Shown in pieces: positions 1 to 64,000 of a stretch of DNA of 64,000 nt. Within the stretch, counting starts at the first letter, position 1. Each line of letters opens with the position of its first letter. The translations under genes were made by a program, and so were the position numbers. The notes under the pieces are model-generated. The model saw nothing but the letters and a program-made list of their open reading frames with translations. It was not told where the DNA came from and did not search any database. Source of the stretch: Faecalicoccus pleomorphus DSM 20574 (GTDB lineage: Bacteria > Bacillota_I > Bacilli_A > Erysipelotrichales > Erysipelotrichaceae); contig NZ_ATUT01000001.1 of NCBI RefSeq assembly GCF_000420345.1, forward strand, positions 62,001 to 126,000. The letters are read 5' to 3'.

Positions 1-1232
1 ATGATTTAACACCAAGTGATACGGCGCAGTTAAATGAATATGTAAAAGGATTTGCCACAGAAATCGGTGGAAAGACTTCTCACTCTGCCATTATGGCAAA
101 TTCTTTGGAGATTCCGGCTGTTGTAGGATGCCCAGGTGTTATGGATGCCGTTAAGACCGGAGATGTATTGGCGTTGGATGCTTTGGATGGTGTTGTAGAA
201 GTAAACCCGGATGAAGCTACGATTCAAGCTTATCAAGAAAAAGCAAAAGCCTATGCCAAAGAAAAAGAAGAATTAAAGGTTTTGGTCTCTGAAAAATCTG
301 TGACAAAAGATGGTCATGAAGTGGAATTAGCTGGAAATATCGGCGGATTTAAAGATGTAGAAGGCGTACTTAAGAACGGCGGAGAAGGTGTAGGTCTATT
401 CCGTACGGAATTCTTATATATGAATTCTGATCATTTCCCAACAGAAGATGAACAGTTTGAAGCTTATAAACAGGTACTGGAAGGAATGCAGGGAAAACGT
501 GTTGTCGTTCGTACTTTGGATATCGGTGGTGACAAGCATTTGTCTTACTATGAATTCCCAAATGAAATGAACCCATTCTTAGGTTATCGTGCCATTCGTC
601 TGTGCTTAAAAGAACAAGATATCTTCCGTACACAGCTTCGTGCATTATGTCGTGCATCCGTTTATGGAAGACTGTGCATCATGTTCCCAATGATCGCAAC
701 CGTAAAAGAATTCTGTGATGCCAAAGCGATCTTTGAAGATGTGAAAAAAGAATTGATTTCTGAAGGTGTTCAGGTAGCTGATAATATTGAAGTAGGTATG
801 ATGGTTGAAATTCCTGCTGCTGCCGTATTGGCTGATCAGTTTGCCAAATATGCAGACTTCTTCTCTATTGGTACAAATGATTTGATTCAGTATTCTATGG
901 CTGCCGATCGTATGTCTGAACATGTATCGTATTTGTATCAGCCATACAACCCGAGTGTACTTCGTCTGATTGCCAACACAATCAAGGGCGCTCATTCACA
1001 AGGTAAATGGGCCGGTATGTGTGGTGCTATGGCCGGTGAACCGAATGCTGTACCGATTCTGTTAGGATTGGGATTGGATGAATTCTCCATGAGTGCTACG
1101 CAGATTCTGAAAGCTCGTAAAGTTGTAAAATCTTTGAGTTATGAAGAGATGAAAGATTTAGCACAGGAATGCTTAAACAAGCAAACGGCAGAAGAAGTCT
1201 TAGAATACGTACAATCAAAAGTAGAACAGTAA
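1..1232 (+). CDS. ptsI: PTS phosphoenolpyruvate-protein phosphotransferase (Enzyme I), 5' end missing
   Basis: This is the C-terminal part of Enzyme I, which takes phosphate from PEP and passes it to HPr at the head of the sugar phosphotransferase system in the cytoplasm. The reading frame is open from base 3 at the window edge, so the true start lies upstream. The phosphorylated histidine is visible in [11 protein letters not shown] (His codon at 81-83). It is followed by the PEP-binding barrel, with a [10 protein letters not shown]-like segment, the GTNDLIQY segment and, near the C terminus, the MCGAMAGEP segment that carries the catalytic Cys. A strong terminator follows, so ptsI ends its operon. 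ptsH is not in the window. Confidence 0.97.
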
Positions 1233-1242
1233 AAATCCTTTG

Positions 1243-1273
1243 AGGTATAGAGCTTGGCTCTATACCTTTTTTT
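1243..1273 (+). terminator. Rho-independent terminator after ptsI
   Basis: An 11-bp perfect stem (1243-1253 with 1257-1267) and a 3-base loop are followed by a run of seven T. Confidence 0.92.
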
Positions 1274-1412
1274 GTAGTAAAGAGTTGAACGTATAGCTCA
1301 ATATCTAAATGAATCAAAAAAGTAAATCTCTGATCCAGAAAGCAATTTAAAGAAATGGAGATCAAGCATACAATTCCAGTATTTATATAGAGATATTGAA
1401 CTGTAGATAAAA

Positions 1413-1458
1413 ATAAAAGGAGACTGAGCAGATTGTATTCTGTTAATCTCCTTTTTAT
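1413..1458 (-). terminator. Possible terminator of the minus-strand gene at 1478-1801
   Basis: The arms ATAAAAGGAGA (1413-1423) and TCTCCTTTTTAT (1447-1458) are complementary but enclose a loop of more than 20 bases. On the minus strand a T-rich tail follows. It is weaker than the other terminators here. Confidence 0.4.
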
Positions 1459-1477
1459 GAACATTACTTTCATTCTC

Positions 1478-1801
1478 TTAAGAAATTAATCTTTGAATTT
1501 GTTCAATAAAAGTTCTTGCTTCCTTAATGGCTTTATGGTAATCCAAATTGTTTCGAACAAGGGGTTCTTCATTCCAAGTGAGATCTTTGACAGAATCATC
1601 ATTCCATGTAAAACGTATGATAATTTGAACATGCTCATCATCGTTAGCCATTGAATGACTTAAGGTATTCGCCAGGGAATTAAAAATGGTTTTGGAAACT
1701 TCTTTTTTTACAGGGACGATTTTTAATTCAACTTTTCGAATGGATGAAATATTCAAGGAAAGATTATCAGACTTTATGGTATTGTTTTCTAATGTAATCA
1801 T
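1478..1801 (-). CDS. Small cytoplasmic protein of unknown function (107 aa)
   Basis: I do not recognise this protein. It has no signal peptide or membrane segment. The composition alternates short beta-like stretches (KVELKIVPVKK, VQIIIRFTW) and ends in a helix (DYHKAIKEARTFIEQIQRLIS), suggesting a small folded alpha/beta domain. The start at 1801 is supported by AAAGGCGG about ten bases upstream on the minus strand. It stands alone, convergent with ptsI and divergent from the small membrane protein at 1940, with about 140 bp between the two starts. Confidence 0.6.
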   Translation of the reverse strand: MITLENNTIKSDNLSLNISSIRKVELKIVPVKKEVSKTIFNSLANTLSHSMANDDEHVQIIIRFTWNDDSVKDLTWNEEPLVRNNLDYHKAIKEARTFIEQIQRLIS

Positions 1802-1939
1802 AGGAAAGACCGCCTTTCTAATCCCTTTATATCATGCATGTTATAAAAAGTATAGTTAATTTTTACATCCTTTTAACGTAACAGTATCAAAGCTCTAACC
1901 TGCAAGACGTATGATATAACCAAAGTTGAGGTAGGGAAA

Positions 1940-2167
1940 ATGTTGTATGTCATGGGATTCTGTAGTATTTCGCTAAGTGTTTTAAGTTATGTTCGTTCTA
2001 AGTTTTCATCCAGTCAGGTCAAAGAGCGTTTGGAGATTATCGCATGCACTTTATTATTGGTGGGCTTACTATTTTTAGTGGGTACATTTGGTATATCGTT
2101 GAGTGCGGTTTTGGCTTCCAGTTCGTTTATTTGTTTGGTGGCCCTTGTCTTTCAGTTTCTGATTTAA
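1940..2167 (+). CDS. Small two-helix membrane protein (75 aa)
   Basis: The family is unknown. Residues about 1-15 are hydrophobic, and residues about 33-75 form one long or two closely spaced membrane helices (CTLLLVGLLFLVG and AVLASSSFICLVALVFQFLI). A short basic stretch lies between the two parts. GAGG at 1928-1931, eight bases before the ATG, is a good ribosome site. It precedes the valS T-box leader, which has its own promoter, so no functional link to valS is implied. Confidence 0.55.
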   Translation: MLYVMGFCSISLSVLSYVRSKFSSSQVKERLEIIACTLLLVGLLFLVGTFGISLSAVLASSSFICLVALVFQFLI

Positions 2168-2176
2168 AATTAAGCC

Positions 2177-2205
2177 TTGAATTTTGTTTTCATTTAACAT
2201 ACACT
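2177..2205 (+). promoter_or_regulatory. Sigma-A promoter of the valS leader
   Basis: TTGAAT (2177-2182), a 17-base spacer and TACACT (2200-2205) lie just upstream of the T-box leader. Confidence 0.6.
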
Positions 2206-2211
2206 ATACAC

Positions 2212-2430
2212 ATAAATGCGAGGAATAGAAGGAGTAGTTTTTCCGGAAGTTGCAGAGAGTTTCTGGTTGGTGAAAAGAAATACAAAGGGAAGATGAAGGT
2301 AGTCTAGGAGCAGGTCTTTGAATAGAGTAGAAGACATCGCAGACACAGCGTTATGTGTAATGAGGTATGTTTTACATACAAATTTAGGTGGTACCACGTC
2401 AAGCACGTCCTAATCGGATGTGCTTTTTTT
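2212..2430 (+). promoter_or_regulatory. T-box leader (valine) controlling valS
   Basis: The leader RNA binds uncharged tRNA-Val and antiterminates. It shows the AGAGAG element, the GGTTGGTGAAAA stem I motif, a candidate specifier codon GTA (2299-2301, Val) and the T-box AGGTGGTACCACG (2386-2398), whose TGG pairs with the tRNA CCA end. A terminator follows directly before the valS ribosome site. The Val codon agrees with the gene downstream. Confidence 0.93.
2402..2430 (+). terminator. T-box regulated terminator of valS
   Basis: AGCACGTCC (2402-2410) pairs with GGATGTGCT (2416-2424), with one G-U pair, and a T run follows. The 5' arm borders the T-box, as expected for a mutually exclusive antiterminator. 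Confidence 0.9.
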
Positions 2431-2446
2431 ATGAAGGAGGATGAAT

Positions 2447-5065
2447 ATGGAAAAAGAAATGGCACCCAAATATGATCATTTACAAGTAGAATCCGGTAAA
2501 TATCAAAATTGGATCGACCAGGGATATTTTACGGCTGGGGATGTATCAAAAAGACCGTATTGTATTGTGATTCCGCCGCCCAATGTAACAGGAAAACTGC
2601 ATTTGGGGCATGCCTGGGATACGACATTACAGGATATTATCTGCCGTTATAAACGTTTGCAGGGATATGATGTATTGTGGGTGGCTGGTATGGATCATGC
2701 CGGAATTGCAACACAGGCTAAAGTGGATGCCCGTTTAAAAGAAGAGGGGATCTCTCGTTACGATATCGGTCGAGAAAAATTCTTGAATCGTGCCTGGGAA
2801 TGGAAAGATGAATATGCGGCCACGATTCGTAAACAGTGGGCAAAATTAGGTTTATCTTTAGATTATACAAGAGAGCGTTTTACTTTGGATGAAGGATTGA
2901 GTCATGCGGTACGCAAGGTCTTTGTAGATCTCTATAACGATGGTCTGATTTATCAGGGAGAACGTATTATCAATTGGGATCCGGAAGCCAAGACAGCATT
3001 ATCCAACATTGAAGTCGAACATAAAGAAATTAAAGGCCATATGTACTACTTTAAATATAAAGTGGTAGAAACGGGAAAAGAACTCATTATCGCAACAACT
3101 CGTCCGGAAACGATGTTTGCCGACCAGGCAATTTTTGTACATCCTGAGGATGAACGCTATAAAGATATTGTCGGAATGCATGCGATCAATCCGGCCAATG
3201 GCGAAGAATTACCAATCATGGCCGATGATTATATCGATATGGACTTTGGTACCGCTGTGATGAAATGTACACCGGCACACGATCCTAACGACTTTATGTT
3301 GGCTAAAAAATACGATTTGCCGATGCCAATCTGTATGAATCCGGATGGCACGATGAATGGTATGGCACATAAATATGCCGGTATGGATCGCTTTGAATGT
3401 CGTAAGGCATTGGTGGAAGATTTTGAAAAAGCCGGTGTTGTCGACCATATTGAAGAACATATGCATCAGGTTGGTCACTCCCAACGTACCGGTGTTATCG
3501 TAGAACCATATTTAAGCAAGCAGTGGTTTGTAAAGATGAAACCATTGGCCGATGAAGTTTTAAAAAATCAAAAGATTGAAGATCAAAAGATCAACTTTGT
3601 TCCTTCCCGATTTGAAAAGACATTTGAACAATGGCTGGAGAATATCGAAGACTGGTGTATTTCCCGTCAGTTATGGTGGGGACATCGTATTCCGGCATGG
3701 ACGAATAAAACGACGGGTGAAATCTATGTAGGTATGGAGGATCCAAAAGATACAGAAAACTGGACACAGGATGAGGATGTACTGGATACTTGGTTCTCCA
3801 GCGCACTGTGGCCGTTCTCCACATTAGGATGGCCGGAAACCACCGAAGATTTAAAACGCTATTTCCCTAATGATTGTCTGGTTACCGGATACGATATTAT
3901 CTTCTTCTGGGTAGCTCGTATGGCGTTCCAAACTCGTTACTGTATGAAGAATCGCCCGTTTAAAGATGTATTGATCCATGGCTTGGTACGTGATGCACAG
4001 GGACGTAAAATGTCTAAATCTTTGGGAAATGGTATTGATCCGATGGATGTCATTCAGGAAAAAGGTGCCGATGCCCTGCGTTTCTTCTTGACGACCAATT
4101 CGACACCGGGATTAGATCTTCGATTTGATGATAAAAAAATGGATGCATCCTGGAACTTTATCAATAAGATCTGGAACGCAGCGCGTTTTGTTCAGATGCA
4201 GCTGCAGGATGAAAAACCGGTATTGAAACCGGAAAACTTAAGTGCTGTAGATAAATGGATTTTGTCAAGAATGAATACCGTGATGGATCATGTTACTCTG
4301 AATATGGATCGTTATGAATTTGCGATGGTAGGCAATGAATTATATAGTTTTGTATGGGATGATTTCTGCAGCTGGTATATCGAATTAAGTAAAGCTAATT
4401 TGTATAGTGAAAATGTAAATGTTGTTTCTTCGACCAAAGCTGTACTATACACTGTATTAATCAACATTTGTAAGCTTTTACATCCTTTTATGCCGTTTGT
4501 AACGGAAGAAATTTATCAGTCGTTGCCACATGATAAAGAAAGCATCAATGTAGAAACATGGCCAGATAAGATTGAATTTGACTCTAAGGAAAACGAAAAA
4601 GAATTTGTCGATCTGGCTTTATCGATCATCGTGAAAGTTCGAGAGATCAAACAGGAATACAATATGAAACCAAGCAATCCTCTTACGATATCCATTGTCG
4701 ATGAACAAGGAAGTGTAATCGATCTTTCGAACGATTATAAACGCATTATCGACCGTATGTGTCATGTCAACTTTGAAACGATCGAAGATGAAGATATTTT
4801 AAGCCGTACTCTGGAAAAAGCGATACTTCGTGTTCGTATGGGGGATCTGGTTGACTACAACGAAGAAAAAGAAAAGCTGGAAAAGGAAATTGATAGACTT
4901 CAAAAAGAAATCAAACGAGCCAGTGGTATGTTAAACAATCCAAATTTTGTCTCCAAGGCTCCACAGGCGAAGGTGGATCAGGAAAAGGCAAAATTAGCTT
5001 CCTATGAAGATCAACTGCATATGACTCAGACGAACCTGGAAGATATTTTAAAGAAAATTGGATAG
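2447..5065 (+). CDS. valS: Valine-tRNA ligase
   Basis: This class I synthetase charges tRNA-Val in the cytoplasm. The HIGH motif is seen as PPNVTGKLHLGH near residue 50 and the second catalytic motif as GRKMSKSLGNG near residue 520. The editing domain lies between them, followed by the anticodon-binding helical domain and a C-terminal coiled coil (about residues 805-872) rich in Glu and Lys, typical of ValRS. Length of 872 aa is normal. The ATG at 2441 touches the AAGGAGG site, so the ATG at 2447, six bases away, is the better start. Expression is set by the T-box leader, and the gene ends at its own terminator. Confidence 0.98.
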   Translation: MEKEMAPKYDHLQVESGKYQNWIDQGYFTAGDVSKRPYCIVIPPPNVTGKLHLGHAWDTTLQDIICRYKRLQGYDVLWVAGMDHAGIATQAKVDARLKEEGISRYDIGREKFLNRAWEWKDEYAATIRKQWAKLGLSLDYTRERFTLDEGLSHAVRKVFVDLYNDGLIYQGERIINWDPEAKTALSNIEVEHKEIKGHMYYFKYKVVETGKELIIATTRPETMFADQAIFVHPEDERYKDIVGMHAINPANGEELPIMADDYIDMDFGTAVMKCTPAHDPNDFMLAKKYDLPMPICMNPDGTMNGMAHKYAGMDRFECRKALVEDFEKAGVVDHIEEHMHQVGHSQRTGVIVEPYLSKQWFVKMKPLADEVLKNQKIEDQKINFVPSRFEKTFEQWLENIEDWCISRQLWWGHRIPAWTNKTTGEIYVGMEDPKDTENWTQDEDVLDTWFSSALWPFSTLGWPETTEDLKRYFPNDCLVTGYDIIFFWVARMAFQTRYCMKNRPFKDVLIHGLVRDAQGRKMSKSLGNGIDPMDVIQEKGADALRFFLTTNSTPGLDLRFDDKKMDASWNFINKIWNAARFVQMQLQDEKPVLKPENLSAVDKWILSRMNTVMDHVTLNMDRYEFAMVGNELYSFVWDDFCSWYIELSKANLYSENVNVVSSTKAVLYTVLINICKLLHPFMPFVTEEIYQSLPHDKESINVETWPDKIEFDSKENEKEFVDLALSIIVKVREIKQEYNMKPSNPLTISIVDEQGSVIDLSNDYKRIIDRMCHVNFETIEDEDILSRTLEKAILRVRMGDLVDYNEEKEKLEKEIDRLQKEIKRASGMLNNPNFVSKAPQAKVDQEKAKLASYEDQLHMTQTNLEDILKKIG

Positions 5066-5071
5066 TGTTAA

Positions 5072-5096
5072 AAAAGCTCCGAACTGGAGCTTTTTT
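5072..5096. terminator. Terminator shared by valS and the convergent minus-strand pair
   Basis: The stem AAGCTCC/GGAGCTT is flanked by A and T runs on both sides, so it can work in both directions. Confidence 0.85.
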
Positions 5097-5121
5097 GTAT
5101 ATATGCTAGAAAAAATCAACT

Positions 5122-5313
5122 TTAAATAGGTAGTAAATTGAAAGGAAAAGACAGAGCATGGCAAGTCCCCAAAAGAACCATATTGTAATTTTTTTTTGAT
5201 TTTTTTTTGCTTTGCTTAAGGATACCAAAGAATATCCAAATCCATAAAATACACTGTATGGATTTGGATAGAATATGAAGTATCAAGTTAAATGTTTCCT
5301 CTGATATTGTCAT
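5122..5313 (-). CDS. Small cationic membrane protein, candidate immunity protein (63 aa)
   Basis: The family is unknown. Its ATG overlaps the stop of the upstream secreted-protein gene in an ATGA (5310-5313), so the two are probably translationally coupled. Residues about 8-31 form a hydrophobic helix (LILHILSKSIQCILWIWIFF), followed by a strongly basic stretch (KQSKKKSKK) and a second, weaker hydrophobic region at the C terminus. Small basic membrane proteins directly downstream of bacteriocin genes are often immunity proteins; that role is inferred from position and shape only. The gene is very A+T rich, with long A/T runs unlike the housekeeping genes around it. Confidence 0.5.
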   Translation of the reverse strand: MTISEETFNLILHILSKSIQCILWIWIFFGILKQSKKKSKKNYNMVLLGTCHALSFPFNLLPI

Positions 5314-5957
5314 AATGCATGGTACGCGTTACGCGCTCTAGCTGTTAGTGTATTTAGATGTTTGGCACTATCTATAACCCCTCCTGGGGCTCCCATAGAA
5401 GTTAAAGAACCAATGAGTCCACCTATACTAAGTCCTCCTGTGGCAAAGGCTGCGAGTAATGATCCTACCACATTGAAGCCTAAAGCCCATGTTATGCTCC
5501 ACTCTGTACTGACCATATCATCTATGGCATCGGTAAAACGATCGATATTTGCTGCGTTCTTCGAAGTTCGAGTTCTCGTTTTGGATACTACTTTACCATT
5601 AATAACTGCAGTTAAGGTATATGAATTTCCTTTTTTTGAGTAACCCCATGGGGAATAAACGAAACGTGGTTTTTTATTGTAGAATGTAATTGTATTTTCT
5701 ACTCCGTTAAAAATTTCTTTAATTTCTATTTTTTTGGTTTTTTTATCAAATGTAACTGTACCTTTAGAGGAGCTATCTAAATAATGAACAACTCTTTCTG
5801 TTTCATCATCTTTTATTATTTCATATTGTAGTTCAGAATATTCAGGATCAGAAATCGTCTCATTTTCTAATGCATAAGTACTAGAAGTTTGTGATAGTAG
5901 AAATGAGCATAAAAGAAATGGCACCATAAGTATAATTGTTAAAGATTTGCGTTTCAT
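5310..5957 (-). CDS. Secreted bacteriocin-like protein (215 aa)
   Basis: An N-terminal signal peptide (MKRKSLTIILMVPFLLCSFL, with likely cleavage after STYA near residue 29) points to export. The middle part is charged and beta-rich (KGTVTFDKKTKKIEIKEI). Residues about 150-195 form a hydrophobic Gly/Ala/Ser-rich segment with a GGLSIGGLIGS run, followed by a short basic tail. This layout resembles large secreted bacteriocins such as the geobacillin-26 type, but that match is from memory and weak. AGGAGG lies six bases before the ATG. A strong promoter and a palindrome lie upstream, and a small membrane protein gene overlaps the stop. A lipid-binding or toxin-like surface protein is the alternative. 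Confidence 0.55.
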   Translation of the reverse strand: MKRKSLTIILMVPFLLCSFLLSQTSSTYALENETISDPEYSELQYEIIKDDETERVVHYLDSSSKGTVTFDKKTKKIEIKEIFNGVENTITFYNKKPRFVYSPWGYSKKGNSYTLTAVINGKVVSKTRTRTSKNAANIDRFTDAIDDMVSTEWSITWALGFNVVGSLLAAFATGGLSIGGLIGSLTSMGAPGGVIDSAKHLNTLTARARNAYHAL

Positions 5958-6032
5958 AATAACCTCCTACTTTCTTGTTCGTAGTGCAAATCCCAGGTGT
6001 ATTGATTTCTTTTTTTATAATGGAAATCTCTA

Positions 6033-6048
6033 ATCAAATCGATTTGAT
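6033..6048. promoter_or_regulatory. Perfect 16-bp palindrome, candidate operator of the bacteriocin-like pair
   Basis: ATCAAATCGATTTGAT equals its own reverse complement. It lies just downstream of the -10 box of the minus-strand promoter at 6062-6091, over the first transcribed bases, which is where a repressor would block initiation or clearance. Confidence 0.5.
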
Positions 6049-6061
6049 AATATTTATGTAT

Positions 6062-6091
6062 ATTATAGTATATATATTGCATTTTTTTCAA
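6062..6091 (-). promoter_or_regulatory. Sigma-A promoter of the secreted protein gene
   Basis: On the minus strand TTGAAA (6091-6086), an 18-base spacer and a perfect TATAAT (6067-6062) lie about 105 bp before the start codon. Confidence 0.7.
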
Positions 6092-6306
6092 ATGATTATT
6101 AAAACAATCTTATAGAGTCGTTTTATTTATTGGCATTGAATTGTTTTCTATCATTGCCTTTGATTAAAATTCATTTCTGGTCTAAGACCTAATCATAGGG
6201 AATGTCAAAATAGTACATTAATATGTATAAAATCATAAATAACAGTGATTCTACAATGAATCGCTTCGATGATGTCATTGAATGATGAGTGAGGGGAAGT
6301 AACAGT

Positions 6307-6349
6307 ATGTCAAAATTTATATTGACATTAGTTCATGAGATGATAATAT
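6307..6349 (+). promoter_or_regulatory. Promoter of the MarR-ABC operon with an inverted repeat over the -35 box
   Basis: TTGACA (6322-6327), a 16-base spacer and TAATAT (6344-6349) form the promoter. The perfect inverted repeat ATGTCAA-N8-TTGACAT (6307-6328) covers the -35 box and is a plausible MarR operator. Confidence 0.6.
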
Positions 6350-6360
6350 TTAGATACTAA

Positions 6361-6378
6361 AAGATTAAGAATCTTAAT
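6361..6378 (+). promoter_or_regulatory. Second inverted repeat before marR, candidate operator
   Basis: ATTAAGA-A-TCTTAAT (6364-6378) is a perfect 15-bp palindrome with a one-base centre. It overlaps a second arrangement, AAGATT-AAG-AATCTT (6361-6375). It sits in the 5' leader just upstream of AAAGGAG. Confidence 0.45.
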
Positions 6379-6392
6379 GAAAGGAGATTAGT

Positions 6393-6851
6393 ATGTCAAA
6401 ACAAGAAACGATCGATTTGATCAATTCTTCTATGTTGTCTTTGATGGAGTTCACAAGAAAGTCCAGAGGGCCAATTAAGGGTTTTCGGGCAAGAGATCTC
6501 AGTATTTTGATCTATATTCATACGGATAACGAACATCATCAGGTGACTATGTCACAATTAGCACAAAACTTAAAAGTGACACCGGCAGCCGCCAGTCAAA
6601 TCATTACAGGTTATGAAAAAAATGGATGGGTAAAGCGTGTTCGTTCTACCGTGGATCGCCGAACAGTCTATATTCAGATCACGGATGAGATCAAAGAGAA
6701 AATGTTAGAGAAATGGAATTGTCATCAGGCTCGATTGAATGAATTTCTGGATATGTTAGGTCCGGAAGACTGTGAAAATTTTCATCGCATTCTTGAGAAG
6801 ATGATTGATTTTGTACAAGAAAAAATGCAGGAAGATTTGTATGTGATGTAA
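6393..6851 (+). CDS. MarR-family transcriptional regulator (152 aa)
   Basis: This is a winged-helix dimeric repressor. The helix-turn-helix region reads VTMSQLAQNLKVTPAAASQIITGY (positions about 51-74; recognition helix at PAAASQIITGY), followed by the wing with DRRTVYIQITDE. Long N- and C-terminal helices form the dimer interface. AAAGGAG precedes the ATG. It is the first gene of an operon with two ABC exporter genes 18 bp downstream, the usual layout for a drug-responsive repressor controlling its own exporter. The two inverted repeats upstream are its likely binding sites. Confidence 0.92.
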   Translation: MSKQETIDLINSSMLSLMEFTRKSRGPIKGFRARDLSILIYIHTDNEHHQVTMSQLAQNLKVTPAAASQIITGYEKNGWVKRVRSTVDRRTVYIQITDEIKEKMLEKWNCHQARLNEFLDMLGPEDCENFHRILEKMIDFVQEKMQEDLYVM

Positions 6852-6869
6852 TGGAAAGAAAGGAACCGA

Positions 6870-9065
6870 ATGAGTAAGTTATTCAGATATTTTAAGCCAT
6901 ATATCGGAAGCATTCTCTGTATTGTCGTCTTGTTGTTTGGACAGGCGTATTGTGAATTGAATTTACCGGATACGATGCAAAATATCGTAAATGTGGGAAT
7001 TCAAAACCAGGGAATTACCAATGGTGTCTATCAAAGAATCTCAGAGAAGAGCATGCAGGGGTATTTATTTTTGGCGGATGACGATGTAAAAGAAGATATT
7101 TTAGATGCTTATACTTTGGTCAGTCCGGATGATGCAAGTTCTAAACAGATCAAGGAAGTTCCGGCTTTAGAAAATGAACCGGTTTATTTTCTTGATACTG
7201 ATTTATCAAAAGAAAAGTTAGATCATCTTGACCAAGATTTAACCCAGCTACAAATGACTTTTGCGATGGTGATGCAGGCTATGCAGAAGGAAGGACTGTC
7301 GCAAGAGCAATTGGTGCCTTTTTTAAGGCAGAATGGAATGGAAACATTCAAAGAACAGGCCCATGCACAAATCGAAAGTTTAGGAGAATCCACAATTGCC
7401 ACGATGAGTGCTCAGTTTGTTTCGGCTGAATATGAAAATCTAGGCATGGATATGGCACACCTGCAACAAAACTATATCCTTCAGAGTGGACTGTTTATGC
7501 TGGCGTATGCGTTGTCTAGTGGAATCTGTGCCATTTTCGTTGGTTACTTTGCCAGTCGTGTGGCTGCCGGAGTTTCCTATCATTTGCGTAACGATGTGTT
7601 CCAAAAAGTGACTTATTTCTCAAATGAAAACTTTGGTACGTTTAATACAGGGACATTGATTACACGAACTACCAATGACATTCAACAAATTCAAATGGCG
7701 ATTATCATGATTCTTCGTATTGTGATCTATGCGCCGATCATCGGTATTGGTGCCTTACTTCATGTCTTACAAAGTGAGGCCGGTATGACATGGATCATTG
7801 CACTTTGTGTTGTTGTGATTTTAAGCATTGTTACCAGTGTGTTTGCTGTGGTGATGCCTAAATTTAAAAAGATGCAGAAATTTACTGATAAGCTCAACAG
7901 TGTCGTACAAGAGCTTTTGGATGGAATTTTGGTAATTCGTGCTTTCAATAATGAAACTGTGGAACAGGAAAAATTTGAAAAAGCCAACCTTGATATTACC
8001 AAAGTCAGCTTATTTACAACCCGTGCCATGGCTTTGTTGATGCCGTTGATGATGTTTTTAATGAATGGTACGACACTGCTGATTTTATGGGTTGGTGCCG
8101 GACAAGTGGATAACGGTATGATCCAGGTAGGAAGCATCATGGCCTTTATGCAGTATGCGATGCAGGTGATCATGGCTTTCTTGATGATTACGATGATTGC
8201 GATCATGATTCCCAGAGCCAATGTCAGTGCGTTGCGTGTTTATGAAGTTCTGCAAACCAAAAATACGATATTAGAGCCGGAACAGCCAATGAACTTTGAT
8301 ATAGCCAAGCGTGGAGAAGTGGAGTTTGATCATGTTTCGTTTCGATATCCCGGGGCGGATGAAGATGTACTTACAGATATCAGTTTTACAGCGCATCCAG
8401 GTGAAGTGACGGCCTTTATCGGAAGTACAGGATCTGGAAAAAGTACACTGGTGAATCTGGTGCCTCGCTTTTATGATGTCAGTTCGGGATCGATTCGTGT
8501 GGATGGCGTGGATATTCGCAAGGTGAATGCATCTAAGCTTCGGGATCGTATTGGATATGTACCGCAAAAAGGTGTACTCTTGGCGGGTACGATTGAATCC
8601 AATTTAAAATATGCGAAGCCGGATGCGGATTCTTTGGAAATCGATGAAGCTTTAGCCATTGCACAGGCAAAAGAATTTGTGGATACAAAACCGAAAGGTA
8701 TTAAAGAACCGATCGCCCAGCAGGGGACTAACGTATCCGGTGGTCAAAAACAGCGTCTTTCCATTGCCAGAGCGCTGATTCGTAAGCCTGAAATTTATAT
8801 TTTCGATGACTCTTTTAGTGCATTGGACTATAAGACGGATGCCAAGCTTCGTCAGCAGCTGCATACATCGATTCAGGATACCAAAAGTACGGTTTTGCTT
8901 GTGGCTCAGCGTGTGTCTACGATCCTTCATGCCAATCAGATCATCGTATTAGATGAAGGAAAGATGGTTGGAAAAGGAACGCATGAAGAGCTGATGAAGA
9001 CTTGTTCAGTCTATCAGGAAATCGTTCTTTCTCAAATGAATGGAAAGGAGCTTGAAAATGCCTAG
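6870..9065 (+). CDS. ABC exporter half-transporter, degenerate-site subunit (731 aa)
   Basis: This half-transporter fuses a six-helix exporter domain to an ATPase domain and probably pairs with the next gene product to expel drugs or peptides. An extra region of about 150 residues (about 45-205) is inserted between the first two membrane helices, a feature of one subunit in Firmicute heterodimers. Walker A is GSTGSGKST (from residue 518) and the signature VSGGQ (622-626) is canonical. The Walker B pair is D646-D647, so Asp replaces the catalytic Glu, and Gln680 replaces the switch His. Its own ATP site should therefore hydrolyse poorly. The gene overlaps its partner by 8 bp. Confidence 0.95.
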   Translation: MSKLFRYFKPYIGSILCIVVLLFGQAYCELNLPDTMQNIVNVGIQNQGITNGVYQRISEKSMQGYLFLADDDVKEDILDAYTLVSPDDASSKQIKEVPALENEPVYFLDTDLSKEKLDHLDQDLTQLQMTFAMVMQAMQKEGLSQEQLVPFLRQNGMETFKEQAHAQIESLGESTIATMSAQFVSAEYENLGMDMAHLQQNYILQSGLFMLAYALSSGICAIFVGYFASRVAAGVSYHLRNDVFQKVTYFSNENFGTFNTGTLITRTTNDIQQIQMAIIMILRIVIYAPIIGIGALLHVLQSEAGMTWIIALCVVVILSIVTSVFAVVMPKFKKMQKFTDKLNSVVQELLDGILVIRAFNNETVEQEKFEKANLDITKVSLFTTRAMALLMPLMMFLMNGTTLLILWVGAGQVDNGMIQVGSIMAFMQYAMQVIMAFLMITMIAIMIPRANVSALRVYEVLQTKNTILEPEQPMNFDIAKRGEVEFDHVSFRYPGADEDVLTDISFTAHPGEVTAFIGSTGSGKSTLVNLVPRFYDVSSGSIRVDGVDIRKVNASKLRDRIGYVPQKGVLLAGTIESNLKYAKPDADSLEIDEALAIAQAKEFVDTKPKGIKEPIAQQGTNVSGGQKQRLSIARALIRKPEIYIFDDSFSALDYKTDAKLRQQLHTSIQDTKSTVLLVAQRVSTILHANQIIVLDEGKMVGKGTHEELMKTCSVYQEIVLSQMNGKELENA

Positions 9066-10878
9066 CCCGATGCATGGAAGAGGATCAAGCGTACAGAAGC
9101 CTAAAGATTTTAAAGGCTCTTTAAAAAAGATCGTGCGCATTTTAGCTCCTTATAAATTTAGTTTTATTCTTGGTTTGATTACGGCGGTTATTTCCGTTGT
9201 GATTAGTGTTGTCGGTCCAAAAATCATGGGAAATATCATCACTGAAATCGCAAATGGATTTATGGCGAAAGTACAGGGAACCGGTGGTATTGACTTTGAC
9301 AAGATCTTTGAGATTGTCTCTTTACTTTGCGCTGTGTATGCCTTAAGTGCTGCTTTTGAATATGTGCAGGGATTCTTGATGTCAGGCGTATCGAACAAGA
9401 TTGGTTATTCGTTACGTAAAGAAATGAATCAGAAGATTGATCGACTTCCACTTTCTTATTTTGATACACATGCCCATGGAGATATTCTGTCTCGTTTTAC
9501 AAATGATGTCGATACGCTGGTACAGTCTTTAAACCAAACTTTATCTTCGCTTTTAAGCAATTTCGTTCGTGTTATCGGATTTTTGGTGATGATGTTGTCG
9601 ATATCCTGGAAGATGACTTTATTGGCACTGGTGATTGTACCAATGAGCATTGTCGTGGTCATGTTTGTGGTAAAACGATCACAATCATATTTTAAACAAC
9701 AACAAAAATCATTAGGTGTTGTCAACGGCCATATTGAAGAAATGTATTCGGCACATATCATTGTAAAAGCTTTTAACGGTGAAAAACAAAGTATGCAGGC
9801 TTTTGAACAATATAACCACGCTTTGTATCAAAGTGCCTGGAAATCCCAATTCTTATCGGGGTTAATGATGCCTTTAACACAGTTTATCGGGAATTTAGGT
9901 TATGTCGGTGTATGTATTTTGGGTGGTTATTTGGCCATGCGTCAGGAAATCGCTTTAGGGGATATACAATCCTTTATCACTTATACGCGTAACTTTACAC
10001 AGCCAATCAACCAGATTTCACAGTCAATCAATACACTGCAGTCAACGGCAGCCGCTGCTGAACGAGTCTTTGAATTTTTGGATCAGGAAGAACAAATTCC
10101 AGATTCAACAACACCGGTTTGTGCGAATGCGACTAAAGGACAAGTCTCTTTTGAAAATGTCGTTTTTGGATATGAACCGGAAAAGACGATTATCCATAAT
10201 TTCTCCATGTATGTAAAACCGGGACAAACCGTTGCGATTGTAGGACCTACCGGTGCCGGTAAGACAACGATCGTTAAGTTGTTGATGCGTTTTTATGAAC
10301 TCAATAGTGGCGCCATTTATATTGATGGTGTAAATATCAAGGATATGAAACGAAGCGATCTTCGATCCAAGGTGGGTATGGTCTTACAAGATGCTTGGTT
10401 GTTTGAAGGAACAATTATGGAAAACCTGCGTTTTGGCAAACAAAAAGCTTCTGATCAACAAGTAATCGAAGCTTGTAAGTTAGCCCATGTGGATCATTTT
10501 ATCCATACCTTGGAACACGGGTATCAGACGATGTTAGGAAATGATACAAGTAATATCTCCCAGGGACAAAAACAGCTTTTGACGATTGCTCGTGCTTTCT
10601 TGGCCGATCCATCTATTCTGATTTTAGATGAAGCGACTTCCAGTGTGGACACGCGAACAGAGATCTTGATTGAAAAGGGAATGGATGAATTAATGAAAGG
10701 CAGAACAAGTTTTGTCATTGCCCACCGATTATCCACGATCAAAAACGCGGATGCGATTCTTGTCATGGATCATGGAGACATCGTAGAAGTCGGAAACCAT
10801 GATCAACTTATGAAAAAACAAGGATTCTATTACAATTTATATAACGCTCAATTTGAAGGAGATGAAGGAATTGAATAA
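9058..10878 (+). CDS. ABC exporter half-transporter, catalytic subunit (606 aa)
   Basis: This is the partner of the preceding gene. It has six membrane helices and an ATPase domain with Walker A GPTGAGKTT (from residue 396), a changed signature ISQGQ (500-504), a full Walker B with catalytic Glu525 in ILDEATSS, and switch His556. The changed signature faces the degenerate ATP site of the partner, while its own intact site faces the partner's canonical VSGGQ, the asymmetric pattern of LmrCD/BmrCD-type heterodimers. The ATG at 9058 is seven bases after GGAAAGGAG and lies inside the upstream gene; the earlier ATG at 9040 lacks a ribosome site. Confidence 0.95.
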   Translation: MPSPMHGRGSSVQKPKDFKGSLKKIVRILAPYKFSFILGLITAVISVVISVVGPKIMGNIITEIANGFMAKVQGTGGIDFDKIFEIVSLLCAVYALSAAFEYVQGFLMSGVSNKIGYSLRKEMNQKIDRLPLSYFDTHAHGDILSRFTNDVDTLVQSLNQTLSSLLSNFVRVIGFLVMMLSISWKMTLLALVIVPMSIVVVMFVVKRSQSYFKQQQKSLGVVNGHIEEMYSAHIIVKAFNGEKQSMQAFEQYNHALYQSAWKSQFLSGLMMPLTQFIGNLGYVGVCILGGYLAMRQEIALGDIQSFITYTRNFTQPINQISQSINTLQSTAAAAERVFEFLDQEEQIPDSTTPVCANATKGQVSFENVVFGYEPEKTIIHNFSMYVKPGQTVAIVGPTGAGKTTIVKLLMRFYELNSGAIYIDGVNIKDMKRSDLRSKVGMVLQDAWLFEGTIMENLRFGKQKASDQQVIEACKLAHVDHFIHTLEHGYQTMLGNDTSNISQGQKQLLTIARAFLADPSILILDEATSSVDTRTEILIEKGMDELMKGRTSFVIAHRLSTIKNADAILVMDHGDIVEVGNHDQLMKKQGFYYNLYNAQFEGDEGIE

Positions 10879-11134
10879 AGTTCGAATCACTTTAGATGAT
10901 TATAGAAATTTAGAAGAAGCTTGTAGTAATATTGCCCTCAAGTTAGACTTAGAAAACGATGGAATTAATGATATTCCATCTTTACAGGAACAACTGATGA
11001 AGATTTCAGAAGATATTGTGATTGAGTTAAGACAGATCAATACAATACCCGATGAGCTTTTACGTCTTCAAAGAGTATTTGAAGATCTTCAACAAAATAA
11101 CGATCACGTATATTTGATCAGAGGAATCGGCTAA
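10871..11134 (+). CDS. Small helical protein of unknown function after the ABC operon (87 aa)
   Basis: I do not recognise a family. The protein is acidic, lacks membrane segments and is predicted mostly helical (IPSLQEQLMKISEDIVIEL, then PDELLRLQRVFEDLQQ). The start is uncertain. GAAGGAG at 10855-10861 touches the ATG at 10862 but lies nine bases before TTG 10871, so the TTG is preferred; either start overlaps the end of the ABC gene. Its stop codon lies inside the loop of the operon terminator. The C-terminal half resembles the protein at 11511-11774, so the two may be distant paralogues. Confidence 0.6.
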   Translation: MNKVRITLDDYRNLEEACSNIALKLDLENDGINDIPSLQEQLMKISEDIVIELRQINTIPDELLRLQRVFEDLQQNNDHVYLIRGIG

Positions 11135-11150
11135 GTCGATTCCTTTTTTT
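11123..11150 (+). terminator. Terminator of the marR-ABC operon
   Basis: GGAATCG (11123-11129) pairs with CGATTCC (11137-11143), followed by seven T. The loop contains the stop codon of the last gene. Confidence 0.85.
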
Positions 11151-11406
11151 ACGGGCAGATGTGTAAATCCTATGATTTGGGTAACACAGAGATATGAGGT
11201 ATGCATATGTATTAAAACAGAATCAACACTTAGAATTAAATTGAAAAAGAGTATAGAAAAACAATGGACTGTCATGATCAGTAGGATATAAAGATTATTA
11301 CCATTAGTCTACTAAGTTGTTTTGAAATTTTGCATAAAACCATGATGCAATAAAAAATACTGAAATTTGATTTAAAGAATTGTGTTATAAAGGTGTTTCT
11401 TTTTAA
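11151..11406. other. Intergenic, no gene seen
   Basis: A+T-rich sequence with stops in all frames, between the operon terminator and the next promoter region. I see nothing else supportable in it. Confidence 0.5.
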
Positions 11407-11420
11407 AGTAATCGCTTACA
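11407..11420. promoter_or_regulatory. Candidate CcpA (cre) site
   Basis: AGTAATCGCTTACA matches the cre consensus TGWAANCGNTNWCA at 13 of 14 positions by eye. It lies about 30 bp upstream of the -35 box at 11448. Confidence 0.35.
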
Positions 11421-11438
11421 AATATTTTGAAAATATTT
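11420..11438. promoter_or_regulatory. 19-bp A+T palindrome upstream of a promoter
   Basis: AAATATTTT-G-AAAATATTT is a perfect palindrome ending ten bases before the -35 box. It could be an operator or act as an A+T-rich UP element. Confidence 0.35.
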
Positions 11439-11447
11439 AACATTGAT

Positions 11448-11476
11448 TTGACAACTTTTTTCATTCTACGTAGTAT
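11448..11476 (+). promoter_or_regulatory. Sigma-A promoter
   Basis: TTGACA (11448-11453), a 17-base spacer and TAGTAT (11471-11476) lie 34 bp before the start of the small gene at 11511. Confidence 0.7.
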
Positions 11477-11510
11477 AAAAGTAGTAAGGAGTGATACAGG
11501 AGTGATACAT

Positions 11511-11774
11511 TTGAGAAAAATTAATATTTTATTAGATCGTTTTCAGGAGATGGAACATCCTCTTGAAGAAATATTCCTTTTATTACAAGTGGATTATAAA
11601 CCCGAAGAAAGTTTGGAAACACTTTATAACACGTTGGTAAAAATTCAGGATCGTACAAAGATTCGTATTATACAAAAAAAGCCAGTTTCTGAACAATTGA
11701 TGCAGATCGTTCGTTGTTTTCAGAAATCATCGGTACAAAATAAAAACTTAGACGTAAAGCTTTGCGTCGCATAA
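11511..11774 (+). CDS. Small helical protein of unknown function (87 aa)
   Basis: The family is unknown. The protein is soluble and mainly helical, with a predicted loop (DYKPEE) in the middle. TTG 11511 lies eight bases after CAGGAG and is preferred; GTG 11502 and an upstream ATG at 11427 are in frame, but the latter would precede the promoter. The segment KIQDRTKIRIIQKKPVSEQL aligns with KISEDIVIELRQINTIPDEL in the protein at 10871-11134, which suggests an old duplication. It has its own promoter and terminator and a candidate cre site, so it is expressed apart from the exporter operon. Confidence 0.55.
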   Translation: MRKINILLDRFQEMEHPLEEIFLLLQVDYKPEESLETLYNTLVKIQDRTKIRIIQKKPVSEQLMQIVRCFQKSSVQNKNLDVKLCVA

Positions 11775-11785
11775 ATTAGATAGAG

Positions 11786-11810
11786 ACAGGATTAGAGATC
11801 CTGTTTTTTT
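11786..11810 (+). terminator. Terminator of the small gene
   Basis: ACAGGAT (11786-11792) pairs with ATCCTGT (11798-11804), followed by a T run. Confidence 0.88.
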
Positions 11811-11841
11811 TAATGAAGCCAGGAAAGAATAAAACTTTATT

Positions 11842-12086
11842 ATGAAAAAGAGAATTATACTTTTTGATGTTCAAACTATAGAAGCACTCTTGACGTTTTT
11901 TTGGTGATTGTTTGTATCTATGTAAAAACGTATTGGATTCCAGCTGATATCGTGAATGTATTTTTATTCTTTTGGTTTGTGGTACATCCTTTTGCATATG
12001 CCATAGAAAAAAATAGGTTCATTTTTTTGGACTTGTTCTATGGATATTTCTGTTTTGCTTACAATAGCTTTCAGGCAAAAGAATAG
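11842..12086 (+). pseudogene. Possible frameshifted small membrane protein
   Basis: ATG 11842 opens a frame that stops after a T7 run near 11896-11902. Shifting one frame at that run continues as a hydrophobic protein (VIVCIYVKTYWIPADIV, then FLFFWFVVHPFAYAI) to a stop at 12086. Neither part alone has a good ribosome site. It may be a decayed gene, a sequencing error in the T run, or chance. Confidence 0.25.
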
Positions 12087-12103
12087 AGAGATGTATATGG
12101 TTT

Positions 12104-12112
12104 TGATATAAT
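12104..12112 (+). promoter_or_regulatory. Extended -10 promoter of the PepSY gene
   Basis: TGATATAAT is a perfect extended -10 element about 20 bp before the start codon. No good -35 box is visible. Confidence 0.6.
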
Positions 12113-12133
12113 ACTAATAACAGGGAGGGCTTT

Positions 12134-12661
12134 ATGAAAAAATCAGTAATCCTAATTATCGTTTTGTTTGTTGTCGCTTTGATTGTTGGTATTTCCTTGT
12201 TTTTTGGATTGCAAGTCGATCTGGAAAAGGCTAGGACGATCGCATTAAATCGGGTATCGGATGAGAATGCAGAAATCATCGAAGAAAAAAGTGAGAAAGA
12301 CTTCTTATTGTCGGAGTATGAGTTTACGATTCTTACAGATGATGCTCGCTATGAAATTACCGTAGGAAGCTTTGGAGATATCAATGGATTTGAAAAAGAG
12401 GAACTTCCAAAACAATCGACGCAATCCACTGAACAAAACAATACACAAAATAATACAACCGATATCGGAATGCAGAAAGCACAGGAAATCGCATTATCAA
12501 ATCATGCCAATGGTACAATTACCGATGCGGATCGCGATATAGAACCAAATGGAATCTTTTATGAGATCGAAGTTACAGAAGGATCGATTGAATATGATTA
12601 TACGATCAATGGAAGCGACGGAGCAATTATAAGAACAACACAAGACAGCGTACATGATTAA
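12134..12661 (+). CDS. Membrane-anchored protein with two PepSY domains (175 aa)
   Basis: One N-terminal membrane helix (residues 4-27) anchors the protein with the rest outside. Two PepSY-like domains follow, at about residues 28-95 (VDLEKARTIALNR to the GDINGFEKE strand) and 114-172 (MQKAQEIALS to the DGAIIRT strand). A Gln/Asn/Thr-rich linker separates them. PepSY domains are found in protease propeptides and cell-surface proteins and are thought to inhibit proteases or bind ligands; no partner is visible here. GGGAGG precedes the ATG. It is a single-gene unit with its own promoter and terminator. Confidence 0.85.
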   Translation: MKKSVILIIVLFVVALIVGISLFFGLQVDLEKARTIALNRVSDENAEIIEEKSEKDFLLSEYEFTILTDDARYEITVGSFGDINGFEKEELPKQSTQSTEQNNTQNNTTDIGMQKAQEIALSNHANGTITDADRDIEPNGIFYEIEVTEGSIEYDYTINGSDGAIIRTTQDSVHD

Positions 12662-12686
12662 GGACCTGAAAAAGGTTCTTATTTTT
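12659..12686 (+). terminator. Terminator of the PepSY gene
   Basis: AAGGACC pairs with GGTTCTT (one G-U) around a short A-rich loop, followed by a T-rich tail. Confidence 0.7.
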
Positions 12687-12716
12687 ATTTATTATTTATT
12701 ATTTATTATTTTTCTT
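12683..12716. repeat. Short tandem repeat of the heptamer ATTATTT
   Basis: About four near-perfect copies of a seven-base A/T unit lie between the terminator and the DeoR gene. It may have arisen by slippage and could vary in length between strains. Confidence 0.6.
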
Positions 12717-12759
12717 TATTATTCATTATTGATGTGTTATAGTGATTACGGTGATACAG

Positions 12760-13521
12760 ATGTTTGTAGAAGAACGACAAGAATTGATTGTAGAAGAACT
12801 GATCAGTAAAGGAAGTGTACGTGTCAAAGAGTTGAGCGAACGCTTTTCCGTGACAGAGGACTTGATCCGTAAAGATCTAAGTGTACTGGAAAAAGAAGGA
12901 AAATGTAAAAAAATTTATGGCGGCGCCATTCCTGTCAAAGAAAATGTACAGCGAAAAACAGCAGCACAGCGAAAAAAGCTGAATACCGAACAAAAAGAGA
13001 TAATTGCACAAAAAGCCATACAAAAAATCGAAGATGGCAGTGTGGTCTTTTTAGATATCAGTACGACGGTGGTTGAATTGGCACGAATCATCGCCGAGAG
13101 AAATCTTCCCATTACGGTTGTGACAAATTCTTTGGAAGTTGTGAATCTGTTAGTCAATGCGAATAGTAATGTCATTTTCATTGGCGGAGAATTTGACTTT
13201 GGTAAAGATGGGTTTGTAGGCAGTTTGGCTGATCAGATGTTAGAAAACTTTCATTTTGATATTGCGTTTATGGGAGTGGTCGGTCTGGATCTGGAAGAAG
13301 ATGCAGTCTATACCTACATGGCCAATGACGGAGTCACTAAACATGTCGTATTGAAACAGTCAAAGCTTTCCTATATGCTCGTGGATCATGAAAAGCTCAG
13401 TCAGATTGGAAATTATAAATATGCTCGTGTGGAGGAGTTTACCGGTTTGATCACCGATCATGCGTTAGGGAAAGCCTATCGCAAGCTTTGTCAGAAATAT
13501 GGAATTGAAGTCGTGGATTAG
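12760..13521 (+). CDS. DeoR/GlpR-family transcriptional regulator (253 aa)
   Basis: The N-terminal helix-turn-helix (RVKELSERFSVTEDLIRKDL) and the following KIYGGAI wing are typical of DeoR repressors. The C-terminal sugar-phosphate-sensing domain contains the VTNS and IGGEF stretches of the family. Effectors are usually phosphorylated sugars or polyols. The start at 12760 gives the common MFVEERQELI beginning and follows GGTGAT; GTG 12742 is in frame but less likely. It lies 11 bp before the glycyl radical enzyme gene, so it probably controls that locus and hints that the substrate is a polyol or sugar derivative. Confidence 0.9.
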   Translation: MFVEERQELIVEELISKGSVRVKELSERFSVTEDLIRKDLSVLEKEGKCKKIYGGAIPVKENVQRKTAAQRKKLNTEQKEIIAQKAIQKIEDGSVVFLDISTTVVELARIIAERNLPITVVTNSLEVVNLLVNANSNVIFIGGEFDFGKDGFVGSLADQMLENFHFDIAFMGVVGLDLEEDAVYTYMANDGVTKHVVLKQSKLSYMLVDHEKLSQIGNYKYARVEEFTGLITDHALGKAYRKLCQKYGIEVVD

Positions 13522-13532
13522 GAGGAGACACT

Positions 13533-15866
13533 ATGGAAAATCGCATTCAAATTTTAAAGGACAAAATGCTTTCGCAACCTCGTTATGTTAGTATCGAACA
13601 GGCGTTGATCATCACAAGAACATATAAGGAGCATGAAGGTGAATCTGCTCAGATGAAGAGGGCGTATGCACTATATAATGCTTTAAATGAATTGGAAATC
13701 GGGATTGAACCGGAAGAACTGATCGTAGGAAATCGTACAAAAGGTGTTCGCTATGGTGTCGTATTTCCTGAAAGTGGGATCAGTTGGGTCGATAAAGAAT
13801 TAGAAACTATCGATTCGCGTCCACAAGATCGATTCTTGGTTCGACCAGAGGATATAGAAACCTTTCGGAAAGAAATTCTTCCGTACTGGAAAGGAAAAAG
13901 TTTGGAGGATGTTCTTCGTCAGCGTGCCGGTGAGAAAATCGATGCGATCAGTAAGGTGGTAAAGATCAACCAAAAAGATCATGCACAGGGACATATTTGT
14001 CCGAATGTGGCCGAGTGGTTAGAAAAAGGTCCGCAGGGACTTAAGGAAGAAGCGTTACATCATTTAGAAACTTGTGCTTCAGACAAACAAGATTTTTATC
14101 GCTCTATTGTATTGATTATGGAAGGTGTACAAAATTTTATGATGCGCTATCATGATCTTTTATTAAAAGAAGCGGCAAAGACATCACAACATGCATCAAC
14201 CATGAAAAAAGTGGCAGAAATTTGTGCTAACTTGTCCAGACGTCCGGCCCAGACTTTTCATGAAGCCATACAATCGATGTGGTTTTTGTTTGTGATCTTA
14301 CACATGGAAAGCAATGCCTCCAGTTTTTCACCGGGACGTTTGGATAAAACTTTATATCCATATTATAAAAAAGATAAAGAAGAGCTTTTGATCAATGATC
14401 AAGAAGCATTGGAGATTATTGAATGCTTATGGTTGAAATTTAACCAGATCGTGTATTTACGCAATAAGAATTCCGCAAAATACTTTGCCGGTTTTCCCAT
14501 CGGTTTTAACATTGCCGTTGGTGGTGTGGATGAAAACGGACAGGATTTCAGCAATGAATTAAGTCATCTATTCTTAACGGCACAGGAAGAGCTTGGTCTT
14601 CCACAACCAAATTTAAGTGTTCGTCTGCACGAGCATACCAATGAAGAATTGCTTCGTCATGCGGTCAAGGTTGTATCTAAGGGCAGTGGTATGCCACAGT
14701 TCTTTAATGATAAGGCTATTGTCCATGAACTGGAAAAGTTAGGAATTTCCCATAAAGATGCCTTGGATTATGCCATTGTTGGTTGTGTGGAATTAACGAC
14801 ACAGGGAAATAATCTGGGCTGGTCTGATGCGGCCATGTTTAATATGAATAAAGTGTTAGAGCTTACATTAAATCATGGAAAATGTCTTCTGACAGGACAG
14901 CAGCTGGGACCGGATCTGGGTTCTTTAAGTACGTATCAGAGCTTTGATGCGCTGCAGGAAGCCTTTAAGCAGATGATGTTGTACTTTATTGATAAGATGA
15001 TTCCTTGTTGCGAAGAGGTGGAAAAAGCCCATATTGATATTTTACCGACCGGCTTTTTAAGCAGTGTGATCGATGACTGTATGGAAAAAGGTTTGGATGT
15101 CACAAAAGGCGGTGCGCATTATAACTTGTCTGGTATCCAGATGATTCAGGTTGCCAACTTAGCGGATTCTTTGGCTGCCATTAAACAGATGGTTTATGAT
15201 GAAAAACGGATTGAACCACAAGCTTTGGAACACGCCTTGCAGACAAATTTTGAACACGATGAAGTGATGCGACAGATGTTGTTGAACCGTGTTCCAAAAT
15301 ATGGTAACGATGTAGAATGGGTTGATGAATTAGGGGCCAAATGGGCACAGTTCTTTAGAGATACACTTAGAAATTATACGAATTATCGTGGGGGCATCTA
15401 TCATTCCGGTATGTACACAGTCAGCGCGCATGTACCGATGGGACAAAATGTAGGAGCCAGCGCGGATGGACGATTATCACAAACACCGCTGGCCGATGGT
15501 GGCTTATCCGCCGTTTATGGTCGTGATTTAAAAGGGCCGACTGCTGTTTTAAAATCCGTATCTCGTCTAAAAGATGACTGTACGACCAATGGTGGCTTGT
15601 TAAATATGAAATTTTTACCGGAATTCTTTGCGACGGAAAGTGGTATTCAGAAATTCTGTAATTTCCTTCGTACCTTTGTCGATTTGGAAATTCCGCATAT
15701 TCAGTTTAATGTGGTTCGAAGAGAAGATTTGCTGGCAGCGCAAAAACATCCGGAACAATATAGTTCACTGACGGTGCGTGTGGCTGGTTACACAGCTTAC
15801 TTTACCGAACTGGCTGGGGATCTTCAAAATGAGATCATCGCAAGGACATCCTATGACAACATCTAA
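13533..15866 (+). CDS. Glycyl radical enzyme, dehydratase/lyase type, substrate unknown (777 aa)
   Basis: This enzyme belongs to the pyruvate formate-lyase superfamily, which uses an oxygen-sensitive glycine radical. The radical loop is RVAGYTAYF with Gly752, 26 residues from the end. The active-site loop reads VGCVELTTQ with Cys418 and Glu420. The Cys-x-Glu pair marks eliminating enzymes (glycerol/diol dehydratase, choline lyase, hydroxyproline dehydratase groups) rather than pyruvate formate-lyase, which has Cys-Cys. Leu follows the Glu where the well-studied members I recall have Pro. AGGAGGAGA precedes the ATG. Its activase overlaps the 3' end and a DeoR regulator precedes it, with no microcompartment genes. 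PFL-like annotation would be misleading; the substrate cannot be read from this sequence alone. Confidence 0.92.
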   Translation: MENRIQILKDKMLSQPRYVSIEQALIITRTYKEHEGESAQMKRAYALYNALNELEIGIEPEELIVGNRTKGVRYGVVFPESGISWVDKELETIDSRPQDRFLVRPEDIETFRKEILPYWKGKSLEDVLRQRAGEKIDAISKVVKINQKDHAQGHICPNVAEWLEKGPQGLKEEALHHLETCASDKQDFYRSIVLIMEGVQNFMMRYHDLLLKEAAKTSQHASTMKKVAEICANLSRRPAQTFHEAIQSMWFLFVILHMESNASSFSPGRLDKTLYPYYKKDKEELLINDQEALEIIECLWLKFNQIVYLRNKNSAKYFAGFPIGFNIAVGGVDENGQDFSNELSHLFLTAQEELGLPQPNLSVRLHEHTNEELLRHAVKVVSKGSGMPQFFNDKAIVHELEKLGISHKDALDYAIVGCVELTTQGNNLGWSDAAMFNMNKVLELTLNHGKCLLTGQQLGPDLGSLSTYQSFDALQEAFKQMMLYFIDKMIPCCEEVEKAHIDILPTGFLSSVIDDCMEKGLDVTKGGAHYNLSGIQMIQVANLADSLAAIKQMVYDEKRIEPQALEHALQTNFEHDEVMRQMLLNRVPKYGNDVEWVDELGAKWAQFFRDTLRNYTNYRGGIYHSGMYTVSAHVPMGQNVGASADGRLSQTPLADGGLSAVYGRDLKGPTAVLKSVSRLKDDCTTNGGLLNMKFLPEFFATESGIQKFCNFLRTFVDLEIPHIQFNVVRREDLLAAQKHPEQYSSLTVRVAGYTAYFTELAGDLQNEIIARTSYDNI

Positions 15867-16770
15867 GCTTCGTGTCTTTGATATAAAACGCTTTTCCACA
15901 CATGATGGCATTGGCATACGAACAACAGTATTTTTAAAAGGTTGTCCCTTGCGTTGTAAATGGTGCCAGAATCCGGAAGGACTTTTACCGACTGCTCAGG
16001 TTTTATATATGGAAAATAAGTGTATTCACTGCTTGAGTTGTCTAAATGCCAGTAAGAAGCAGGGGATTGAAGTCAAAGACGGAAAAATTTGTCTGCATCG
16101 TGAAAAAAAAGAAGATTGGAATGCTATTGTAGATGCCTGTCCGACACGTGCTCTGCAGTTTGATTCAAAGGAATATACGATCGAGCAGCTTGTGACAGAG
16201 ATCAAAAAAGATGAAGCTTTCTTTAAACGAGAAGGTGGTGTGACCGTATCCGGTGGAGAACCGTTTCTACAACCGGAAGGCTTACTGGCACTTTTAAAGG
16301 CTTGTCATGAGGAAAAGATTCATACGGCCATCGAAACCAGTCTATTTACCGATTCCCAATGGCTGGAAAAGGCTTTACCTTATCTGGATCAGATTTATGC
16401 GGATTGTAAGTTGTTTGATGCAAAAGAGCATAAAAAATATACCGGGGTCGATAATACTTTGATCCTGAAAAATATTCAATTGCTTTTACAATCCGATAAA
16501 AAAGAACATGTGATCATTCGCACACCGTTGATTCCAACTATGACTGCTACAAAAGAAAATATTGCCGCGATTTCCAAGTTTTTGGTTTCTGTGTATCCGG
16601 ATGTGCACTATGAGATTTTAAACTATAATCCTTTGGCTCAATCGAAGTATGCCTATTTAGATATGGACTTTTGTTTCAAAGAGAATCCCAAGCTCTATAC
16701 CAAAGAAGTGATGGAATCGTTTTATAGTGTGGCAAAAGAAAATGGCATTCGTAATCTTGTGATTGAATAA
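15853..16770 (+). CDS. Glycyl radical enzyme activase, radical SAM (305 aa)
   Basis: This enzyme generates the glycine radical on the upstream partner using S-adenosylmethionine. The radical SAM cluster motif is GCPLRCKWC (Cys31, Cys35, Cys38). A ferredoxin-like insertion follows, with CIHCLSC and later DACPTRAL. I count about five Cys in the insertion instead of the eight that would hold two clusters, so at most one auxiliary cluster seems likely. The VSGGEPFLQPE motif is present. ATG 15853 lies after AAGGA and inside the end of the enzyme gene (14-bp overlap), which shows coupling; an in-frame extension upstream is spurious. Confidence 0.93.
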   Translation: MTTSKLRVFDIKRFSTHDGIGIRTTVFLKGCPLRCKWCQNPEGLLPTAQVLYMENKCIHCLSCLNASKKQGIEVKDGKICLHREKKEDWNAIVDACPTRALQFDSKEYTIEQLVTEIKKDEAFFKREGGVTVSGGEPFLQPEGLLALLKACHEEKIHTAIETSLFTDSQWLEKALPYLDQIYADCKLFDAKEHKKYTGVDNTLILKNIQLLLQSDKKEHVIIRTPLIPTMTATKENIAAISKFLVSVYPDVHYEILNYNPLAQSKYAYLDMDFCFKENPKLYTKEVMESFYSVAKENGIRNLVIE

Positions 16771-16805
16771 AAAATGTTTGAAATTTACAAACAGATTATG
16801 TACAA

Positions 16806-16878
16806 TATCTGCAATGAGGGAGTAGTCTAGCATTGCTTGATTGTTCAACATACCCGAATGTAAATTCTGGACAATCTT
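16806..16878 (+). promoter_or_regulatory. Probable yybP-ykoY (Mn2+) riboswitch aptamer
   Basis: The leader contains GGGAGTAGTC (16818-16827) and CAACATACCC (16846-16855), matching the two conserved arms of the yybP-ykoY aptamer as I recall it, with a CAATG/CATTG hairpin between them. A long terminator hairpin follows, then a cation ATPase gene, the expected target. A covariance search (Rfam RF00080) would settle it. Confidence 0.7.
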
Positions 16879-16879
16879 A

Positions 16880-16932
16880 AAGACAAGACTCATTAAGGAC
16901 GCAAGGTCCTTAATGGATCTTGTCTATTTTTA
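16880..16932 (+). terminator. Riboswitch expression-platform terminator
   Basis: A long hairpin (AGACAAG with CTTGTCT at the base, TTAAGGAC with GTCCTTAA at the tip, loop GCAA) is followed by TATTTTTATT and then the ribosome site of the ATPase gene. Confidence 0.85.
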
Positions 16933-16949
16933 TTGTAAAGGAGAAAGTT

Positions 16950-19535
16950 ATGCCAATCTACAATCAGACACAAAAGGAAGTTCTTGAACAATTATCCACT
17001 TCGATGGAAGGACTTTCCAATGAAAAAGTAAAAAAACGACAGGAACAATACGGATTAAACCAGATGAATCAGAGCAAGCCAAAAAGTCCGGTCTTGATTT
17101 TTTTAGAACAATATAAAGATCTATTAGTTATCGTATTGATCTGTGCGGCTTTGATTTCTGCCTTTTCCGGCGAATATGTCAGCACGGCTGTTATTTTAGT
17201 GGTCATCACGATCAATGCGATCCTGGGAACGATACAAACCTTGAAGGCCAGAAAGTCATTAGAAAGCTTACAGAAGCTTTCCACACCTCATGTAAAAGTA
17301 TTACGAAACGGACAAATGGAAGAAATATCCAGTGATCAGTTGACCATTGGTGATATTGTCTGTGTCGAGGCCGGAGATGTGATCGAAGGCGATGGACGTA
17401 TTTTAGAGGCAGCGAATTTACAGATCAATGAAAGTGCTTTGACCGGTGAATCTTTACCACAGGAAAAAACGACTGAGGCTTTAAGTGGAGAACAGCCTTT
17501 AGCTGATCAGACCAACATGGCTTTTTCCAGCGGATTGGTTACCAATGGTACCGGAAAATATGTCGTATCTTCCATTGGAATGGATACGCAGATCGGTCAT
17601 ATCGCCAGCATGATCGAAAATGCCCAGGAACGTAAGACACCATTGCAGAAAAGCTTAGACGAATTTTCTGTTAAACTCACCATCAGCATTTGTGTGATCT
17701 GTGCCATTATTTTAGCCATTAACGTCTTTTTAGCGCATGAAAATGTATTAGATGCTTTGTTGATTGCGGTGGCCTTAGCCGTTGCAGCTATTCCGGAGGC
17801 TTTAGGATCGATCGTTACGATCGTACTTTCTATTTCAACCCAAAAGATGGTCAAGGAAAATGCGATTATCAAGCAGTTAAATGCTGTGGAAAGCTTAGGA
17901 TGTGTTTCTATTATCTGCTCCGATAAGACGGGAACCTTAACACAGAATAAAATGAAGGTCATGGACGTCTTTGCCAATCAGGAAGCTTTTCCACCGGAAG
18001 CTTTAGATGCTGGTGATCATTGTCATGATGTTTTATTGAAAGAATGTCTATTATGTAACAATGCGATTTATCGAGAAGATGCACAGATTGGGGATCCAAC
18101 GGAGATTGCTTTGTTGGAGCTGTTTGACAATTATGGTAAAAAAGATGGCGATTATGTAGTTGAAACCGAACGTATGGATGAGATTCCATTTGATTCGACT
18201 CGTAAGATGATGTCCATCAACTCAAAATCACACCTTTATACCAAAGGGGCTGTAGATGAGCTGTTAAAACGTTGTACACAAATCTTGATCCATGATCAAA
18301 AACGTCCGATTACAAACGAAGATAAGGAAGTCATCCTGTCAAAGAATGAATATTATGCCAAAAAAGGGTTACGTGTCTTAGGTTTTGCCTATAAAAATAT
18401 GGAACCAAAACCGCTTGATTTTGCCGATGAAAGCGATTTGTGCTTTGTAGGTATGGTGGCCCAGATGGATCCGCCTCGTCAAGAAAGCAAAGATGCGGTT
18501 GAAAAATGTCGTATTGCCGGTATCAAACCTATCATGATCACAGGCGATCATGCGATTACTGCCCAAAGTATTGCCACAGAGATCGGTATATTTAACGAGG
18601 GTGATGTGGTCTTGGAAGGTTCGCAATTAGAAAAGATGAGTGAAGATGAGCTGGATGCGATCTTACCAAAAGTTTCTGTTTATGCTCGTGTGGCACCGGA
18701 ACACAAGATTCGTATCGTCAAGGCATGGCAGAAACGAAATGAAATCGTAGCCATGACCGGAGATGGTGTCAATGATGCCCCGGCACTGAAACAAAGTGAT
18801 ATTGGTGTTGCCATGGGAATTACCGGAACAGAGGTTTCCAAGGATGCCGCCAGTATGATCTTAATGGATGATAACTTCTCTACGATCGTAAAAGCGGTCA
18901 TTACCGGACGAAACGTCTATACAAATATTAAAAATGCCATTACGTATTTATTGTCAGGCAACTTCTCTGCCATCCTGGCAGTTGTTTATACATCTGTATT
19001 GTTCTTGCCAACACCATTTACGGCTGTGCATTTGTTGTTTATTAACTTAATTACAGACTCCTTACCGGCCATTGCGATCGGTATGGAAAAAGGCTCAGAT
19101 GATATTTTGAAACAAAAACCTAGAAAGAGCGATGATTCCATTCTGAATTCAAAAACTTTGATCCAGATTGGTACCGAAGGTTTGATCATTTTTGTCTTTG
19201 TGATAACTGCTTACTATTTAGGAAATGAAGTCAGTCCGGCATTAGCTAGTACCATGGCATTTGCGACTTTGTGTTTATCTCGTTTGTTCCATGGTTTCTC
19301 CAGTCGCTCCGCATTGCCTTTATATAAGCTTTCCATCAATGTCTATAGCTGTTTAGCCTTTGCTGTCGGAGCCGGTTTATTAATGTTGATTTTATTAGTT
19401 CCAGGTTTACATGGACTCTTTACCGTTGCACAAGACCTGACTTTACAACATATCGGTTTGATCGTTCTCTGTGCTTTTGCTTCTTTTATCTGTATTCAGC
19501 TATTACGTGTTATTAAAACAACAATTAAGAAATAA
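16950..19535 (+). CDS. Calcium/manganese-type P-type ATPase (861 aa)
   Basis: This is a P2A-type cation pump in the membrane. The phosphorylated Asp325 lies in DKTGTLTQNK. The actuator TGES motif, the helix 4 motif AIPEALGSIV, the hinge MTGDGVNDAP and the helix 6 motif NLITDSLPAIAIGME are all present, with ten expected membrane helices. The family exports Ca2+ or Mn2+. The Mn2+-type riboswitch upstream suggests induction by manganese and therefore Mn2+ efflux, as described for riboswitch-linked pumps in lactic acid bacteria and streptococci. ATG 16950 follows AAAGGAG; the upstream in-frame extension would run into the terminator. Confidence 0.93.
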   Translation: MPIYNQTQKEVLEQLSTSMEGLSNEKVKKRQEQYGLNQMNQSKPKSPVLIFLEQYKDLLVIVLICAALISAFSGEYVSTAVILVVITINAILGTIQTLKARKSLESLQKLSTPHVKVLRNGQMEEISSDQLTIGDIVCVEAGDVIEGDGRILEAANLQINESALTGESLPQEKTTEALSGEQPLADQTNMAFSSGLVTNGTGKYVVSSIGMDTQIGHIASMIENAQERKTPLQKSLDEFSVKLTISICVICAIILAINVFLAHENVLDALLIAVALAVAAIPEALGSIVTIVLSISTQKMVKENAIIKQLNAVESLGCVSIICSDKTGTLTQNKMKVMDVFANQEAFPPEALDAGDHCHDVLLKECLLCNNAIYREDAQIGDPTEIALLELFDNYGKKDGDYVVETERMDEIPFDSTRKMMSINSKSHLYTKGAVDELLKRCTQILIHDQKRPITNEDKEVILSKNEYYAKKGLRVLGFAYKNMEPKPLDFADESDLCFVGMVAQMDPPRQESKDAVEKCRIAGIKPIMITGDHAITAQSIATEIGIFNEGDVVLEGSQLEKMSEDELDAILPKVSVYARVAPEHKIRIVKAWQKRNEIVAMTGDGVNDAPALKQSDIGVAMGITGTEVSKDAASMILMDDNFSTIVKAVITGRNVYTNIKNAITYLLSGNFSAILAVVYTSVLFLPTPFTAVHLLFINLITDSLPAIAIGMEKGSDDILKQKPRKSDDSILNSKTLIQIGTEGLIIFVFVITAYYLGNEVSPALASTMAFATLCLSRLFHGFSSRSALPLYKLSINVYSCLAFAVGAGLLMLILLVPGLHGLFTVAQDLTLQHIGLIVLCAFASFICIQLLRVIKTTIKK

Positions 19536-19541
19536 CACTTT

Positions 19542-19565
19542 GAGGTGCTTTGTCACCTCTTTTTT
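19542..19565 (+). terminator. Terminator of the P-type ATPase gene
   Basis: GAGGTG (19542-19547) pairs with CACCTC (19554-19559), followed by six T. Confidence 0.88.
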
Positions 19566-19646
19566 AAATAATTTCAAAGAAAGACGGAATCGCTTTTATG
19601 CAGTTATCCTGTCTTTAGATTATTGACACAGGCATCTAATAGGGGG

Positions 19647-19674
19647 TTGCTTTTTCAATCTTTTTTTGTATAAT
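19647..19674 (+). promoter_or_regulatory. Sigma-A promoter of the tyrS leader
   Basis: TTGCTT (19647-19652), a 16-base spacer and TATAAT (19669-19674). Confidence 0.65.
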
Positions 19675-19681
19675 TTAACTA

Positions 19682-19880
19682 CGGCTAAGAAGAGAAAGAG
19701 TACATAGTGTCTTTCTTTACAGAGAGCGACTGTTTGGTGCAAGGTCGCAGGAAAGTCTATGGAATACACCTTGGAGCTTCATCATGACGTATGTCTGCGT
19801 TAAAGACTAGAGTGCATACTTTTTGTATGAAGTAAGGTGGTACCGCGTTGATAACGTCCTTATAGAAGGACGTTTTTTTT
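19682..19880 (+). promoter_or_regulatory. T-box leader (tyrosine) controlling tyrS
   Basis: AGAGAG and TTTGGTG stem I motifs, the specifier codon TAC (19765-19767, Tyr) after GGAA, and the T-box AGGTGGTACCGCG (19835-19847) are all present, with a terminator before the gene. Confidence 0.94.
19853..19880 (+). terminator. T-box regulated terminator of tyrS
   Basis: AACGTCCTT pairs with AAGGACGTT around ATAG, followed by eight T. Confidence 0.92.
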
Positions 19881-19894
19881 ATGGAGGAAACAAA

Positions 19895-21139
19895 ATGAAG
19901 TTATTTGATGAATTAAAGTGGCGTGGTCTTGTCGATAATGTGACAAGCCCGGATGTAGAAGATGCCATCAACAATGAACAGCTGACCTTTTATATTGGAA
20001 CCGATCCAACAGCGGATTCTTTACATATCGGACATTACAGTTCTTTGTTAATGGCGAAACGTTTACAGATGCATGGACATCATCCTATCATGCTGGTTGG
20101 TGGTGCTACCGGCTTTATCGGTGATCCAAAGGCAACCGGCGAGCGTAATATGTTAACACCGGAAGTATTACAGAAAAACTATGATGCCCTGCATGCGCAG
20201 ATTTCAAAGCTTTGGGGCTTTGATATGGTCAACAATTTGGACTGGACAAAAGATATTACGATCATTGACTTTTTGCGTGACTATGGGAAGCTGTTTAATG
20301 TCAACTATATGATCAACAAGGAAACGGTAAAGAAACGTCTGGATAGTGGGATCAGCTACACCGAATTCTCTTATATGATCTTACAGAGTTTAGATTTCTA
20401 TACCTTATATAAGACCAGAAATTGTACGATGCAGATTGGTGGCCAGGATCAATGGGGAAATATTACATCGGGATTGGAATTGATTCGTAAAAAATGTGGA
20501 GCCGATGTCAAATGTTATGGTTTAACCATGCCATTGATCACAAAAGCGGATGGTACAAAGTTTGGTAAGAGTGAAAGTGGAACGGTATGGTTAGACCCTA
20601 AGAAGACAAGTCCATATGAACTTTATCAGTTCTTGTTTAATACGGAAGATACCAAGGTCATTGAATACTTGAAGAAACTGACATTCCTGACAAAAGAAGA
20701 AATTGATGCTTTAGAAGTTTCATTAAACGAAGAACCGCATAAGCGAGAAGCACAGAAAGCCTTGGCAAGTCAGGTTGTCAAAGATCTTCATGGAGAAGAA
20801 GGATTAGACAGTGCTTTAAAAATTACGAATGCGTTATTTAGAGGTTCTTTTGCGGAGTTGAATGATGCGCAGAAATTAGAAGCTGTAGCACAGATGGATC
20901 AGATTGAATGTCCCTGCGGTCTGATGTTGGAGGATGTATTGATTCAAACACACATCGCTTCCAGTAAACGTGAGGCGCGTGAATGGATCAAGGGAAACTC
21001 GATTTCCATCAATGGAAACAAGGTGAATGATCCACAGATGTTGATTGCACAGGGAAATTGTTGTGTACAAGATTATATGATTTTACGTCGTGGTAAGAAA
21101 AATTACTATTGTGTCAAAATGAAAGAGCAGGAAAATTAA
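19895..21139 (+). CDS. tyrS: Tyrosine-tRNA ligase
   Basis: This class I synthetase charges tRNA-Tyr. The HIGH motif appears as HIGHYSS near residue 48 and the KMSKS motif as KFGKS (222-226), the usual TyrRS variant. A C-terminal S4 RNA-binding domain (about 345-414; SSKREAREWIKGNSISINGN) binds the tRNA. Length of 414 aa is normal. ATG 19895 follows GGAGG by seven bases; the longer frame from 19823 runs through the T-box and is not coding. Its stop codon overlaps that of the convergent radical SAM gene. Confidence 0.98.
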   Translation: MKLFDELKWRGLVDNVTSPDVEDAINNEQLTFYIGTDPTADSLHIGHYSSLLMAKRLQMHGHHPIMLVGGATGFIGDPKATGERNMLTPEVLQKNYDALHAQISKLWGFDMVNNLDWTKDITIIDFLRDYGKLFNVNYMINKETVKKRLDSGISYTEFSYMILQSLDFYTLYKTRNCTMQIGGQDQWGNITSGLELIRKKCGADVKCYGLTMPLITKADGTKFGKSESGTVWLDPKKTSPYELYQFLFNTEDTKVIEYLKKLTFLTKEEIDALEVSLNEEPHKREAQKALASQVVKDLHGEEGLDSALKITNALFRGSFAELNDAQKLEAVAQMDQIECPCGLMLEDVLIQTHIASSKREAREWIKGNSISINGNKVNDPQMLIAQGNCCVQDYMILRRGKKNYYCVKMKEQEN

Positions 21140-21154
21140 TTCCCGCTCTTTTTT
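21123..21154. terminator. Terminator shared by tyrS and the convergent radical SAM gene
   Basis: AAGAGC (21123-21128) pairs with GCTCTT (21145-21150), extended inside by GGAA/TTCC, and T's follow. Both genes' stop codons lie in the hairpin. Confidence 0.75.
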
Positions 21155-22077
21155 CCTTGCCATGTGTTTAATGCTACCATCTTTTTATCGATTTCATTGG
21201 TCACAATCGTTTTTTTGATGGTCCATAAAGGAGCAATCAGATCTTTGGCCATTCCATCTCCTGTCAATCGTTCTACGATGCAGTCATAAGGTAAAACCTC
21301 CAATTGTCTTACTGCCACATCTACATAGTCTTCTAAGGAAAGTAACGGAAACAGATGCTCCTGGTATTGTTTTGCCAAAACGGTGCCTTCGATGATATGC
21401 AGCATATGAATTTTGATCGCATCAAAAGGATGCTTGCCTAGCTGCCGTACTGTATCGATCATATCTTCTTTGGTTTCACCGGGTAATCCATTAATGATAT
21501 GTACACAGGTCAAAATGGGAGTGTCCTTTAGCTGTTCCAATGCATCCCAAAGCTCTTGTGTTGTATGAAGTCGATTTAAACGTTCCATGGTCTTATCATG
21601 TGCGCTTTGTAAGCCAAGCTCGATCCAGGTTTCTTTTTCTTTGGCTTTTACAGAAAAATAATCGATGATTTCCGGGGTTAGACAATCGGGTCTTGTCGCA
21701 ATACAAACTCCTAAAACATCGTTACGGGCATAGAAGGGATCGTAGATCTTTTTTATCGTCTTTAAATCGGCATAAGTGTTAGAATATGATTGAAAGTACG
21801 CAAAGCCTAAACAATCAGGCCATTTTCTCTGCATTCGCTCTAAGCCAAGCTCGTATTGTGTTGCCAAACTGTCAAAAAAGGAAAGGATACTGTCACCGCT
21901 TCCTTTTCCGGAACAAAAGGTACAGCCGCCAAATCCTTTGGTACCATCTCGATTGGGGCAGGTAAAGCCGGCATTCAAGGGAACCTTGGCTACTTTTTGA
22001 TGATACTTGGTCTTAAAATAATGATTGATCGTAAAATATCGTTTATTGTCATGAGAGTGTGTATAAGGATTGTTCAT
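21136..22077 (-). CDS. Radical SAM protein of the TIGR01212/YtqA family (313 aa)
   Basis: The radical SAM core carries the family signature GFTCPNRDGTKGFGGCTFC near the N terminus, in which the three cluster Cys are spaced CX11-13CX2C, unlike the common CX3CX2C. The later segments YFQSYSNTY and HIINGLPGE are typical of the family. Some members are linked to tRNA modification, but the reaction of this one is not established. The start at 22077 follows AAGGTG by six bases; an in-frame ATG at 22095 has no useful ribosome site. It is a single-gene unit on the minus strand. Confidence 0.88.
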   Translation of the reverse strand: MNNPYTHSHDNKRYFTINHYFKTKYHQKVAKVPLNAGFTCPNRDGTKGFGGCTFCSGKGSGDSILSFFDSLATQYELGLERMQRKWPDCLGFAYFQSYSNTYADLKTIKKIYDPFYARNDVLGVCIATRPDCLTPEIIDYFSVKAKEKETWIELGLQSAHDKTMERLNRLHTTQELWDALEQLKDTPILTCVHIINGLPGETKEDMIDTVRQLGKHPFDAIKIHMLHIIEGTVLAKQYQEHLFPLLSLEDYVDVAVRQLEVLPYDCIVERLTGDGMAKDLIAPLWTIKKTIVTNEIDKKMVALNTWQGKKSGN

Positions 22078-22300
22078 TGTCATCACCTTGCACATCCTAA
22101 CATATTTCTATCAGAAATGACAGCTTGTCGAAAAAGACAAAAGACATTAAAAAATATAATTTTTGATTTATTCGATAGATAAAGGCTTTCTTGCCCAAAA
22201 CATCGAATCACGCAGAATTTATGCTACACATTTTGATTAGGATATGATATCATGTCTAAGCATTAAGGGGACATAGAGAGTGGTTTTAGGAGGCTCAGTT

Positions 22301-22969
22301 ATGTCAAATTTTTTTTCTAAGGACCATAATAACATTCCTAAATACGCCTTAAAGATGACAAAACAAAAGGGAATACGAATGCGGGTTACAGCCAGAGGAG
22401 AGTTGGTTGTGCATGCCAATCCGTTTTGTACAAAAGAAATGATCGATAAATATGTAGAACGTCATTTGGATGAAGTTTATTTTAAAGCCAAAGTGCCAAC
22501 GGTCCGGCTTTTTGGGAGAAGTTTTCAGGTCAAAAAAATCAAAGGAACAACCAGTCATGTCACAACTTGTGAGGATGAACTGATTATACAGGCAAAAGAT
22601 GAAGCAAGCATGGAAAAGGTTTTCCAACAGTTTTTACGAGCAAATGCCAAAGATGTATTGTGTGATATCTCGGAAATGATCTTTTATCGTTTTCAAGAGT
22701 ATTCCATTACCATGCCTAAAGTCTTGATTCGAAAGATGACAAGCAGCTGGGGCATCTGCCATCCGGAAACAAATTCGATTACTTTAAATGCGGAGTTGAT
22801 ACATTACCCGGTCGAATTTATCGAATATGTTGTCTGTCATGAGTTTATTCATCTTTTACAGCCGAATCATTCACCGGTATTTTATGACATCTTAAAAAAA
22901 GTGATGCCGGATTATAAACGACGGATCGATCTGATTGAAACCAATAATGAAAAGCAGTATCTGATGTGA
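22301..22969 (+). CDS. YgjP-like/DUF45 metallopeptidase of M48-like fold (222 aa)
   Basis: The zinc site is clear: YVVCHEFIHLLQPNHSPVFY near residues 175-195 contains HExxH, and the downstream residues match the YgjP/SprT-like group. An upstream MTSSWGICHPETNSITLN segment (about 147-164) is the conserved strand of the same family. No signal peptide is seen, so it acts in the cytoplasm. The substrate is unknown. ATG 22301 follows AGGAGG by seven bases, preferred over GTG 22280. It is a single-gene unit ending in a terminator shared with the minus-strand aro operon. Confidence 0.88.
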   Translation: MSNFFSKDHNNIPKYALKMTKQKGIRMRVTARGELVVHANPFCTKEMIDKYVERHLDEVYFKAKVPTVRLFGRSFQVKKIKGTTSHVTTCEDELIIQAKDEASMEKVFQQFLRANAKDVLCDISEMIFYRFQEYSITMPKVLIRKMTSSWGICHPETNSITLNAELIHYPVEFIEYVVCHEFIHLLQPNHSPVFYDILKKVMPDYKRRIDLIETNNEKQYLM

Positions 22970-22984
22970 TACTGCTCCTTTTTA
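22953..22984. terminator. Terminator shared with the convergent aro operon
   Basis: AGCAGTATC (22953-22961) pairs with GATACTGCT (22968-22976), with T's on the plus side and A's on the other. It contains the stop codon of the metallopeptidase gene. Confidence 0.85.
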
Positions 22985-23995
22985 TAATTCGCGTCCAATA
23001 ACTTCGGCAATTTTTCTTCCTTTTTGAACCAGACTGGCATATTTTTCCGGTTTTAGACTTTGATCACCATCGCTCCATGCACATTCCGGATTGTCATGTA
23101 CTTCTATGATCAGGCCATCAGCACCTGCGGCAATCGCAGCTAAAGACAATGATTCAATCAGTTTCCAGTCACCGGCCGCATGACTTGGATCGATAATGAT
23201 TGGCAGATGTGTTCTTTCTTTAATAATAGGAATGACCGCAAGATCCAAGGTGTTTCTTGTCATAGTCTCGAAGGTTCGAATTCCTCTTTCACAGAAAATC
23301 ACATTCGGATTTCCTTCGGACATGATATATTCGGCAGCCATGATCCATTCGTTGATCGTATTGGCTAATCCGCGTTTTAGTAAAACCGGTTTTTTGGTTC
23401 GTCCGACGGCTTTCAATAGATCAAAATTCTGCATATTTCGTGCTCCGATCTGAATGATATCCACGTTTTGAACAAATTCATCCAAGTGTTCTACAGCCAT
23501 CAATTCACTGACAATTGGAAGACCGGTCTGTTCTCTGGCGATACACAGATCGTTGATTCCCTCAGTTCCTAAACCCTGGAAAGCATAAGGGCTGGTTCTT
23601 GGCTTATAGGCCCCTCCGCGAAGCATGTCAGCTCCACAATTTTTAACTTCGTTGGCAATGCGGGTGATTTGTTCTTCTCCTTCAACACTGCAGGGGCCGG
23701 CAATCATTACGATCTTTTTGCCACCGATCTGGATGCCATTTACATCAATAATGGTATCCTCCGGATGAAATTTTCGATTGACTAATTTATAGGGTTCATC
23801 CACTCGCTGTACATTAGCAACGATGGGGTTGGCCATGACATTTTTCTCATCGACTTTTGAGGTATCTCCAACTAAACCAAAAACATTGTAGTTTTCTCCG
23901 TAAATCACAGTGACCTGCAATCCCATGTTCTCAAAACGATGGATCAGCTGATCGATTTTTTCTTGTTGGGCTTCTTTTTTTAAGGTAATGATCAT
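22982..23995 (-). CDS. aroF: 3-deoxy-7-phosphoheptulonate (DAHP) synthase (337 aa)
   Basis: This enzyme joins PEP and erythrose 4-phosphate in the first step of the shikimate pathway. An N-terminal ferredoxin-like regulatory region (residues 1-70) precedes the barrel, as in the Bacillus/Thermotoga type. The barrel shows MIAGPCSVEGEEQ, LRGGAYKPRTSPYAFQG, RGIRTFET and DPSHAAGD, which hold the metal and PEP ligands. Its ATG overlaps the stop of the aroE-aroK gene in ATGA (23992-23995), and an AGGAGG lies nine bases upstream, so the two are coupled. The N-terminal domain of this type often allows feedback by aromatic amino acids. Confidence 0.96.
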   Translation of the reverse strand: MIITLKKEAQQEKIDQLIHRFENMGLQVTVIYGENYNVFGLVGDTSKVDEKNVMANPIVANVQRVDEPYKLVNRKFHPEDTIIDVNGIQIGGKKIVMIAGPCSVEGEEQITRIANEVKNCGADMLRGGAYKPRTSPYAFQGLGTEGINDLCIAREQTGLPIVSELMAVEHLDEFVQNVDIIQIGARNMQNFDLLKAVGRTKKPVLLKRGLANTINEWIMAAEYIMSEGNPNVIFCERGIRTFETMTRNTLDLAVIPIIKERTHLPIIIDPSHAAGDWKLIESLSLAAIAAGADGLIIEVHDNPECAWSDGDQSLKPEKYASLVQKGRKIAEVIGREL

Positions 23996-25275
23996 ATGGT
24001 TTTTCCTCCTGTACAAATTAAATCTTGTATATGGTCTTTTACTTTTTGAATACTTGTTTGAGAAATTTTATTTAAATTGGTATTGTTTACAATTTGAATG
24101 TCACTATATTGAAGATAATAAGGCATCCGTTGATGATACATGTCTTCCACCGCTTTTTGACTGCTGGAAAGAGGACGGTTAGGATCATTGGATTCCAACA
24201 GATTCAAATCACGATCCAGAAAGATCAAAATACCGTTTAATCGCAACATATCGATGTTGATTTTGTTTTTGATGATGCCACCGCCACAGGCAATCACCAG
24301 ATTTTGGTTGGCACTGATACGTTTTGTAACCTTAGTCTCCAGTTCTCGAAATACAACTTCTCCGGATTCGGCAAAGATTTCTGGTATGGTTTTCTTCGCT
24401 TCTTTTTCGATTTCATCATCCAAATCGATAAATTTCTTTTGGGAAAGCTGTGCTACTTTTTTTCCTATGGTACTTTTACCACAGCTAGGCATCCCGATAA
24501 AAACCAGATTTGTTTTTTCCATCAATAAATCAAATAAGATTTGATCGATCACTTTTTGCGGTGTCGTATCTTGTAGAAAATGTTCTTTGGCACGAATGGC
24601 CTGTACGATCAACATTTCCATTCCTGTTGCATACAACAATCCTTTTTCTCGGGCCTGCAGGCAAAGCTTGGTACAGATTGGATTATAGACAACATCCAAT
24701 ACCGCTTTACACTTAGGAAAGTCATTTAAATCAACAGCCTGTTCATCAATATGAGGATACATACCGACAGGCGATGTGTTGATGATGATATTCGCATCGC
24801 AATGGCTGGTATAGACTTCCTTGTAGGAAATCGCATCATCTTTTGGATGACGGGATACACAAAGAATCTGTTTGGCGTTATGGTTTCTGCAGACTGCTTT
24901 AATAGCTGCCGCAGCGCCTCCGTTTCCTAAAACCAATACTTTTTGATTTTGGATGGGGACATGATGATGTTGAATCATATAATCAAATCCATCATAATCT
25001 GTATTGTATCCATAAAGCTTTCCATCACGATTGACGATCGTATTGACAGCACCGATAGCTTTGGCATTTTCATCTATAAAATCCAAATAGGGAATGACTG
25101 TCTTTTTATACGGAATTGTTACATTGATGCCTTTAAAGTCTTTTTGTCGTAAAAAATAATCAAGATCCTCTTCATCTAAGGGCATTAACTCATACGTATA
25201 GTCTGCCAGTTTTTCATGAATGATCTTAGAAAAACTATGAGATAATGGTTTTCCGATTAGTCCATACTCGCTCAT
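23992..25275 (-). CDS. Fused shikimate dehydrogenase and shikimate kinase (427 aa)
   Basis: Residues 1-250 are shikimate dehydrogenase (AroE): the substrate motif PLSHSFSKIIH, Lys-containing NVTIPYKK, NTDYDG and the NADP-binding VLVLGNGGAAAAI are all seen. Residues 252-427 are shikimate kinase (AroK): Walker A GMPSCGKST, DLDDEIE, FRELE, CGGGII and the lid region DPNRPL. The frame is continuous with no internal ribosome site before Met252 (minus position 24522), so it is a true fusion. One protein thus catalyses reduction of 3-dehydroshikimate and phosphorylation of shikimate. AAAGGAGG precedes the ATG. The leader upstream contains a short peptide gene and a terminator. Confidence 0.95.
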   Translation of the reverse strand: MSEYGLIGKPLSHSFSKIIHEKLADYTYELMPLDEEDLDYFLRQKDFKGINVTIPYKKTVIPYLDFIDENAKAIGAVNTIVNRDGKLYGYNTDYDGFDYMIQHHHVPIQNQKVLVLGNGGAAAAIKAVCRNHNAKQILCVSRHPKDDAISYKEVYTSHCDANIIINTSPVGMYPHIDEQAVDLNDFPKCKAVLDVVYNPICTKLCLQAREKGLLYATGMEMLIVQAIRAKEHFLQDTTPQKVIDQILFDLLMEKTNLVFIGMPSCGKSTIGKKVAQLSQKKFIDLDDEIEKEAKKTIPEIFAESGEVVFRELETKVTKRISANQNLVIACGGGIIKNKINIDMLRLNGILIFLDRDLNLLESNDPNRPLSSSQKAVEDMYHQRMPYYLQYSDIQIVNNTNLNKISQTSIQKVKDHIQDLICTGGKTI

Positions 25276-25293
25276 ACAAAACCTCCTTTAGGG

Positions 25294-25331
25294 AAATAAA
25301 AAAGCACCATGTTGGAAATGCCATGATGCTT
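25294..25331 (-). terminator. Leader terminator of the aro operon (attenuator)
   Basis: On the minus strand AAGCATCATG (25331-25322) pairs with CATGGTGCTT (25311-25302), with one G-U, followed by six T. It ends just before the aroE-aroK ribosome site, so readthrough must be controlled. Confidence 0.8.
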
Positions 25332-25334
25332 AAA

Positions 25335-25378
25335 AGCCCCGAAAAAGAACCAGTTATAAAAACGGCTTTTTCAGGGCT
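25335..25378 (-). promoter_or_regulatory. Hairpin between the leader peptide and the attenuator
   Basis: AGCCCTGAAAAAG (25378-25366) pairs with CTTTTTCGGGGCT (25347-25335), 13 bp with one G-U. Its 5' arm overlaps the stop codon of the leader peptide, so a ribosome stopped there would prevent it from forming. I could not show by hand that it excludes the terminator. Confidence 0.65.
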
Positions 25379-25424
25379 ATTTAAAGGTAAACATAAAATA
25401 AGAAACAGATATTAAATTTTTCAT
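25377..25424 (-). CDS. Aromatic leader peptide of the aro operon (15 aa)
   Basis: A short frame encodes MKNLISVSYFMFTFK, with one Tyr and three Phe in its last seven residues. AAGGTG lies eight bases before the ATG, and a promoter lies just upstream, so the 5' leader is only about 15 bases. Its TAG stop overlaps a stable hairpin, and a terminator follows before aroE-aroK. This is the layout of a ribosome-stalling attenuator in which lack of Phe or Tyr would raise expression of the shikimate genes. Confidence 0.65.
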   Translation of the reverse strand: MKNLISVSYFMFTFK

Positions 25425-25444
25425 AAGTTTTCACCTTATGAAAA
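25418..25444. promoter_or_regulatory. Perfect 10-bp inverted repeat at the aro transcription start
   Basis: TTTTCATAAG (25418-25427) and CTTATGAAAA (25435-25444) are separated by seven bases. The repeat covers the predicted start site and the leader peptide's ribosome site, so it may be an operator, a hairpin, or both. Confidence 0.5.
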
Positions 25445-25445
25445 T

Positions 25446-25474
25446 AATTTACAATACAATGTTTTAAAAATCAA
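25446..25474 (-). promoter_or_regulatory. Promoter of the aro operon
   Basis: On the minus strand TTGATT (25474-25469), a 17-base spacer and TAAATT (25451-25446). Confidence 0.6.
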
Positions 25475-25505
25475 GGAAAATATGCCCGGATTTCATTTTT
25501 TTTGA

Positions 25506-25511
25506 TACACT
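25506..25511 (+). promoter_or_regulatory. Possible -10 box of aroD
   Basis: TACACT preceded by TGA forms an extended -10 element 17 bases before the aroD ATG. No clear -35 box was found. It is divergent from the aro operon promoter. Confidence 0.35.
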
Positions 25512-25527
25512 AATAAAGGTGATAACG

Positions 25528-26271
25528 ATGAATAGAATACCATGGAATCCTAAAAAACCGAAGATTTGTGTACCCATCATGGAAAAGACAGCACAGGAAG
25601 TCCTAGAACAAGCTCAGAAAGTGTCTAGCATGAATATTGATTTAGTTGAATGGCGCATAGATGCCTTTGATCATATAGAAGATCTCTCAAAATGTATCGA
25701 GCTTGCCCTGGCTGTAAAAGAACAACTGGGACAAATTGATTTGTTGATTACATGCCGTACCCAAAAAGAAGGAGGCTTCTTTGAAGGAAACAAGACCTTT
25801 TACAAAGAGTTATATCATACCATCTGTACCAAACAAGCAGCGGACTTGATCGACCTGGAATTTGATTGGGGTAATGATGTCTTTGAAATGTTGCTTCCTA
25901 TCGCAGGCCAACATCAAATTCAAGTCATAGCTTCGCATCATAATTTTGTTAAAACACCTTCTAAAGAAAAAATACTGCATAAACTAATGGTTATGAAAGA
26001 GTCGAAAGCTGATATTTTAAAAATGGCTTGCATGCCGCAAAACAAACAGGATGTTTTTGTCTTGATGGCAGCCACTGCTGCTTTTAAAGAAAGATTTCCG
26101 GATGTGGTTCTCGTAACGATGGCAATGGCAAAAGAGGGAATGCCATCAAGAATTTTAGGTGAATTCTTTGGCAGTGCGATAACTTTTGCATCAGCCGGCA
26201 AACAAAGTGCACCGGGACAAATTGATGTGGATACGATGCGCTTCTTGATCGATACACTGCATTTATTATAA
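25528..26271 (+). CDS. aroD: 3-dehydroquinate dehydratase, type I (247 aa)
   Basis: This enzyme dehydrates 3-dehydroquinate to 3-dehydroshikimate through a Schiff base. The Schiff-base Lys165 lies in DILKMACMP and the catalytic His is in ASHHNF (137-138). VEWRID near residue 43 and the C-terminal SAPGQID motif are also typical. Length is normal for type I. ATG 25528 follows AAAGGTG by a few bases; GTG 25519 is inside that site. It is transcribed divergently from the aroEK-aroF operon, which carries the neighbouring pathway steps, and ends in a strong terminator. Confidence 0.95.
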   Translation: MNRIPWNPKKPKICVPIMEKTAQEVLEQAQKVSSMNIDLVEWRIDAFDHIEDLSKCIELALAVKEQLGQIDLLITCRTQKEGGFFEGNKTFYKELYHTICTKQAADLIDLEFDWGNDVFEMLLPIAGQHQIQVIASHHNFVKTPSKEKILHKLMVMKESKADILKMACMPQNKQDVFVLMAATAAFKERFPDVVLVTMAMAKEGMPSRILGEFFGSAITFASAGKQSAPGQIDVDTMRFLIDTLHLL

Positions 26272-26276
26272 AAACC

Positions 26277-26320
26277 AGCTATAAGCTATGTGGATTTTCG
26301 CAATAGCCTTATAGCTTTTT
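26277..26320 (+). terminator. Terminator of aroD
   Basis: AGCTATAAG pairs with CTTATAGCT, extended inside by GCTAT/ATAGC, followed by five T. Confidence 0.88.
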
Positions 26321-26396
26321 ATTTGCATTTGTATAAAATCACATACAAAAAATATAGGAATGCTAAAAAGTGTAAAAATCTGTCAAAAGTGACAAA

Positions 26397-26435
26397 TGTA
26401 AACGGTTGCAAAAGGATGGCTTAATTTTGTATGCT
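26397..26435 (+). promoter_or_regulatory. Promoter with overlapping CcpA (cre) site before the GH31 gene
   Basis: TGTAAACGGTTGCA (26397-26410) matches the cre consensus TGWAANCGNTNWCA at 13 of 14 positions. It overlaps the -35 box TTGCAA (26406-26411) of a promoter whose -10 is TATGCT (26430-26435, 18-base spacer). Repression by preferred sugars is the likely outcome. Confidence 0.6.
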
Positions 26436-26511
26436 AAATATGTGACTTAAAATGTTATTTAGTCAAATAATTCATTTTTGTTGCTTTACTAAAAAGAGAG
26501 GTAGTGAAGAA

Positions 26512-29500
26512 GTGAAAAAACATCAAAAAGTTATTTTGGCTTCCGTTGTAACGGCAAGTCAGGCTGCTACGGTTTTGAACATTCCGATTTCTGTGATGGC
26601 ACAAGAACCAGATCTTACAAGATCAAACTATAATACCGAAAATAAAGCGGTACAACCTAAAAGTGGGTACACCTTTATTGGAGCACCCAAAGGTATGCCT
26701 GAAGTATCCAATAATGTGGTAACAGTATCGTATGCCAATGGAGAAAAGGCTAAAATCACATTTTTAGAAAACAATTTGTTTCGTTTTGACATGGAAGTCG
26801 ATGGAAAAGAGGAAAGCTTTAAAGAGTATGTAGATCCAACCGATGCATTGCATACCGGAAGAATTGTTCAACAACCGGATTCATCCGATGAGTATAGTAA
26901 ACCAACTCCTACATTAAGTGAAACCGAAGAGGCTTATATTATTCAAAACGATGCGATCATCCTGGAAATTGCCAAAGCGGATTCACGCATGACGTTAAAA
27001 AGAAGCGATGGCACGATTGTCTGGCAGGAAGCCAAACCTATCCAGTATCAAAATGGAAGTACGATTCAATCGTTTGTGAAAAACGATGGTGAAAACTTCT
27101 ATGGAGGAGGTACACAAAACGGACATTTTGTCCACACCGGAGAATCAATTAAGATTGAAAATTTAAATAACTGGGTCAGTGGTGGTGTTTCGAGCCCGAA
27201 TCCTTTCTATTGGTCCACTAGTGGTTATGGGGTTTTGCGAAATACATTTAAAAAGGGTGTGTATGATTTTGGAAAAACAGAAGGTGATGTCGTCAGTACA
27301 TCACATAGTGAAAAAAGATTAGATGCTTACTATTTTGTAGCTGATACACCGGTCAGCCTTCTTCAAAATTATTTTAAGGTAACAGGCAATCCGGCCTTAT
27401 ACCCGGAAGAAGCTTTCTATCTGGGACATCCGAATTGTTACAACCGGGATGAATGGGTAGAAGGTGGTAATACTCCATTAGAAACGGTAAACGACAGTAC
27501 CAAATATCAGGAAATCAATAATGGTGGAAAAGTTAAAAAAGGCGGTGTCTTGGAAACTTTAAATGGAACCAATGATACCGATTATAAATTCTCGGCTCGT
27601 GGTGTCATTGATCAATATGAAAAATACGATATGCCTTTAGGCTGGTTTTTACCTAATGATGGCTATGGTTGTGGATACGGAAAAGATGATACCAACCTTG
27701 ACAACAACATTGCCAACTTAAGAAGTTTTACAGATTATGCCAATTCAAAAGGAGTTGGTACCGGTCTTTGGACACAGTCGGATCTAACACCAAATCCAAG
27801 TCAGCCGATCCATCTACAGCGCGATTTTGAAAAAGAAGTCAATCAGGGTGGTATTCGTACTTTAAAAACCGACGTAGCCTGGGTAGGTTCCGGTTATTCT
27901 TTTGGATTAAACGGAATCAGTAAAGCTTATGATATCATCACAAAAGCGGACAGTAAAAATCGTCCAACCATCGTTACCTTAGATGGCTGGGCTGGAACCC
28001 AGCGTTATGCGGGAATCTGGACTGGGGATCAGACCGGTGGAAACTGGGAATACATTCGCTTCCATATTCCGACTTATATCGGACAAAGTTTGAGTGGAAA
28101 CCCGAACGTATCCAGTGATGTGGATGGAATCTTTGGCGGTGGTTCTTTAGTTTATACTCGTGATGTACAATGGAAATCATTTACGACAATGTTGTTGAAT
28201 ATGGATGGATGGGGATCGTATCCTAAAAAGCCTTATGTCTTTGGAGAAGATACTACATCTATCAACCGTATGTATTTAAAGCTGCGCTCACAGCTGATGC
28301 CGTACATTTACTCGACAGCCTATACTTCCGCTAACTTAGGAGAAGATGGTGAAAAAGGAAAACCGCAGGTTCGTGCCATGTTCTTAGAATATCCTGATGA
28401 TGCCAATACGTATGGGAAAAACGTACAGTATCAGTTTATGTTAGGAAAGAACTTGCTAGTTGCACCGGTTTACCAAGATACGGCAGCGGATGACCAGGGA
28501 AATGATATTCGTAATGGAATTTATTTACCCGATGCCAATCAAGTATGGATCGATTACTTTACCGGCAAACAATACCAGGGTGGTACGACGCTAAATAACT
28601 TTGAGGCGCCGATCTGGAAACTTCCTCTATTTGTCAAAAATGGGGCGATTCTTCCAATGACGGAAGCTCACAACAATGGTTTTGCCAAATCAGAGACAAA
28701 CACGAAAGGTGTTGATAAGTCTAAACGGATTGTGGAATTTTATCCGGCCGGACAAACGGATTATACACTCTACGAAGATGCCGGAAATACGATAGATAAC
28801 TCCAATCCAGAAGAAGTCAATTATGGACCAGTGGTTACAACACATTTTACCAGTGATGTCACAGGTGATAAAGCTATCTTAAAGGCTGAAGCCAGTCAGG
28901 GAAGCTACGTGGGTTATGATGCCAATAAAGAAACGCAATTTGTCGTCAATGTCAGTGAAAAACCAAAAGCAATTGCGGCAACAGTTGGAAATACTGATGC
29001 CGGATTAACAGAAGTACATTCACAAGAAGAATTTGAGAAAGCCCAGGGCAATGTTTATTACTACAATGAAAGTCCGAATTTAAATCAATTTGCGACACCG
29101 GATTCCGATTTTGCTTCTGTTAAAATTACAACAACACCAAAACTGTATGTCAAATTTGCAAAGAGTGATGTGAGTGCCAATGCGATCACATTAACTTTGG
29201 ATGGTTTTAAAAATGATGGAAATTTGGATAAAAATCAGTTAAACGCTAATCTGAAAGCACCGGAAAATGTAAGAGCTCCTGAAGAAGAAATTACACCGGA
29301 TACAATTCAGTTAAAATGGGATGAAGTGACTGATGCGACAAGCTATGAAGTCGAAGCCGATGGTATCATTCAATCGGGCATTACAGAACCAACGTTTACT
29401 CATACAGATTTAGCCTATCATTCCAAACATACGTATCGTGTACGCGCAAGAAATAAAGACGGGTATTCACAATGGAGCAAACCATTAGAAGCACAATCTG

Positions 29501-32500
29501 CATTGGATCCATATCGTAACGTGCCAAAAGATATCAAAGTGACCTGGGATTATGGAGATAATTGGGGTAAAATTGCCAATATCCTTGACTTTGATACCGG
29601 AACAATGTTCCACTCTACAAATGCGGTACAAGAAGGACAGGCTTTGATTTATGATCTACAAAAAATTTATGATTTAGATCGTATTGAATATACACCACGT
29701 CAGGATAATAAAGGTAATGGTACCGTTCAGAAGATGGACGTATATACCTCTTTAGATGGAACCAATTGGAACTTAGCCTATGATTCCAGTAAAAACAAAG
29801 AATGGACATACAGTAATGATATGAGTGAGCCGGATATCAAAACAATGGACATGACCGGACAAAAAGCACGATATATCAAATATGTGGTTAAAAAATCAAA
29901 AGGTGGTTTTTTCTCGGCAGCTGAATTACAACCTTATAAAGTGGATGGTACCGAAGGTTATCTGGTAGGGGATACCAATAACGATGGTGTTGTGGATGAT
30001 AATGATTTAGTACAAATTAATAACTATGTCGGTTTGGAAAACGGTGATCCGACTTGGGATCAGGTGAAGCGTTCTGACTGGAATGCCAATGGCTATTTTG
30101 ATGCGGCAGATATTGCTCAAACGACCTCACGTTTAAATAAAGGCATTTCTAAAAAGGGTGAAGATCCTAAGGGGTCTTTAGTCATTGAACCGGATAAAGC
30201 ACATTACAATGCCGGCGATAAAGTTATCTTATCCATTAAAGGCATCAACATGGAAAATGTATATGCCTTAGGTGGTAAGCTTCCTTATAACAGTGCTGAA
30301 TTGCAGTTTGTCAGTGTTACCTCGGATGTTGCAACCGGTAATCAACGTGAGTTTGTCTTTGATCGTATTGCGTATCAAAATCAACAGCATCCAGATAAAA
30401 ATCGCAATGTGAACTTTGCCTACAGCAATTTAGGCGATCAGGCGATGCTGTCAGGAACCAACCGTTTGGCAACGGTAACCTTTACAGCTAAAAAAGATTT
30501 GGATATCAAAGCCAGTGATTTTAATATCTCTAATTTCATGTTTGTCAGCAACAATATGAACTTTATCGATCCTTTACAGCCATCGCAGGATCTTCCGGAA
30601 CCGGAAACCGAATCAAAGATTCAGGTACAGTCCGTACAGGGACAGGATGAATCAGTATTACAGGCCGGTATGGGTGTTGATAAGTTGATTGATGGTGCCT
30701 GGGGCGGTGATCCTAATCGCTTTGAATTTAAATGGGGCAATGATGAAGCCAGTGTACCGGCCAGATTGCCATATTGGATTCGTTTCAATTTTGGTGAAAA
30801 GAAGAAAGTATCGGATGTGATCATTCATGTTCGTGTCGATGGAACGAGAATCAACGGTGGCGCCTTAAAGGATTTTGAATTGTATCGTATCAATAATGAC
30901 GTCGAACAAAAGGTCGGAAACTATACGATCGATAAAACGGATGATGATCATGCGTACATCGTTCATTTTACAGAACCGGTACAGGCGGATGGATTTAAAT
31001 TAAACGCATTGACAAGCCAGGCAGGTCAAATCTTTAAATTGAACATTGATGAAGTGGAATTTAGACAAAATGCACAAATTCCGGTAGAGGATATCGTTTT
31101 GGATGAAGCCAATCCAACAACACTGAATGTTGGAGATCTCAAAGGTTTTGGCGCAACCATTGCACCGGAAGATGCGACCAACAAGCTCATCAAGATAGAA
31201 AGCTCTGATCCGGAAGTCTTAGAAGTTATTCGTACCAATGCAGGTGATCATTATACTTATATACTGCATGCCTTGAAACAAGGTACAGCTGCATTAACGA
31301 TTACATCGAATGGAAATACGGCGCAGGGACAGCCGGTGACAAAACAAGTGGAAATCACGGTTAATGAGGCGGTTACTTCTAAAGAAGAATTAGAAGCGAA
31401 TATTGAAGAAGCAAATACGATCTTAGAAAACGAAAATCTTTATACCAACACATCGTTAGATGTATTAAAGAACGCTTTAAAACTGGCCAATGATATCGAT
31501 CAGAAAGAAGATGCCACACAAACAGAAGTCAATGCACAGGTCGTACAGCTCTTTAAAGCTATTCAACAGTTAGAATATCGCGGCTCTAATGAAGGACAGC
31601 CAGACAGTGAAAATCCAATTGCGGTCGATCCGGAAAACGTGACGGCGACAACATCGGCTTCTGAAGGACCGGTGGAAAACGCATTTGATGGTGATAAAGC
31701 TACTTATTGGCATTCCGGATGGGAGCAGGGAACGGAGAAACTGCCACAGAGTGTAACCATTGATTTAGCGGATGAATACGATGTGGAACAAGTCAACTAC
31801 TTGCCTCGTCAAGGAAGCCGAAATGGAGACATCATCAAATATCAGATCGAAACAAGTGAAGACGGAGAAACCTTCAAGCCTGTTGTAGTGGGCACGATTG
31901 AAAATGATGGATCTTCCAGTGTGGAAAGAACACAACCACATAAGATCAAATTTGATAAAACAAAAGCACGTTATGTACGCATTACTGCTCTGGAGTCTTT
32001 AGGGAATCAAAATAACTTATATGCCTCGGCGGCTGAGTTCATTATTTTTGGTGCTTTGCATTCCGATGCGATTCCAGCCACTTCAATCGAATTGGACAAA
32101 ACGGAATTAAAATTGGATGCCGGAAATACGGAGACTGTAACGGCCACCATTCTGCCGGAAGATACAACAGATACTATCACTTGGGAATCTTCGGATCCAA
32201 GCATTGCCAGTGTGGAAGCTTTAGGACGTCGTCGAGTACGAAGAGATGCCAATGCATCGACAAATACAAGCACGGTGACTGTAACCGCCTTAAAAGCTGG
32301 TACGGTTACCATTACGGCCAAGGCTAATGATACCGTCAGCAAAACCTTAACAGTGACTGTCGAAAATCCAAAACAAGAACAATTAGCAGAATTGATCGAA
32401 CAAGCAAAAGGTGTGAAATACGAAAATGCAGCTTTGCAGGATTATCTGACATCTGAAATTGAAAAGGCCACACAAGCTTTAGATCAAGATCAGGACACTC

Positions 32501-33897
32501 TGCAAAATGCGTATTATGCCTTAGCGGGTGCTCTTTCGGAAATTGAAGAGATTCAAAAAGATATCGAACAGCTCAATAGCTTTAGCAACATAGACGATTC
32601 TCGTTATGTCCCTAACGAACAATATCAAATGTTTAAAGAGCAGCTGCAATTAGCACAGAATTTATTATCCGATCCGGTGCAGAATAAAGAACTGATCAAA
32701 ACACATGTGGATGCATTAAAGAAAGCTTTCGCACAATTGGAAGAATTAGATCGAGAGAAATTATCAAATGCCATTCAGGAAGCAGAAAAAGTAAATCTGC
32801 AGGATTGTGTAGAGGATGATGCCTTATCCGCATTTAAAACCGCTTTAGAGAACGCAAAAGCGGCTAATCCGCAATCCAATGAAGAAATTGATACCCTGGT
32901 AAACACTTTATTGGAAGCACAGGCAGGCCTACATTTTAAAGATGAAAATTTGGCCACTGACGATCAAAAAGAATCCATTCAACATGCTTTGGATGTGTTA
33001 AAGAATTTGGATTTAGATCTGTATTCAAAACAAGATGGAAAAGCGATCAAAGCTGCCATTTCGGATGGTAAAGATGCCCTGGCTAATAAAGATCTGACTA
33101 AAGAAGAGGCTTCTAAGGTGATTGAGGATTTGGCAAAAGCACTTTCTTTAGAACCTAAGGAAGTGATACCAGAAGAGGAGCCTGCAAGTTCTACGCAAAA
33201 AGAAGTGATTACCAAAGCTTTGGATATCTTAAAAGGTCTGGATTTAAACTTGTATGATACAAAGGCTCAAAGTGTAATCCAAGAAGCGATCGAAGAAGCA
33301 CAAAAGGCTGCTGACAACGATCAGTTGACCAAGGAAGAAGCGGCAGGTGTACTAGAACACTTGGCCAATGCATTATCTATACAACCAAAAGAAGATACAC
33401 CAAAAGATGAAAAGGCTACTTCCACACAAAAAGAAGTGATTGAGAAAGCATTGGATATTCTAAAAGGTCTGGATTTGAACCAGTATGAGGCTAAAGATGC
33501 TGATTTGATCAAAGAGGCTATCGAGGCGACTCAAAAAGCACTGGAAAACAAAGAGCTGACATATGCGGAAGCCACTGATATGATTGAAAAAATCGCACAG
33601 GCGCTTTTAGTTACACCAAAAGAAACAGAACAGCCAAATCCATCGGATAATGAAAATCCAAATACCAATACACCAGATCATGGACAAAACAATTCGACGG
33701 ATACAAGTGCCAATGGATCCAATAGTGTCATAGTCAATCCTACTGATTCTTCGAAATCAAAAGGAAACACAAAAACCGGTGTACATTCCTTTGTCGGCTT
33801 GTTTGCGGCTTTGGCCACATCGGCGGCTGCCACTGCTGGTACAGTGACTCTTCTGAAAAATAAGAAGATTCGCATACGCCGTAAAGGAAAGAAATAA
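26512..33897 (+). CDS. Giant secreted GH31 glycoside hydrolase with CBM32, dockerin- and cohesin-like domains (2461 aa)
   Basis: A signal peptide (residues 1-29) leads to a GH31 catalytic region (about 50-780) with nucleophile Asp454 in LKTDVAW and acid/base Asp506 in IWTGDQTGG. Then come FN3 (916-996), F5/8C/CBM32 (998-1148), a dockerin-like pair of calcium loops (DTNNDGVVDDND and DWNANGYFDAAD, 1149-1210), a cohesin-like domain (1222-1353), a second discoidin-like domain (1368-1520), a bacterial Ig domain, FIVAR, a third CBM32 (1702-1850), a second Ig domain and several FIVAR-like helical repeats. Three of these repeats of about 80 residues are near copies (2143-2376). The tail NTKTG-hydrophobic-RIRRKGKK resembles a variant sortase signal. 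GTG 26512 is chosen for the signal peptide start. GH31 acts on alpha-glycosides; alpha-N-acetylgalactosaminidase action on mucin is possible but unproved. Confidence 0.93.
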   Translation: MKKHQKVILASVVTASQAATVLNIPISVMAQEPDLTRSNYNTENKAVQPKSGYTFIGAPKGMPEVSNNVVTVSYANGEKAKITFLENNLFRFDMEVDGKEESFKEYVDPTDALHTGRIVQQPDSSDEYSKPTPTLSETEEAYIIQNDAIILEIAKADSRMTLKRSDGTIVWQEAKPIQYQNGSTIQSFVKNDGENFYGGGTQNGHFVHTGESIKIENLNNWVSGGVSSPNPFYWSTSGYGVLRNTFKKGVYDFGKTEGDVVSTSHSEKRLDAYYFVADTPVSLLQNYFKVTGNPALYPEEAFYLGHPNCYNRDEWVEGGNTPLETVNDSTKYQEINNGGKVKKGGVLETLNGTNDTDYKFSARGVIDQYEKYDMPLGWFLPNDGYGCGYGKDDTNLDNNIANLRSFTDYANSKGVGTGLWTQSDLTPNPSQPIHLQRDFEKEVNQGGIRTLKTDVAWVGSGYSFGLNGISKAYDIITKADSKNRPTIVTLDGWAGTQRYAGIWTGDQTGGNWEYIRFHIPTYIGQSLSGNPNVSSDVDGIFGGGSLVYTRDVQWKSFTTMLLNMDGWGSYPKKPYVFGEDTTSINRMYLKLRSQLMPYIYSTAYTSANLGEDGEKGKPQVRAMFLEYPDDANTYGKNVQYQFMLGKNLLVAPVYQDTAADDQGNDIRNGIYLPDANQVWIDYFTGKQYQGGTTLNNFEAPIWKLPLFVKNGAILPMTEAHNNGFAKSETNTKGVDKSKRIVEFYPAGQTDYTLYEDAGNTIDNSNPEEVNYGPVVTTHFTSDVTGDKAILKAEASQGSYVGYDANKETQFVVNVSEKPKAIAATVGNTDAGLTEVHSQEEFEKAQGNVYYYNESPNLNQFATPDSDFASVKITTTPKLYVKFAKSDVSANAITLTLDGFKNDGNLDKNQLNANLKAPENVRAPEEEITPDTIQLKWDEVTDATSYEVEADGIIQSGITEPTFTHTDLAYHSKHTYRVRARNKDGYSQWSKPLEAQSALDPYRNVPKDIKVTWDYGDNWGKIANILDFDTGTMFHSTNAVQEGQALIYDLQKIYDLDRIEYTPRQDNKGNGTVQKMDVYTSLDGTNWNLAYDSSKNKEWTYSNDMSEPDIKTMDMTGQKARYIKYVVKKSKGGFFSAAELQPYKVDGTEGYLVGDTNNDGVVDDNDLVQINNYVGLENGDPTWDQVKRSDWNANGYFDAADIAQTTSRLNKGISKKGEDPKGSLVIEPDKAHYNAGDKVILSIKGINMENVYALGGKLPYNSAELQFVSVTSDVATGNQREFVFDRIAYQNQQHPDKNRNVNFAYSNLGDQAMLSGTNRLATVTFTAKKDLDIKASDFNISNFMFVSNNMNFIDPLQPSQDLPEPETESKIQVQSVQGQDESVLQAGMGVDKLIDGAWGGDPNRFEFKWGNDEASVPARLPYWIRFNFGEKKKVSDVIIHVRVDGTRINGGALKDFELYRINNDVEQKVGNYTIDKTDDDHAYIVHFTEPVQADGFKLNALTSQAGQIFKLNIDEVEFRQNAQIPVEDIVLDEANPTTLNVGDLKGFGATIAPEDATNKLIKIESSDPEVLEVIRTNAGDHYTYILHALKQGTAALTITSNGNTAQGQPVTKQVEITVNEAVTSKEELEANIEEANTILENENLYTNTSLDVLKNALKLANDIDQKEDATQTEVNAQVVQLFKAIQQLEYRGSNEGQPDSENPIAVDPENVTATTSASEGPVENAFDGDKATYWHSGWEQGTEKLPQSVTIDLADEYDVEQVNYLPRQGSRNGDIIKYQIETSEDGETFKPVVVGTIENDGSSSVERTQPHKIKFDKTKARYVRITALESLGNQNNLYASAAEFIIFGALHSDAIPATSIELDKTELKLDAGNTETVTATILPEDTTDTITWESSDPSIASVEALGRRRVRRDANASTNTSTVTVTALKAGTVTITAKANDTVSKTLTVTVENPKQEQLAELIEQAKGVKYENAALQDYLTSEIEKATQALDQDQDTLQNAYYALAGALSEIEEIQKDIEQLNSFSNIDDSRYVPNEQYQMFKEQLQLAQNLLSDPVQNKELIKTHVDALKKAFAQLEELDREKLSNAIQEAEKVNLQDCVEDDALSAFKTALENAKAANPQSNEEIDTLVNTLLEAQAGLHFKDENLATDDQKESIQHALDVLKNLDLDLYSKQDGKAIKAAISDGKDALANKDLTKEEASKVIEDLAKALSLEPKEVIPEEEPASSTQKEVITKALDILKGLDLNLYDTKAQSVIQEAIEEAQKAADNDQLTKEEAAGVLEHLANALSIQPKEDTPKDEKATSTQKEVIEKALDILKGLDLNQYEAKDADLIKEAIEATQKALENKELTYAEATDMIEKIAQALLVTPKETEQPNPSDNENPNTNTPDHGQNNSTDTSANGSNSVIVNPTDSSKSKGNTKTGVHSFVGLFAALATSAAATAGTVTLLKNKKIRIRRKGKK

Positions 33898-34343
33898 TGA
33901 AGTCTTTTAAAGACATCATACTGATTCTCTCTTTGATTTTACTTGTGGGATGCAGTGCGAACAGTTCGCCTGCATCTCCAGGTGAGATCCAAACGATCAA
34001 TTTAGATCAGGTCGATGAAAAAATTGCGAATCAGGATAGTTTTATCGTGTACTATGCACAATCGGATTGTGGCTATTGCCATGATTTTGATGAAATTCTC
34101 AGTGAATATATTCCTGAACACCCGGTAAAAATCTTTAAAGTGCTATTGGATCAGGAAGAAAATGCCACACCGGCCGATAATCTAGCCCGTGTGCGTAATT
34201 ATTTCCCGACGTTTCATGTTACACCAAGCGTATATTATGTTGAAAAAGGAATTTTTAAATCAGACCTGAATCCGGAAAGTGTTCAAATTACCAAAGATAT
34301 GTTGGAAGCATGGGTGAAGAACAATCATCTGGAAAATCTATAA
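33897..34343 (+). CDS. Thioredoxin-like lipoprotein with CxxC motif (148 aa)
   Basis: The N terminus is a lipoprotein signal (ILILSLILLVGCSAN) with lipid attachment at Cys20. A thioredoxin-like fold follows, with DCGYCHDF holding Cys58 and Cys61, and a cis-Pro-like VTPSVYYV segment near residue 114. It would act outside the membrane as a disulfide reductase, oxidase or isomerase. Its ATG shares a base with the stop of the giant GH31 gene (TAATG), so the two are translated together and may be partners, for example in folding of exported proteins. A terminator follows. Confidence 0.82.
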   Translation: MKSFKDIILILSLILLVGCSANSSPASPGEIQTINLDQVDEKIANQDSFIVYYAQSDCGYCHDFDEILSEYIPEHPVKIFKVLLDQEENATPADNLARVRNYFPTFHVTPSVYYVEKGIFKSDLNPESVQITKDMLEAWVKNNHLENL

Positions 34344-34362
34344 TATTTTTGTAGAATGAACA

Positions 34363-34397
34363 AAAGGGCGGATAGATTTTCAATTCGTCCTTTTCTA
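34363..34397 (+). terminator. Terminator of the GH31 operon
   Basis: AAAGGGCGGA (34363-34372) pairs with TTCGTCCTTT (34384-34393) with two G-U pairs, followed by T's. Confidence 0.75.
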
Positions 34398-34468
34398 TAT
34401 AGGAAAGAAACGAGGATCTCAGCAATTCTCGTTTTTGTTTAGATCAGATACGAAAAATCATAAAAATA

Positions 34469-34496
34469 TTGTGAAAAGATGTGATTATGATATAAT
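34469..34496 (+). promoter_or_regulatory. Strong promoter ahead of a gene remnant
   Basis: TTGTGA (34469-34474), a 16-base spacer and an extended -10 TGATATAAT ending at 34496. The nearest intact gene starts 290 bp downstream. Confidence 0.6.
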
Positions 34497-34522
34497 CTCT
34501 TGCGTTGACAAGACGGGAGGGA

Positions 34523-34654
34523 TGTATTGAGTTAGAAAACATATAGTATATTGAAGATAAAATCGACCCTTTGAAATACGCTGACGGTCAGCAGGTCATC
34601 GCCGATTTTATGACTGATGAAGTCTTATTGTGGGTTAAAAGCCCAGTTTTATGA
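34523..34654 (+). pseudogene. Possible short gene remnant between GH31 and C39 loci
   Basis: One frame reads IELENI, a TAG stop, then YIEDKIDPLKYADGQQVIAD and FMTDEVLLWVKSPVL to a TGA. The composition is protein-like, and GGGAGG (34515-34520) lies just upstream, but the ATG at 34522 is out of frame. It looks like the start of a gene broken by a stop and a deletion. The 13-bp palindrome GCTGAC-G-GTCAGC (34580-34592) lies inside. The remaining bases of 34398-34786 hold nothing else I can name. Confidence 0.35.
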
Positions 34655-34786
34655 GCACACACTTGTAGAATCAATAAGAGTATTAAAAGCAATATGCTAT
34701 ATAAAGCTCAATAGATCTGATAAAAATTGAATTGTTTCAAAATCATCAGTAGTTACAAGTGCTCTAGGTAAAGAAGGAGTATTTTA

Positions 34787-35548
34787 ATGAAAAAGTTATT
34801 TTTAGTTTTATGTACCATGGTTTTGGCAGGCTGCAGTGCCACAAAAGTCAATATGAGTGATGAAATGAAAATTGACAATCCCGTTGATTTATCCAAGGAA
34901 GATGGAGCGGATAGTGTCGAAAGAGATGGAGATCATGAAGATTCCATCTATTATGCACATCCGGATTTTTATAATATGGAATCTACCGATACATTAACTA
35001 TTCTTAGTCATTTTAAAACTCTCCAACAATCTTCGGAATGGAGCTGTGGAGTCGATAGTGCTTTAATGGTGTTGAATTACTATGATAAGCTGGGCGATCA
35101 TACAGAAGAATCTTTGGCCATGTATCGTACTAACCAGCTGGCACAGGAAGCAACCAGTCTGGAGTCTATGATCAAGATCTTTGAAGGTGTAGGAGGCATG
35201 GAGATTCATTCCACATATGATTACACCCAGGAAGAAGCTGCCGAGAAGATCAATCTGGATATGATTCGTAAATACTTAAAAGATGGTGTTCCTGTCATGA
35301 TCGCATGGAATGACTGGGGTGGTCATTGGCAGACCATCATCGGTTATGATGATATGGGAACCGAAACAACACAGGATGATGTGATCATTGTAGCTGATTC
35401 TTACGATACAACCGATCACAATCAGGATGGTTACGGTATCATTCCGGCCGAACGTTTCTATTATAACTGGACAATGTATGATTTCTTTGAGAAAAATTAT
35501 CAGATTGATGAAAGAGATCATTTGTTTATTGCGGTAAAACCAGTTTAA
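34787..35548 (+). CDS. C39-like peptidase lipoprotein (253 aa)
   Basis: A lipoprotein signal (FLVLCTMVLAGCSATK, lipid at Cys16) anchors the protein outside. The catalytic part has the papain-like C39 pattern: QQSSEWSCGVDSALMVLNYY with Cys87, GGHWQTIIGYDD with His180, and VADSYD near residue 205 for the Asp. Unlike C39 exporters it has no membrane or ATPase domain, so it is a surface cysteine protease or peptide-trimming enzyme of unknown substrate. AAGGAG precedes the ATG. The leader is long if transcription starts at the promoter near 34500. The next gene follows 36 bp later. Confidence 0.85.
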   Translation: MKKLFLVLCTMVLAGCSATKVNMSDEMKIDNPVDLSKEDGADSVERDGDHEDSIYYAHPDFYNMESTDTLTILSHFKTLQQSSEWSCGVDSALMVLNYYDKLGDHTEESLAMYRTNQLAQEATSLESMIKIFEGVGGMEIHSTYDYTQEEAAEKINLDMIRKYLKDGVPVMIAWNDWGGHWQTIIGYDDMGTETTQDDVIIVADSYDTTDHNQDGYGIIPAERFYYNWTMYDFFEKNYQIDERDHLFIAVKPV

Positions 35549-35584
35549 ATTAAAGATAAATATCATAGTGTTTAGGAGCTTGGT

Positions 35585-35875
35585 ATGAAAAAAATAGTAT
35601 TTGAAGAATATGAAAGCTTTTTAGAGCAGATCCAACAAGAAGATCGATCAAATCAAGACTGTATCTGTATTGATTTACAATCTCTTGTCGATCATTTGGA
35701 AACCATTGAACAGGTTTTGGTACTACAAATGGCTCTGGCAAAGATACATAAGCGCTGTATTCTGTACTTTCCATATCCGGGAAAAGAGAAAATGACAGAA
35801 ACAGAATATGAAGCGTATAAACATGAGCTTCAAAAGTTACAGAATGTTGAACTTTGTTTGGAAGAATTTTCTTGA
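35585..35875 (+). CDS. Small cytoplasmic protein of unknown function (96 aa)
   Basis: I do not recognise it. It is acidic with no signal or membrane part. The middle (VLVLQMALAKIHKRCILYFPYPG) looks like a helix then a strand, and both ends are helical and charged. TAGGAGC lies seven bases before the ATG. It is 36 bp after the C39-like gene, so the two may share a transcript, and it precedes the hpf promoter. Confidence 0.6.
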   Translation: MKKIVFEEYESFLEQIQQEDRSNQDCICIDLQSLVDHLETIEQVLVLQMALAKIHKRCILYFPYPGKEKMTETEYEAYKHELQKLQNVELCLEEFS

Positions 35876-35928
35876 TGTCATAAATGGACTAAAAAGAAAG
35901 GGCTTTAATTTTAATTTTCCTAGTCCTG

Positions 35929-35937
35929 TGGTATAAT
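35929..35937 (+). promoter_or_regulatory. Extended -10 promoter of hpf
   Basis: TGGTATAAT is an extended -10 box 25 bases before the hpf ATG; the -35 region is A/T rich without a clear match. Confidence 0.6.
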
Positions 35938-35962
35938 TCTTATAAACAAGGAGGTACCTATT

Positions 35963-36490
35963 ATGAAAGTCAATGTAGTAGGAAAAAACGTAACTGTTAC
36001 GCAAGGGATCTCTGATAAGATTCACAAAAAGCTGGATGTATTGAACAAATACTTTATCATCAGCGATGAGGATACAGCCAATGTGCTGATTCGTACCTAT
36101 CCTCATAAACAAAAGATTGAGGTGACGATTCCCACAAAGTTTGCCATTCTTCGTGCTGAAGTCATGGATGACGATTTATATAATGCCGTGGATAAAGTCA
36201 TCGATAAGCTGGAAGATCAGATTCGTCGTCAGAAGACTCGTCTGACACGCAAGAATAAAGATTCATTAGCCGAGGCTTTTTTGGAAGATGATGAAATTTA
36301 TGGATCGGATGATGATGTTTTAGTTAAGACAAAATCCATTGAACCGGTAGAAATGAGTCTGGATGATGCCATTATGAAAATGGAGCTTCTAGGACATGAT
36401 TTCTTTATCTATACAGATGATGAAACGCAAAAAATTGCCGTTGTCTACAAGCGTTATGATGGCGGATACGGTTTGATTGAAACGGAATAA
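35963..36490 (+). CDS. hpf: Ribosome hibernation promotion factor, long form (175 aa)
   Basis: The N-terminal domain (about 1-100) binds the small subunit at the tRNA and mRNA sites and the C-terminal domain (about 118-173; IEPVEMSLDDAIMKMELLGH then FFIYTDDE) joins two ribosomes into 100S particles in slow growth. Both are present, so this is the long form of Firmicutes. AAGGAGG precedes the ATG. It is a single-gene unit with its own promoter and terminator. Confidence 0.95.
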   Translation: MKVNVVGKNVTVTQGISDKIHKKLDVLNKYFIISDEDTANVLIRTYPHKQKIEVTIPTKFAILRAEVMDDDLYNAVDKVIDKLEDQIRRQKTRLTRKNKDSLAEAFLEDDEIYGSDDDVLVKTKSIEPVEMSLDDAIMKMELLGHDFFIYTDDETQKIAVVYKRYDGGYGLIETE

Positions 36491-36504
36491 TACGATTAGT
36501 AATT

Positions 36505-36540
36505 AAGATCGAATGGGCTATGGCCATTCGATCTTTTTTT
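36505..36540 (+). terminator. Terminator of hpf
   Basis: AAGATCGAATGG pairs with CCATTCGATCTT (12 bp), followed by a T run. Confidence 0.93.
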
Positions 36541-36592
36541 GTCTTTAGAAAACTTTAAGAATCAAATGAAGAAAACATGATAGAATATGACT

Positions 36593-37261
36593 ATGTACAC
36601 GATATTATTAGTAGAAGATGACAATGTGATTGCGACAAAAACAGCGCAGTTTCTGAAAAGTTGGAATTATGAAGTGGTATTGATCAACGACTTTCATGCG
36701 GTGATGGATACGTTTTTTCAATGCAAGCCGGATTTAGTTTTAATGGATGTAACCTTACCGGTTTTAAATGGTTATCATTGGACGGAGCAGATTCGTAAAG
36801 TATCTCAGGTTCCTATTCTGTTTGTCTCCAGTGCAAGCGATAATATGAATATTGTGATGGCACTCAGTCAAGGAGCTGATGATTATATCACCAAACCATT
36901 TGAACTGCAGGTCTTACAAGCTAAGATTCAGGCCTTATTGCGAAGAACCTATGACTTCAGCGGGAAATTAGAGATTTTAGAACATAAAGGTTTACGCTTT
37001 ATCATTGAAGAAAATATGGTTTTGTATCAAGACAAGAAAATTGAACTCTCTAAAAACGAAGCCAAGATCTTACACATTTTATTAGAGAAGAAAAATACGA
37101 TTGTTTCCCGAGAAGAGATGATGAACTATTTGTGGAAGACAGATTTTTATGTGGATGAAAATACATTGAGTGTGAACGTCAATCGCTTACGAAAAAAATT
37201 AGAATCTGTTGGTTGTACGCATTACATTGAAACCAAAAAGGGATTGGGCTATAAAATATGA
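36593..37261 (+). CDS. Bce-type response regulator, OmpR family (222 aa)
   Basis: The receiver domain starts MYTILLVEDDN and has phosphorylated Asp52 in LVLMDVTLP, the conserved Thr/Ser in LFVSSAS and the Lys in YITKPF. A winged-helix DNA-binding domain (about 125-222; SKNEAKILHILLEKKN, VNRLRKKLES) follows. ATG 36593 gives the usual start; ATG 36587 is two codons earlier and neither has a good ribosome site. Its stop overlaps the kinase start in ATGA. The downstream Bce-type transporter and an upstream inverted repeat before it are its likely target. Confidence 0.93.
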   Translation: MYTILLVEDDNVIATKTAQFLKSWNYEVVLINDFHAVMDTFFQCKPDLVLMDVTLPVLNGYHWTEQIRKVSQVPILFVSSASDNMNIVMALSQGADDYITKPFELQVLQAKIQALLRRTYDFSGKLEILEHKGLRFIIEENMVLYQDKKIELSKNEAKILHILLEKKNTIVSREEMMNYLWKTDFYVDENTLSVNVNRLRKKLESVGCTHYIETKKGLGYKI

Positions 37262-38244
37262 AGTTATTGATTTATTATTGTAAAGATCATAAATATTGGT
37301 TCTATTTGTTGCTTGTTTTGTTTTTGATGTTGTTGTGTCTGTTTTATGTATATCAAATGAATGTAGAGCCTTTATTGTATGGCTATCTTTTGATCTTGTT
37401 TTTCTTTTTTGTCTTTATTGGTTCTGATTTTTATAAATATGTATTGGGCCATCAACAGCGTTCATCAATACGTGAAGAAAACATCGTATCGGCTTTATCC
37501 ATCGAGGATATAACGCTTGCCGGTCAGGATTATCATGAACTCTTGGAGAAGATGGATCATACCCGCGTAGAAGCTATTATGGAAAATGAAAACCAGATCA
37601 ATGAAACGATGGATTACTTTACAATGTGGATTCATCAGGTGAAATTACCGATTGCCGGTATGCAGCTTTTATTGGAAGAAGAACAGCTAGATAGAAAATC
37701 CATACAAAGCCAGCTTACCCGCATCAATCAATATACAGATATGGTTTTGGCGTATTTACGGATGTATTCCAAGCAGTCAGATTTTCTGTTTCGGGATGTT
37801 GATCTGGATGATTTGATCCGACAATCCATTCGGTATTTTTCGACAGACTTCATTGCCCGAAAGATTCATCTTGTTTTTCAACCGACGAATCAATCGGTGT
37901 TGACCGATGAAAAATGGCTGGTTTTTGTGTTGGAACAGATTCTTTCCAACGCGCTAAAATATACGCCTGTTGGCGGATCAATTCGGATTTATATAAATGA
38001 TGTGAAACAACTGGTGATCGAAGATAATGGGATGGGCATCAGCGCCAGTGATTTGGCACGTGTGTTTGAAAAGGGATATACCGGCTTTAATGGACGTAAG
38101 GATAAAAAGGCTACCGGTTTGGGACTGTATCTCTGTAAGGAAATTTGTCGTAAGCTAGAGCATACAATTTCCATTGAATCCAAGCCAAATGCCTATACCC
38201 GCGTATTATTGGGATTGGATCGAAGGCGATTTCGTCATGAGTGA
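37258..38244 (+). CDS. Bce-type intramembrane-sensing histidine kinase (328 aa)
   Basis: Two membrane helices (about 12-30 and 36-58) are joined by a very short loop with no outer sensor domain, the mark of kinases that sense through a Bce-type transporter. The phosphorylated His126 lies in MWIHQVKLPI. The ATPase part has the N box SNALKYTP, the EDNGMGI motif and ATGLGLYLCK. It is coupled to the regulator gene by ATGA. It should signal flux through the ABC transporter encoded next. Confidence 0.93.
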   Translation: MKLLIYYCKDHKYWFYLLLVLFLMLLCLFYVYQMNVEPLLYGYLLILFFFFVFIGSDFYKYVLGHQQRSSIREENIVSALSIEDITLAGQDYHELLEKMDHTRVEAIMENENQINETMDYFTMWIHQVKLPIAGMQLLLEEEQLDRKSIQSQLTRINQYTDMVLAYLRMYSKQSDFLFRDVDLDDLIRQSIRYFSTDFIARKIHLVFQPTNQSVLTDEKWLVFVLEQILSNALKYTPVGGSIRIYINDVKQLVIEDNGMGISASDLARVFEKGYTGFNGRKDKKATGLGLYLCKEICRKLEHTISIESKPNAYTRVLLGLDRRRFRHE

Positions 38245-38250
38245 CACCTT

Positions 38251-38268
38251 TCTTACAAAACTGTAAGA
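38251..38268. promoter_or_regulatory. Inverted repeat, candidate BceR-type operator
   Basis: TCTTACA-AAAC-TGTAAGA is a perfect 7-bp inverted repeat about 50 bp upstream of the -10 box of the transporter operon. A further TGTAAG half-site is at 38282-38287. The TTACA/TGTAA form is known for Bce-type regulators in Firmicutes. Confidence 0.7.
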
Positions 38269-38295
38269 TTAAAAGGTAAAGTGTAAGCTAAATCC

Positions 38296-38325
38296 ATGTC
38301 AGGAATCCTGGGGATTTTCTATAAT
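38296..38325 (+). promoter_or_regulatory. Promoter of the Bce transporter operon
   Basis: A perfect TATAAT (38320-38325) is paired with a weak -35 (ATGTCA, 38296-38301), which fits a promoter that needs the response regulator bound upstream. Confidence 0.6.
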
Positions 38326-38349
38326 GAAATCACAAAGGAGGAATGATCT

Positions 38350-39117
38350 ATGTCATTATTAGAAGTAAGAAATGTAAAGAAAATATACACGACACGCTTT
38401 TCTTCCAACAAAGTGCAAGCTTTAAGCGATGTCAATTTTAATGTGGAGAAGGGTGAATATGTTGCCATTATGGGTGAATCCGGTTCCGGAAAGACCACTT
38501 TGTTGAATATATTAGCGGCCCTGGATCGGCCGACCAATGGAATCGTGCGTTTGAATGGAAAAGATATCACCAAGATCAAAGATAAACAGATTTCGTCATT
38601 TCGCCGTGAACATTTAGGTTTTGTGTTTCAGGATTTTAACTTATTGAATAACTTTTCCAATAAAGATAATATTCTTTTGCCTTTGGTGTTGGCCAAAATG
38701 AAATATAACGATATGATCCATCTATTGATACCGGTTGCCCGTGAGTTGGGAATCGAGGAGCTGTTGGATAAATATCCTTATGAGATTTCCGGAGGACAAA
38801 AACAAAGAGTCGCAATCGCCAGAGCCATCATCACCAATCCGGAATTGATATTGGCTGATGAGCCCACAGGAGCTTTGGATTCAAAATCCACCGAAGAACT
38901 ATTGAATGTCTTTACGTCTTTAAATGAAAACCATCAAACCATTCTCATGGTCACTCATTCCACTAAAGCGGCTGCACACGCCAAGCGTGTTCTTTTCATC
39001 AAGGATGGACAGGTATTCCATCAGATTTATAGGGGTGAAAAAACCATGGATGAAATGTATCAGTGTATTTCTGATACACTGACACTGCTGGCTACAGGTG
39101 GTGTTCATCATGCGTAA
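38350..39117 (+). CDS. Bce-type ABC transporter ATP-binding protein (255 aa)
   Basis: Walker [10 protein letters not shown] (about residues 43-51), the Q loop at VFQDFN, the signature ISGGQKQR, Walker [13 protein letters not shown] and the switch His in MVTHS are all canonical. It powers the FtsX-like permease encoded next; Bce systems free lipid II-cycle targets from peptide antibiotics such as bacitracin and lantibiotics and also act as the sensor for the kinase. AAAGGAGG precedes the ATG, and the gene overlaps the permease start by 8 bp. Confidence 0.95.
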
Positions 39118-41107
39118 TTTTTTCTATTCTCGTCTGGCTCTGGATAATTTTAAGAAAAATGCCCGAATGCAGATTCCTTTTCTTTTATCCAGCGCATTGA
39201 CCGTCATGATCTTCTATCTGGTCTTTTCCTTATCGACCAATGAAGGCATCGGTGGCTTAATGGGTGGAAACTATGTTCAACAGCTTTTAGGCTTTGGAAT
39301 CGGCGTTATTATCGTATTCTCTATCATCTTCTTATTTTATACATATTCGTTTTTGCTCAAACGAAGAAAGCGGGAATTTGGTTTATTTAATATTTTAGGG
39401 ATGGAAAAGAAGCATATTGCGCGCATGCTTTTTCATGAAACATTTATCAGTTTTTCTCTTTCGCTGGTGCTGGGTATTCTTGTCGGTATTTTATTTGATA
39501 AGCTGATGTATATGTTGTTGTTGAGGATGATTCAGGCGGATGTGCATTTTGGTTTTTATATTTCGACATCCGGCATTTTATGCAGCTTTATTTTATTCTT
39601 TGCGATTTATATTTTGATCTATGTTTTTTCTTTGGTGCAGGTGCATATAGCCAATCCGATCGAATTATTAAATAGTGACAAGGTCGGCGAGAAAGAGCCC
39701 AGAGCCAAATGGATTCTGGCATTGATTGGACTGGTGTGTTTGATTACCGGCTATTGTATGGCGGTTACGATTACAAATCCATTAATGGCCTTTGCCATGT
39801 TCTTTGTTGCAGTCATTTTAGTGGTCATCGGAACGTATTTATTGTTTACAGCCGGCAGTGTAACCTTATTAAAATTGTTAAAGAAAAATAAACGATATTA
39901 CTATAAAACGAATCATTTTATCAGTATATCGAATATGATTTATCGTATGAAACAAAATGCGGTTGGTCTTGCCAACATCTGCATTTTGTCCACTATGGTT
40001 TTGGTCATGTTGTCGACAACAGTTTCCTTATGGAATAGTATGCAGGAAATTTTGGATCAGAGATTTCCTCGAGACATCATTGTTTCTTTACGGGATTATG
40101 ATCTTTATACATCCAAAGATCGCTTGTTGCAGGTTATAGACCAGCAGGGAATTAAAGCAGAGAATGAAATGGTATATCGGTATGTTTCCATGAGTGGCCT
40201 GTTACATGGTGATCAGGTTGATCTTGGTTTTGATCAGGGTGGCTTAAGTGATGTAAATGACGCCATCACCATGTATTTGATCCCATTAGAAGACTACAAT
40301 CAAATCATGCATACACAAGATACATTAGCACCTGGAGAAGTCATGGTCTATAGCATGCGTATGAATTACAATCAACCAGATATCCGTATTGGCAATCAGA
40401 ACTTTCATGTCAAAAAGCGACTGCAGGAATTTATGGAAAACCAGGAAGCTAGCAGTACGGTAAGTGCCAGTCTTTTCATAGTCTTGGATGATGTAGATAC
40501 AATCTTACAGATGCAGGATGTTCTGGAGAAAAATTATTCCGTTTATAATCGGCCAACCACGATATTAGCTTTTGATGACAAAGATTCTCGGTCACAGGAT
40601 GAAATTGCTTCTCTTTTTAGTGGGCTAGAGCATACAGTGGAACTCGAGGACGAAAAAGATTACACATGGGTCTATACCGAATGTAAAGGTACAGGAAAGA
40701 TAGAGATGATGGGACTCTATGCGGGATTCTTATTTTTAGGTATTTTCTTAAGCATCCTTTTTGTAATCGCAACTGTTTTGATTATGTACTATAAGCAGAT
40801 TACAGAAGGATACCAGGATCAGGAACGCTTTGAGATTATGGAAAAAGTCGGCTTAGAGAAAAAAGATATTCGTCGATCAATCAATTCACAAGTGTTGACT
40901 GTCTTCTTTTTGCCACTTATTGTGGCCGGTATTCATATTGCGTTTGCCTTGCCTTTGATTTCCAAACTGATGAACTTATTATACTTTGATAATATGAATT
41001 TGTTCATTATCACAACCATCATCTGTTTTAGTCTCTTTGCCTTGATCTATTGCGTTGTATATGTCTTGACCTCTAAAGTGTATTATCGTATCGTGAAGGC
41101 AAGATGA
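39110..41107 (+). CDS. Bce-type ABC transporter permease (665 aa)
   Basis: This FtsX-family permease has about ten membrane helices. A large outer domain lies between helices 7 and 8 (about residues 310-540), as in BceB, which binds the peptide and controls the kinase. The KRRKREFGLFNILGMEKKHI segment after helix 2 is typical of the family. ATG 39110 follows AGGTGG; GTG 39098 is in frame but has no ribosome site. Its stop overlaps the start of the GT51 gene in ATGA. Confidence 0.93.
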   Translation: MRNFFYSRLALDNFKKNARMQIPFLLSSALTVMIFYLVFSLSTNEGIGGLMGGNYVQQLLGFGIGVIIVFSIIFLFYTYSFLLKRRKREFGLFNILGMEKKHIARMLFHETFISFSLSLVLGILVGILFDKLMYMLLLRMIQADVHFGFYISTSGILCSFILFFAIYILIYVFSLVQVHIANPIELLNSDKVGEKEPRAKWILALIGLVCLITGYCMAVTITNPLMAFAMFFVAVILVVIGTYLLFTAGSVTLLKLLKKNKRYYYKTNHFISISNMIYRMKQNAVGLANICILSTMVLVMLSTTVSLWNSMQEILDQRFPRDIIVSLRDYDLYTSKDRLLQVIDQQGIKAENEMVYRYVSMSGLLHGDQVDLGFDQGGLSDVNDAITMYLIPLEDYNQIMHTQDTLAPGEVMVYSMRMNYNQPDIRIGNQNFHVKKRLQEFMENQEASSTVSASLFIVLDDVDTILQMQDVLEKNYSVYNRPTTILAFDDKDSRSQDEIASLFSGLEHTVELEDEKDYTWVYTECKGTGKIEMMGLYAGFLFLGIFLSILFVIATVLIMYYKQITEGYQDQERFEIMEKVGLEKKDIRRSINSQVLTVFFLPLIVAGIHIAFALPLISKLMNLLYFDNMNLFIITTIICFSLFALIYCVVYVLTSKVYYRIVKAR

Positions 41108-41820
41108 TAAAAAAGATTGGTAAGCTTATAGCTCTTATTTTCCTGCTGGCAGCCATGAGCGTAGGCTGTCTTGCGGGACTTGGCTATATGGATTATAAAG
41201 AGGCAATAGATCAGACAAGTATTGAAGACAAGATGGAAAGCATTCAAAGCCATGAAGATTACGTTACTTTGGAACAACTTCCGGAATTATATCGTAAAGC
41301 AGTGGTAGCGGTAGAAGACCATGATTTTTATGAACATCAGGGTATTGATATTGAAGCCATCGGACGAGCAATCTTAAATAACTTAAAGGCCATGTCGTTT
41401 GTGGAAGGTGGTTCAACAATTACGCAGCAGCTGGCCAAAAATGAATTCTTTACCCAGGATAAAAATTTTGTACGAAAATTTGCCGAGATTTTTATGGCCT
41501 TTGATATCGAAAGCAAATACTCTAAAGATCAAATCTTAGAGCTTTATGTCAATTCCATTTATTTTGGGGAAGGTTATTATGGGATTCATGCGGCAAGTGT
41601 TGGGTATTTTGATGTGGAGCCGATGTATTTAAATGAGGCGCAATGCATTTTATTGGCCGGAATTCCCAATGCCCCCAGTGTGTATTCGCTGCATGTGAAT
41701 CCGGTTCTGGCAAAACAAAGAGCCAAACAAGTTTTGCGACAAATGGTCAAATATTCTTTTTTATCGGAAGCTGAGGCGCAGAATATCGCATACCAGCTTG
41801 ATCAAATGATCGCCGGTTAA
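41104..41820 (+). CDS. Stand-alone GT51 peptidoglycan glycosyltransferase (238 aa)
   Basis: One N-terminal membrane helix (about 7-27) is followed by the GT51 domain that polymerises lipid II into glycan strands. The motif VAVEDHDFYEHQGID holds the catalytic Glu, and EGGSTITQQLAKNEFF, KFAEIFMAFDIESKYSKDQI and NSIYFGEGYYGI are the later family motifs. There is no transpeptidase domain, so it is of the MtgA/monofunctional type. Its ATG overlaps the stop of the Bce permease in ATGA, so it is made with the lipid II-protecting transporter, an unusual pairing that ties its use to antibiotic stress. Confidence 0.93.
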   Translation: MIKKIGKLIALIFLLAAMSVGCLAGLGYMDYKEAIDQTSIEDKMESIQSHEDYVTLEQLPELYRKAVVAVEDHDFYEHQGIDIEAIGRAILNNLKAMSFVEGGSTITQQLAKNEFFTQDKNFVRKFAEIFMAFDIESKYSKDQILELYVNSIYFGEGYYGIHAASVGYFDVEPMYLNEAQCILLAGIPNAPSVYSLHVNPVLAKQRAKQVLRQMVKYSFLSEAEAQNIAYQLDQMIAG

Positions 41821-41892
41821 ACAAGAAGACAAGAATGTAAGCGATCGCAAATAAGGGAAAAACGACTGGTTGTGATTTCTCAAGAATTTCAC

Positions 41893-41920
41893 TTTTCAAA
41901 TTGTTTTTCTATGATATAAT
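41893..41920 (+). promoter_or_regulatory. Promoter of sepF
   Basis: TTTTCA (41893-41898), a 16-base spacer and an extended -10 TGATATAAT ending at 41920. Confidence 0.6.
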
Positions 41921-41944
41921 ACTTGAAGACAGGAGGTACTACCC

Positions 41945-42379
41945 ATGGGATTTATGGACAAGGTAAAAGATTTCGTAGCACCAATCGAAGATGAAGATGA
42001 AGGATACGAAGCGCAGCCAGTTGAAACTGTAAGAAATGAAACAGAGGCTGAACCTCAAAATCGATATGAAAGACCAAAAGCAAGAACAAATTCAGCGACT
42101 TTAAATGCTAAGACAAAGATGGTTTTATTTGAGCCAAGAAGTTTTGGAGAAGCCGAAGAAGTAGGACAGCGTTTAAAAGAGGGACGTGCTGTTGTAGTCA
42201 ATCTGCATAAGTTGGATCGTGACTATGCACAACGCACCATCGATTTTTTAACAGGTGTTGTCTTTGCACTGGATGGAAAAATCCAGAAAATTGGTCAGAA
42301 CGTCATTTTGTGTTCACCTGCTGAAATTGGTGTACAGGGATCGATTTCTTTAGGAAATCCAGATGACTTTGAAGACTAA
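41945..42379 (+). CDS. sepF: Cell division protein SepF (144 aa)
   Basis: SepF ties FtsZ filaments to the membrane. The N-terminal amphipathic helix (MGFMDKVKDFVAP) binds the membrane, a variable acidic and Arg-rich linker follows, and the C-terminal domain (about 58-140; TKMVLFEPRSFGEAEEVGQRL, RTIDFLTGVVFALDG) polymerises and binds FtsZ. AGGAGG precedes the ATG. As in other Firmicutes it is followed by ylmH, and then by ileS. Confidence 0.95.
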   Translation: MGFMDKVKDFVAPIEDEDEGYEAQPVETVRNETEAEPQNRYERPKARTNSATLNAKTKMVLFEPRSFGEAEEVGQRLKEGRAVVVNLHKLDRDYAQRTIDFLTGVVFALDGKIQKIGQNVILCSPAEIGVQGSISLGNPDDFED

Positions 42380-42422
42380 GGCTGAATCAGAGATAAGAAG
42401 TACATATTATAGAGGTCATGAA

Positions 42423-43136
42423 ATGTTTATTGCCCGTTTACAAGATCAATTTGATTTTGTAGAACAAAGGCAGATGCCGGTCCTGACCTCTTTTTTAACG
42501 CCTGTCGAACAAAGAATCATGATGCGGCAGGCGCCCAAGAATCTTTTTATCTCTTTTTATGGCGGTTACAAACATGCGATTCGCAAGATGGCTTGTATCC
42601 AGACAATGGATTTGGAACCCAATTATGATTATGTGATCTTAAAGAGTATATATACACCGCAGAAACGAAGTTGTACCCATAAAGACGTGTTGGGTGCATT
42701 GATGCATTTAGGCCTGCAAAGAAACCAGTTGGGCGATATTTTTGTCGATGATACGCAGATCCTTTTGGTCTGCAAGGAAGGCTTGGCAGAATTTATCTGT
42801 CGGGAATGTCATAAAATTGCCAATGCCTTTGTTGATTTTAAAGAAGATTATTCTGTTGAGTTTCCGGCGGCGGCCGCTGAAATCGTTACCGTTCATGTTG
42901 CTTCGCTTCGCATGGATGCGATTGTAGCGGCTCTGGCGCATTGTTCACGCTCCAAAGCTATGGACTTGTTGAAAAGCGGATGGGTGAAGTTGAACGATGT
43001 TGTTCTTGAAGAAAACGATAGATTATGTAATAATGATTACGTTTCTATACGTAAAACAGGTCGGTTTCAATTTTTAGGTGTGGAAAGCCGCACACGAAAA
43101 GACAGACTGATTTTACGTTTTGAGAAATATGTATAG
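42423..43136 (+). CDS. ylmH: S4-domain RNA-binding protein YlmH (237 aa)
   Basis: YlmH binds RNA and, in Bacillus, can act with or in place of RqcP in ribosome quality control. The C-terminal S4 domain (about residues 158-230; ASLRMDAIVAALAHCSRSKA, SGWVKLNDVVLEENDRL) is clear, and the N-terminal part matches the family around VLTSFLTPVEQRIMM. ATG 42423 is seven bases after AGAGG. ATG 42363, inside sepF, would add 20 residues and is the alternative, as it gives the more usual length of 257. The RqcH gene is elsewhere in this window (53440-55074). Confidence 0.88.
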   Translation: MFIARLQDQFDFVEQRQMPVLTSFLTPVEQRIMMRQAPKNLFISFYGGYKHAIRKMACIQTMDLEPNYDYVILKSIYTPQKRSCTHKDVLGALMHLGLQRNQLGDIFVDDTQILLVCKEGLAEFICRECHKIANAFVDFKEDYSVEFPAAAAEIVTVHVASLRMDAIVAALAHCSRSKAMDLLKSGWVKLNDVVLEENDRLCNNDYVSIRKTGRFQFLGVESRTRKDRLILRFEKYV

Positions 43137-43139
43137 GCG

Positions 43140-43360
43140 AAGACAAAGACAAGTCGGTTTCTACATGTTTCAATCAGAGAGCAATCGGTTGGTGAAAAGA
43201 TTGTATGAGACAGGACACCGGTATCCCTTTGGAGCTGAATTTCTGAAAACAGAGTAAGAAATTCCGGATAATTCCGTTATCTTATTGAGGTGCGCAGTTT
43301 TTAACTGTGAACTAAGGTGGTACCGCGTTAATTACGTCCTTGGAAAAGGGCGTTTTTTTT
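43140..43360 (+). promoter_or_regulatory. T-box leader (isoleucine) controlling ileS
   Basis: AGAGAG and GGTTGGTGAAAA stem I motifs, the specifier ATC (43223-43225, Ile) and the T-box AGGTGGTACCGCG (43315-43327) are present, with a terminator before ileS. The promoter is not clear and may lie at the end of ylmH. Confidence 0.93.
43334..43360 (+). terminator. T-box regulated terminator of ileS
   Basis: ACGTCCTT pairs with AAGGGCGT (one G-U) around GGAA, followed by eight T. Confidence 0.9.
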
Positions 43361-43382
43361 ATGAAAAGCAGGAGGAAGAAAG

Positions 43383-46109
43383 ATGGATTATAAAGAAACG
43401 CTGCATATGCCTAAAACTGCTTTTGAGATGCGAGGCAAGCTTCCGACAAAGGAGCCTGGCTTTCAAAAGCGATGGCAAGATCAAAAATTGTATGAAAAAA
43501 TGTTGGAACGAAGAAAGGATGCCAAATCATTTGTGTTGCACGATGGCCCTCCTTATGCCAATGGAGATATTCATTTAGGACATGCTTTAAATAAAATTTT
43601 AAAAGATGTCATTAATAAATCGCATTTCATGCTGGGAGAAAAAGTACCTTACATTCCGGGATGGGATACACATGGTTTACCAATCGAGACCGCTGTCACA
43701 AAACTTGGCTATGATCGTAAGAAGATCGGTATTGCCGAATTTAGAAAGATTTGTTATGACTTTGCGATGAAACAGGTGGAAAATCAGAAAAAAGGATTCT
43801 TATCCTTAGGTTCCATCGGTGATTATGATCATCCGTATATTACGCTGCAGAAGGAATTCGAGAAACACCAGATCGAAATCTTTGCGGATATGGCTTTAAA
43901 GGGCTTGATCTATAAGGGGTTAAAACCGGTTTACTGGTCACCAAGCAGTGAATCCGCTCTTGCCGAAGCGGAAGTGGAATATAAAGATATCAAGTCACCA
44001 ACGATTTATGTGAAATTCCAGGTCAAAGATGGAAAAGGTCTTTTGGATACGGATACTTATTTTGTAATTTGGACCACAACACCATGGACCATCCCGGGAA
44101 ATCTGGGAATCTGTGTACACCCAGACATGATTTATGCACTGGTGGAAACCGATAAGGGAAAATTGATCATGTTGGAAGAATTGGTGGAACAGTTATGTCC
44201 AAAATTTGAATGTAAGTCGTTCAAGATCGTACAAACCTTTAAGGGAAGTGAATTTGAATATATTACCTGCACTCATCCTTTGTATCCGGAACGTGAGAGC
44301 TTATTGATGCTTGCCGATTATGTAACAGCTGATGCCGGTACGGGTTGTGTTCATACAGCGCCGGCCTTTGGAGAAGATGACTTTAATACAGGTATGCGTT
44401 ATAAGCTGCCGGTTTATTGTAACGTAGATGAACAAGGACGCATGATGGAGTCCTGTGGTGAATGGCTTGCCGGACAATATGTAGAAGATGCCAATAAGAC
44501 AGTTACCATGAAATTGGATGAATTAGGCGACTTATTAAATCTGACCTTTATCACGCACTCGTATCCGCATGACTGGCGCACTAAAAAACCAATCATCTTC
44601 CGTGCTACGACACAATGGTTTGCCTCTATCGATAAAATTCGTGATGAGCTGTTGGAACAGATTCATTCCATCAGTTGGGTACCTGCCTGGGGTGAAGGCA
44701 GAATGCATAATATGATTGCCGATCGTGGGGATTGGTGTATTTCACGTCAACGTGCCTGGGGTGTGCCGATTCCAATTCTTTACGGAGAAGACGGAACACC
44801 TTTAATGGACCCGGTTATCTTTGAACACGTAGCTAAACTTGTCGGTGAATATGGATCGAATGTATGGTTCGAACGAGAAGCAAAAGACTTGCTGCCGGAA
44901 GGCTATAAAAACGAACATTCCCCTAATGGTATCTTTAAAAAAGAAACCGATACCATGGATGTTTGGTTTGACTCCGGCTCTAGTCATACCGGCTGTATGG
45001 TGGAACGCGGCTATGATTATCCGGTTGATTTATATTTTGAAGGATCAGACCAGTATCGTGGCTGGTTTAACTCTTCATTGATCATTGGAACCGCTGTGTA
45101 TGGCAAAGCACCGTATCGTCAAGTATTATCTCATGGTTTTGTCATGGATGAAAAAGGTGTGAAGATGTCTAAATCGCAATGGAATGCAGTTGCGCCAAGT
45201 GAAATCACAAAGAAATACGGTGCGGATATCCTGCGCTTATGGGCTTGCAGCGTAGATTACCAGGCGGATTGTTCTATGGGCCAAAATATCTTAAAACAGA
45301 TCAGTGAAAACTATCGTAAGGTTCGTAATACATTCCGATTCCTGATGGCTAACTTAGACGATCAAATGTTTACCAAAGAGAATTGTCTGCCTTTTGATGA
45401 ATTGGATGCCTTAAATCAGTACATTTTAGTTCGTTTAAATGATGTTGTTCAGTCTTGTGAAAAGGCGTATGTAGAATATCGTTTTGCGGATATTGTACAG
45501 ACGTTAAGCAATCTGATGACAAATGAATTGAGTGCCTATTATCTGGATTACACAAAGGATATTTTATACATCGAAAATATTGAGGATAACCAAAGACGTC
45601 AGGTACAGACGGTACTTTATATAGCCGTTGAAGTCTTGACAAAACTTTGGGCACCGATCTTGTGTCATACTTGTGAAGAAATCAATGATTTTATGCACTT
45701 TGATGAAGAATCGATTCACTTAACATCATTTCAATCGCTGGAATTAAACTTTGATACCGAAGCACTGCGTGAAAAGATGGATACTTTGTTCAAGGTTCGT
45801 AAAGATGTATTAAAGGCTATGGAGGAATCTCGTGCACAAGGTGTGATTGGTAAATCTTTAGAGGCCAAAGTCTGTGTACATGTCGATGATCAAACGAAAG
45901 CTATCATGGAAGAAATCGTGAAAAAGCCACAACAATGGCTGATTGTTTCCCAGTTTGCCTTTACTGCGGACCAACTTCCAATGTATGAGTTCTGTGGCGT
46001 AAAAGTTGAACATGCCGATGGTCATGCCTGTCCTCGTTGTTGGAATTATACGACCAGCGAAAACGAAGACGGCCTTTGTGATCGCTGTGCGCATATCTTA
46101 CATAAGTAA
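43383..46109 (+). CDS. ileS: Isoleucine-tRNA ligase
   Basis: This class I synthetase charges tRNA-Ile. HIGH is seen in DGPPYANGDIHLGHALNK (about residues 54-71) and KMSKS in GVKMSKSQWNAV (near 595). The editing domain with TTTPWTIPGN lies between them, and a C-terminal zinc motif (CPRCWNYTTSENEDGLCDRC) closes the protein, marking the bacterial type that is sensitive to mupirocin. Length of 908 aa is normal. AGGAGG precedes the ATG. It is followed by a long terminator. Confidence 0.98.
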   Translation: MDYKETLHMPKTAFEMRGKLPTKEPGFQKRWQDQKLYEKMLERRKDAKSFVLHDGPPYANGDIHLGHALNKILKDVINKSHFMLGEKVPYIPGWDTHGLPIETAVTKLGYDRKKIGIAEFRKICYDFAMKQVENQKKGFLSLGSIGDYDHPYITLQKEFEKHQIEIFADMALKGLIYKGLKPVYWSPSSESALAEAEVEYKDIKSPTIYVKFQVKDGKGLLDTDTYFVIWTTTPWTIPGNLGICVHPDMIYALVETDKGKLIMLEELVEQLCPKFECKSFKIVQTFKGSEFEYITCTHPLYPERESLLMLADYVTADAGTGCVHTAPAFGEDDFNTGMRYKLPVYCNVDEQGRMMESCGEWLAGQYVEDANKTVTMKLDELGDLLNLTFITHSYPHDWRTKKPIIFRATTQWFASIDKIRDELLEQIHSISWVPAWGEGRMHNMIADRGDWCISRQRAWGVPIPILYGEDGTPLMDPVIFEHVAKLVGEYGSNVWFEREAKDLLPEGYKNEHSPNGIFKKETDTMDVWFDSGSSHTGCMVERGYDYPVDLYFEGSDQYRGWFNSSLIIGTAVYGKAPYRQVLSHGFVMDEKGVKMSKSQWNAVAPSEITKKYGADILRLWACSVDYQADCSMGQNILKQISENYRKVRNTFRFLMANLDDQMFTKENCLPFDELDALNQYILVRLNDVVQSCEKAYVEYRFADIVQTLSNLMTNELSAYYLDYTKDILYIENIEDNQRRQVQTVLYIAVEVLTKLWAPILCHTCEEINDFMHFDEESIHLTSFQSLELNFDTEALREKMDTLFKVRKDVLKAMEESRAQGVIGKSLEAKVCVHVDDQTKAIMEEIVKKPQQWLIVSQFAFTADQLPMYEFCGVKVEHADGHACPRCWNYTTSENEDGLCDRCAHILHK

Positions 46110-46111
46110 CA

Positions 46112-46166
46112 ACAAAAAAGAAGTTGTCTTGGAAAAGATATTATTTCCAAACAGCTTCTTTTTTTA
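46112..46166 (+). terminator. Terminator of ileS
   Basis: A long hairpin (AAAAAAGAAG with CTTCTTTTTT at the base, TTGGAAA with TTTCCAA at the tip) ends in a T run. Confidence 0.88.
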
Positions 46167-46431
46167 CTCTTATACTTTTATTACTTTTATAAAGTGTGTT
46201 TTCCATAAACTTTTTTATGATAGGATCTGAATCCACAATTAGTATGGATTAACCAATTTAAAGAAGTTTTCAAAAGGATTTTCTTCTTTCAATCGTATTC
46301 AGAGTGAAAAGGTGGGGATCAAAATGAATTTTTGATCATTGTCAAAGCCATGAACATTTGAAAAACAAGTCTTGTACACACAAACATACAGAGCATAGAG
46401 CACATTCAAATTATCGATAAGAAACGATAAA
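46167..46431. other. Intergenic, no intact gene seen
   Basis: A+T-rich sequence with stops in all frames between ileS and a decayed sigma factor gene. No clear repeat, RNA or promoter was recognised. Confidence 0.4.
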
Positions 46432-46780
46432 ATGCGTAGCGAGCGAGAAGTGAACCAGTTCATTGATAAATATGCGAATCTGATCACATGAATTTGTTTT
46501 TATATTTGAAAAATGAGGCGGACACACAAAATGTCTTTCAGAGTGTCTTTTTGAAGTGTTTAAAATACAATAAGTCATTTGAACGCGAAGAACATGAAAA
46601 AAAGACTGGTTCATTCGTATCGGCATCAATATCGCTTTTATGACAGAACCTTTGTCATATCCCGAGATTTTGGAAACTGTTTATCCCTTCCTCGAAACTA
46701 TCGTACTGTGATTTACTTGTATTATTATCAAGGGTATAGAGAAACAGAAATGGATTTAGTTACTGGTTATATTTCCTACC
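46432..46780 (+). pseudogene. Decayed ECF-type sigma factor gene
   Basis: Three frames must be joined to read a sigma-70 family protein. MRSEREVNQFIDKYANLIT starts at 46432. NEADTQNVFQSVFLKCLKYN continues region 2, WFIRIGINIAFMT follows in another frame, and LPRNYRTVIYLYYYQGYRET is region 4. Several frameshifts and a deletion between regions 2 and 4 are needed. No intact ribosome site or product is expected. Confidence 0.7.
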
Positions 46781-47053
46781 GGTTGCGGCTATTTCCTTGG
46801 AGGGCGACACATCGATCCAATTACAGATTACCTGATTTGATCAAGTGGTTGCTGTGACGACGTATGATGAACAGGGAAAATAATGGTGTGAAGAGTAAAA
46901 TTCATGGCATCAGTGTTACGAGGATATCTTACAATCTCTGTTGGAAATGGAAGAACGGAGCATGACTGTCGATAGTGAAGATATTGATGTCAAAAAATCT
47001 ATGAAAATACGAAGGAGTGTACAAGGGAAAACGAACCAATTCAATATCATATG
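46767..47053 (+). pseudogene. Decayed RsgI-type anti-sigma factor gene
   Basis: The frame from 46767 reads VAAISLEGDTSIQLQIT, a stop, then FDQVVAVTTYDEQGK, close in form to the SLDVNPSIELxxNRFDxVxxVxAxNEDG motif of RsgI-type anti-sigma proteins. A later frame, YEDILQSLLEMEERSM, fits the following helix. It directly follows the sigma remnant, the usual gene order. The 3' part of the gene is missing. Confidence 0.55.
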
Positions 47054-47116
47054 ACTCAACATACAAAACAACAAAACGCTCAAAAAAGCGATGAAAGCCA
47101 AACACATAGCCATTAT

Positions 47117-47146
47117 AAAAAGGGGCATCACGATTGACCCCTTGTT
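47117..47146. terminator. Terminator of apbE, possibly used from both sides
   Basis: AAGGGG (47120-47125) pairs with CCCCTT (47138-47143); A's and T's flank both sides. It is next to the apbE stop codon. Confidence 0.7.
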
Positions 47147-48259
47147 TTAATTTAAACGGACTTTATCTTTATAATTTGCAGTAATATAAATATCATATTG
47201 ACTGGTAGAAAGATCTGGTTTGATTGGCGTTGTATTTTTTGAATCAATCCAGACAACGCCCACATCCGGATAGTTTTCTTGAATGAATTGTTGGCCATCC
47301 TCTAAGGACATACAAAATAGGGCTGTACTTAAGGCATCGGCTAATGTTGAATCCTTACAAAGAATGGTTACACTGCGATGAAATCTAGGTGGATAGCCAG
47401 TCTTTGGATCAATGATATGTGCATATTGTACACCATCCACTTCGTAATTTCTTTGGTAGTCGCCACTTGTCACAATCGCTAAAGGGTCAGTGGTTTTTAA
47501 TTGAAGCAAAGAGGATTGTTTATTTGGATCTTGAATGCCGATATTCCATGTTCCATTCGATTTATGACCAATTAAAACAACATTTCCTCCGGCATTGATA
47601 AAACCGGTATGTAATCCTTTATCCTCTAACTTCTCAGCGGTTTTTTGTGTTGCGTAGCCTTTGGCAATACCGCCTAAATCAATCATAAACTCAGGTTCTG
47701 TAAAACGAATCGTATTGTCTTGTATTTGTATTTTATCATTTCCTGAATGAGTTCTTGCTTCTTGAATTTCTTCTTCACTGGGAAGACGTCCGCTTTTCTG
47801 CTGTGCATTTTTTTTTAAGCCTTCTTCTCGGTATGTGTGCCAAACATCTAATAATTTTCCCTGTGTTATATCGAAGGCCGTATCTTTTTCATTGAATGCT
47901 AAAGAGTACGAAATCAGATCAACCAATTCCGGATCGACTTCTATCGGATTTTCATAAGCTTCATGATTTAAGGCATAGACATTGTTGATCCCCTCATAGG
48001 CGTTATATTGATCAAAAAGCTGATTGTAATGTATAAAACTTTCTTTTACGATCGCCACATAAGAATCAAAATCTTCTTTTGTACAGTTGGCTTCAAAAGT
48101 GATCGAGGTATCAAAGCCGACATCGGTCAATACAATGGAATGTGTATCTGGACGATTGCCAGTTTTATGTTGAATAAAGTAAACGATGCTGCAAATTAAA
48201 ATAAAAAAACAGCACGAAATAAGGATCCAGGTTTTCAATGTATTGCTCTTTTTATTCAT
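47147..48259 (-). CDS. apbE: FAD:protein FMN transferase ApbE (370 aa)
   Basis: ApbE joins FMN to a Thr of target proteins on the outer face of the membrane. A single N-terminal helix (about 11-31) anchors it. FDITQGKLLDVW, the FAD-binding IDLGGIAKGYA (about 210-220), INAGGNVVLIG and the metal-binding ASP in STLADALSTALFCM are all present. The divergent rnf operon supplies its targets, RnfD and RnfG. ATG 48259 lies seven bases after a TATAAT box with no ribosome site, so the mRNA is probably leaderless; TTG 48277 is in frame but inside the promoter. Confidence 0.93.
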   Translation of the reverse strand: MNKKSNTLKTWILISCCFFILICSIVYFIQHKTGNRPDTHSIVLTDVGFDTSITFEANCTKEDFDSYVAIVKESFIHYNQLFDQYNAYEGINNVYALNHEAYENPIEVDPELVDLISYSLAFNEKDTAFDITQGKLLDVWHTYREEGLKKNAQQKSGRLPSEEEIQEARTHSGNDKIQIQDNTIRFTEPEFMIDLGGIAKGYATQKTAEKLEDKGLHTGFINAGGNVVLIGHKSNGTWNIGIQDPNKQSSLLQLKTTDPLAIVTSGDYQRNYEVDGVQYAHIIDPKTGYPPRFHRSVTILCKDSTLADALSTALFCMSLEDGQQFIQENYPDVGVVWIDSKNTTPIKPDLSTSQYDIYITANYKDKVRLN

Positions 48260-48266
48260 AATCTGT

Positions 48267-48296
48267 ATTATAGTCAATCTCTAAATAAAAGTCTAA
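48267..48296 (-). promoter_or_regulatory. Promoter of apbE giving a leaderless mRNA
   Basis: On the minus strand TTAGAC (48296-48291), an 18-base spacer and TATAAT (48272-48267), seven bases before the ATG. Confidence 0.6.
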
Positions 48297-48635
48297 TACG
48301 AAGGAAAAGAACACTTCCAGGATCTGCTTTATCTGTGTACGCAAGAAACTATATATGTAAGACCGATCGAATGATTCTTATATTTGTATAATAAAGTTGA
48401 AAATAAGGATATGTAGAATAAAAGCGATCATCATGGAAACATACAGTACAATTCATATTTTTTCAAAACTTTGTGTTTCTACCTTTGGTGATTGGATATA
48501 TTTGCTTTGTATTATACGATGCATTTAAAAACTCTTTTACATCTTACGTGAAATGAATACAATGAGGAAATGGGGTGTCACTGTATTTTTAATTCTTTAG
48601 TTACATTAAGATGACATAAGCATTTGGGAAAGACC
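48297..48635. other. Intergenic between apbE and rnfC, with a possible gene remnant
   Basis: A 31-codon frame at 48433-48528 encodes IHIFSKLCVSTFGDWIYLLC, which looks like the first helix of an MFS-type transporter with no gene behind it. A TATAAT (48387-48392) lies upstream. I would not call either of them with confidence. Nothing else was seen. Confidence 0.25.
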
Positions 48636-48664
48636 TTGAAGTTACTTAATAAAAAGAATATGAT
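48636..48664 (+). promoter_or_regulatory. Promoter of the rnf operon
   Basis: TTGAAG (48636-48641), a 17-base spacer and TATGAT (48659-48664) lie 34 bp before the rnfC ATG. Confidence 0.65.
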
Positions 48665-48697
48665 AAGAAAGAATGAATAATTAGGAGGGATTTTTAT

Positions 48698-49993
48698 ATG
48701 TCACTGTTTCTGGGAGAAATGCATCATCATATTCCTGGACGTAAAGGTTTGACAGAGAAAAAAGACATCATTTCTTTGATGCCTGAAAAAGAAGTCTATA
48801 TCCCTTTGGCCGCTGGTGCCAATACAGACTTTGAAATCTTTGTCAGTGGAGGCGACAAGGTACAGATTGGTACAAAACTGGCGCAAACAAAGTCTGGTTT
48901 TTTTGTGCCTTTGTATTCCAGTGTATCTGGAACTTATATGGGAATTAAAAAGCGTATGAGTGCTATGTTGAAGCCAATGGATCATATGGTTATCGCATTG
49001 GATGAAGCGCAAACAAAGACACAGGCACTTATGCCTTTGGATTATCATACGGCAACACGAGAAGAATGCGTTGAGCAAATCAAACAGGCCGGAATTGTCG
49101 GCTTGGGTGGAGCCGGTTTTCCTACCTATGTGAAGTATCAAAAACCGGATGGAATTGATTGTATTATTATCAATGCGGTGGAATGTGAGCCTTATATTAC
49201 TGCCGATTATAAGATCATCATGAAAGATGTTTCTCATTTTTTGATGGGTTGTGAAATCTTTAAGAAGATGGCAGATGTATCGAAAGTATACATTGCGATC
49301 AAGAAAACACACCCCGATTTGATACAGGTCGTACAGGATGCGTTGCATGATAAACAGGGAATGGAAGTCTATCCGGTGCCGGATGTGTATCCTATGGGAT
49401 GGGAACGTGTTTTAGTACGTGAGATCCTGCATACAGAATATGATCGTCTTCCTTCCGAAGCTCATACGATCATCAGTAATGCGACAACTGCCATTGCGGC
49501 AGCCTATGCGTTTGAAAAAGGGGAGCCGATTACTAAAAAGATCGTAACAGTTTCCGGTGAAGGAGTTAAAAATCCTACTAACGTGGAATGTCCGGTTGGT
49601 ACACCGGTGCAGGAAGTGATCAAAGCCTGTGGTGGTTATACGACAGACAGCGTTCGTTTGATTGCCGGTGGTCCCATGATGGGAAGAACAATCGTCAACG
49701 ATCAGTTTGTCATTGATCGTGCAACCAATGCGATTACGGTTTTACCAAATGTAGCGGATGATGCGATTGCCTGCTTACGCTGTGGTCGATGCAGCGATCA
49801 TTGTCCGGCCGGCTTACAACCGGTACGTATTGCCATGGCCGTGAATGCCGGTGATGCCAAAGAAATGGAAAAAAGAGGGGCTTTACAATGTATTGAGTGC
49901 GGACTTTGCACCTATGTTTGCCCGAGTCATATCGATGTAACAGAAAATGTTCGTAAGGCAAAACGAACCGTTATGTTGAAAAAGAAGAAGTAA
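48698..49993 (+). CDS. rnfC: Rnf complex subunit RnfC (431 aa)
   Basis: RnfC is the cytoplasmic NAD-reducing subunit of the Rnf ferredoxin:NAD+ oxidoreductase that pumps Na+ or H+. The FMN/NADH-binding VGLGGAGFPTYVK motif (about residues 131-143) and VECEPYITADY are typical. Two 4Fe-4S motifs near the C terminus read CLRCGRCSDHCPAG and CIECGLCTYVCPSH. AGGAGGG precedes the ATG. It starts the rnf operon CDGEA-(small protein)-B. Confidence 0.96.
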   Translation: MSLFLGEMHHHIPGRKGLTEKKDIISLMPEKEVYIPLAAGANTDFEIFVSGGDKVQIGTKLAQTKSGFFVPLYSSVSGTYMGIKKRMSAMLKPMDHMVIALDEAQTKTQALMPLDYHTATREECVEQIKQAGIVGLGGAGFPTYVKYQKPDGIDCIIINAVECEPYITADYKIIMKDVSHFLMGCEIFKKMADVSKVYIAIKKTHPDLIQVVQDALHDKQGMEVYPVPDVYPMGWERVLVREILHTEYDRLPSEAHTIISNATTAIAAAYAFEKGEPITKKIVTVSGEGVKNPTNVECPVGTPVQEVIKACGGYTTDSVRLIAGGPMMGRTIVNDQFVIDRATNAITVLPNVADDAIACLRCGRCSDHCPAGLQPVRIAMAVNAGDAKEMEKRGALQCIECGLCTYVCPSHIDVTENVRKAKRTVMLKKKK

Positions 49994-50006
49994 GAGGGGT
50001 CAAGCT

Positions 50007-51161
50007 ATGAAATTTAATTTTCACGTATCACCAAGTTTAAAAGGAAGCCTGACCACACAAAAGATCATGTTGGAGCTGACAGTGGGTTTGATGATTCTTT
50101 TCCTTTTATCTTGTTTCTATAATGGTACAACGTATGGCGCAAGCTATGTATTACATGAAGTTTTGTTGTTGGTAAGCTCTTTAGTCACAATGTTTATTTG
50201 TGAATCGATCTTTGCCAAGATTTATAAAGAGAATCCGATCGCTTATATGAAAAAGTCATTTGGTTGGGTGACAAGTATCATCCTGACATTGATGGTGCCG
50301 ATTACCATGACCGTTTATGCTTTGATCATTGCCACAATTTTTGCGATCGTATTTGGCAAATTATTGTTTGGCGGATTTGGGCAAAATATCTTTAATCCCG
50401 CTGGTGTGGGAAGAGCCGTAATTTTTGCCGCTTTTACAAGTGCGGCAGCTACAGGAATTACCACAGGAGCTACGCCAACAGCGTATTTAGCTAATACGTT
50501 TAACTGGTTGCCGGCTTCGGCGGAAGCGTTGGATTCCTTTTTATCACAATATGGCGGCTTCGCCAATTTAGCACTCGGTTTTTACGATGGCGCACTGGGA
50601 GAAACATTTACACTTGCGATTGTATTGATAGGCATCTGGTTTTGTGTGCGTAAGATCATCGATTGGCGTGTTCCGGTTGTCTATTTAGGAACAATCTTTA
50701 TTTTAACGGCAGTTGTTGCCCTGTTAAGCGGCATTGATTCCTATCATGGCATCCCAGCTTTTATCTGGTATCCATTTTTACATATGGTAACAGGTGGTAT
50801 TGTCTTTGGTGCTGTTTTCATGTTGACGGATCCGGTCACAAGTCCAACCAGCGCCCAGGGACGTGTGATCTTTGCCCTGGGAGCAGCAGTAATCACAGTT
50901 TTGTTGCGATTAAAGGCCAATCTTCCGGAAGGTTGTTTATATTCGATTCTTTTGATGAATATGTTTACGCCAATGATTGAAAGCAGCTTAGATGGTGTTC
51001 AGTTAGTTGTTAAGAAAAAAGCTTATATCATGGCAGGCTGTCTAGCCATCTTAGGACTTGCCGTATCTTTCTATGCGGCTACTTCGGTAGAACCGGTCAC
51101 AACAGCTGCCACGGAAAAAACAGCAATGATGGAAACGGTTAGAATGGAGGAAACGTTATGA
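50007..51161 (+). CDS. rnfD: Rnf complex subunit RnfD (384 aa)
   Basis: RnfD is a membrane subunit of about nine to ten helices that carries covalent FMN. The flavin Thr156 lies in GITTGATPTAY, the substrate motif of ApbE. The TDPVTSPTSAQGR segment near residue 275 is conserved in the family. RnfG overlaps its stop in ATGA. The C-terminal tail after the last helix is short and Thr/Glu rich. Confidence 0.95.
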   Translation: MKFNFHVSPSLKGSLTTQKIMLELTVGLMILFLLSCFYNGTTYGASYVLHEVLLLVSSLVTMFICESIFAKIYKENPIAYMKKSFGWVTSIILTLMVPITMTVYALIIATIFAIVFGKLLFGGFGQNIFNPAGVGRAVIFAAFTSAAATGITTGATPTAYLANTFNWLPASAEALDSFLSQYGGFANLALGFYDGALGETFTLAIVLIGIWFCVRKIIDWRVPVVYLGTIFILTAVVALLSGIDSYHGIPAFIWYPFLHMVTGGIVFGAVFMLTDPVTSPTSAQGRVIFALGAAVITVLLRLKANLPEGCLYSILLMNMFTPMIESSLDGVQLVVKKKAYIMAGCLAILGLAVSFYAATSVEPVTTAATEKTAMMETVRMEETL

Positions 51162-51670
51162 AAAAGATTCTTCATTTAACTTTGTTTTTAGCCATCGTGT
51201 CTGTCATTGCCGGTGGTGCCTTAGCTTATTTTAATGAGCTGACAGAACCTGTTATTGCCGAAAATGAGGCAAAACAGGAAAGAGAAACCTTATTGGAAAT
51301 GTATCCGGATGCCAATGTTGAAGATTTTAAAGATGTCGATCTTTCGTCCATTGAATCAAAAACGATCAATAAGATTTATTCTTATCAAGATTTCTACATC
51401 TTCAATATGAGCGTTTCCGGGTATAGTCAGGGAACAACATTCTTAGTTTCTATCGATAAAAATAATTTAAACATCGATAAATTTATCGCCATTTCCAATG
51501 GGGATACCAGTGGCTTGGGAACACAGGTTCTGGATGAACCATTTAGAAAATCATTAGAAGGAAATCCAGCCGATGGACAACTGGATACGATTTCCGGTGC
51601 TACCGTAAGTTCCGGTCCGGTCGTAGAAGGAATCCATGAGGCTGCCAGTGTAGTAGAAAGCTTAGAATAG
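51158..51670 (+). CDS. rnfG: Rnf complex subunit RnfG (170 aa)
   Basis: RnfG has one N-terminal membrane helix (about 7-26) and an outer FMN-binding domain. The flavin attachment Thr149 lies in TISGATVSSGPV, so it is an ApbE target like RnfD. It relays electrons between RnfD/E/A and RnfC. GGAGG precedes the ATG, which overlaps the rnfD stop by four bases. Confidence 0.95.
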   Translation: MKKILHLTLFLAIVSVIAGGALAYFNELTEPVIAENEAKQERETLLEMYPDANVEDFKDVDLSSIESKTINKIYSYQDFYIFNMSVSGYSQGTTFLVSIDKNNLNIDKFIAISNGDTSGLGTQVLDEPFRKSLEGNPADGQLDTISGATVSSGPVVEGIHEAASVVESLE

Positions 51671-51680
51671 GAGGAAGAAT

Positions 51681-52331
51681 ATGGATCAGTTAAAGAATTT
51701 CAAAAATGGTTTGATCAAAGACAATCCGGTTTTCTCTTTATTTCTGGGTATCTGTTCAACACTGGCCATTACGACCAGCATCAACAATGCGATCGGTATG
51801 GGGGTTTCAGTTATCATCGTATTAACAATGTCGAATGTGATCATTTCCATGATTCGAAAGATCACACCGGATGAGATTCGTATTCCGGTTTACATCGTGA
51901 TCATTGCGACGTTAGTAACGATCATACAAATGTTGATTCAGGCATTTGCACCGGCTTTAAATGAAAGCTTGGGCGTATTTATTCCTTTGATCGTTGTCAA
52001 CTGTATCATCTTAGGTCGTGCGGAAAGCTTTGCCAGCAAGAATGGCATTGTGGCCAGTGCAATCGATGGAATTGGTATGGGATTAGGATATACATTAGCT
52101 GTACTTTCTATGTCCCTTATTCGTGAGGTGCTCTCTACTGGTGGAATTTTGATTACCAATCCGTTTAATACGGCGCAGGTGTTATTGAATGTCACGCTGT
52201 TTCCGGAAGATTTTACCATTTCATTATTTGGTTCTCCGGTAGGTGCCTTTATTACATTTGCTTGTCTGGCTTCAGCTTTAGGTGCTTATAAAATGCATTT
52301 GGAAGCCAAAGAAAAGGCAAAGGAGAAATAG
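51681..52331 (+). CDS. rnfE: Rnf complex subunit RnfE (216 aa)
   Basis: RnfE is an integral membrane subunit of six helices, related to RnfA in a head-to-tail pair that holds a membrane Fe-S cluster. NPVFSLFLGICSTLAITTS and VNCIILGRAESFASKNG (about residues 110-126) are family motifs, including the Cys of each half (Cys25 and Cys112) that bind the cluster. GGAGG precedes the ATG. Confidence 0.95.
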   Translation: MDQLKNFKNGLIKDNPVFSLFLGICSTLAITTSINNAIGMGVSVIIVLTMSNVIISMIRKITPDEIRIPVYIVIIATLVTIIQMLIQAFAPALNESLGVFIPLIVVNCIILGRAESFASKNGIVASAIDGIGMGLGYTLAVLSMSLIREVLSTGGILITNPFNTAQVLLNVTLFPEDFTISLFGSPVGAFITFACLASALGAYKMHLEAKEKAKEK

Positions 52332-52334
52332 AAT

Positions 52335-52910
52335 ATGAGTGAATTAGTAACTTTATTGGTAACCAGTGTATTGATCAATAACGTCATTTTAAACCAGTTC
52401 TTAGGTATGTGTCCTTTTATGGGCGTATCGAAGAAAAAGTCCAGTGCACTAGGAATGGGTGTTGCCGTTGTCTTTGTTATTGTGGTAGCGGCTCTGGTTA
52501 CTTACGCTTTATATTATTTGGTTTTGGTTCCGATCGGTTTGGAATTTATGGAACTGATTACCTTTATCCTGGTCATCGCATCGTTGGTACAGTTAACGGA
52601 GATGTTCATCAAAAAGTACAGTCCCAGCTTATATAAGTCGTTAGGTGTCTATCTGCCATTGATTACGACCAACTGTGTTGTATTAAACGTATGTTTAGTC
52701 AATATTACCAATGCTTATGATTTTTCACATATGCTGGTATATTCTGTTGGTACGCCGCTTGGTTTTGCGCTTGTGTTGTATATCTTTTCAACCATTCGTG
52801 AACGCTTGGAACTGAGCAATGTACCGGCTGCCTTTAAAGGAAATGGAATTGCCCTGATTTGTGCAGCCATCATGTCTATGGCATTTTCCGGACTTGCAGG
52901 TATCGTATAA
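52335..52910 (+). CDS. rnfA: Rnf complex subunit RnfA (191 aa)
   Basis: RnfA is the six-helix partner of RnfE. NNVILNQFLGMCPFMGVSKK (about residues 16-35) and TTNCVVLNVCLVN (about 108-120) carry the conserved Cys residues that help bind the membrane Fe-S cluster. AAAGGAG precedes the ATG. Its stop shares a base with the start of the small Cys-rich protein gene (TAATG). Confidence 0.95.
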   Translation: MSELVTLLVTSVLINNVILNQFLGMCPFMGVSKKKSSALGMGVAVVFVIVVAALVTYALYYLVLVPIGLEFMELITFILVIASLVQLTEMFIKKYSPSLYKSLGVYLPLITTNCVVLNVCLVNITNAYDFSHMLVYSVGTPLGFALVLYIFSTIRERLELSNVPAAFKGNGIALICAAIMSMAFSGLAGIV

Positions 52911-53098
52911 TGAAATACCTTTTAGCAGCATTGTTTTTTGGAGCGCTGGTACTGGTGTATATCGTTTTGTATCTATTAAACAAAAAAACACCGTTACCGG
53001 AAGGATGTGAAGATCTGAAAGCCGATTGTGAAGGCTGTCATGATTTTTCCTGCTCACACAATCCTGCTCATCATATAAAGAAAGCAGAAGGAGAATAG
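52910..53098 (+). CDS. Small Cys-rich membrane protein inserted between rnfA and rnfB (62 aa)
   Basis: The family is unknown to me. One membrane helix (residues 3-23) is followed by a short tail with Cys33, Cys40, Cys43 and Cys48 (pattern Cx6Cx2Cx4C) and His44, His50, His54 and His55. Four Cys in 16 residues suggest a metal or Fe-S site at the membrane face, somewhat like the Cys-rich proteins found beside FeoB. The ATG overlaps the rnfA stop (TAATG), and rnfB starts three bases after its stop, so it is made with the complex. Its side of the membrane is unclear; the N-in rule would place the tail outside. Confidence 0.75.
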   Translation: MKYLLAALFFGALVLVYIVLYLLNKKTPLPEGCEDLKADCEGCHDFSCSHNPAHHIKKAEGE

Positions 53099-53101
53099 GA
53101 T

Positions 53102-53419
53102 ATGTTGGATACGATTTTGATTGCGGTGGTCATGATGCTTGTGCTGGGAGCTCTTTTGGGCCTTGGTTTAGGCTTTGCCGATCGGTTTCTAAAAGTGGAA
53201 GCGGATGAACGAGTAGAAAAAGTGACAAGCATGCTTCCTGGTTATAACTGTGGGGGATGTGGTTATCCGGGTTGTTCCGGTATGGCTGAAGCCATGGTCA
53301 CAAAAGAGGTGAATACATTCTTGTGTAAGCCTTGTAAACCGGATAAAAAACAGGAAATCATCGATTACTTAAAAAATACACCGGGTCCGGATGGATCAAC
53401 GGTGGAAATCAAAGGATAA
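53102..53419 (+). CDS. rnfB: Truncated RnfB: membrane helix and one 4Fe-4S domain only (105 aa)
   Basis: RnfB normally takes electrons from ferredoxin through a membrane helix, a 4Fe-4S domain and two to several ferredoxin-like clusters. Here the helix (about 4-24) and the first domain (LPGYNCGGCGYPGCSGMAEA with Cys50, Cys53, Cys58 and Cys75) are present, and then the protein ends after a short DGSTVEIKG tail. The two or more CxxCxxCxxxCP motifs that follow in standard RnfB are absent, and a terminator follows directly. No frameshifted remainder is visible downstream, so it looks like a stable short form. Cys78 is an extra. Confidence 0.9.
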   Translation: MLDTILIAVVMMLVLGALLGLGLGFADRFLKVEADERVEKVTSMLPGYNCGGCGYPGCSGMAEAMVTKEVNTFLCKPCKPDKKQEIIDYLKNTPGPDGSTVEIKG

Positions 53420-53452
53420 AAAAAATCTGGTCAAATTGATCAGATTTTTTTG
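53418..53452. terminator. Terminator shared by the rnf operon and the convergent rqcH gene
   Basis: AAATCTG pairs with CAGATTT with A's and T's on both sides. The rqcH stop (53440-53442) lies in it. Confidence 0.85.
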
Positions 53453-55074
53453 TATTCCTGTATCCATTGTTCCACCGGTGCCTCCTGGGGATCAATATAG
53501 ATGGTTTTATAGGTTTTCATGGTCACAAAACCGGTTTTGGCTCCGGGAACTTTTTTTAAATTCGAAATTGTGGTGTAATTGACCGGCACACTGCTGGAAT
53601 CTTTACTTTTGGAATAATAGGCGGCCAGATTGGCACACATACGGATTTGTTCTTCATCCACATGTTCGCTTTTCAATAAAACATGAGATCCGTGATAATC
53701 TTTAACATGAAACCACAAGTCATTTTTACGTGCAATTTGATGTGTAATGTAATGGTTCTGCAGATTATTTTTACCGACAAAGATCGTAAAATCATCTTTT
53801 TGAAGACATAGTAAATTCGGCTTGTTTTTGTGTTTGGTATTCTTCTGATTCTTTTTTACAAACAAGATGCGATTTTTGACTAGTTCCTCGCGAATCTCTA
53901 AAGCATCAGGGATAGAACAATGAGCCAGCTGTTCTTCTAACTGCGTAAAATAAGCAATATCTTCCTTACATGCTTCGATCTGTTCTTTTAATATGGTCAG
54001 TGATCGTTTTAATTTGTGATATTTCTGATAATACTTATTGGCGTTTTGTTTGAGATCATAGCGCATATCAATGGGAATCTGTACCCATTCATCTCGTTCG
54101 AAGGAAGGAACTTCAATGACTGGCTCTTTTGGTACTTCATCCATATAGGCAAATAAAAGATCACCGTATTCCTGATATTTTTGATAGTCCTGTGAAAGTG
54201 CTAACGTGCTTTGCAGCTTGGGAAGCTTTTTGATGGCTTTATTCTTTTCTTTTTCCACACATCGAAAGACATCTCCACATTGTTCCTTGATACGAGCTTT
54301 TTGTTCTTCTTCCTGGTACAGATGATGAAAGCCTTCCATAAACGAAAAAATCTTTGGTTTTTGATCAATGTGTAGCATCGGTAAGGCATGAAAGTCTTTT
54401 TCATAAACATAGAGTGATGTGGACTGTAATAACTCTTGCAGGATGTCTTCATAAGCTTGTCCACTGTTTAAACGATAGAGAAATTCTCTTGACAATAAGG
54501 GAGAAAAGCCATAGATCTGTTTGACTAAACTGGTATCCTTATCAATGTGTGTTACATGGAGCGGATCTTGTTTATGACCAGGATCCGGTAACGTATATTT
54601 AGCCCCCGGATGAATCAGTCGTTTAGAATTTTCGTAAACGGGTATGCGTTTTAAAGCATCGATGATGAACCCTTGTTGATCAACAAAAACAAGATTGGAG
54701 TATTTTCCCATCAATTCTACATAGAGTTTATATTTTTTTATATCTCCCAGTTCATCGCGCGCTACAATCGACATCTCTAAAATCCGGTCAAATCCAATTT
54801 GTTTTATATCTTCAAGGATAGCCTGATTACACTTTTTGCGTAAGACCATCACAAAGTTGCTGGGAGTCATCTGCGAAGGATAGGAATAATCATTTAAGTA
54901 AATACGATTGGTATTGGAATGTACATTGATGACAAGCTTTTCGGTCTTGGTATGTGTACGAAGAACAAATAAAAGCTCTTCATCGCTTATATTTTGGATT
55001 TTATTTAACTTACAAGGGCAAAGTGCCTGTAAGTGTTTGTTGATTACATGCAACAATAAACCATCTAATGCCAT
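53440..55074 (-). CDS. rqcH: Ribosome quality control protein RqcH, NFACT family (544 aa)
   Basis: RqcH binds stalled 50S subunits with peptidyl-tRNA and adds Ala tails that mark the peptide for degradation. The NFACT-N domain (about 1-190) holds the Asp-Arg pair in GFDRILEM. Long helices form the coiled coil (about 270-410). The NFACT-R domain (about 440-540; NDLWFHVKDYHGSHVLLK) lies at the end. Older annotations call it fibronectin-binding protein. AAAGGAGG precedes the ATG. It is divergent from gmk. ylmH in this window encodes a likely partner. Confidence 0.95.
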   Translation of the reverse strand: MALDGLLLHVINKHLQALCPCKLNKIQNISDEELLFVLRTHTKTEKLVINVHSNTNRIYLNDYSYPSQMTPSNFVMVLRKKCNQAILEDIKQIGFDRILEMSIVARDELGDIKKYKLYVELMGKYSNLVFVDQQGFIIDALKRIPVYENSKRLIHPGAKYTLPDPGHKQDPLHVTHIDKDTSLVKQIYGFSPLLSREFLYRLNSGQAYEDILQELLQSTSLYVYEKDFHALPMLHIDQKPKIFSFMEGFHHLYQEEEQKARIKEQCGDVFRCVEKEKNKAIKKLPKLQSTLALSQDYQKYQEYGDLLFAYMDEVPKEPVIEVPSFERDEWVQIPIDMRYDLKQNANKYYQKYHKLKRSLTILKEQIEACKEDIAYFTQLEEQLAHCSIPDALEIREELVKNRILFVKKNQKNTKHKNKPNLLCLQKDDFTIFVGKNNLQNHYITHQIARKNDLWFHVKDYHGSHVLLKSEHVDEEQIRMCANLAAYYSKSKDSSSVPVNYTTISNLKKVPGAKTGFVTMKTYKTIYIDPQEAPVEQWIQEYKKI

Positions 55075-55097
55075 AGTTGCCTCCTTTTAGCTGTACC

Positions 55098-55103
55098 ATT
55101 ATA
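55098..55103 (-). promoter_or_regulatory. -10 box of rqcH
   Basis: On the minus strand TGTTATAAT forms an extended -10 box 23 bases before the start codon; no good -35 box is seen. Confidence 0.5.
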
Positions 55104-55122
55104 ACATATTCTTAAGTTTCTT

Positions 55123-55150
55123 TTGACACTGTGTGCATTCGGTGTAAAAT
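55123..55150 (+). promoter_or_regulatory. Promoter of gmk
   Basis: TTGACA (55123-55128), a 16-base spacer and TAAAAT (55145-55150) lie 28 bp before the start codon. Confidence 0.7.
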
Positions 55151-55178
55151 GTTAGTAATAAAAAAAGGAGAAAAGGGA

Positions 55179-55757
55179 ATGAAACGTGGGCTATTGATTA
55201 TATTAAGTGGGCCTAGCGGTGTTGGAAAAGGAACGATACGAAAGATCTTTTCGGAAGATGAACGATTGAATCTGGCGTATTCTACTTCTATGACGACAAG
55301 AAAGCCGCGAGAAGGTGAACAAGATGGTGTGGATTACTTTTTTACTACAAGGGAAGAGTTTGAAAAGGCCATTGAGAATGGTGAACTGTTGGAATATGCC
55401 GAATTTGTTGGTAATTATTATGGAACGCCATTAAAGGAAGTCAACCGCTTGCGCGATGAAGGGAAGAATGTTCTTCTGGAAATTGAAGTACAGGGCGCTA
55501 CACAGGTACAGCAAAAATGTCCAGATGCGATCAGTATCTTTATTGTACCACCTTCTATGGAGGAATTGGAAAGACGGATACGGGGACGCAGAACGGAACC
55601 GGAAGAAATCGTGCAACAAAGACTTGCCAAAGCCAGCAATGAAATGAAGATGGTATATCAGTATAAATACATCGTTTGTAATGATGATCCACAATTGGCA
55701 GCAGAATTGATCGAAACGATCATTTTACGCCATATTGAGCTGGAAGAAAACAAATAA
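55179..55757 (+). CDS. gmk: Guanylate kinase (192 aa)
   Basis: This enzyme phosphorylates GMP to GDP with ATP. The P-loop is SGPSGVGKGT (about residues 8-17), the GMP-binding part reads STSMTTRKPREGEQDGVDY, and the lid has RRIRGRRTEPEE. Length is normal. ATG 55179 follows AAAGGAG; the in-frame extension upstream runs through the promoter. It precedes the rimP operon but has its own promoter. Confidence 0.97.
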   Translation: MKRGLLIILSGPSGVGKGTIRKIFSEDERLNLAYSTSMTTRKPREGEQDGVDYFFTTREEFEKAIENGELLEYAEFVGNYYGTPLKEVNRLRDEGKNVLLEIEVQGATQVQQKCPDAISIFIVPPSMEELERRIRGRRTEPEEIVQQRLAKASNEMKMVYQYKYIVCNDDPQLAAELIETIILRHIELEENK

Positions 55758-55761
55758 TCGC

Positions 55762-55790
55762 TTGCGTTTAAGCATATTTTGTGCTATGTT
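55762..55790 (+). promoter_or_regulatory. Promoter of the rimP-nusA-infB operon
   Basis: TTGCGT (55762-55767), a 17-base spacer and TATGTT (55785-55790), right after gmk. Confidence 0.6.
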
Positions 55791-55806
55791 ATGCATGTAT
55801 TGAAAC

Positions 55807-55830
55807 AAGGAGTGGGGAAACCCACTCCTT
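55807..55830 (+). promoter_or_regulatory. Leader hairpin with GNRA loop before rimP
   Basis: AAGGAGTGGG (55807-55816) pairs perfectly with CCCACTCCTT (55821-55830) around a GAAA loop. It lies about ten bases from the predicted transcription start and contains an AAGGAG that is thereby hidden, 20 bases before the true rimP site. A T-poor tail (CATTTTG) makes a plain terminator less likely. Confidence 0.55.
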
Positions 55831-55850
55831 CATTTTGAAAAGGAGAAAGT

Positions 55851-56309
55851 ATGGACAAACTCAAAGAGTGGATCGAACCCGTTCTGTCAAAGCTTGGCTG
55901 CAGGTTGTATGACATTGAATGGATACCGAGTCAAGATCCGCCATTATTACGCTTTAGTGTAGAAAAAGAAAAGGGAGGCATGGATCTGGATACTTGTGCT
56001 TTGTGCAGTGATGCCATTGGGGAAGTATTAGATCAAAAAGACTGGTTTGCTTCCGAGTATATGTTGGAAGTATGTTCTCCGGGAGCGGAAAGGGAACTAA
56101 AAAACGAAGAGCAGCTGCAGCGAGCCTTGGGAGAATATGTGCACTGTAAGCTGAAAGATCCTAAACAGGGATTGGATGCTGTGACAGGAGACTTAAAAGA
56201 AATCAATGAACATTCCATTGTGATTCAGTATAAAGATAAGACACGAAATAAAACGATGGAAATTGAAAGAGAAAATATTGCGCTGATTCGAACAGCTGTT
56301 AAGGTATAA
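55851..56309 (+). CDS. rimP: Ribosome maturation factor RimP (152 aa)
   Basis: RimP helps assemble the 30S subunit. The N-terminal alpha/beta domain (about 1-80; WIEPVLSKLGCRLYDIEWI, YMLEVCSPGAERELKN) and the C-terminal SH3-like domain (about 85-150) match the family. AAAGGAG precedes the ATG. It leads the conserved operon rimP-nusA-ylxR-ylxQ-infB-rbfA. Confidence 0.95.
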   Translation: MDKLKEWIEPVLSKLGCRLYDIEWIPSQDPPLLRFSVEKEKGGMDLDTCALCSDAIGEVLDQKDWFASEYMLEVCSPGAERELKNEEQLQRALGEYVHCKLKDPKQGLDAVTGDLKEINEHSIVIQYKDKTRNKTMEIERENIALIRTAVKV

Positions 56310-56320
56310 AGGAGACGGAC

Positions 56321-57946
56321 ATGAAACAAAAAGTGGATACGATTGCTTCTGCGTTATTGGGAATTGAAAGTGATCGTCAGTTGACACCGGAAATTGTAGA
56401 AGAAGCTTTAAAGGAAGCTTTGACTAAAGCGTATCGTAAGCATATTGAAATTCCGGACGCTTATGTAAAAACTGAAATTAAAGACGGAATCATTCATATT
56501 TATCATCAAAGAGTCGTTGTGGACGAAGTTGAAGACGATGAGTTGGAAATTTCCTTGAAAGAAGCGAAGAAACTGAATAAGGATGCCAAGCTGGGCGATA
56601 TGATCGATGAAGAAGTGGATTATACACAATTTGATCGTGCTGCCGTTGTTTTGGCTAAAAACGTCATCAAACAAAAGATTCGTGAAGCCGAAAAACAAAT
56701 CGTTTACGAAGAATATTGCGACAAAGTCGATGAGATGGTCATGGGAACGGTGGAAACTGTAGAACCTAAATTTGTGATCGTTAATATCGGTAAGACACTG
56801 GCCATGATGAAAAAGAGCCAGCAGATTCCAGGGGAAACTTATTATGAAGGACAAAATCTTTTGGTTGTGATCACTGAAGTCAATAAAGAAACCAAAGGAG
56901 CACAAGTCCTGGTATCACGAGCTACACCGGTATTCGTGCGGCGTTTGTTTGAGCGTGAAGTACCGGAAATCTATCAGGGTATCATTGAAATCAAAGCGAT
57001 TGCCAGAGAACCGGGAGAACGTTGTAAAATCGCCGTTTATACACATAATGAAAACATTGATCCAATCGGTGCCTGCATTGGTCCTCGTGGCTCTCGTGTA
57101 CAGATGATCATCAACGAACTTCATGGAGAAAAAATTGATATCTTTGAATGGTCCGATAACATTGCGGATTTGATCAAGAATGCCTTGAGTCCAAGTGAAG
57201 CTATTGCAGTCATTCCAAATGAAAATGTAAAGGATGGCTTGATCGTTGTCGTTCCGGAAAGTCAGTTGTCGCTTGCCATCGGTAAACGTGGTAAAAATGC
57301 CCGATTAGCTGTAAAACTGACAAATCGCAAAATTGATATTAAATCGGATGCGGAAATGGAAGAAGCAGGTATTGACTACATGGCTATATCCAAAGCTATG
57401 CAGGAAGAATACGAAGCTAAGAAAGCAAAAGAGCGTGCTTATAAACAACAGCAGCGTATTGAAGAATTGAACCAGACACCAACGGAAATCGAAAATGTGG
57501 ATGTAGCTGACTTTACATACGATGATGATGTTTTACTGGATACAGAAGAAGATATGCCACTTCAGAATACAACGACCTTGTTTGAAAAAGAACAAGAGAA
57601 AAAAGAGTTGGATGAAATGGAAGAAGCAGCTCGTATCGCCAAGGCAAAACGTAAAGAAAAAGCAAGTATTGCACCGAGCACGGAATATACTTCTAAATTT
57701 GAAAACTTTGCGGATGCTTCGAGTAAACAGGAAACAGCTCCGGTCAAATCGAAGAAAAAACAGGAAGAAGTCAAAGAAACAACGGATAAGCATGATCTAA
57801 GTGAGGTAAAACAGCAGTTTGAGCAGATGAAACCGATCTATTCAGAGGAAGAGCTTGCCGAGATCGAGGCCCAGCAGATGGAAGAAGAGAATGTCTGGGA
57901 TGAAGATGTCGATTATGAAGAATTCGACGAATACTATGACGACTAG
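56321..57946 (+). CDS. nusA: Transcription factor NusA with long acidic C-terminal tail (541 aa)
   Basis: NusA binds RNA polymerase and controls pausing and termination. The N-terminal polymerase-binding domain (1-125), the S1 domain (about 130-205), and two KH domains (KH1 with GACIGPRGSRVQMIINEL near 245; KH2 with LAIGKRGKNARLAVKLT near 320) are in the usual order. After residue about 365 there is a charged tail of about 175 residues that is not in typical Firmicute NusA, rich in Glu, Lys and Gln, with a helical stretch (EKEQEKKELDEMEEAARIAK) and an acidic end (EEENVWDEDVDYEEFDEYYDD, about residues 521-541). AAAGGAG precedes the ATG. Confidence 0.95.
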   Translation: MKQKVDTIASALLGIESDRQLTPEIVEEALKEALTKAYRKHIEIPDAYVKTEIKDGIIHIYHQRVVVDEVEDDELEISLKEAKKLNKDAKLGDMIDEEVDYTQFDRAAVVLAKNVIKQKIREAEKQIVYEEYCDKVDEMVMGTVETVEPKFVIVNIGKTLAMMKKSQQIPGETYYEGQNLLVVITEVNKETKGAQVLVSRATPVFVRRLFEREVPEIYQGIIEIKAIAREPGERCKIAVYTHNENIDPIGACIGPRGSRVQMIINELHGEKIDIFEWSDNIADLIKNALSPSEAIAVIPNENVKDGLIVVVPESQLSLAIGKRGKNARLAVKLTNRKIDIKSDAEMEEAGIDYMAISKAMQEEYEAKKAKERAYKQQQRIEELNQTPTEIENVDVADFTYDDDVLLDTEEDMPLQNTTTLFEKEQEKKELDEMEEAARIAKAKRKEKASIAPSTEYTSKFENFADASSKQETAPVKSKKKQEEVKETTDKHDLSEVKQQFEQMKPIYSEEELAEIEAQQMEEENVWDEDVDYEEFDEYYDD

Positions 57947-57954
57947 GAGTTTGT

Positions 57955-58215
57955 ATGCGTAAGATACCGATGCGAAAATGTGTAGTGACACAGGAACGGT
58001 TTCCTAAAAAAGAACTGATTCGTGTGGTACGTACACCGGAAAAAGCAATTGAGGTCGATCTGACAGGGAAAAAGAACGGACATGGAGCTTACGTTTCTTT
58101 AAATAAGAAAACGATTGCTCTGGCTCGTAAGAACAAAGCATTAGATCGAGCTTTGGAAATGGAAATTCCAACAGCAATCTATGATCAGTTGGAAGAACTC
58201 TGTGAAGACGAGTAA
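57955..58215 (+). CDS. ylxR: YlxR/RnpM family RNA-binding protein (86 aa)
   Basis: A small nucleic-acid-binding protein of the nusA-infB operon, recently described in Bacillus as an RNase P modulator. The family motifs RKCVVTQERFPKKELIRVVR (about 5-24) and KKNGHGAYVS (near 46) are clear. TAGGAG precedes the ATG. The start of ylxQ overlaps its end by 14 bp. Confidence 0.92.
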   Translation: MRKIPMRKCVVTQERFPKKELIRVVRTPEKAIEVDLTGKKNGHGAYVSLNKKTIALARKNKALDRALEMEIPTAIYDQLEELCEDE

Positions 58216-58594
58216 ATGGGTCTCGTATTGTCAGATTGCTTTTAGAGCCGGAAAAGTCGTTTATGGAAGCAAGCTGCTTCTAAGCATTCAAAAGAAACAG
58301 GCTTGTCTTGTTGTATATTCCAATTTGATTGGAAACAACTCCAAAAAAAAGATACAGGACAAATGTCATACGTATCAAATACCTTATTTTGGTGTGGATC
58401 CTGATGAATTTGATCAGATCACGAAACGATCTTTTGTAGCATTTTCCATATTGGATGCTTCTTTAGCCAAACAAATATGGAATGATAGAAAGGGAATGGT
58501 GATGTCAAATGGCTTACAACAAACAGAAGAAAAAACCGAATCGAAACCGAAATCAGAGAAACAACAATCGCCAGCAGCCGGTAAAGAAAGTTGA
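58202..58594 (+). CDS. ylxQ: L7Ae-family protein YlxQ with a C-terminal extension (130 aa)
   Basis: This is a ribosomal protein L7Ae/YlxQ-like RNA-binding protein. The family start [17 protein letters not shown] and the central strand [14 protein letters not shown] are clear. GTG 58202 gives the usual start and follows GGAAGA; the ATG at 58181 adds seven residues. The last 28 codons (58509-58594) overlap infB in another frame and encode a Ser/Lys/Glu/Gln-rich tail beyond the normal fold, so this overlap of 86 bp is unusually long. Confidence 0.85.
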
Positions 58595-60353
58595 ATACCC
58601 TAAAGAGATTACATATCAGGAACCATTGACAGTTGGTGGTTTAGCCACACTGTTGAAACGAAACAGTTCGGATATTATAAAATTTCTCTTTATGATGGGA
58701 AATATGTCTACGATCAATACGGTATTAAGCGATGAAGATATTGAACTGATCTGTATGGAGTTCAACTGCGAGGCGCATAAAGAAGTGGTGATCGATGAAG
58801 ATGATATTGAAGAACAAATCGATAACATTGAAGAAGATGAATCAAAATTACAGCCTAGACCACCAGTGATCACGATCATGGGACATGTCGATCATGGAAA
58901 GACAACATTGTTGGATACGATTCGTAAAACCCATGTTACCGGCGAAGAATTTGGTGGTATCACACAGCATATTGGTGCTTACCAGGTTAAAGTGAAAGGA
59001 AAAAAGGTAACTTTCTTAGATACGCCGGGACATGAAGCATTTACGTCTATGCGTGCCAGAGGGGCACAGGTTACGGATATCGTAATTATTGTCGTTGCGG
59101 CAGACGATGGTGTCATGCCACAGACAAAGGAAGCGGTAGATCATGCCAAAGCCGCCGGTGTTCCAATCGTTGTAGCAGTGAATAAAATGGATAAACCGGG
59201 CGCCAATCCAGATCGTATCATGTCGGAAATGTCTGATTTAGGTATCATGCCGGAAGAATGGGGTGGCGATACGATCTTTGCCAAAATATCTGCCAAGACC
59301 GGCGAAGGAGTTTCCGATTTATTGGAAACGATGTTACTGGTTGCCGAAATGCAGGAATTAAAAGCAAATCCGGATGCTCTTGCCAGTGGTACGGTTATCG
59401 AAGCCAAGTTGGATAAAGGACGTGGACCGGTTGCGACTTTGTTGGTACAAAGAGGTACCTTGCATACTGGTGACAGCATTGTTGTCGGAAGCTCTTACGG
59501 ACGTGTTCGTAAGATGACTAATGATCGTGGTATGGAAATCAAGAGTGCCGAACCAAGCTGTCCGGTGGAAATTATTGGACTCAACGATGTACCGCGTGCC
59601 GGAGATGTCTTTATGACGTATCCAAACTACAAGAAAGCACAGGAAATCGCATCCCATCGTTTGGAAAAACAAATTGAAAAAGAACGTAATCAGACCAGTG
59701 CCATGTCTTTGGAAGATTTAGCTAAAAAGGTCGAAGAAGGCGATATTCAGGAAATCAACGTTCTAATCAAAGCGGATGTACAGGGATCTGCCGAAGCGTT
59801 AAAGGCCAGCATGGAAAAGCTGGATGTAGATACGGTTCGTGTCAATGTGATTCGTTCGACAGTAGGAACGATTTCGGAATCCGATATCATGTTAGCAAGT
59901 GCATCCAATGCGATAATCTATGGATTTAATATTCGACCAAGTGCTGCCATTCGTAAAAAAGCAGAAGAAGAGGGCGTAGAGATTCGTCTTCATAACATCA
60001 TTTATAAAGCACTGGAAGAATTAGAAGGTGCCATGAAAGGTCTTCTTGCACCGGTATATGAAGAAGTTATCATCGGTCAGGCTGAAGTTCGTCAAATCTA
60101 TAAGGTTTCCAAGGTTGGAACGATTGCCGGGTGTATGGTGACGGATGGTTGTGTCAAACGTGACTGCAAGGTTCGTTTAATTCGCGATGGCATCGTGATT
60201 TATGAAGGTAAGCTTGGTTCCTTACGTCGTTTTGAAAATGATGTCAAAGAGGTCAATAACGGCTTTGAATGTGGTATGACCATTGAAAACTACAATGATA
60301 TTAAAGTCGATGATATCATTGAAACGTATGAAGATCAGGAAGTGCAGGAATAA
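58509..60353 (+). CDS. infB: Translation initiation factor IF-2 (614 aa)
   Basis: IF-2 is a GTPase that brings initiator tRNA to the ribosome. The G domain has G1 [12 protein letters not shown] (near residue 123), [27 protein letters not shown] and SAKTGEG. Domains II-IV with the fMet-tRNA-binding C terminus follow. The N-terminal part is short (about 115 residues) and begins with a basic Asn/Arg/Gln-rich stretch that overlaps ylxQ in another frame. GGTGATG lies before the ATG. Its stop shares a base with the start of rbfA (TAATG). Confidence 0.97.
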
Positions 60354-60694
60354 TGGCTGGTTTAAAAGCAGATCGTATGGATCATATTCTCATGCGGGAA
60401 ATCTCAAACATCCTGCAGTTTGAATTAAAGAATCCAAAGCTTGGTTTTGTGACAGTCACCGATGTACAATGTACAAAAGATCTAAGTCTTGCCAAGGTCT
60501 ATGTATCTTTTTTAGGCAAACAAGATCGCAACGATGCCGGTTTACGTGTCTTAAATCAGAGCAAAGGTTTTATACGTTCAAATCTTGCGAAAAAGATTAA
60601 GATTCGTAAAATGCCGGATTTGATCTTTGTACAGGATACAAGTCTGGAACAGGGAAATAAGATTGAAAAGATTTTACACGATATACAAAAGTAA
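60353..60694 (+). CDS. rbfA: Ribosome-binding factor A (113 aa)
   Basis: RbfA is a 30S maturation factor of the KH fold. The segments REISNILQFELKNPKLGFVTVT and LSLAKVYVSFLG match the family. The ATG overlaps the infB stop (TAATG). It ends the operon at a strong terminator. Confidence 0.95.
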   Translation: MAGLKADRMDHILMREISNILQFELKNPKLGFVTVTDVQCTKDLSLAKVYVSFLGKQDRNDAGLRVLNQSKGFIRSNLAKKIKIRKMPDLIFVQDTSLEQGNKIEKILHDIQK

Positions 60695-60722
60695 GGCTTT
60701 CCATGAGGAAAGCCTTATTCTG
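60693..60722. terminator. Terminator shared by the infB operon and the convergent araC-type gene
   Basis: AAGGCTTTCC (60693-60702) pairs with GGAAAGCCTT (60707-60716) around ATGA, followed by ATTCTGTTT. Confidence 0.88.
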
Positions 60723-61554
60723 TTTCAGATTTACTTTTACGAAACTCTAACGGCGTTTTGCCTAAAGCTCGTTTAAAGCTCTGTGCAAAATATGATTGTG
60801 AGGAGAAACCGACGATTCGACCGATTTCATTGACAGAAAGATTGGTGGTCTTCAACAAGTATTTTGCCTCTTCAATTCGTTTCTCTAAAAGATAGTTGAT
60901 GGGAGAAATCCCTTTTTGTTTCTTAAAGGTATGCGCCAGATAATATTTATTGACATAAGCTAATTCTGCCAATTGATCCAGCGTGATGTTTTCTTTGTAG
61001 TGATCATTGATGTAGTTTTCGACAAAGATACACTCTTTATTAACTTTTTGGCTTGGAGAAACCGTTAATTGAATGTTTGATCGGCGAATGATATTGATCA
61101 TGAGAATTTCCAAAAGATTTTGACAAAGTTCCTTATAGTGTTGATCTTTATTCTTGGCTTCTAAAAGAAGTGTTTTTAGATAAAATAAGATTTCATGTTT
61201 ATAATCTTGGTAGTTTGCCTGAAAGACCTGGATATGTTGATTGAAATCCGCATTGTAGAATTCCATTCCCTCAAATCCTAATACGATATATTCAAAGATT
61301 TCCCCTTTGATTCCAATCTCTGTATGACTGACATTGGGATTGACGATCATCAAATCGTCCTCATGCAGCGTTGTCGTTCCTCCTTCGGTTTGAAACAGAC
61401 CTGTACCTCTTGTGACATAGAACAATTCGGTACAATGGTGAGTATGCATACTGCTGTGCCAGTCATTTCCATAAACACCTTGGGAGATGTACAATAAATT
61501 CATTTTGATCTTATCTAATGTTGTTTCACTGATTTCATATGTTAAATTTGGCAT
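60715..61554 (-). CDS. AraC-family regulator with N-terminal cupin (279 aa)
   Basis: A cupin domain (about 15-110; HHCTELFYVTRGTG with the metal-like His pattern) senses a ligand, usually a sugar. The C-terminal AraC DNA-binding domain has two helix-turn-helix units (about 180-275; ENITLDQLAELAYVNKYYLAH, NLSVNEIGRIVGFSSQSYFAQ) and ends with FKRALGKTPLEFRK. The start at 61554 follows GAGGTT; the earlier in-frame start at 61608 lies inside the promoter. No target operon is adjacent, so the signal is unknown. Confidence 0.92.
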   Translation of the reverse strand: MPNLTYEISETTLDKIKMNLLYISQGVYGNDWHSSMHTHHCTELFYVTRGTGLFQTEGGTTTLHEDDLMIVNPNVSHTEIGIKGEIFEYIVLGFEGMEFYNADFNQHIQVFQANYQDYKHEILFYLKTLLLEAKNKDQHYKELCQNLLEILMINIIRRSNIQLTVSPSQKVNKECIFVENYINDHYKENITLDQLAELAYVNKYYLAHTFKKQKGISPINYLLEKRIEEAKYLLKTTNLSVNEIGRIVGFSSQSYFAQSFKRALGKTPLEFRKSKSETE

Positions 61555-61579
61555 AAATAACCTCAATTTCTTTTCTTTT

Positions 61580-61608
61580 ATTATAAGATATTGTGCAAAT
61601 ACTTTCAA
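61580..61608 (-). promoter_or_regulatory. Promoter of the AraC-type gene with an inverted repeat
   Basis: On the minus strand TTGAAA (61608-61603), a 17-base spacer and TATAAT (61585-61580). The near-perfect inverted repeat ATATTGTGC-N13-GCGCAATAT (61588-61618) spans spacer and -35 box and may be an autoregulatory site. Confidence 0.7.
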
Positions 61609-61623
61609 TGCGCAATATATCTT

Positions 61624-61648
61624 AAAAAAGATATCCTTTCGGATATCT
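61624..61648 (-). terminator. Terminator of the XRE regulator gene
   Basis: AGATATCC pairs with GGATATCT around GAAA, followed on the minus strand by six T. Confidence 0.88.
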
Positions 61649-62594
61649 AATGAGAAATCAGTTTGACAATTCCTTTACGCATTTGTTGTGCCTGTAGGTG
61701 AATTTTTCGATATTCATCTGAATAGGGCTGTACAGCATTTTGCGATACATACGCATATTTTTTGTTTCCATCTTTGAAAGTAAACTGTAATCCAATATGA
61801 AGGGAATAAATGCCCGCAAAGCCTTGTGTCATCGGACTGATCAACATTTGTCTGGCAAATGGTTTATTATGTTTGGCATCTCTTGCCTTCTCAAAAACCA
61901 CGCTGCATTTGACCAGTTCATTCAATGGATAGACACCGCAGTCGCCGGAATGGATCGTAAAGGTATTTTCTTTTTTATTTACCGTGACCGGTCCGGATTC
62001 CAACTGATATTTATTGATGATACGATCGATTAAATGTTTGATCTTTTCTGCTTCCTGAAAGGCTTTGATGTGTTGATCGGTTTGTGTTCGTGTCGGATTT
62101 TTTGAAATATAGACAACCAGCTGTGTATCATCCTTCATGGTAATTCTAAGCCCTACATAAAAAGGTTGTTCCATAAAATTGGCCGCAATCATCCAATCGA
62201 CACCGGTAACAACTTGATGTGTAAAAGGGGGTTCTTTTCCACGAAAACGTGCTTTCTCATTCAGAATTTCACATTTTTTAATATTTTTATAGGAATAAGT
62301 CCCTTTAGAACCATCAAGTATGATAAATACTTTGTCTTTGGTATCAAAGATGATACTGTCAAATAGAATGCGAGTCGGTTTTTGTTTCAGGGAAAGATCC
62401 TTGTGAATCAGATCTTCAAAGGGAACATTGAAAAAGGAAGCATACTTTTCTATCATTTCAAAATTAGGCTGTGATTTTCCATTTTCATGATTGGAAACGG
62501 TTTGATGGGTTACAAATAATCGTTTAGCCAATTCTTCTTGAGAAATGTTCATTTTATTTCGCAAGAACTTTAAGTTCGACTGTATATATGTCAT
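61647..62594 (-). CDS. XRE-family regulator with duplicated C-terminal domain (315 aa)
   Basis: The N-terminal helix-turn-helix (about 8-62; NISQEELAKRLFVTHQTVSNHE) binds DNA. The rest is two copies of an unrecognised domain of about 115 residues: KKCEILNEKARFRGKEPPF in the first (near 110) and VKCSVVFEKARDAKHNKPF in the second (near 225), each followed by a GLR or GLQ strand and a KD turn. It probably binds a ligand or partner. The start at 62594 follows GAGGTGG; the in-frame extension upstream is not supported. The same domain occurs singly in the neighbouring gene at 62714. Confidence 0.88.
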   Translation of the reverse strand: MTYIQSNLKFLRNKMNISQEELAKRLFVTHQTVSNHENGKSQPNFEMIEKYASFFNVPFEDLIHKDLSLKQKPTRILFDSIIFDTKDKVFIILDGSKGTYSYKNIKKCEILNEKARFRGKEPPFTHQVVTGVDWMIAANFMEQPFYVGLRITMKDDTQLVVYISKNPTRTQTDQHIKAFQEAEKIKHLIDRIINKYQLESGPVTVNKKENTFTIHSGDCGVYPLNELVKCSVVFEKARDAKHNKPFARQMLISPMTQGFAGIYSLHIGLQFTFKDGNKKYAYVSQNAVQPYSDEYRKIHLQAQQMRKGIVKLISH

Positions 62595-62618
62595 GATTGC
62601 CACCTCTTTTCTAATTTC

Positions 62619-62647
62619 ATAGTAAAGCAGAGATGGGCTTTTGTCAT
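62619..62647 (-). promoter_or_regulatory. Possible promoter of the XRE regulator gene
   Basis: On the minus strand ATGACA (62647-62642), a 17-base spacer and TACTAT (62624-62619). Confidence 0.45.
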
Positions 62648-62713
62648 GCAAAGAATGTTTGCAAAGGCAAATTTTTAATGAAACTTAATGAAAATGTATG
62701 GAGAAGGTACTTT

Positions 62714-63052
62714 TTAGGATTTGTTGCGTATTTTATCCTGTAGAATATGACACAGGTGTAGAATTTGATCATACTCTTTTGTAAAGGGATAGACCAGTTC
62801 GTGGGATGGATAAAAAACATATTCTGAATGATCTTTATCAATCAGCTTTAATCCAATTTGCAGCTTAGCAGCTTTGACAGGTAAGTATGATTGCAGTGAA
62901 ACCATTTTCTTATCTTGGTTTTGATAGATATGGCATATGATCTCTGTATTGATAATCGTATCGAATGAAATACATTTTGATGGTGTTTGAATGTTTCTTT
63001 GATCAAAGTCGATCGCATCCATCATAACTTGTAGTGGTTGATTTTTTGACAT
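62714..63052 (-). CDS. Small protein with one copy of the XRE-associated domain (112 aa)
   Basis: The family is unknown, but KLQIGLKLIDKDHSEYVFYP and the following HELVYPFTKEYDQIL match SLHIGLQFTFKDGNKKYAYV and QNAVQPYSDEYRKIH at the C terminus of the XRE regulator at 61647-62594. It has no DNA-binding part and no signal peptide. AAAGGA lies six bases before the ATG at 63052; the longer frame starting at 63283 overlaps the ROK kinase and is not coding. It may be a partner, an antagonist, or a remnant of a second regulator. Confidence 0.65.
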   Translation of the reverse strand: MSKNQPLQVMMDAIDFDQRNIQTPSKCISFDTIINTEIICHIYQNQDKKMVSLQSYLPVKAAKLQIGLKLIDKDHSEYVFYPSHELVYPFTKEYDQILHLCHILQDKIRNKS

Positions 63053-63155
63053 GATATTCCTTCTTTCTTCAAAAAGTTTATCATTTACATAGCTTATATA
63101 CAATATAAAAACAGTAGGATATACATGTTTGAAAAAAGCGCTCTTTACGAACGCT

Positions 63156-64000
63156 TTAGTCTTCCATTTGTGATTTGGCAAGCATTGCCGCACCGACAAG
63201 ACCACTTTCTTCCATAGTGGCATTGGCCAGTGTTGTTTCACGCATACCTGGGAATAAATACTTGCGCATTCTTTCCTGTACATCTTCCAAAAAATCAGAA
63301 CCGGATTTCATAACACCACCTTGAATCAGGATACGTTCCGGATCGCATACAAAGCATACATTTGCCAGTAAAATGGCTAAATCTTCTTTGAATCGTTCTA
63401 CGACAGCTTTGGCATTTTCATCGCTCTTGGCTGCTTCAAAGACTTCTCCGGCATGTGCAAATTCTTTATGGCAGGCTTTATTTGCCTCGCGTACAATGGC
63501 CGGACCGGATACCCAGGACTCGGCAGCTCCTGGATTTAATCCATTGATTGGCTCTCTGGAAGGATCGATGATCGCGTTACCGATTTCACCACCGTGTCCA
63601 TGGAAGCCGGATAAGACTTTTCCATCCAGGATCATGGCTCCGGCAACACCGGTTGAAATGGTTAAATAATATAAATTTTTCTTTCCTTTTCCTTCGCCTA
63701 ATAAAGCTTCGGCAAGACCGGCCACCTTTACATCATTTGCCATAAAGGTAGGCTTGTTAAAATGATTTCGAATATGATCAGCAATTGGATAGCCAACCAG
63801 ATCCGGTAAATTATTGGAAATGATGATCTTTCCGTTAACAGTATCGGTTGGACCGGGAATTCCTAATCCGATACCAAGCGCATCTTTGTAGCCGTCCAAT
63901 GAAGCAATCAAGCTCTCCATTTTTTCCATGATGTGCTCTTTGCCTAACTGGGCTTCTGTCTTATCTTTTTTCACATCTAAGATCTGGCCATCTTCGGATA
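63156..64000 (-). CDS. ROK-family sugar kinase, 5' end missing
   Basis: The frame is open to the window edge, so the N terminus is missing. GLGIPGPTDTVNGKII, the FMANDVKVAGLAEALLGEG segment and the STGVAGAMILDG nucleotide-binding motif place it in the ROK family, as does GHGGEIGNAII. The zinc motif CxCGxxGCxE that usually follows is absent; the segment reads INGLNPGAAESWVSG. ROK kinases phosphorylate glucose, N-acetylglucosamine, N-acetylmannosamine or fructose; the exact sugar cannot be told here. Confidence 0.9.
   Translation of the reverse strand, partial: SEDGQILDVKKDKTEAQLGKEHIMEKMESLIASLDGYKDALGIGLGIPGPTDTVNGKIIISNNLPDLVGYPIADHIRNHFNKPTFMANDVKVAGLAEALLGEGKGKKNLYYLTISTGVAGAMILDGKVLSGFHGHGGEIGNAIIDPSREPINGLNPGAAESWVSGPAIVREANKACHKEFAHAGEVFEAAKSDENAKAVVERFKEDLAILLANVCFVCDPERILIQGGVMKSGSDFLEDVQERMRKYLFPGMRETTLANATMEESGLVGAAMLAKSQMED

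Follow-up and report, generated by a model that had tools for sequence, protein, structure and literature searches.

In the 64-kb stretch of DNA analysed here (the window), a short minus-strand leader upstream of shikimate genes constitutes a well-supported putative leader-peptide attenuator that senses Phe and Tyr. The best explanation of its architecture, in which we place considerable confidence, is ribosome-mediated transcription attenuation that responds to the supply of both amino acids. The leader opens with a promoter of the sigma-70 type (TTGATT-17-TAAATT, 25446..25474, minus strand), read from the sequence, in which the -35 element TTGATT (25474-25469) and the -10 element TAAATT (25451-25446) are separated by a 17-nt spacer. 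This promoter agrees with the consensus at 8/12 positions, a moderate match that scored under the cut-off of our promoter scan and is hence absent from its list. Transcription is expected to start at about 25439 on the minus strand, which leaves some 15 nt of 5' UTR that include the Shine-Dalgarno sequence AAGGTGA (25431..25437) of a leader peptide ORF (25377..25424). This ORF, which runs from the ATG at 25424 through codons 25424-25380 to a TAG stop at 25379-25377, encodes the 15-codon peptide MKNLISVSYFMFTFK, with Tyr at codon 9 and Phe at codons 10, 12 and 14. The 5' arm of a hairpin (P, 25335..25378, minus strand; 18 pairs, -20.6 kcal/mol when folded alone) begins within the stop codon, and 3 nt past P, without overlap between the two, begins an intrinsic terminator (T, 25294..25331, minus strand), which consists of a stem at 25331-25302 (AAGCATCATG..CATGGTGCTT, -12.2) and a U tract that extends to 25294. 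The 162-nt leader as a whole folds with a z-score of -4.5 relative to dinucleotide shuffles, with 0/200 shuffles being equally stable. The promoter, ribosome site, 15-codon peptide, stop-overlapping hairpin and terminator had all been proposed in a first-pass annotation of this DNA, and their coordinates were confirmed to the base.

The terminator thus lies between the leader ORF and the first gene under the proposed control, a fused aroE-aroK (aroEK; 23992..25275, minus strand) that encodes a shikimate dehydrogenase and shikimate kinase of 427 aa in all (Pfam Shikimate_dh_N and SKI). The first-pass annotation had correctly placed the terminator just before aroE-aroK; what it named as two genes is in fact this single fused ORF. 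The second gene of the presumed operon encodes a DAHP synthase of the aroF/G type (22982..24016, minus strand) and overlaps the end of aroE-aroK by 25 nt. Divergent from the leader lies aroD (25519-26271, plus strand), and beside aroD there is a 2481-aa ORF (26452-33897, plus strand), whose product appears to be a secreted glycoside hydrolase, anchored to the wall and containing repeats.

When we looked for the leader in relatives, we found the peptide and hairpins to be conserved, the opposite of the outcome that the first-pass annotation had named as speaking against its reading. The same layout lies directly 5' of aroEK in seven related genomes, with peptides such as MNNSRQYYYYFK, MKQTSSKFYFYFR, MKVFSSNYFYFFNS and MKQFANSYFYFYSK, and inspection of the regions upstream of aroB across the order added about 19 further leaders. 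In aroB-aroC-aroEK operons the leader is found at the operon head (L035, L037, L039, L042, L043 and L044). A covariance model (R2) built from 21 leaders was then searched in 145 genomes of the family, representing 59 genera, and matched 37 of these genomes in 21 genera, with the window copy recovered at an E value of 8.8e-12. Altogether the family holds about 48 leaders, ahead of aroEK, aroB or a DAHP synthase gene, and all in-family matches whose downstream gene was read precede one of these three, bar one. Two matches were set aside as chance hits: one in genome G010 that precedes a ferritin-like gene, and a second one in the source genome (C1:314346, E 0.2) near ribosomal-protein genes.

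Several relatives carry more than one leader. DAHP synthase has its own in G024, G144 and G170, of which G024 and G144 also have one at aroEK, while G069, G101 and G062 have leaders at both aroEK and aroB. The relatives' DAHP synthase leaders are located at L131 (1501-1628, minus strand), L132 and L155; in the window there is one leader, and the DAHP synthase gene lies behind aroEK. In genomes G001-G004 (L012, L014, L023, L048-L051) we also observed second aroE-like copies, adjoining or away from the leader-controlled aroEK fusion, which is the more diverged copy in these genomes; the extra copies point to a possible duplicate with an altered role. A skipping-rope RNA (RF02924) lies at L037 12124-12201 (minus strand), close to the leader-bearing aroB operon of G027.

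Strong R2 matches were restricted to the family when 296 genomes of the class were searched, and the four weak matches outside it equal the number expected by chance. One weak outside match (L157 1501-1557, plus strand), in genome G368 from another family of the class, looks real: it comprises a leader-like ORF, MKKIFNSYFYYYFYYPRT, with a good promoter and ribosome site, ahead of genes for an ABC-transporter substrate-binding protein and a permease, which may form an operon for the uptake of aromatic amino acids with a similar attenuator. In the order's second family (f2), no leader was found in the available stretch 5' of aroB at 30 loci, several of them shortened by a contig end. Many contigs of this family (L055-L084) end a few hundred bases 5' of aroB, hinting at repeated sequence there.

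We next turn to the RNA structure, for which 21 leaders were aligned. P and T together comprise 15 modelled pairs, and 95% of the cells in these columns are paired. Two-sided changes occur in 13 of the 15 pairs (5/6 in P, 8/9 in T), with 53 such cells compared with 11.9 in shuffles (0/500); the alignment had been fitted to the P/T structure and is hence biased in its favour, yet the excess is large. The pairing signal of P and T was lost when the partner strand was slid. In addition, pairing of the 5' arm of P with its downstream duplex partner gave a z-score of -3.5 in the 21 leaders and -4.7 in 16 further leaders, which form an independent set. The position of P is also constant: in 21/21 leaders of the window type, a distance of 1-5 nt separates its start from the opening base of the stop codon, and the lower part of its 5' arm would thus be covered by a ribosome that has reached the stop. 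The gap between P and T is 1-8 nt in 20/21 of these leaders (median 4), though the length of P varies widely, and this short, constant spacing suggests a steric effect of P on closure of the base of T.

The peptides themselves have a simple composition. In 48 leaders (46 distinct) we counted 121 Phe, 126 Tyr and 0 Trp among 587 residues, equivalent to 42% Phe plus Tyr, and both Phe and Tyr are present in 47/48. Codons for the end products are thus clustered in a short ORF throughout the 48 leaders, translation of which is predicted. The peptides are short and their C-terminal half is aromatic in every case, while the aromatic residues vary freely in order, number and position (YYYYF, FYFYF, SYFMFTF, AYAYYFTF and RYYFFYF); comparison of the 48 leaders revealed no other conserved feature. 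Such variable order and spacing, with nothing else kept, fits a mechanism that counts charged tRNA-Phe and tRNA-Tyr and not a fixed arrest peptide.

The leaders fall into two architectures, which were separated by eye prior to testing. In the 37 leaders of the window type, including the window copy, pairing between T and any other segment was no stronger than in shuffles: competition with T gave z-scores of +0.4, -0.2 and +0.25 in 21 leaders and, when this negative result was repeated on the fresh set of 16, +0.1, +0.6 and -0.2. Among specific candidates, we rejected pairing of the last codons with the foot of T (CUUUAAA : UUUUAAG in L004; CxT z -0.2 and +0.6), pairing of the 3' arm or upper stem of P with T (MxT z +0.4 and +0.1) and pairing with the region 3' of T, which was no better than in shuffles. 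P was likewise rejected as an independent terminator, since a U4 run follows it in some leaders only. T is therefore predicted to form in window-type leaders regardless of where the ribosome stands. The classical attenuation layout that the first-pass annotation saw in this leader holds for the Phe/Tyr peptide, the hairpin masked by a ribosome at the stop and the terminator, but not for an antiterminator that competes with T, and we do not count the leader in the window among the classical attenuators.

A sister architecture, in which an antiterminator and the terminator are mutually exclusive, is present in several genera before aroB (L035, L039, L042, L087, L091, L094, L099, L101 and perhaps L096). 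Here the segment before T can pair with any of three partners: the last codons and stop, a segment past the stop, or T. In L101, for example, pairing by eye joins UUUUAGAUAAUG : CAUUAUCUAAAA at the last codons and stop, or GGCAUUAUC : GAUAAUGCC with T, and in L035 the pre-T segment can be aligned, again by eye, with T as GGCUGAUAUC : GGUAUUAGCC. L086 reads as a direct three-segment switch, in which the stop-overlapping pairing GAGGUUGCC : AAGCAACC is set against AAGCAACC : GGGUUGCUU. Across the sister type, pairing of the pre-T segment with T reached a mean z-score of -2.2 against shuffles and was negative in 9/9.

Folding with the ribosome-covered region masked, as the first-pass annotation had suggested, left the terminator of the window leader unchanged. 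The same was true of species with a clear antiterminator, and because equilibrium masking of the full leader had no effect in any species it is uninformative. As a replacement we folded transcripts ended before the 3' arm of T. In L035, L039, L087 and L099, T then paired upstream over 11-16 nt with the ribosome on early aromatic codons, and this pairing fell to 2-8 nt with the ribosome at the stop; there was no such fall in L042 and L094, and only a small one in L101. The 3' strand of P in some aroB leaders (L035, L039, L087, L099 and others) can pair instead with T as a textbook antiterminator.

Taken together, these data can be accommodated in the following scheme. RNA polymerase would start just 5' of the peptide ORF, and a ribosome would load immediately and translate the 15 codons. 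With ample charged tRNA-Phe and tRNA-Tyr, the ribosome would reach the stop and cover the 5' arm of P (12 nt post-stop), T would form and transcription would stop ahead of aroEK. If Phe or Tyr ran short, the ribosome would stall 4-20 nt further upstream, on the aromatic codons, and leave P free, and transcription would continue to aroEK and the DAHP synthase gene. We infer the direction of the response, the translation of the peptide and the effect of P on T. P should favour readthrough, because starvation calls for an active biosynthetic operon and P is free at an early halt and masked at the stop. For the window type, the mechanism we tentatively prefer is that P, once formed, would sterically hinder closing of the base of T in the polymerase exit channel. 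We tentatively consider that leaders of this type may represent a ribosome-controlled attenuator without a base-pairing antiterminator, in which P, about 4 nt from T, directly alters termination by being formed or masked, through steric or stacking effects in the exit channel.

P could also act in the opposite sense, an alternative that we think rather unlikely. P and T would then form a composite terminator; a ribosome stalled on the last aromatic codons would mask the 5' arm of P and weaken termination, and one that finished the peptide would leave quickly and let P form. A stall at the last Phe codon (codon 14) would already cover the first bases of the 5' arm of P, and the tight spacing of P and T is compatible with coaxial stacking, but stalls at the earlier aromatic codons would leave P free, and the leader of L086 and the aroB sister leaders follow antiterminator logic. 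A different signal is conceivable as well, if the aromatic nascent chain bound free Phe or Tyr and arrested the ribosome, much as TnaC does with Trp, in place of a response to uncharged tRNA. Short peptides with an aromatic C-terminal half in all leaders would suit such a sensor; the free variation of the aromatic residues, with nothing else in the peptide conserved, makes it highly improbable.

Two further readings would make the peptide incidental. The short ORF might be a bystander in a structured RNA with a metabolite or protein as its ligand, a view favoured by P and T being the helices with the best conservation. However, Rfam, including Phe_leader and other leader families, gave no match at the gathering score and none at E values up to 1 at ten leader loci, conservation is confined to plain helices and does not extend to their loops, and the Phe/Tyr codon content would be left unexplained, so we regard this reading as extremely improbable. 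The leader might, finally, be a chance ORF preceding an ordinary terminator. Evidence from the window alone does not make it certain that the leader is more than this, and a looser scan of its 64 kb, which is AT-rich, picked up several short aromatic ORFs ahead of terminator-like folds elsewhere. It is conservation in relatives that places the leader above chance: a strict scan found a leader before aroB at 16/37 loci (12.2 kb in all) and a single instance in the remaining 297 kb, P and T covary, and the arrangement recurs at three aro loci in 21 genera. These comparative data already refute the chance reading, and we accord it virtually no probability. The preferred reading remains an attenuator controlled by a ribosome that senses Phe and Tyr supply.

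These leaders define a common aromatic pathway regulon for one Gram-positive family, some species of which carry two peptide leaders per genome, and they extend the few known leader-peptide attenuators of Firmicutes to Phe/Tyr and to shikimate genes. Since two architectures, with and without a pairing antiterminator, occur in one family, the long-standing assumption that mutually exclusive hairpins are needed for attenuation becomes testable.

The closest known system in E. coli is the pheA (pheL) attenuator, in which a peptide of about 15 aa rich in Phe codons is followed by overlapping 1:2, 2:3 and 3:4 segments. The window family likewise places a peptide of similar length ahead of aromatic biosynthesis genes, but combines Phe with Tyr where pheL has Phe only. 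The usual Firmicute solution for sensing aminoacylation by attenuation is the T-box (RF00230), which binds tRNA directly and involves no peptide. T-boxes gave no match at the leader-bearing aro operons and three matches elsewhere in the window (19678-19864, plus strand; 2212-2415; 43131-43344). One precedes tyrS and, read by eye (GAATACACC), has the likely specifier UAC (Tyr), so that the source genome has a Tyr T-box 5 kb from the Phe/Tyr leader peptide. The first-pass annotation had called ribosome-mediated attenuation uncommon in Firmicutes, a view tempered by published cases in bacilli, Erysipelotrichales, Peptostreptococcaceae and Listeria and by a candidate at Acholeplasma aroF. His leader peptides have been described at the his operons of Erysipelotrichales, Peptostreptococcaceae and the B. 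cereus group (PMC9413887, 2022) and before hisZ/hisS* in bacilli (PMC2965389, 2010); these are likewise Firmicute leader peptides, in part from an order to which the source genome may itself belong, to judge tentatively from its gene content and T-boxes, but differ in their His codons, their his genes and their reported terminator/antiterminator pairs. In Listeria monocytogenes, mutations have shown ribosome-mediated attenuation by Rli60 at ilv-leu, with a 13-aa leader peptide (PMC5864092, 2018); this system responds to branched-chain amino acids through overlapping terminator/antiterminator hairpins that are absent from the window leader. A further close system is the uORFC-13-1 motif, a candidate Phe uORF attenuator before Acholeplasma aroF for which control by ribosome speed has been proposed (PMC8632094, 2021). 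It too has a Phe uORF with a promoter, an RBS and an adjacent terminator ahead of a DAHP synthase gene; compared by description only, it is reported solely from Acholeplasma and environmental sequences (24 representatives), solely at aroF and with at least one Phe codon, whereas the window-family leaders have Phe and Tyr, occur at three aro loci and belong to another family. Our literature search, whose coverage excluded most subscription journals, found no paper describing these Phe/Tyr leaders. They differ from the published Firmicute leaders in lacking an antiterminator in the window type, in their host family, in their use at three shikimate loci and in their predicted joint sensing of Phe and Tyr.

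What the first reader, a model, noticed from the sequence alone, without database searches (positions are those of the whole stretch)
52910..53419. Rnf complex with a stripped-down RnfB and a new Cys-rich membrane mini-protein
All six rnf genes are present, but RnfB is only 105 residues. It keeps its membrane helix and first 4Fe-4S domain and lacks the ferredoxin-like clusters that normally take electrons from ferredoxin. Just before it, overlapping rnfA by one base and three bases from rnfB, is a 62-residue membrane protein with four Cys in 16 residues and several His. The small protein may replace or reshape the electron-input end, or another soluble carrier may dock directly on the short RnfB.
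Basis: partly seen in the sequence, partly recalled or inferred. Interest (0 to 1): 0.78.

Follow-up and report, generated by a model that had tools for sequence, protein, structure and literature searches.

The report
One-cluster RnfB with Cys-rich mini-protein
The Rnf respiratory pump in this gut bacterium, and in most Rnf-carrying members of its bacterial class, has an electron-entry subunit cut down to a single iron-sulfur domain and is nearly always accompanied by a tiny, apparently undescribed cysteine-rich membrane protein that most likely helps build the pump's buried iron-sulfur cluster.

Summary
rnfCDGEA is followed by a 62-residue one-helix protein with four Cys (52910-53098) and a 105-residue RnfB (53102-53419) that has only the membrane helix and one PF04060 [4Fe-4S] domain. 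The genome has no second RnfB. Both genes are under purifying selection and occur throughout the window's class: in a 296-genome sample, 154 genomes carry this RnfB type and 149 of them have a recognisable mini-protein; six full-length (Clostridia-type) rnfB operons in the same class lack it. The short-RnfB operons form one clade. In several families the mini gene has left the operon but is kept in Rnf-positive genomes; some copies shrink to 35 residues or three Cys; some genomes carry another copy in copper-export loci. Soluble ferredoxin most likely reduces the single RnfB cluster directly, and the mini-protein is most likely a dedicated, NqrM-like accessory for the RnfA/RnfE [2Fe-2S] cluster. 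It is not a demonstrable NqrM homologue (profile score below shuffled controls). A redox-subunit role is not excluded. One-cluster RnfB is not unique: Fusobacterium RnfB also has only PF04060. Verdict: new variant of a known complex, with an undescribed small-protein family.

The parts
48698..49993 (+). rnfC (431 aa; NADH side, two 4Fe-4S motifs)
   Evidence: TIGR01945 1e-105; Complex1_51K, SLBB, RnfC_N, Fer4
50007..51161 (+). rnfD (384 aa)
   Evidence: PF03116 9.7e-70
51158..51670 (+). rnfG (170 aa; FMN-binding domain with SGAT motif)
   Evidence: PF04205 3.6e-10; SGATVSS seen in the sequence
51681..52331 (+). rnfE (216 aa; both [2Fe-2S] ligand Cys motifs kept; no Cys-rich tail)
   Evidence: PF02508 1.3e-62, TIGR01948; LGIC and VNCI motifs
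52335..52910 (+). rnfA (191 aa; both [2Fe-2S] ligand Cys motifs kept)
   Evidence: TIGR01943 3.1e-72; LGMC and TNCV motifs
52910..53098 (+). Cys-rich one-helix mini-protein (62 aa), motif N-x2-T-P-x-P-x-G-C-E-x5-C-x2-C-x4-C
   Evidence: no family above its cut-off
53102..53419 (+). short rnfB (105 aa): membrane helix plus one PF04060 [4Fe-4S] domain, no ferredoxin-like domain
   Evidence: PF04060 2.2e-12; TIGR01944 positions 3-92/190; AlphaFold model pLDDT 91
53420..53454 (.). probable intrinsic terminator after rnfB, shared with the convergent gene at 53440-55074 (read by eye: aatctggtcaaattgatcagatttttttg)
   Evidence: sequence
47147..48277 (-). ApbE-like flavin transferase gene, divergent from rnfC; probable flavinylation factor for RnfG/RnfD
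   Evidence: ORF, recognised by eye; a similar ApbE-like neighbour is found on 58 of 80 relative loci

Best explanation
This is a complete Rnf (ferredoxin:NAD+ oxidoreductase, ion-pumping) operon of a distinct lineage type in the window's class (Bacilli by inference). Its RnfB has lost the C-terminal ferredoxin-like domain and consists of the membrane anchor and the tethered single-[4Fe-4S] domain that normally hands electrons to the RnfA/RnfE [2Fe-2S] cluster. Soluble 2[4Fe-4S] ferredoxin most likely docks on and reduces this domain directly; the rest of the path (RnfA/E, RnfG, RnfD, RnfC, NAD+) is unchanged. The mini-protein is a dedicated accessory of this Rnf type: one membrane helix with a Cys-rich tail on the cytoplasmic side. 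It most likely binds and delivers iron, or helps place the intramembrane [2Fe-2S] cluster in RnfA/RnfE, doing for this Rnf what NqrM does for Na+-NQR without demonstrable homology. Shown: architecture, conservation, single copy, co-occurrence, purifying selection. Inferred: topology (positive-inside rule), direct ferredoxin docking, maturation role.
For: RnfB: 80 of 80 named relatives are 88-120 aa with one PF04060 Cys set; no second rnfB; fold match to the corrinoid/Fe-S protein [4Fe-4S] domain, probability 1.0, rmsd 1.2 over 50 columns, though E 0.047; two PFOR-like proteins and a 57-aa ferredoxin in the genome; one-cluster RnfB also in Fusobacterium, where the Rnf is functional in vivo (PMC10790702); RnfA/E cluster ligands kept. 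Mini-protein: class cross-tab 136 both, 23 rnfB only, 3 mini only, 134 neither, with most of the 23 resolved on closer search to 149 of 154 for this RnfB type; kept in Rnf-positive genomes even where unlinked; C-side positive charge in 74 of 78; N, T, P, G and four Cys invariant in 51 sequences, the last three Cys kept in diverged lineages; accessory genes nqrM and apbE likewise move around relative to nqr operons. NqrM role: PMC12174285, PMC6209661.
Against: No homology of the mini-protein to NqrM can be shown: hhalign probability 20%, score 21.5 against 26.8 +/- 3.3 for controls with shuffled NqrM tails, and no PF04400 hit in 51 members. The solved clostridial and acetogen Rnf operons are not known to have such a protein. 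Its strict association with the short-RnfB clade, and absence from long-RnfB operons in the same class, would also fit a role tied to the short RnfB. Three genomes have a mini-protein but no detected Rnf. There is no direct evidence that any mini-protein binds iron.
Confidence: 0.5

Rival explanations
1. The mini-protein is a true seventh subunit at the input end: its Cys tail holds an Fe-S or Fe centre, or a ferredoxin docking site, that relays electrons from ferredoxin to the short RnfB or to RnfA/E, compensating for the lost RnfB domain.
For: Gene lies between rnfA and rnfB and overlaps rnfB in many relatives; 149 of 154 short-RnfB-type genomes have it, while 0 of 6 long-RnfB operons do; four near-invariant Cys; tail on the same membrane side as the RnfB cluster.
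Against: Only three Cys in many lineages; 35-37-residue forms; gene moves out of the operon while rnfCDGEAB stays together; also present with a two-domain RnfB; copies in copper loci and three orphans without Rnf; long-RnfB operons are a separate lineage, so the exclusion may be ancestry only.
Confidence: 0.22
2. The mini-protein is a general metal-handling membrane peptide (copper or iron chelation, protection or repair of exposed Fe-S clusters) that is recruited to Rnf but not specific to it.
For: Extra copies sit beside copper-transport-type P-type ATPases, CopZ-like domains and CsoR-like regulators (L244, L249, L278); weak sub-threshold similarity to FeoB_associated in 21 of 51 members, best E 0.0013; orphans in three genomes.
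Against: Only 3 of 137 rnfB-negative genomes carry one; the common copy is the rnf-linked or Rnf-associated one.
Confidence: 0.15
3. The mini-protein is a structural or assembly scaffold (holding short RnfB near RnfA/E) with a zinc or disulfide-stabilised tail, with no redox or cluster-delivery role.
For: Single helix plus loop in the AlphaFold model; tight gene coupling to rnfB.
Against: Conserved tail is mostly Cys, Gly and Pro around a CxxCx4C core; gene dispersal.
Confidence: 0.1
4. RnfB is a degraded gene or assembly artefact and this Rnf is non-functional.
For: Unusually short compared with solved RnfB chains of 174-333 aa.
Against: Same length in all relatives with a shared C-terminus; dN/dS well below 1; complete operon and conserved ligands.
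Confidence: 0.02

Closest known systems
Rnf complex (RnfABCDGE; Clostridium tetanomorphum 7zc6, Acetobacterium woodii 9eri, 8ahx)
   Same: All six genes in the order CDGEAB; RnfA/E [2Fe-2S] ligands, RnfG FMN motif, RnfC clusters present.
   Different: RnfB is 105 aa against 174-333 aa and lacks the C-terminal cluster domain; an extra small gene lies between rnfA and rnfB.
NqrM (PF04400/DUF539), maturation factor of Na+-NQR
   Same: Small one-helix membrane protein with a Cys tail, encoded with the homologous pump; proposed to supply iron to the NqrD/NqrE cluster (PMC6209661, PMC12174285).
   Different: No PF04400 hit; profile comparison not above shuffled controls; different Cys spacing (C-x6-C-x2-C-x4-C in the window protein; the enterobacterial NqrM has GSCGG...CDCPEPC).
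Fusobacterium RnfB (L265)
   Same: Only the N-terminal PF04060 domain, no Fer4 domains.
   Different: Carries a long C-terminal region of about 350 residues with repeats; no mini-protein between rnfA and rnfB.
Cys-rich C-terminal tail of RnfE in Clostridia-type operons (Subdoligranulum L261; L221, L217, L250)
   Same: A Cys-rich stretch such as CxxCx5Cx3-4C after a membrane helix, within the same pump.
   Different: Fused to RnfE, found with full-length RnfB, belongs to another clade; homology not tested.
FeoB-associated Cys-rich membrane protein (PF12669)
   Same: Short one-helix protein with Cys tail; sub-threshold match in 21 of 51 members.
   Different: Score well below the gathering cut-off (14.6 of 27 bits for the window protein); context is Rnf, not FeoB.

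Membership tests
Rnf complex | All of rnfC, D, G, E, A, B in one operon with family matches | tested here: met
Rnf complex | Four Cys ligands of the RnfA/RnfE [2Fe-2S] cluster | tested here: met
   LG.C and NC motifs in window RnfE and RnfA and in relatives: 77/77 RnfE; 65 and 76 of 77 RnfA by pattern
Rnf complex | Ferredoxin:NAD+ oxidoreductase and ion-pumping activity | not testable with these tools
   needs biochemistry
Canonical RnfB (TIGR01944) | Membrane helix plus PF04060 [4Fe-4S] domain | tested here: met
Canonical RnfB (TIGR01944) | C-terminal ferredoxin-like (Fer4) domain with two or more [4Fe-4S] clusters | tested here: not met
   no Fer4 match; profile stops at position 92/190, 66.2 bits against cut-off 68.7
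NqrM (PF04400) | Profile match to PF04400 or its alignment | tested here: not met
   no hit in 51 members; hhalign 20% probability, below shuffled controls
NqrM (PF04400) | One membrane helix followed by a four-Cys tail, encoded with the pump | tested here: met
   mini-protein; NqrM; resemblance of architecture only
NqrM (PF04400) | Required for the intramembrane [2Fe-2S] cluster | not testable with these tools
   needs a deletion and EPR or iron assay
FeoB_associated (PF12669) | Score above the gathering cut-off | tested here: not met
   14.6 bits against 27; best E 0.0013 among members

The most novel reading that the evidence does not exclude
The mini-protein is a genuine seventh Rnf subunit whose Cys tail carries a metal or Fe-S centre and forms, with the one-cluster RnfB, a new minimal electron-input module that replaces the ferredoxin-like domain across a whole bacterial class.
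Probability: 0.2. Interest if true: 0.82.

Novelty: new variant of a known kind. Interest (0 to 1): 0.6.

Why it matters
How the membrane-buried [2Fe-2S] cluster of Rnf is built is unclear; a small protein strictly associated with one Rnf lineage makes that directly testable, as NqrM did for NQR. A naturally one-cluster RnfB shows the least that an Rnf input module needs, useful for separating docking and wiring roles of the extra clusters. The lineage includes common gut genera (Holdemanella, Holdemania, Allobaculum, Faecalicoccus), so their energy-conservation machinery carries an unrecognised part.

Tried and rejected
Second full-length rnfB elsewhere: rejected. Assembly error or decayed gene: rejected. 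Mini-protein as an NqrM homologue: tested by Pfam scan and profile comparison with shuffled controls, not supported; no NqrM in the genome either (best E 0.32). First-pass impression that several short-RnfB genomes lack the mini-protein: mostly wrong once diverged, unlinked or 35-residue forms were sought (in one search the L126 genome was matched by a sequence identical to a query row, so its E-value is inflated, but the gene is there). Mini-protein replaced by an RnfE Cys tail: the operons with tails are a separate Clostridia-like lineage, so this is at most convergence. PDB search with the mini profile and fold search with its model: no match. Viral contig scan for RnfE: nothing. Literature search in the held library for RnfB with Erysipelotrichia and for small Rnf proteins: nothing relevant. 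The phylum-level survey returned hits only in the same class, so Clostridia were reached only through plasmid-collection records. One tool call with a wrong frame was corrected.

Full report
What is there. Between 48698 and 53419 the window carries rnfC, D, G, E, A, a 62-residue ORF and rnfB on the plus strand. The ORF overlaps the rnfA stop by one base and ends three bases before rnfB. A gene that I recognise by eye as ApbE-like lies divergently upstream of rnfC (47147-48277). The closest relatives by contig match are Faecalicoccus (Erysipelotrichaceae), so the window is most likely from that genus (inference).

Short RnfB. RnfB has one transmembrane helix and one PF04060 domain; the TIGR01944 profile stops at position 92 of 190. 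Solved RnfB chains are 174, 274 and 333 aa, and the short family aligns only to their first 75-100 residues. According to PMC12174285 the C-terminal domain, with two to seven clusters, accepts electrons from ferredoxin, and the small tethered one-cluster domain passes them to RnfA/E. The short RnfB therefore keeps the passing domain and lacks the accepting one. The genome has a single PF04060 site. All 80 named relatives have RnfB of 88-120 aa with exactly this cluster pattern and no CxxCxxCxxxC.

Mini-protein. It forms a clear family: in 51 aligned members N24, T27, P30, G32 and Cys 33, 40, 43, 48 are invariant. 77 of 78 members on named loci match N..T..P.GC.{5,7}C..C.{4}C. No Pfam or NCBIfam family reaches its cut-off for the window protein, the Pfam scan of all members shows only weak matches, and nothing in the PDB matches. 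The model is a helix 2-25 followed by a loop. K/R residues lie on the C-terminal side of the helix in 74 of 78, which puts the Cys tail in the cytoplasm. Both the mini gene and rnfB are under purifying selection (dN well below dS in all pairs).

How general. In 146 genomes of the family the mini-protein is found in 110. In 296 genomes of the class, 159 have RnfB and 139 the mini-protein: both 136, RnfB only 23, mini only 3, neither 134 (Fisher 4e-55, not corrected for relatedness). Seventeen genomes tested without RnfB lack RnfA/E as well. Of the 23 RnfB-only genomes, five have long Clostridia-type RnfB. Of the other 18, G230, G410 and G364 have three-Cys minis between rnfA and rnfB (by eye); G184 and G300 have unlinked minis; G307, G382, G208 and G406 have unlinked minis; and the four f12 genomes have 35- to 40-residue forms such as MIGFVIVLLLFILTFILYRVNKTKEKCKGCDLCQL between rnfA and rnfB (by eye). 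That gives 149 of 154. The rest are G182 (55% complete), G361 (contig ends there), G352 and G375 (82-84% complete) and G388.

Linkage and history. In families f22 and f17, and in G160, G202, G269 and G279, the mini gene sits at unrelated sites (for example between phosphoglucomutase-like and uracil-DNA-glycosylase-like genes, or next to a dCMP-deaminase-like gene), while the sampled rnf operons stay whole. Lineages with unlinked minis often keep only the last three Cys. In family f9 RnfB is 184-192 aa because PF04060 is duplicated, not because a ferredoxin domain is present, and the mini-protein is kept. A RnfE+RnfA tree puts all short-type operons sampled in one clade (support 95) beside Bacteroides plus Fusobacterium; the long-RnfB operons group with Subdoligranulum. 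So the short RnfB and the mini-protein are both old features of this Rnf lineage, and their exclusion from long-RnfB operons may be ancestry rather than function.

Mechanism. For RnfB: the PF04060 domain has the fold of the [4Fe-4S] domain of the corrinoid/Fe-S protein, which by established knowledge is reduced by soluble partner proteins. The genome encodes two PFOR-like proteins, an [FeFe]-hydrogenase-like protein and a 57-aa 2[4Fe-4S] ferredoxin (identified by reading the sequences). Fusobacterium RnfB likewise has only PF04060, and F. nucleatum Rnf deletions have strong metabolic phenotypes (PMC10790702). Direct reduction by ferredoxin is therefore the simplest reading. For the mini-protein: dispersal of its gene while the structural genes stay together, tolerance for losing a Cys, shrinkage to about 35 residues, copies in copper-export loci, and the parallel with nqrM and apbE, which also move around relative to nqr operons, all point to an accessory that handles metal for the RnfA/E cluster. 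I put this at about 0.5, with a redox subunit at about 0.2 and a general metal-handling role at 0.15.

Not a member of NqrM. Against an eight-sequence NqrM alignment hhalign gives 20% probability with a score below shuffled-tail controls. It may work like NqrM; it cannot be filed as NqrM.

Limits. Co-occurrence was not phylogenetically corrected. Clostridia were sampled only through a few plasmid-collection records. Several diverged minis were recognised by position and architecture, not by score. No multimer prediction was possible. No paper describing either feature was found in the held open-access library, which does not cover most subscription journals.

Noticed in passing
L244 7648-7848; L249 7708-7851; L278 7769-7960: Extra mini-protein copies lie beside copper-type P-type ATPases, CopZ-like and CsoR-like genes, away from the rnf operon or downstream of it.
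   Followed up: partly
L244 8625-9188, L245 8004-8558, L246 7452-8030: RnfB of 184-192 aa made by tandem duplication of the PF04060 domain, with no ferredoxin-like domain.
   Followed up: partly
L265 7223-8512 (Fusobacterium vincentii): RnfB of 429 aa with a single PF04060 domain and long repeats, no Fer4 clusters; general statements about RnfB domain structure do not fit it.
   Followed up: partly
L221 175-888, L217 185-898, L250 8258-8932, L261 5992-6690: RnfE with a Cys-rich C-terminal tail in Clostridia-type operons with full-length RnfB.
   Followed up: partly
L218 1388-1498, L219 1385-1498, L220 1400-1507 (coordinates on the reverse complement): 35-37-residue micro-forms of the mini-protein between rnfA and rnfB in genomes of about 0.8-0.9 Mb.
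   Followed up: partly
L274 7151-7387 (G321); also G339, G386: Mini-protein present in genomes without any detected Rnf-Nqr subunit; two of the three genomes are incomplete.
   Followed up: partly
L089 7813-7989: In an Ileibacterium MAG the otherwise conserved first Cys of the mini-protein reads Met.
   Followed up: no
L297 8469-8636, L300 9461-9640: Short NqrM-like proteins next to alphaproteobacterial NQR operons; one is just below the PF04400 cut-off and one has no match.
   Followed up: no
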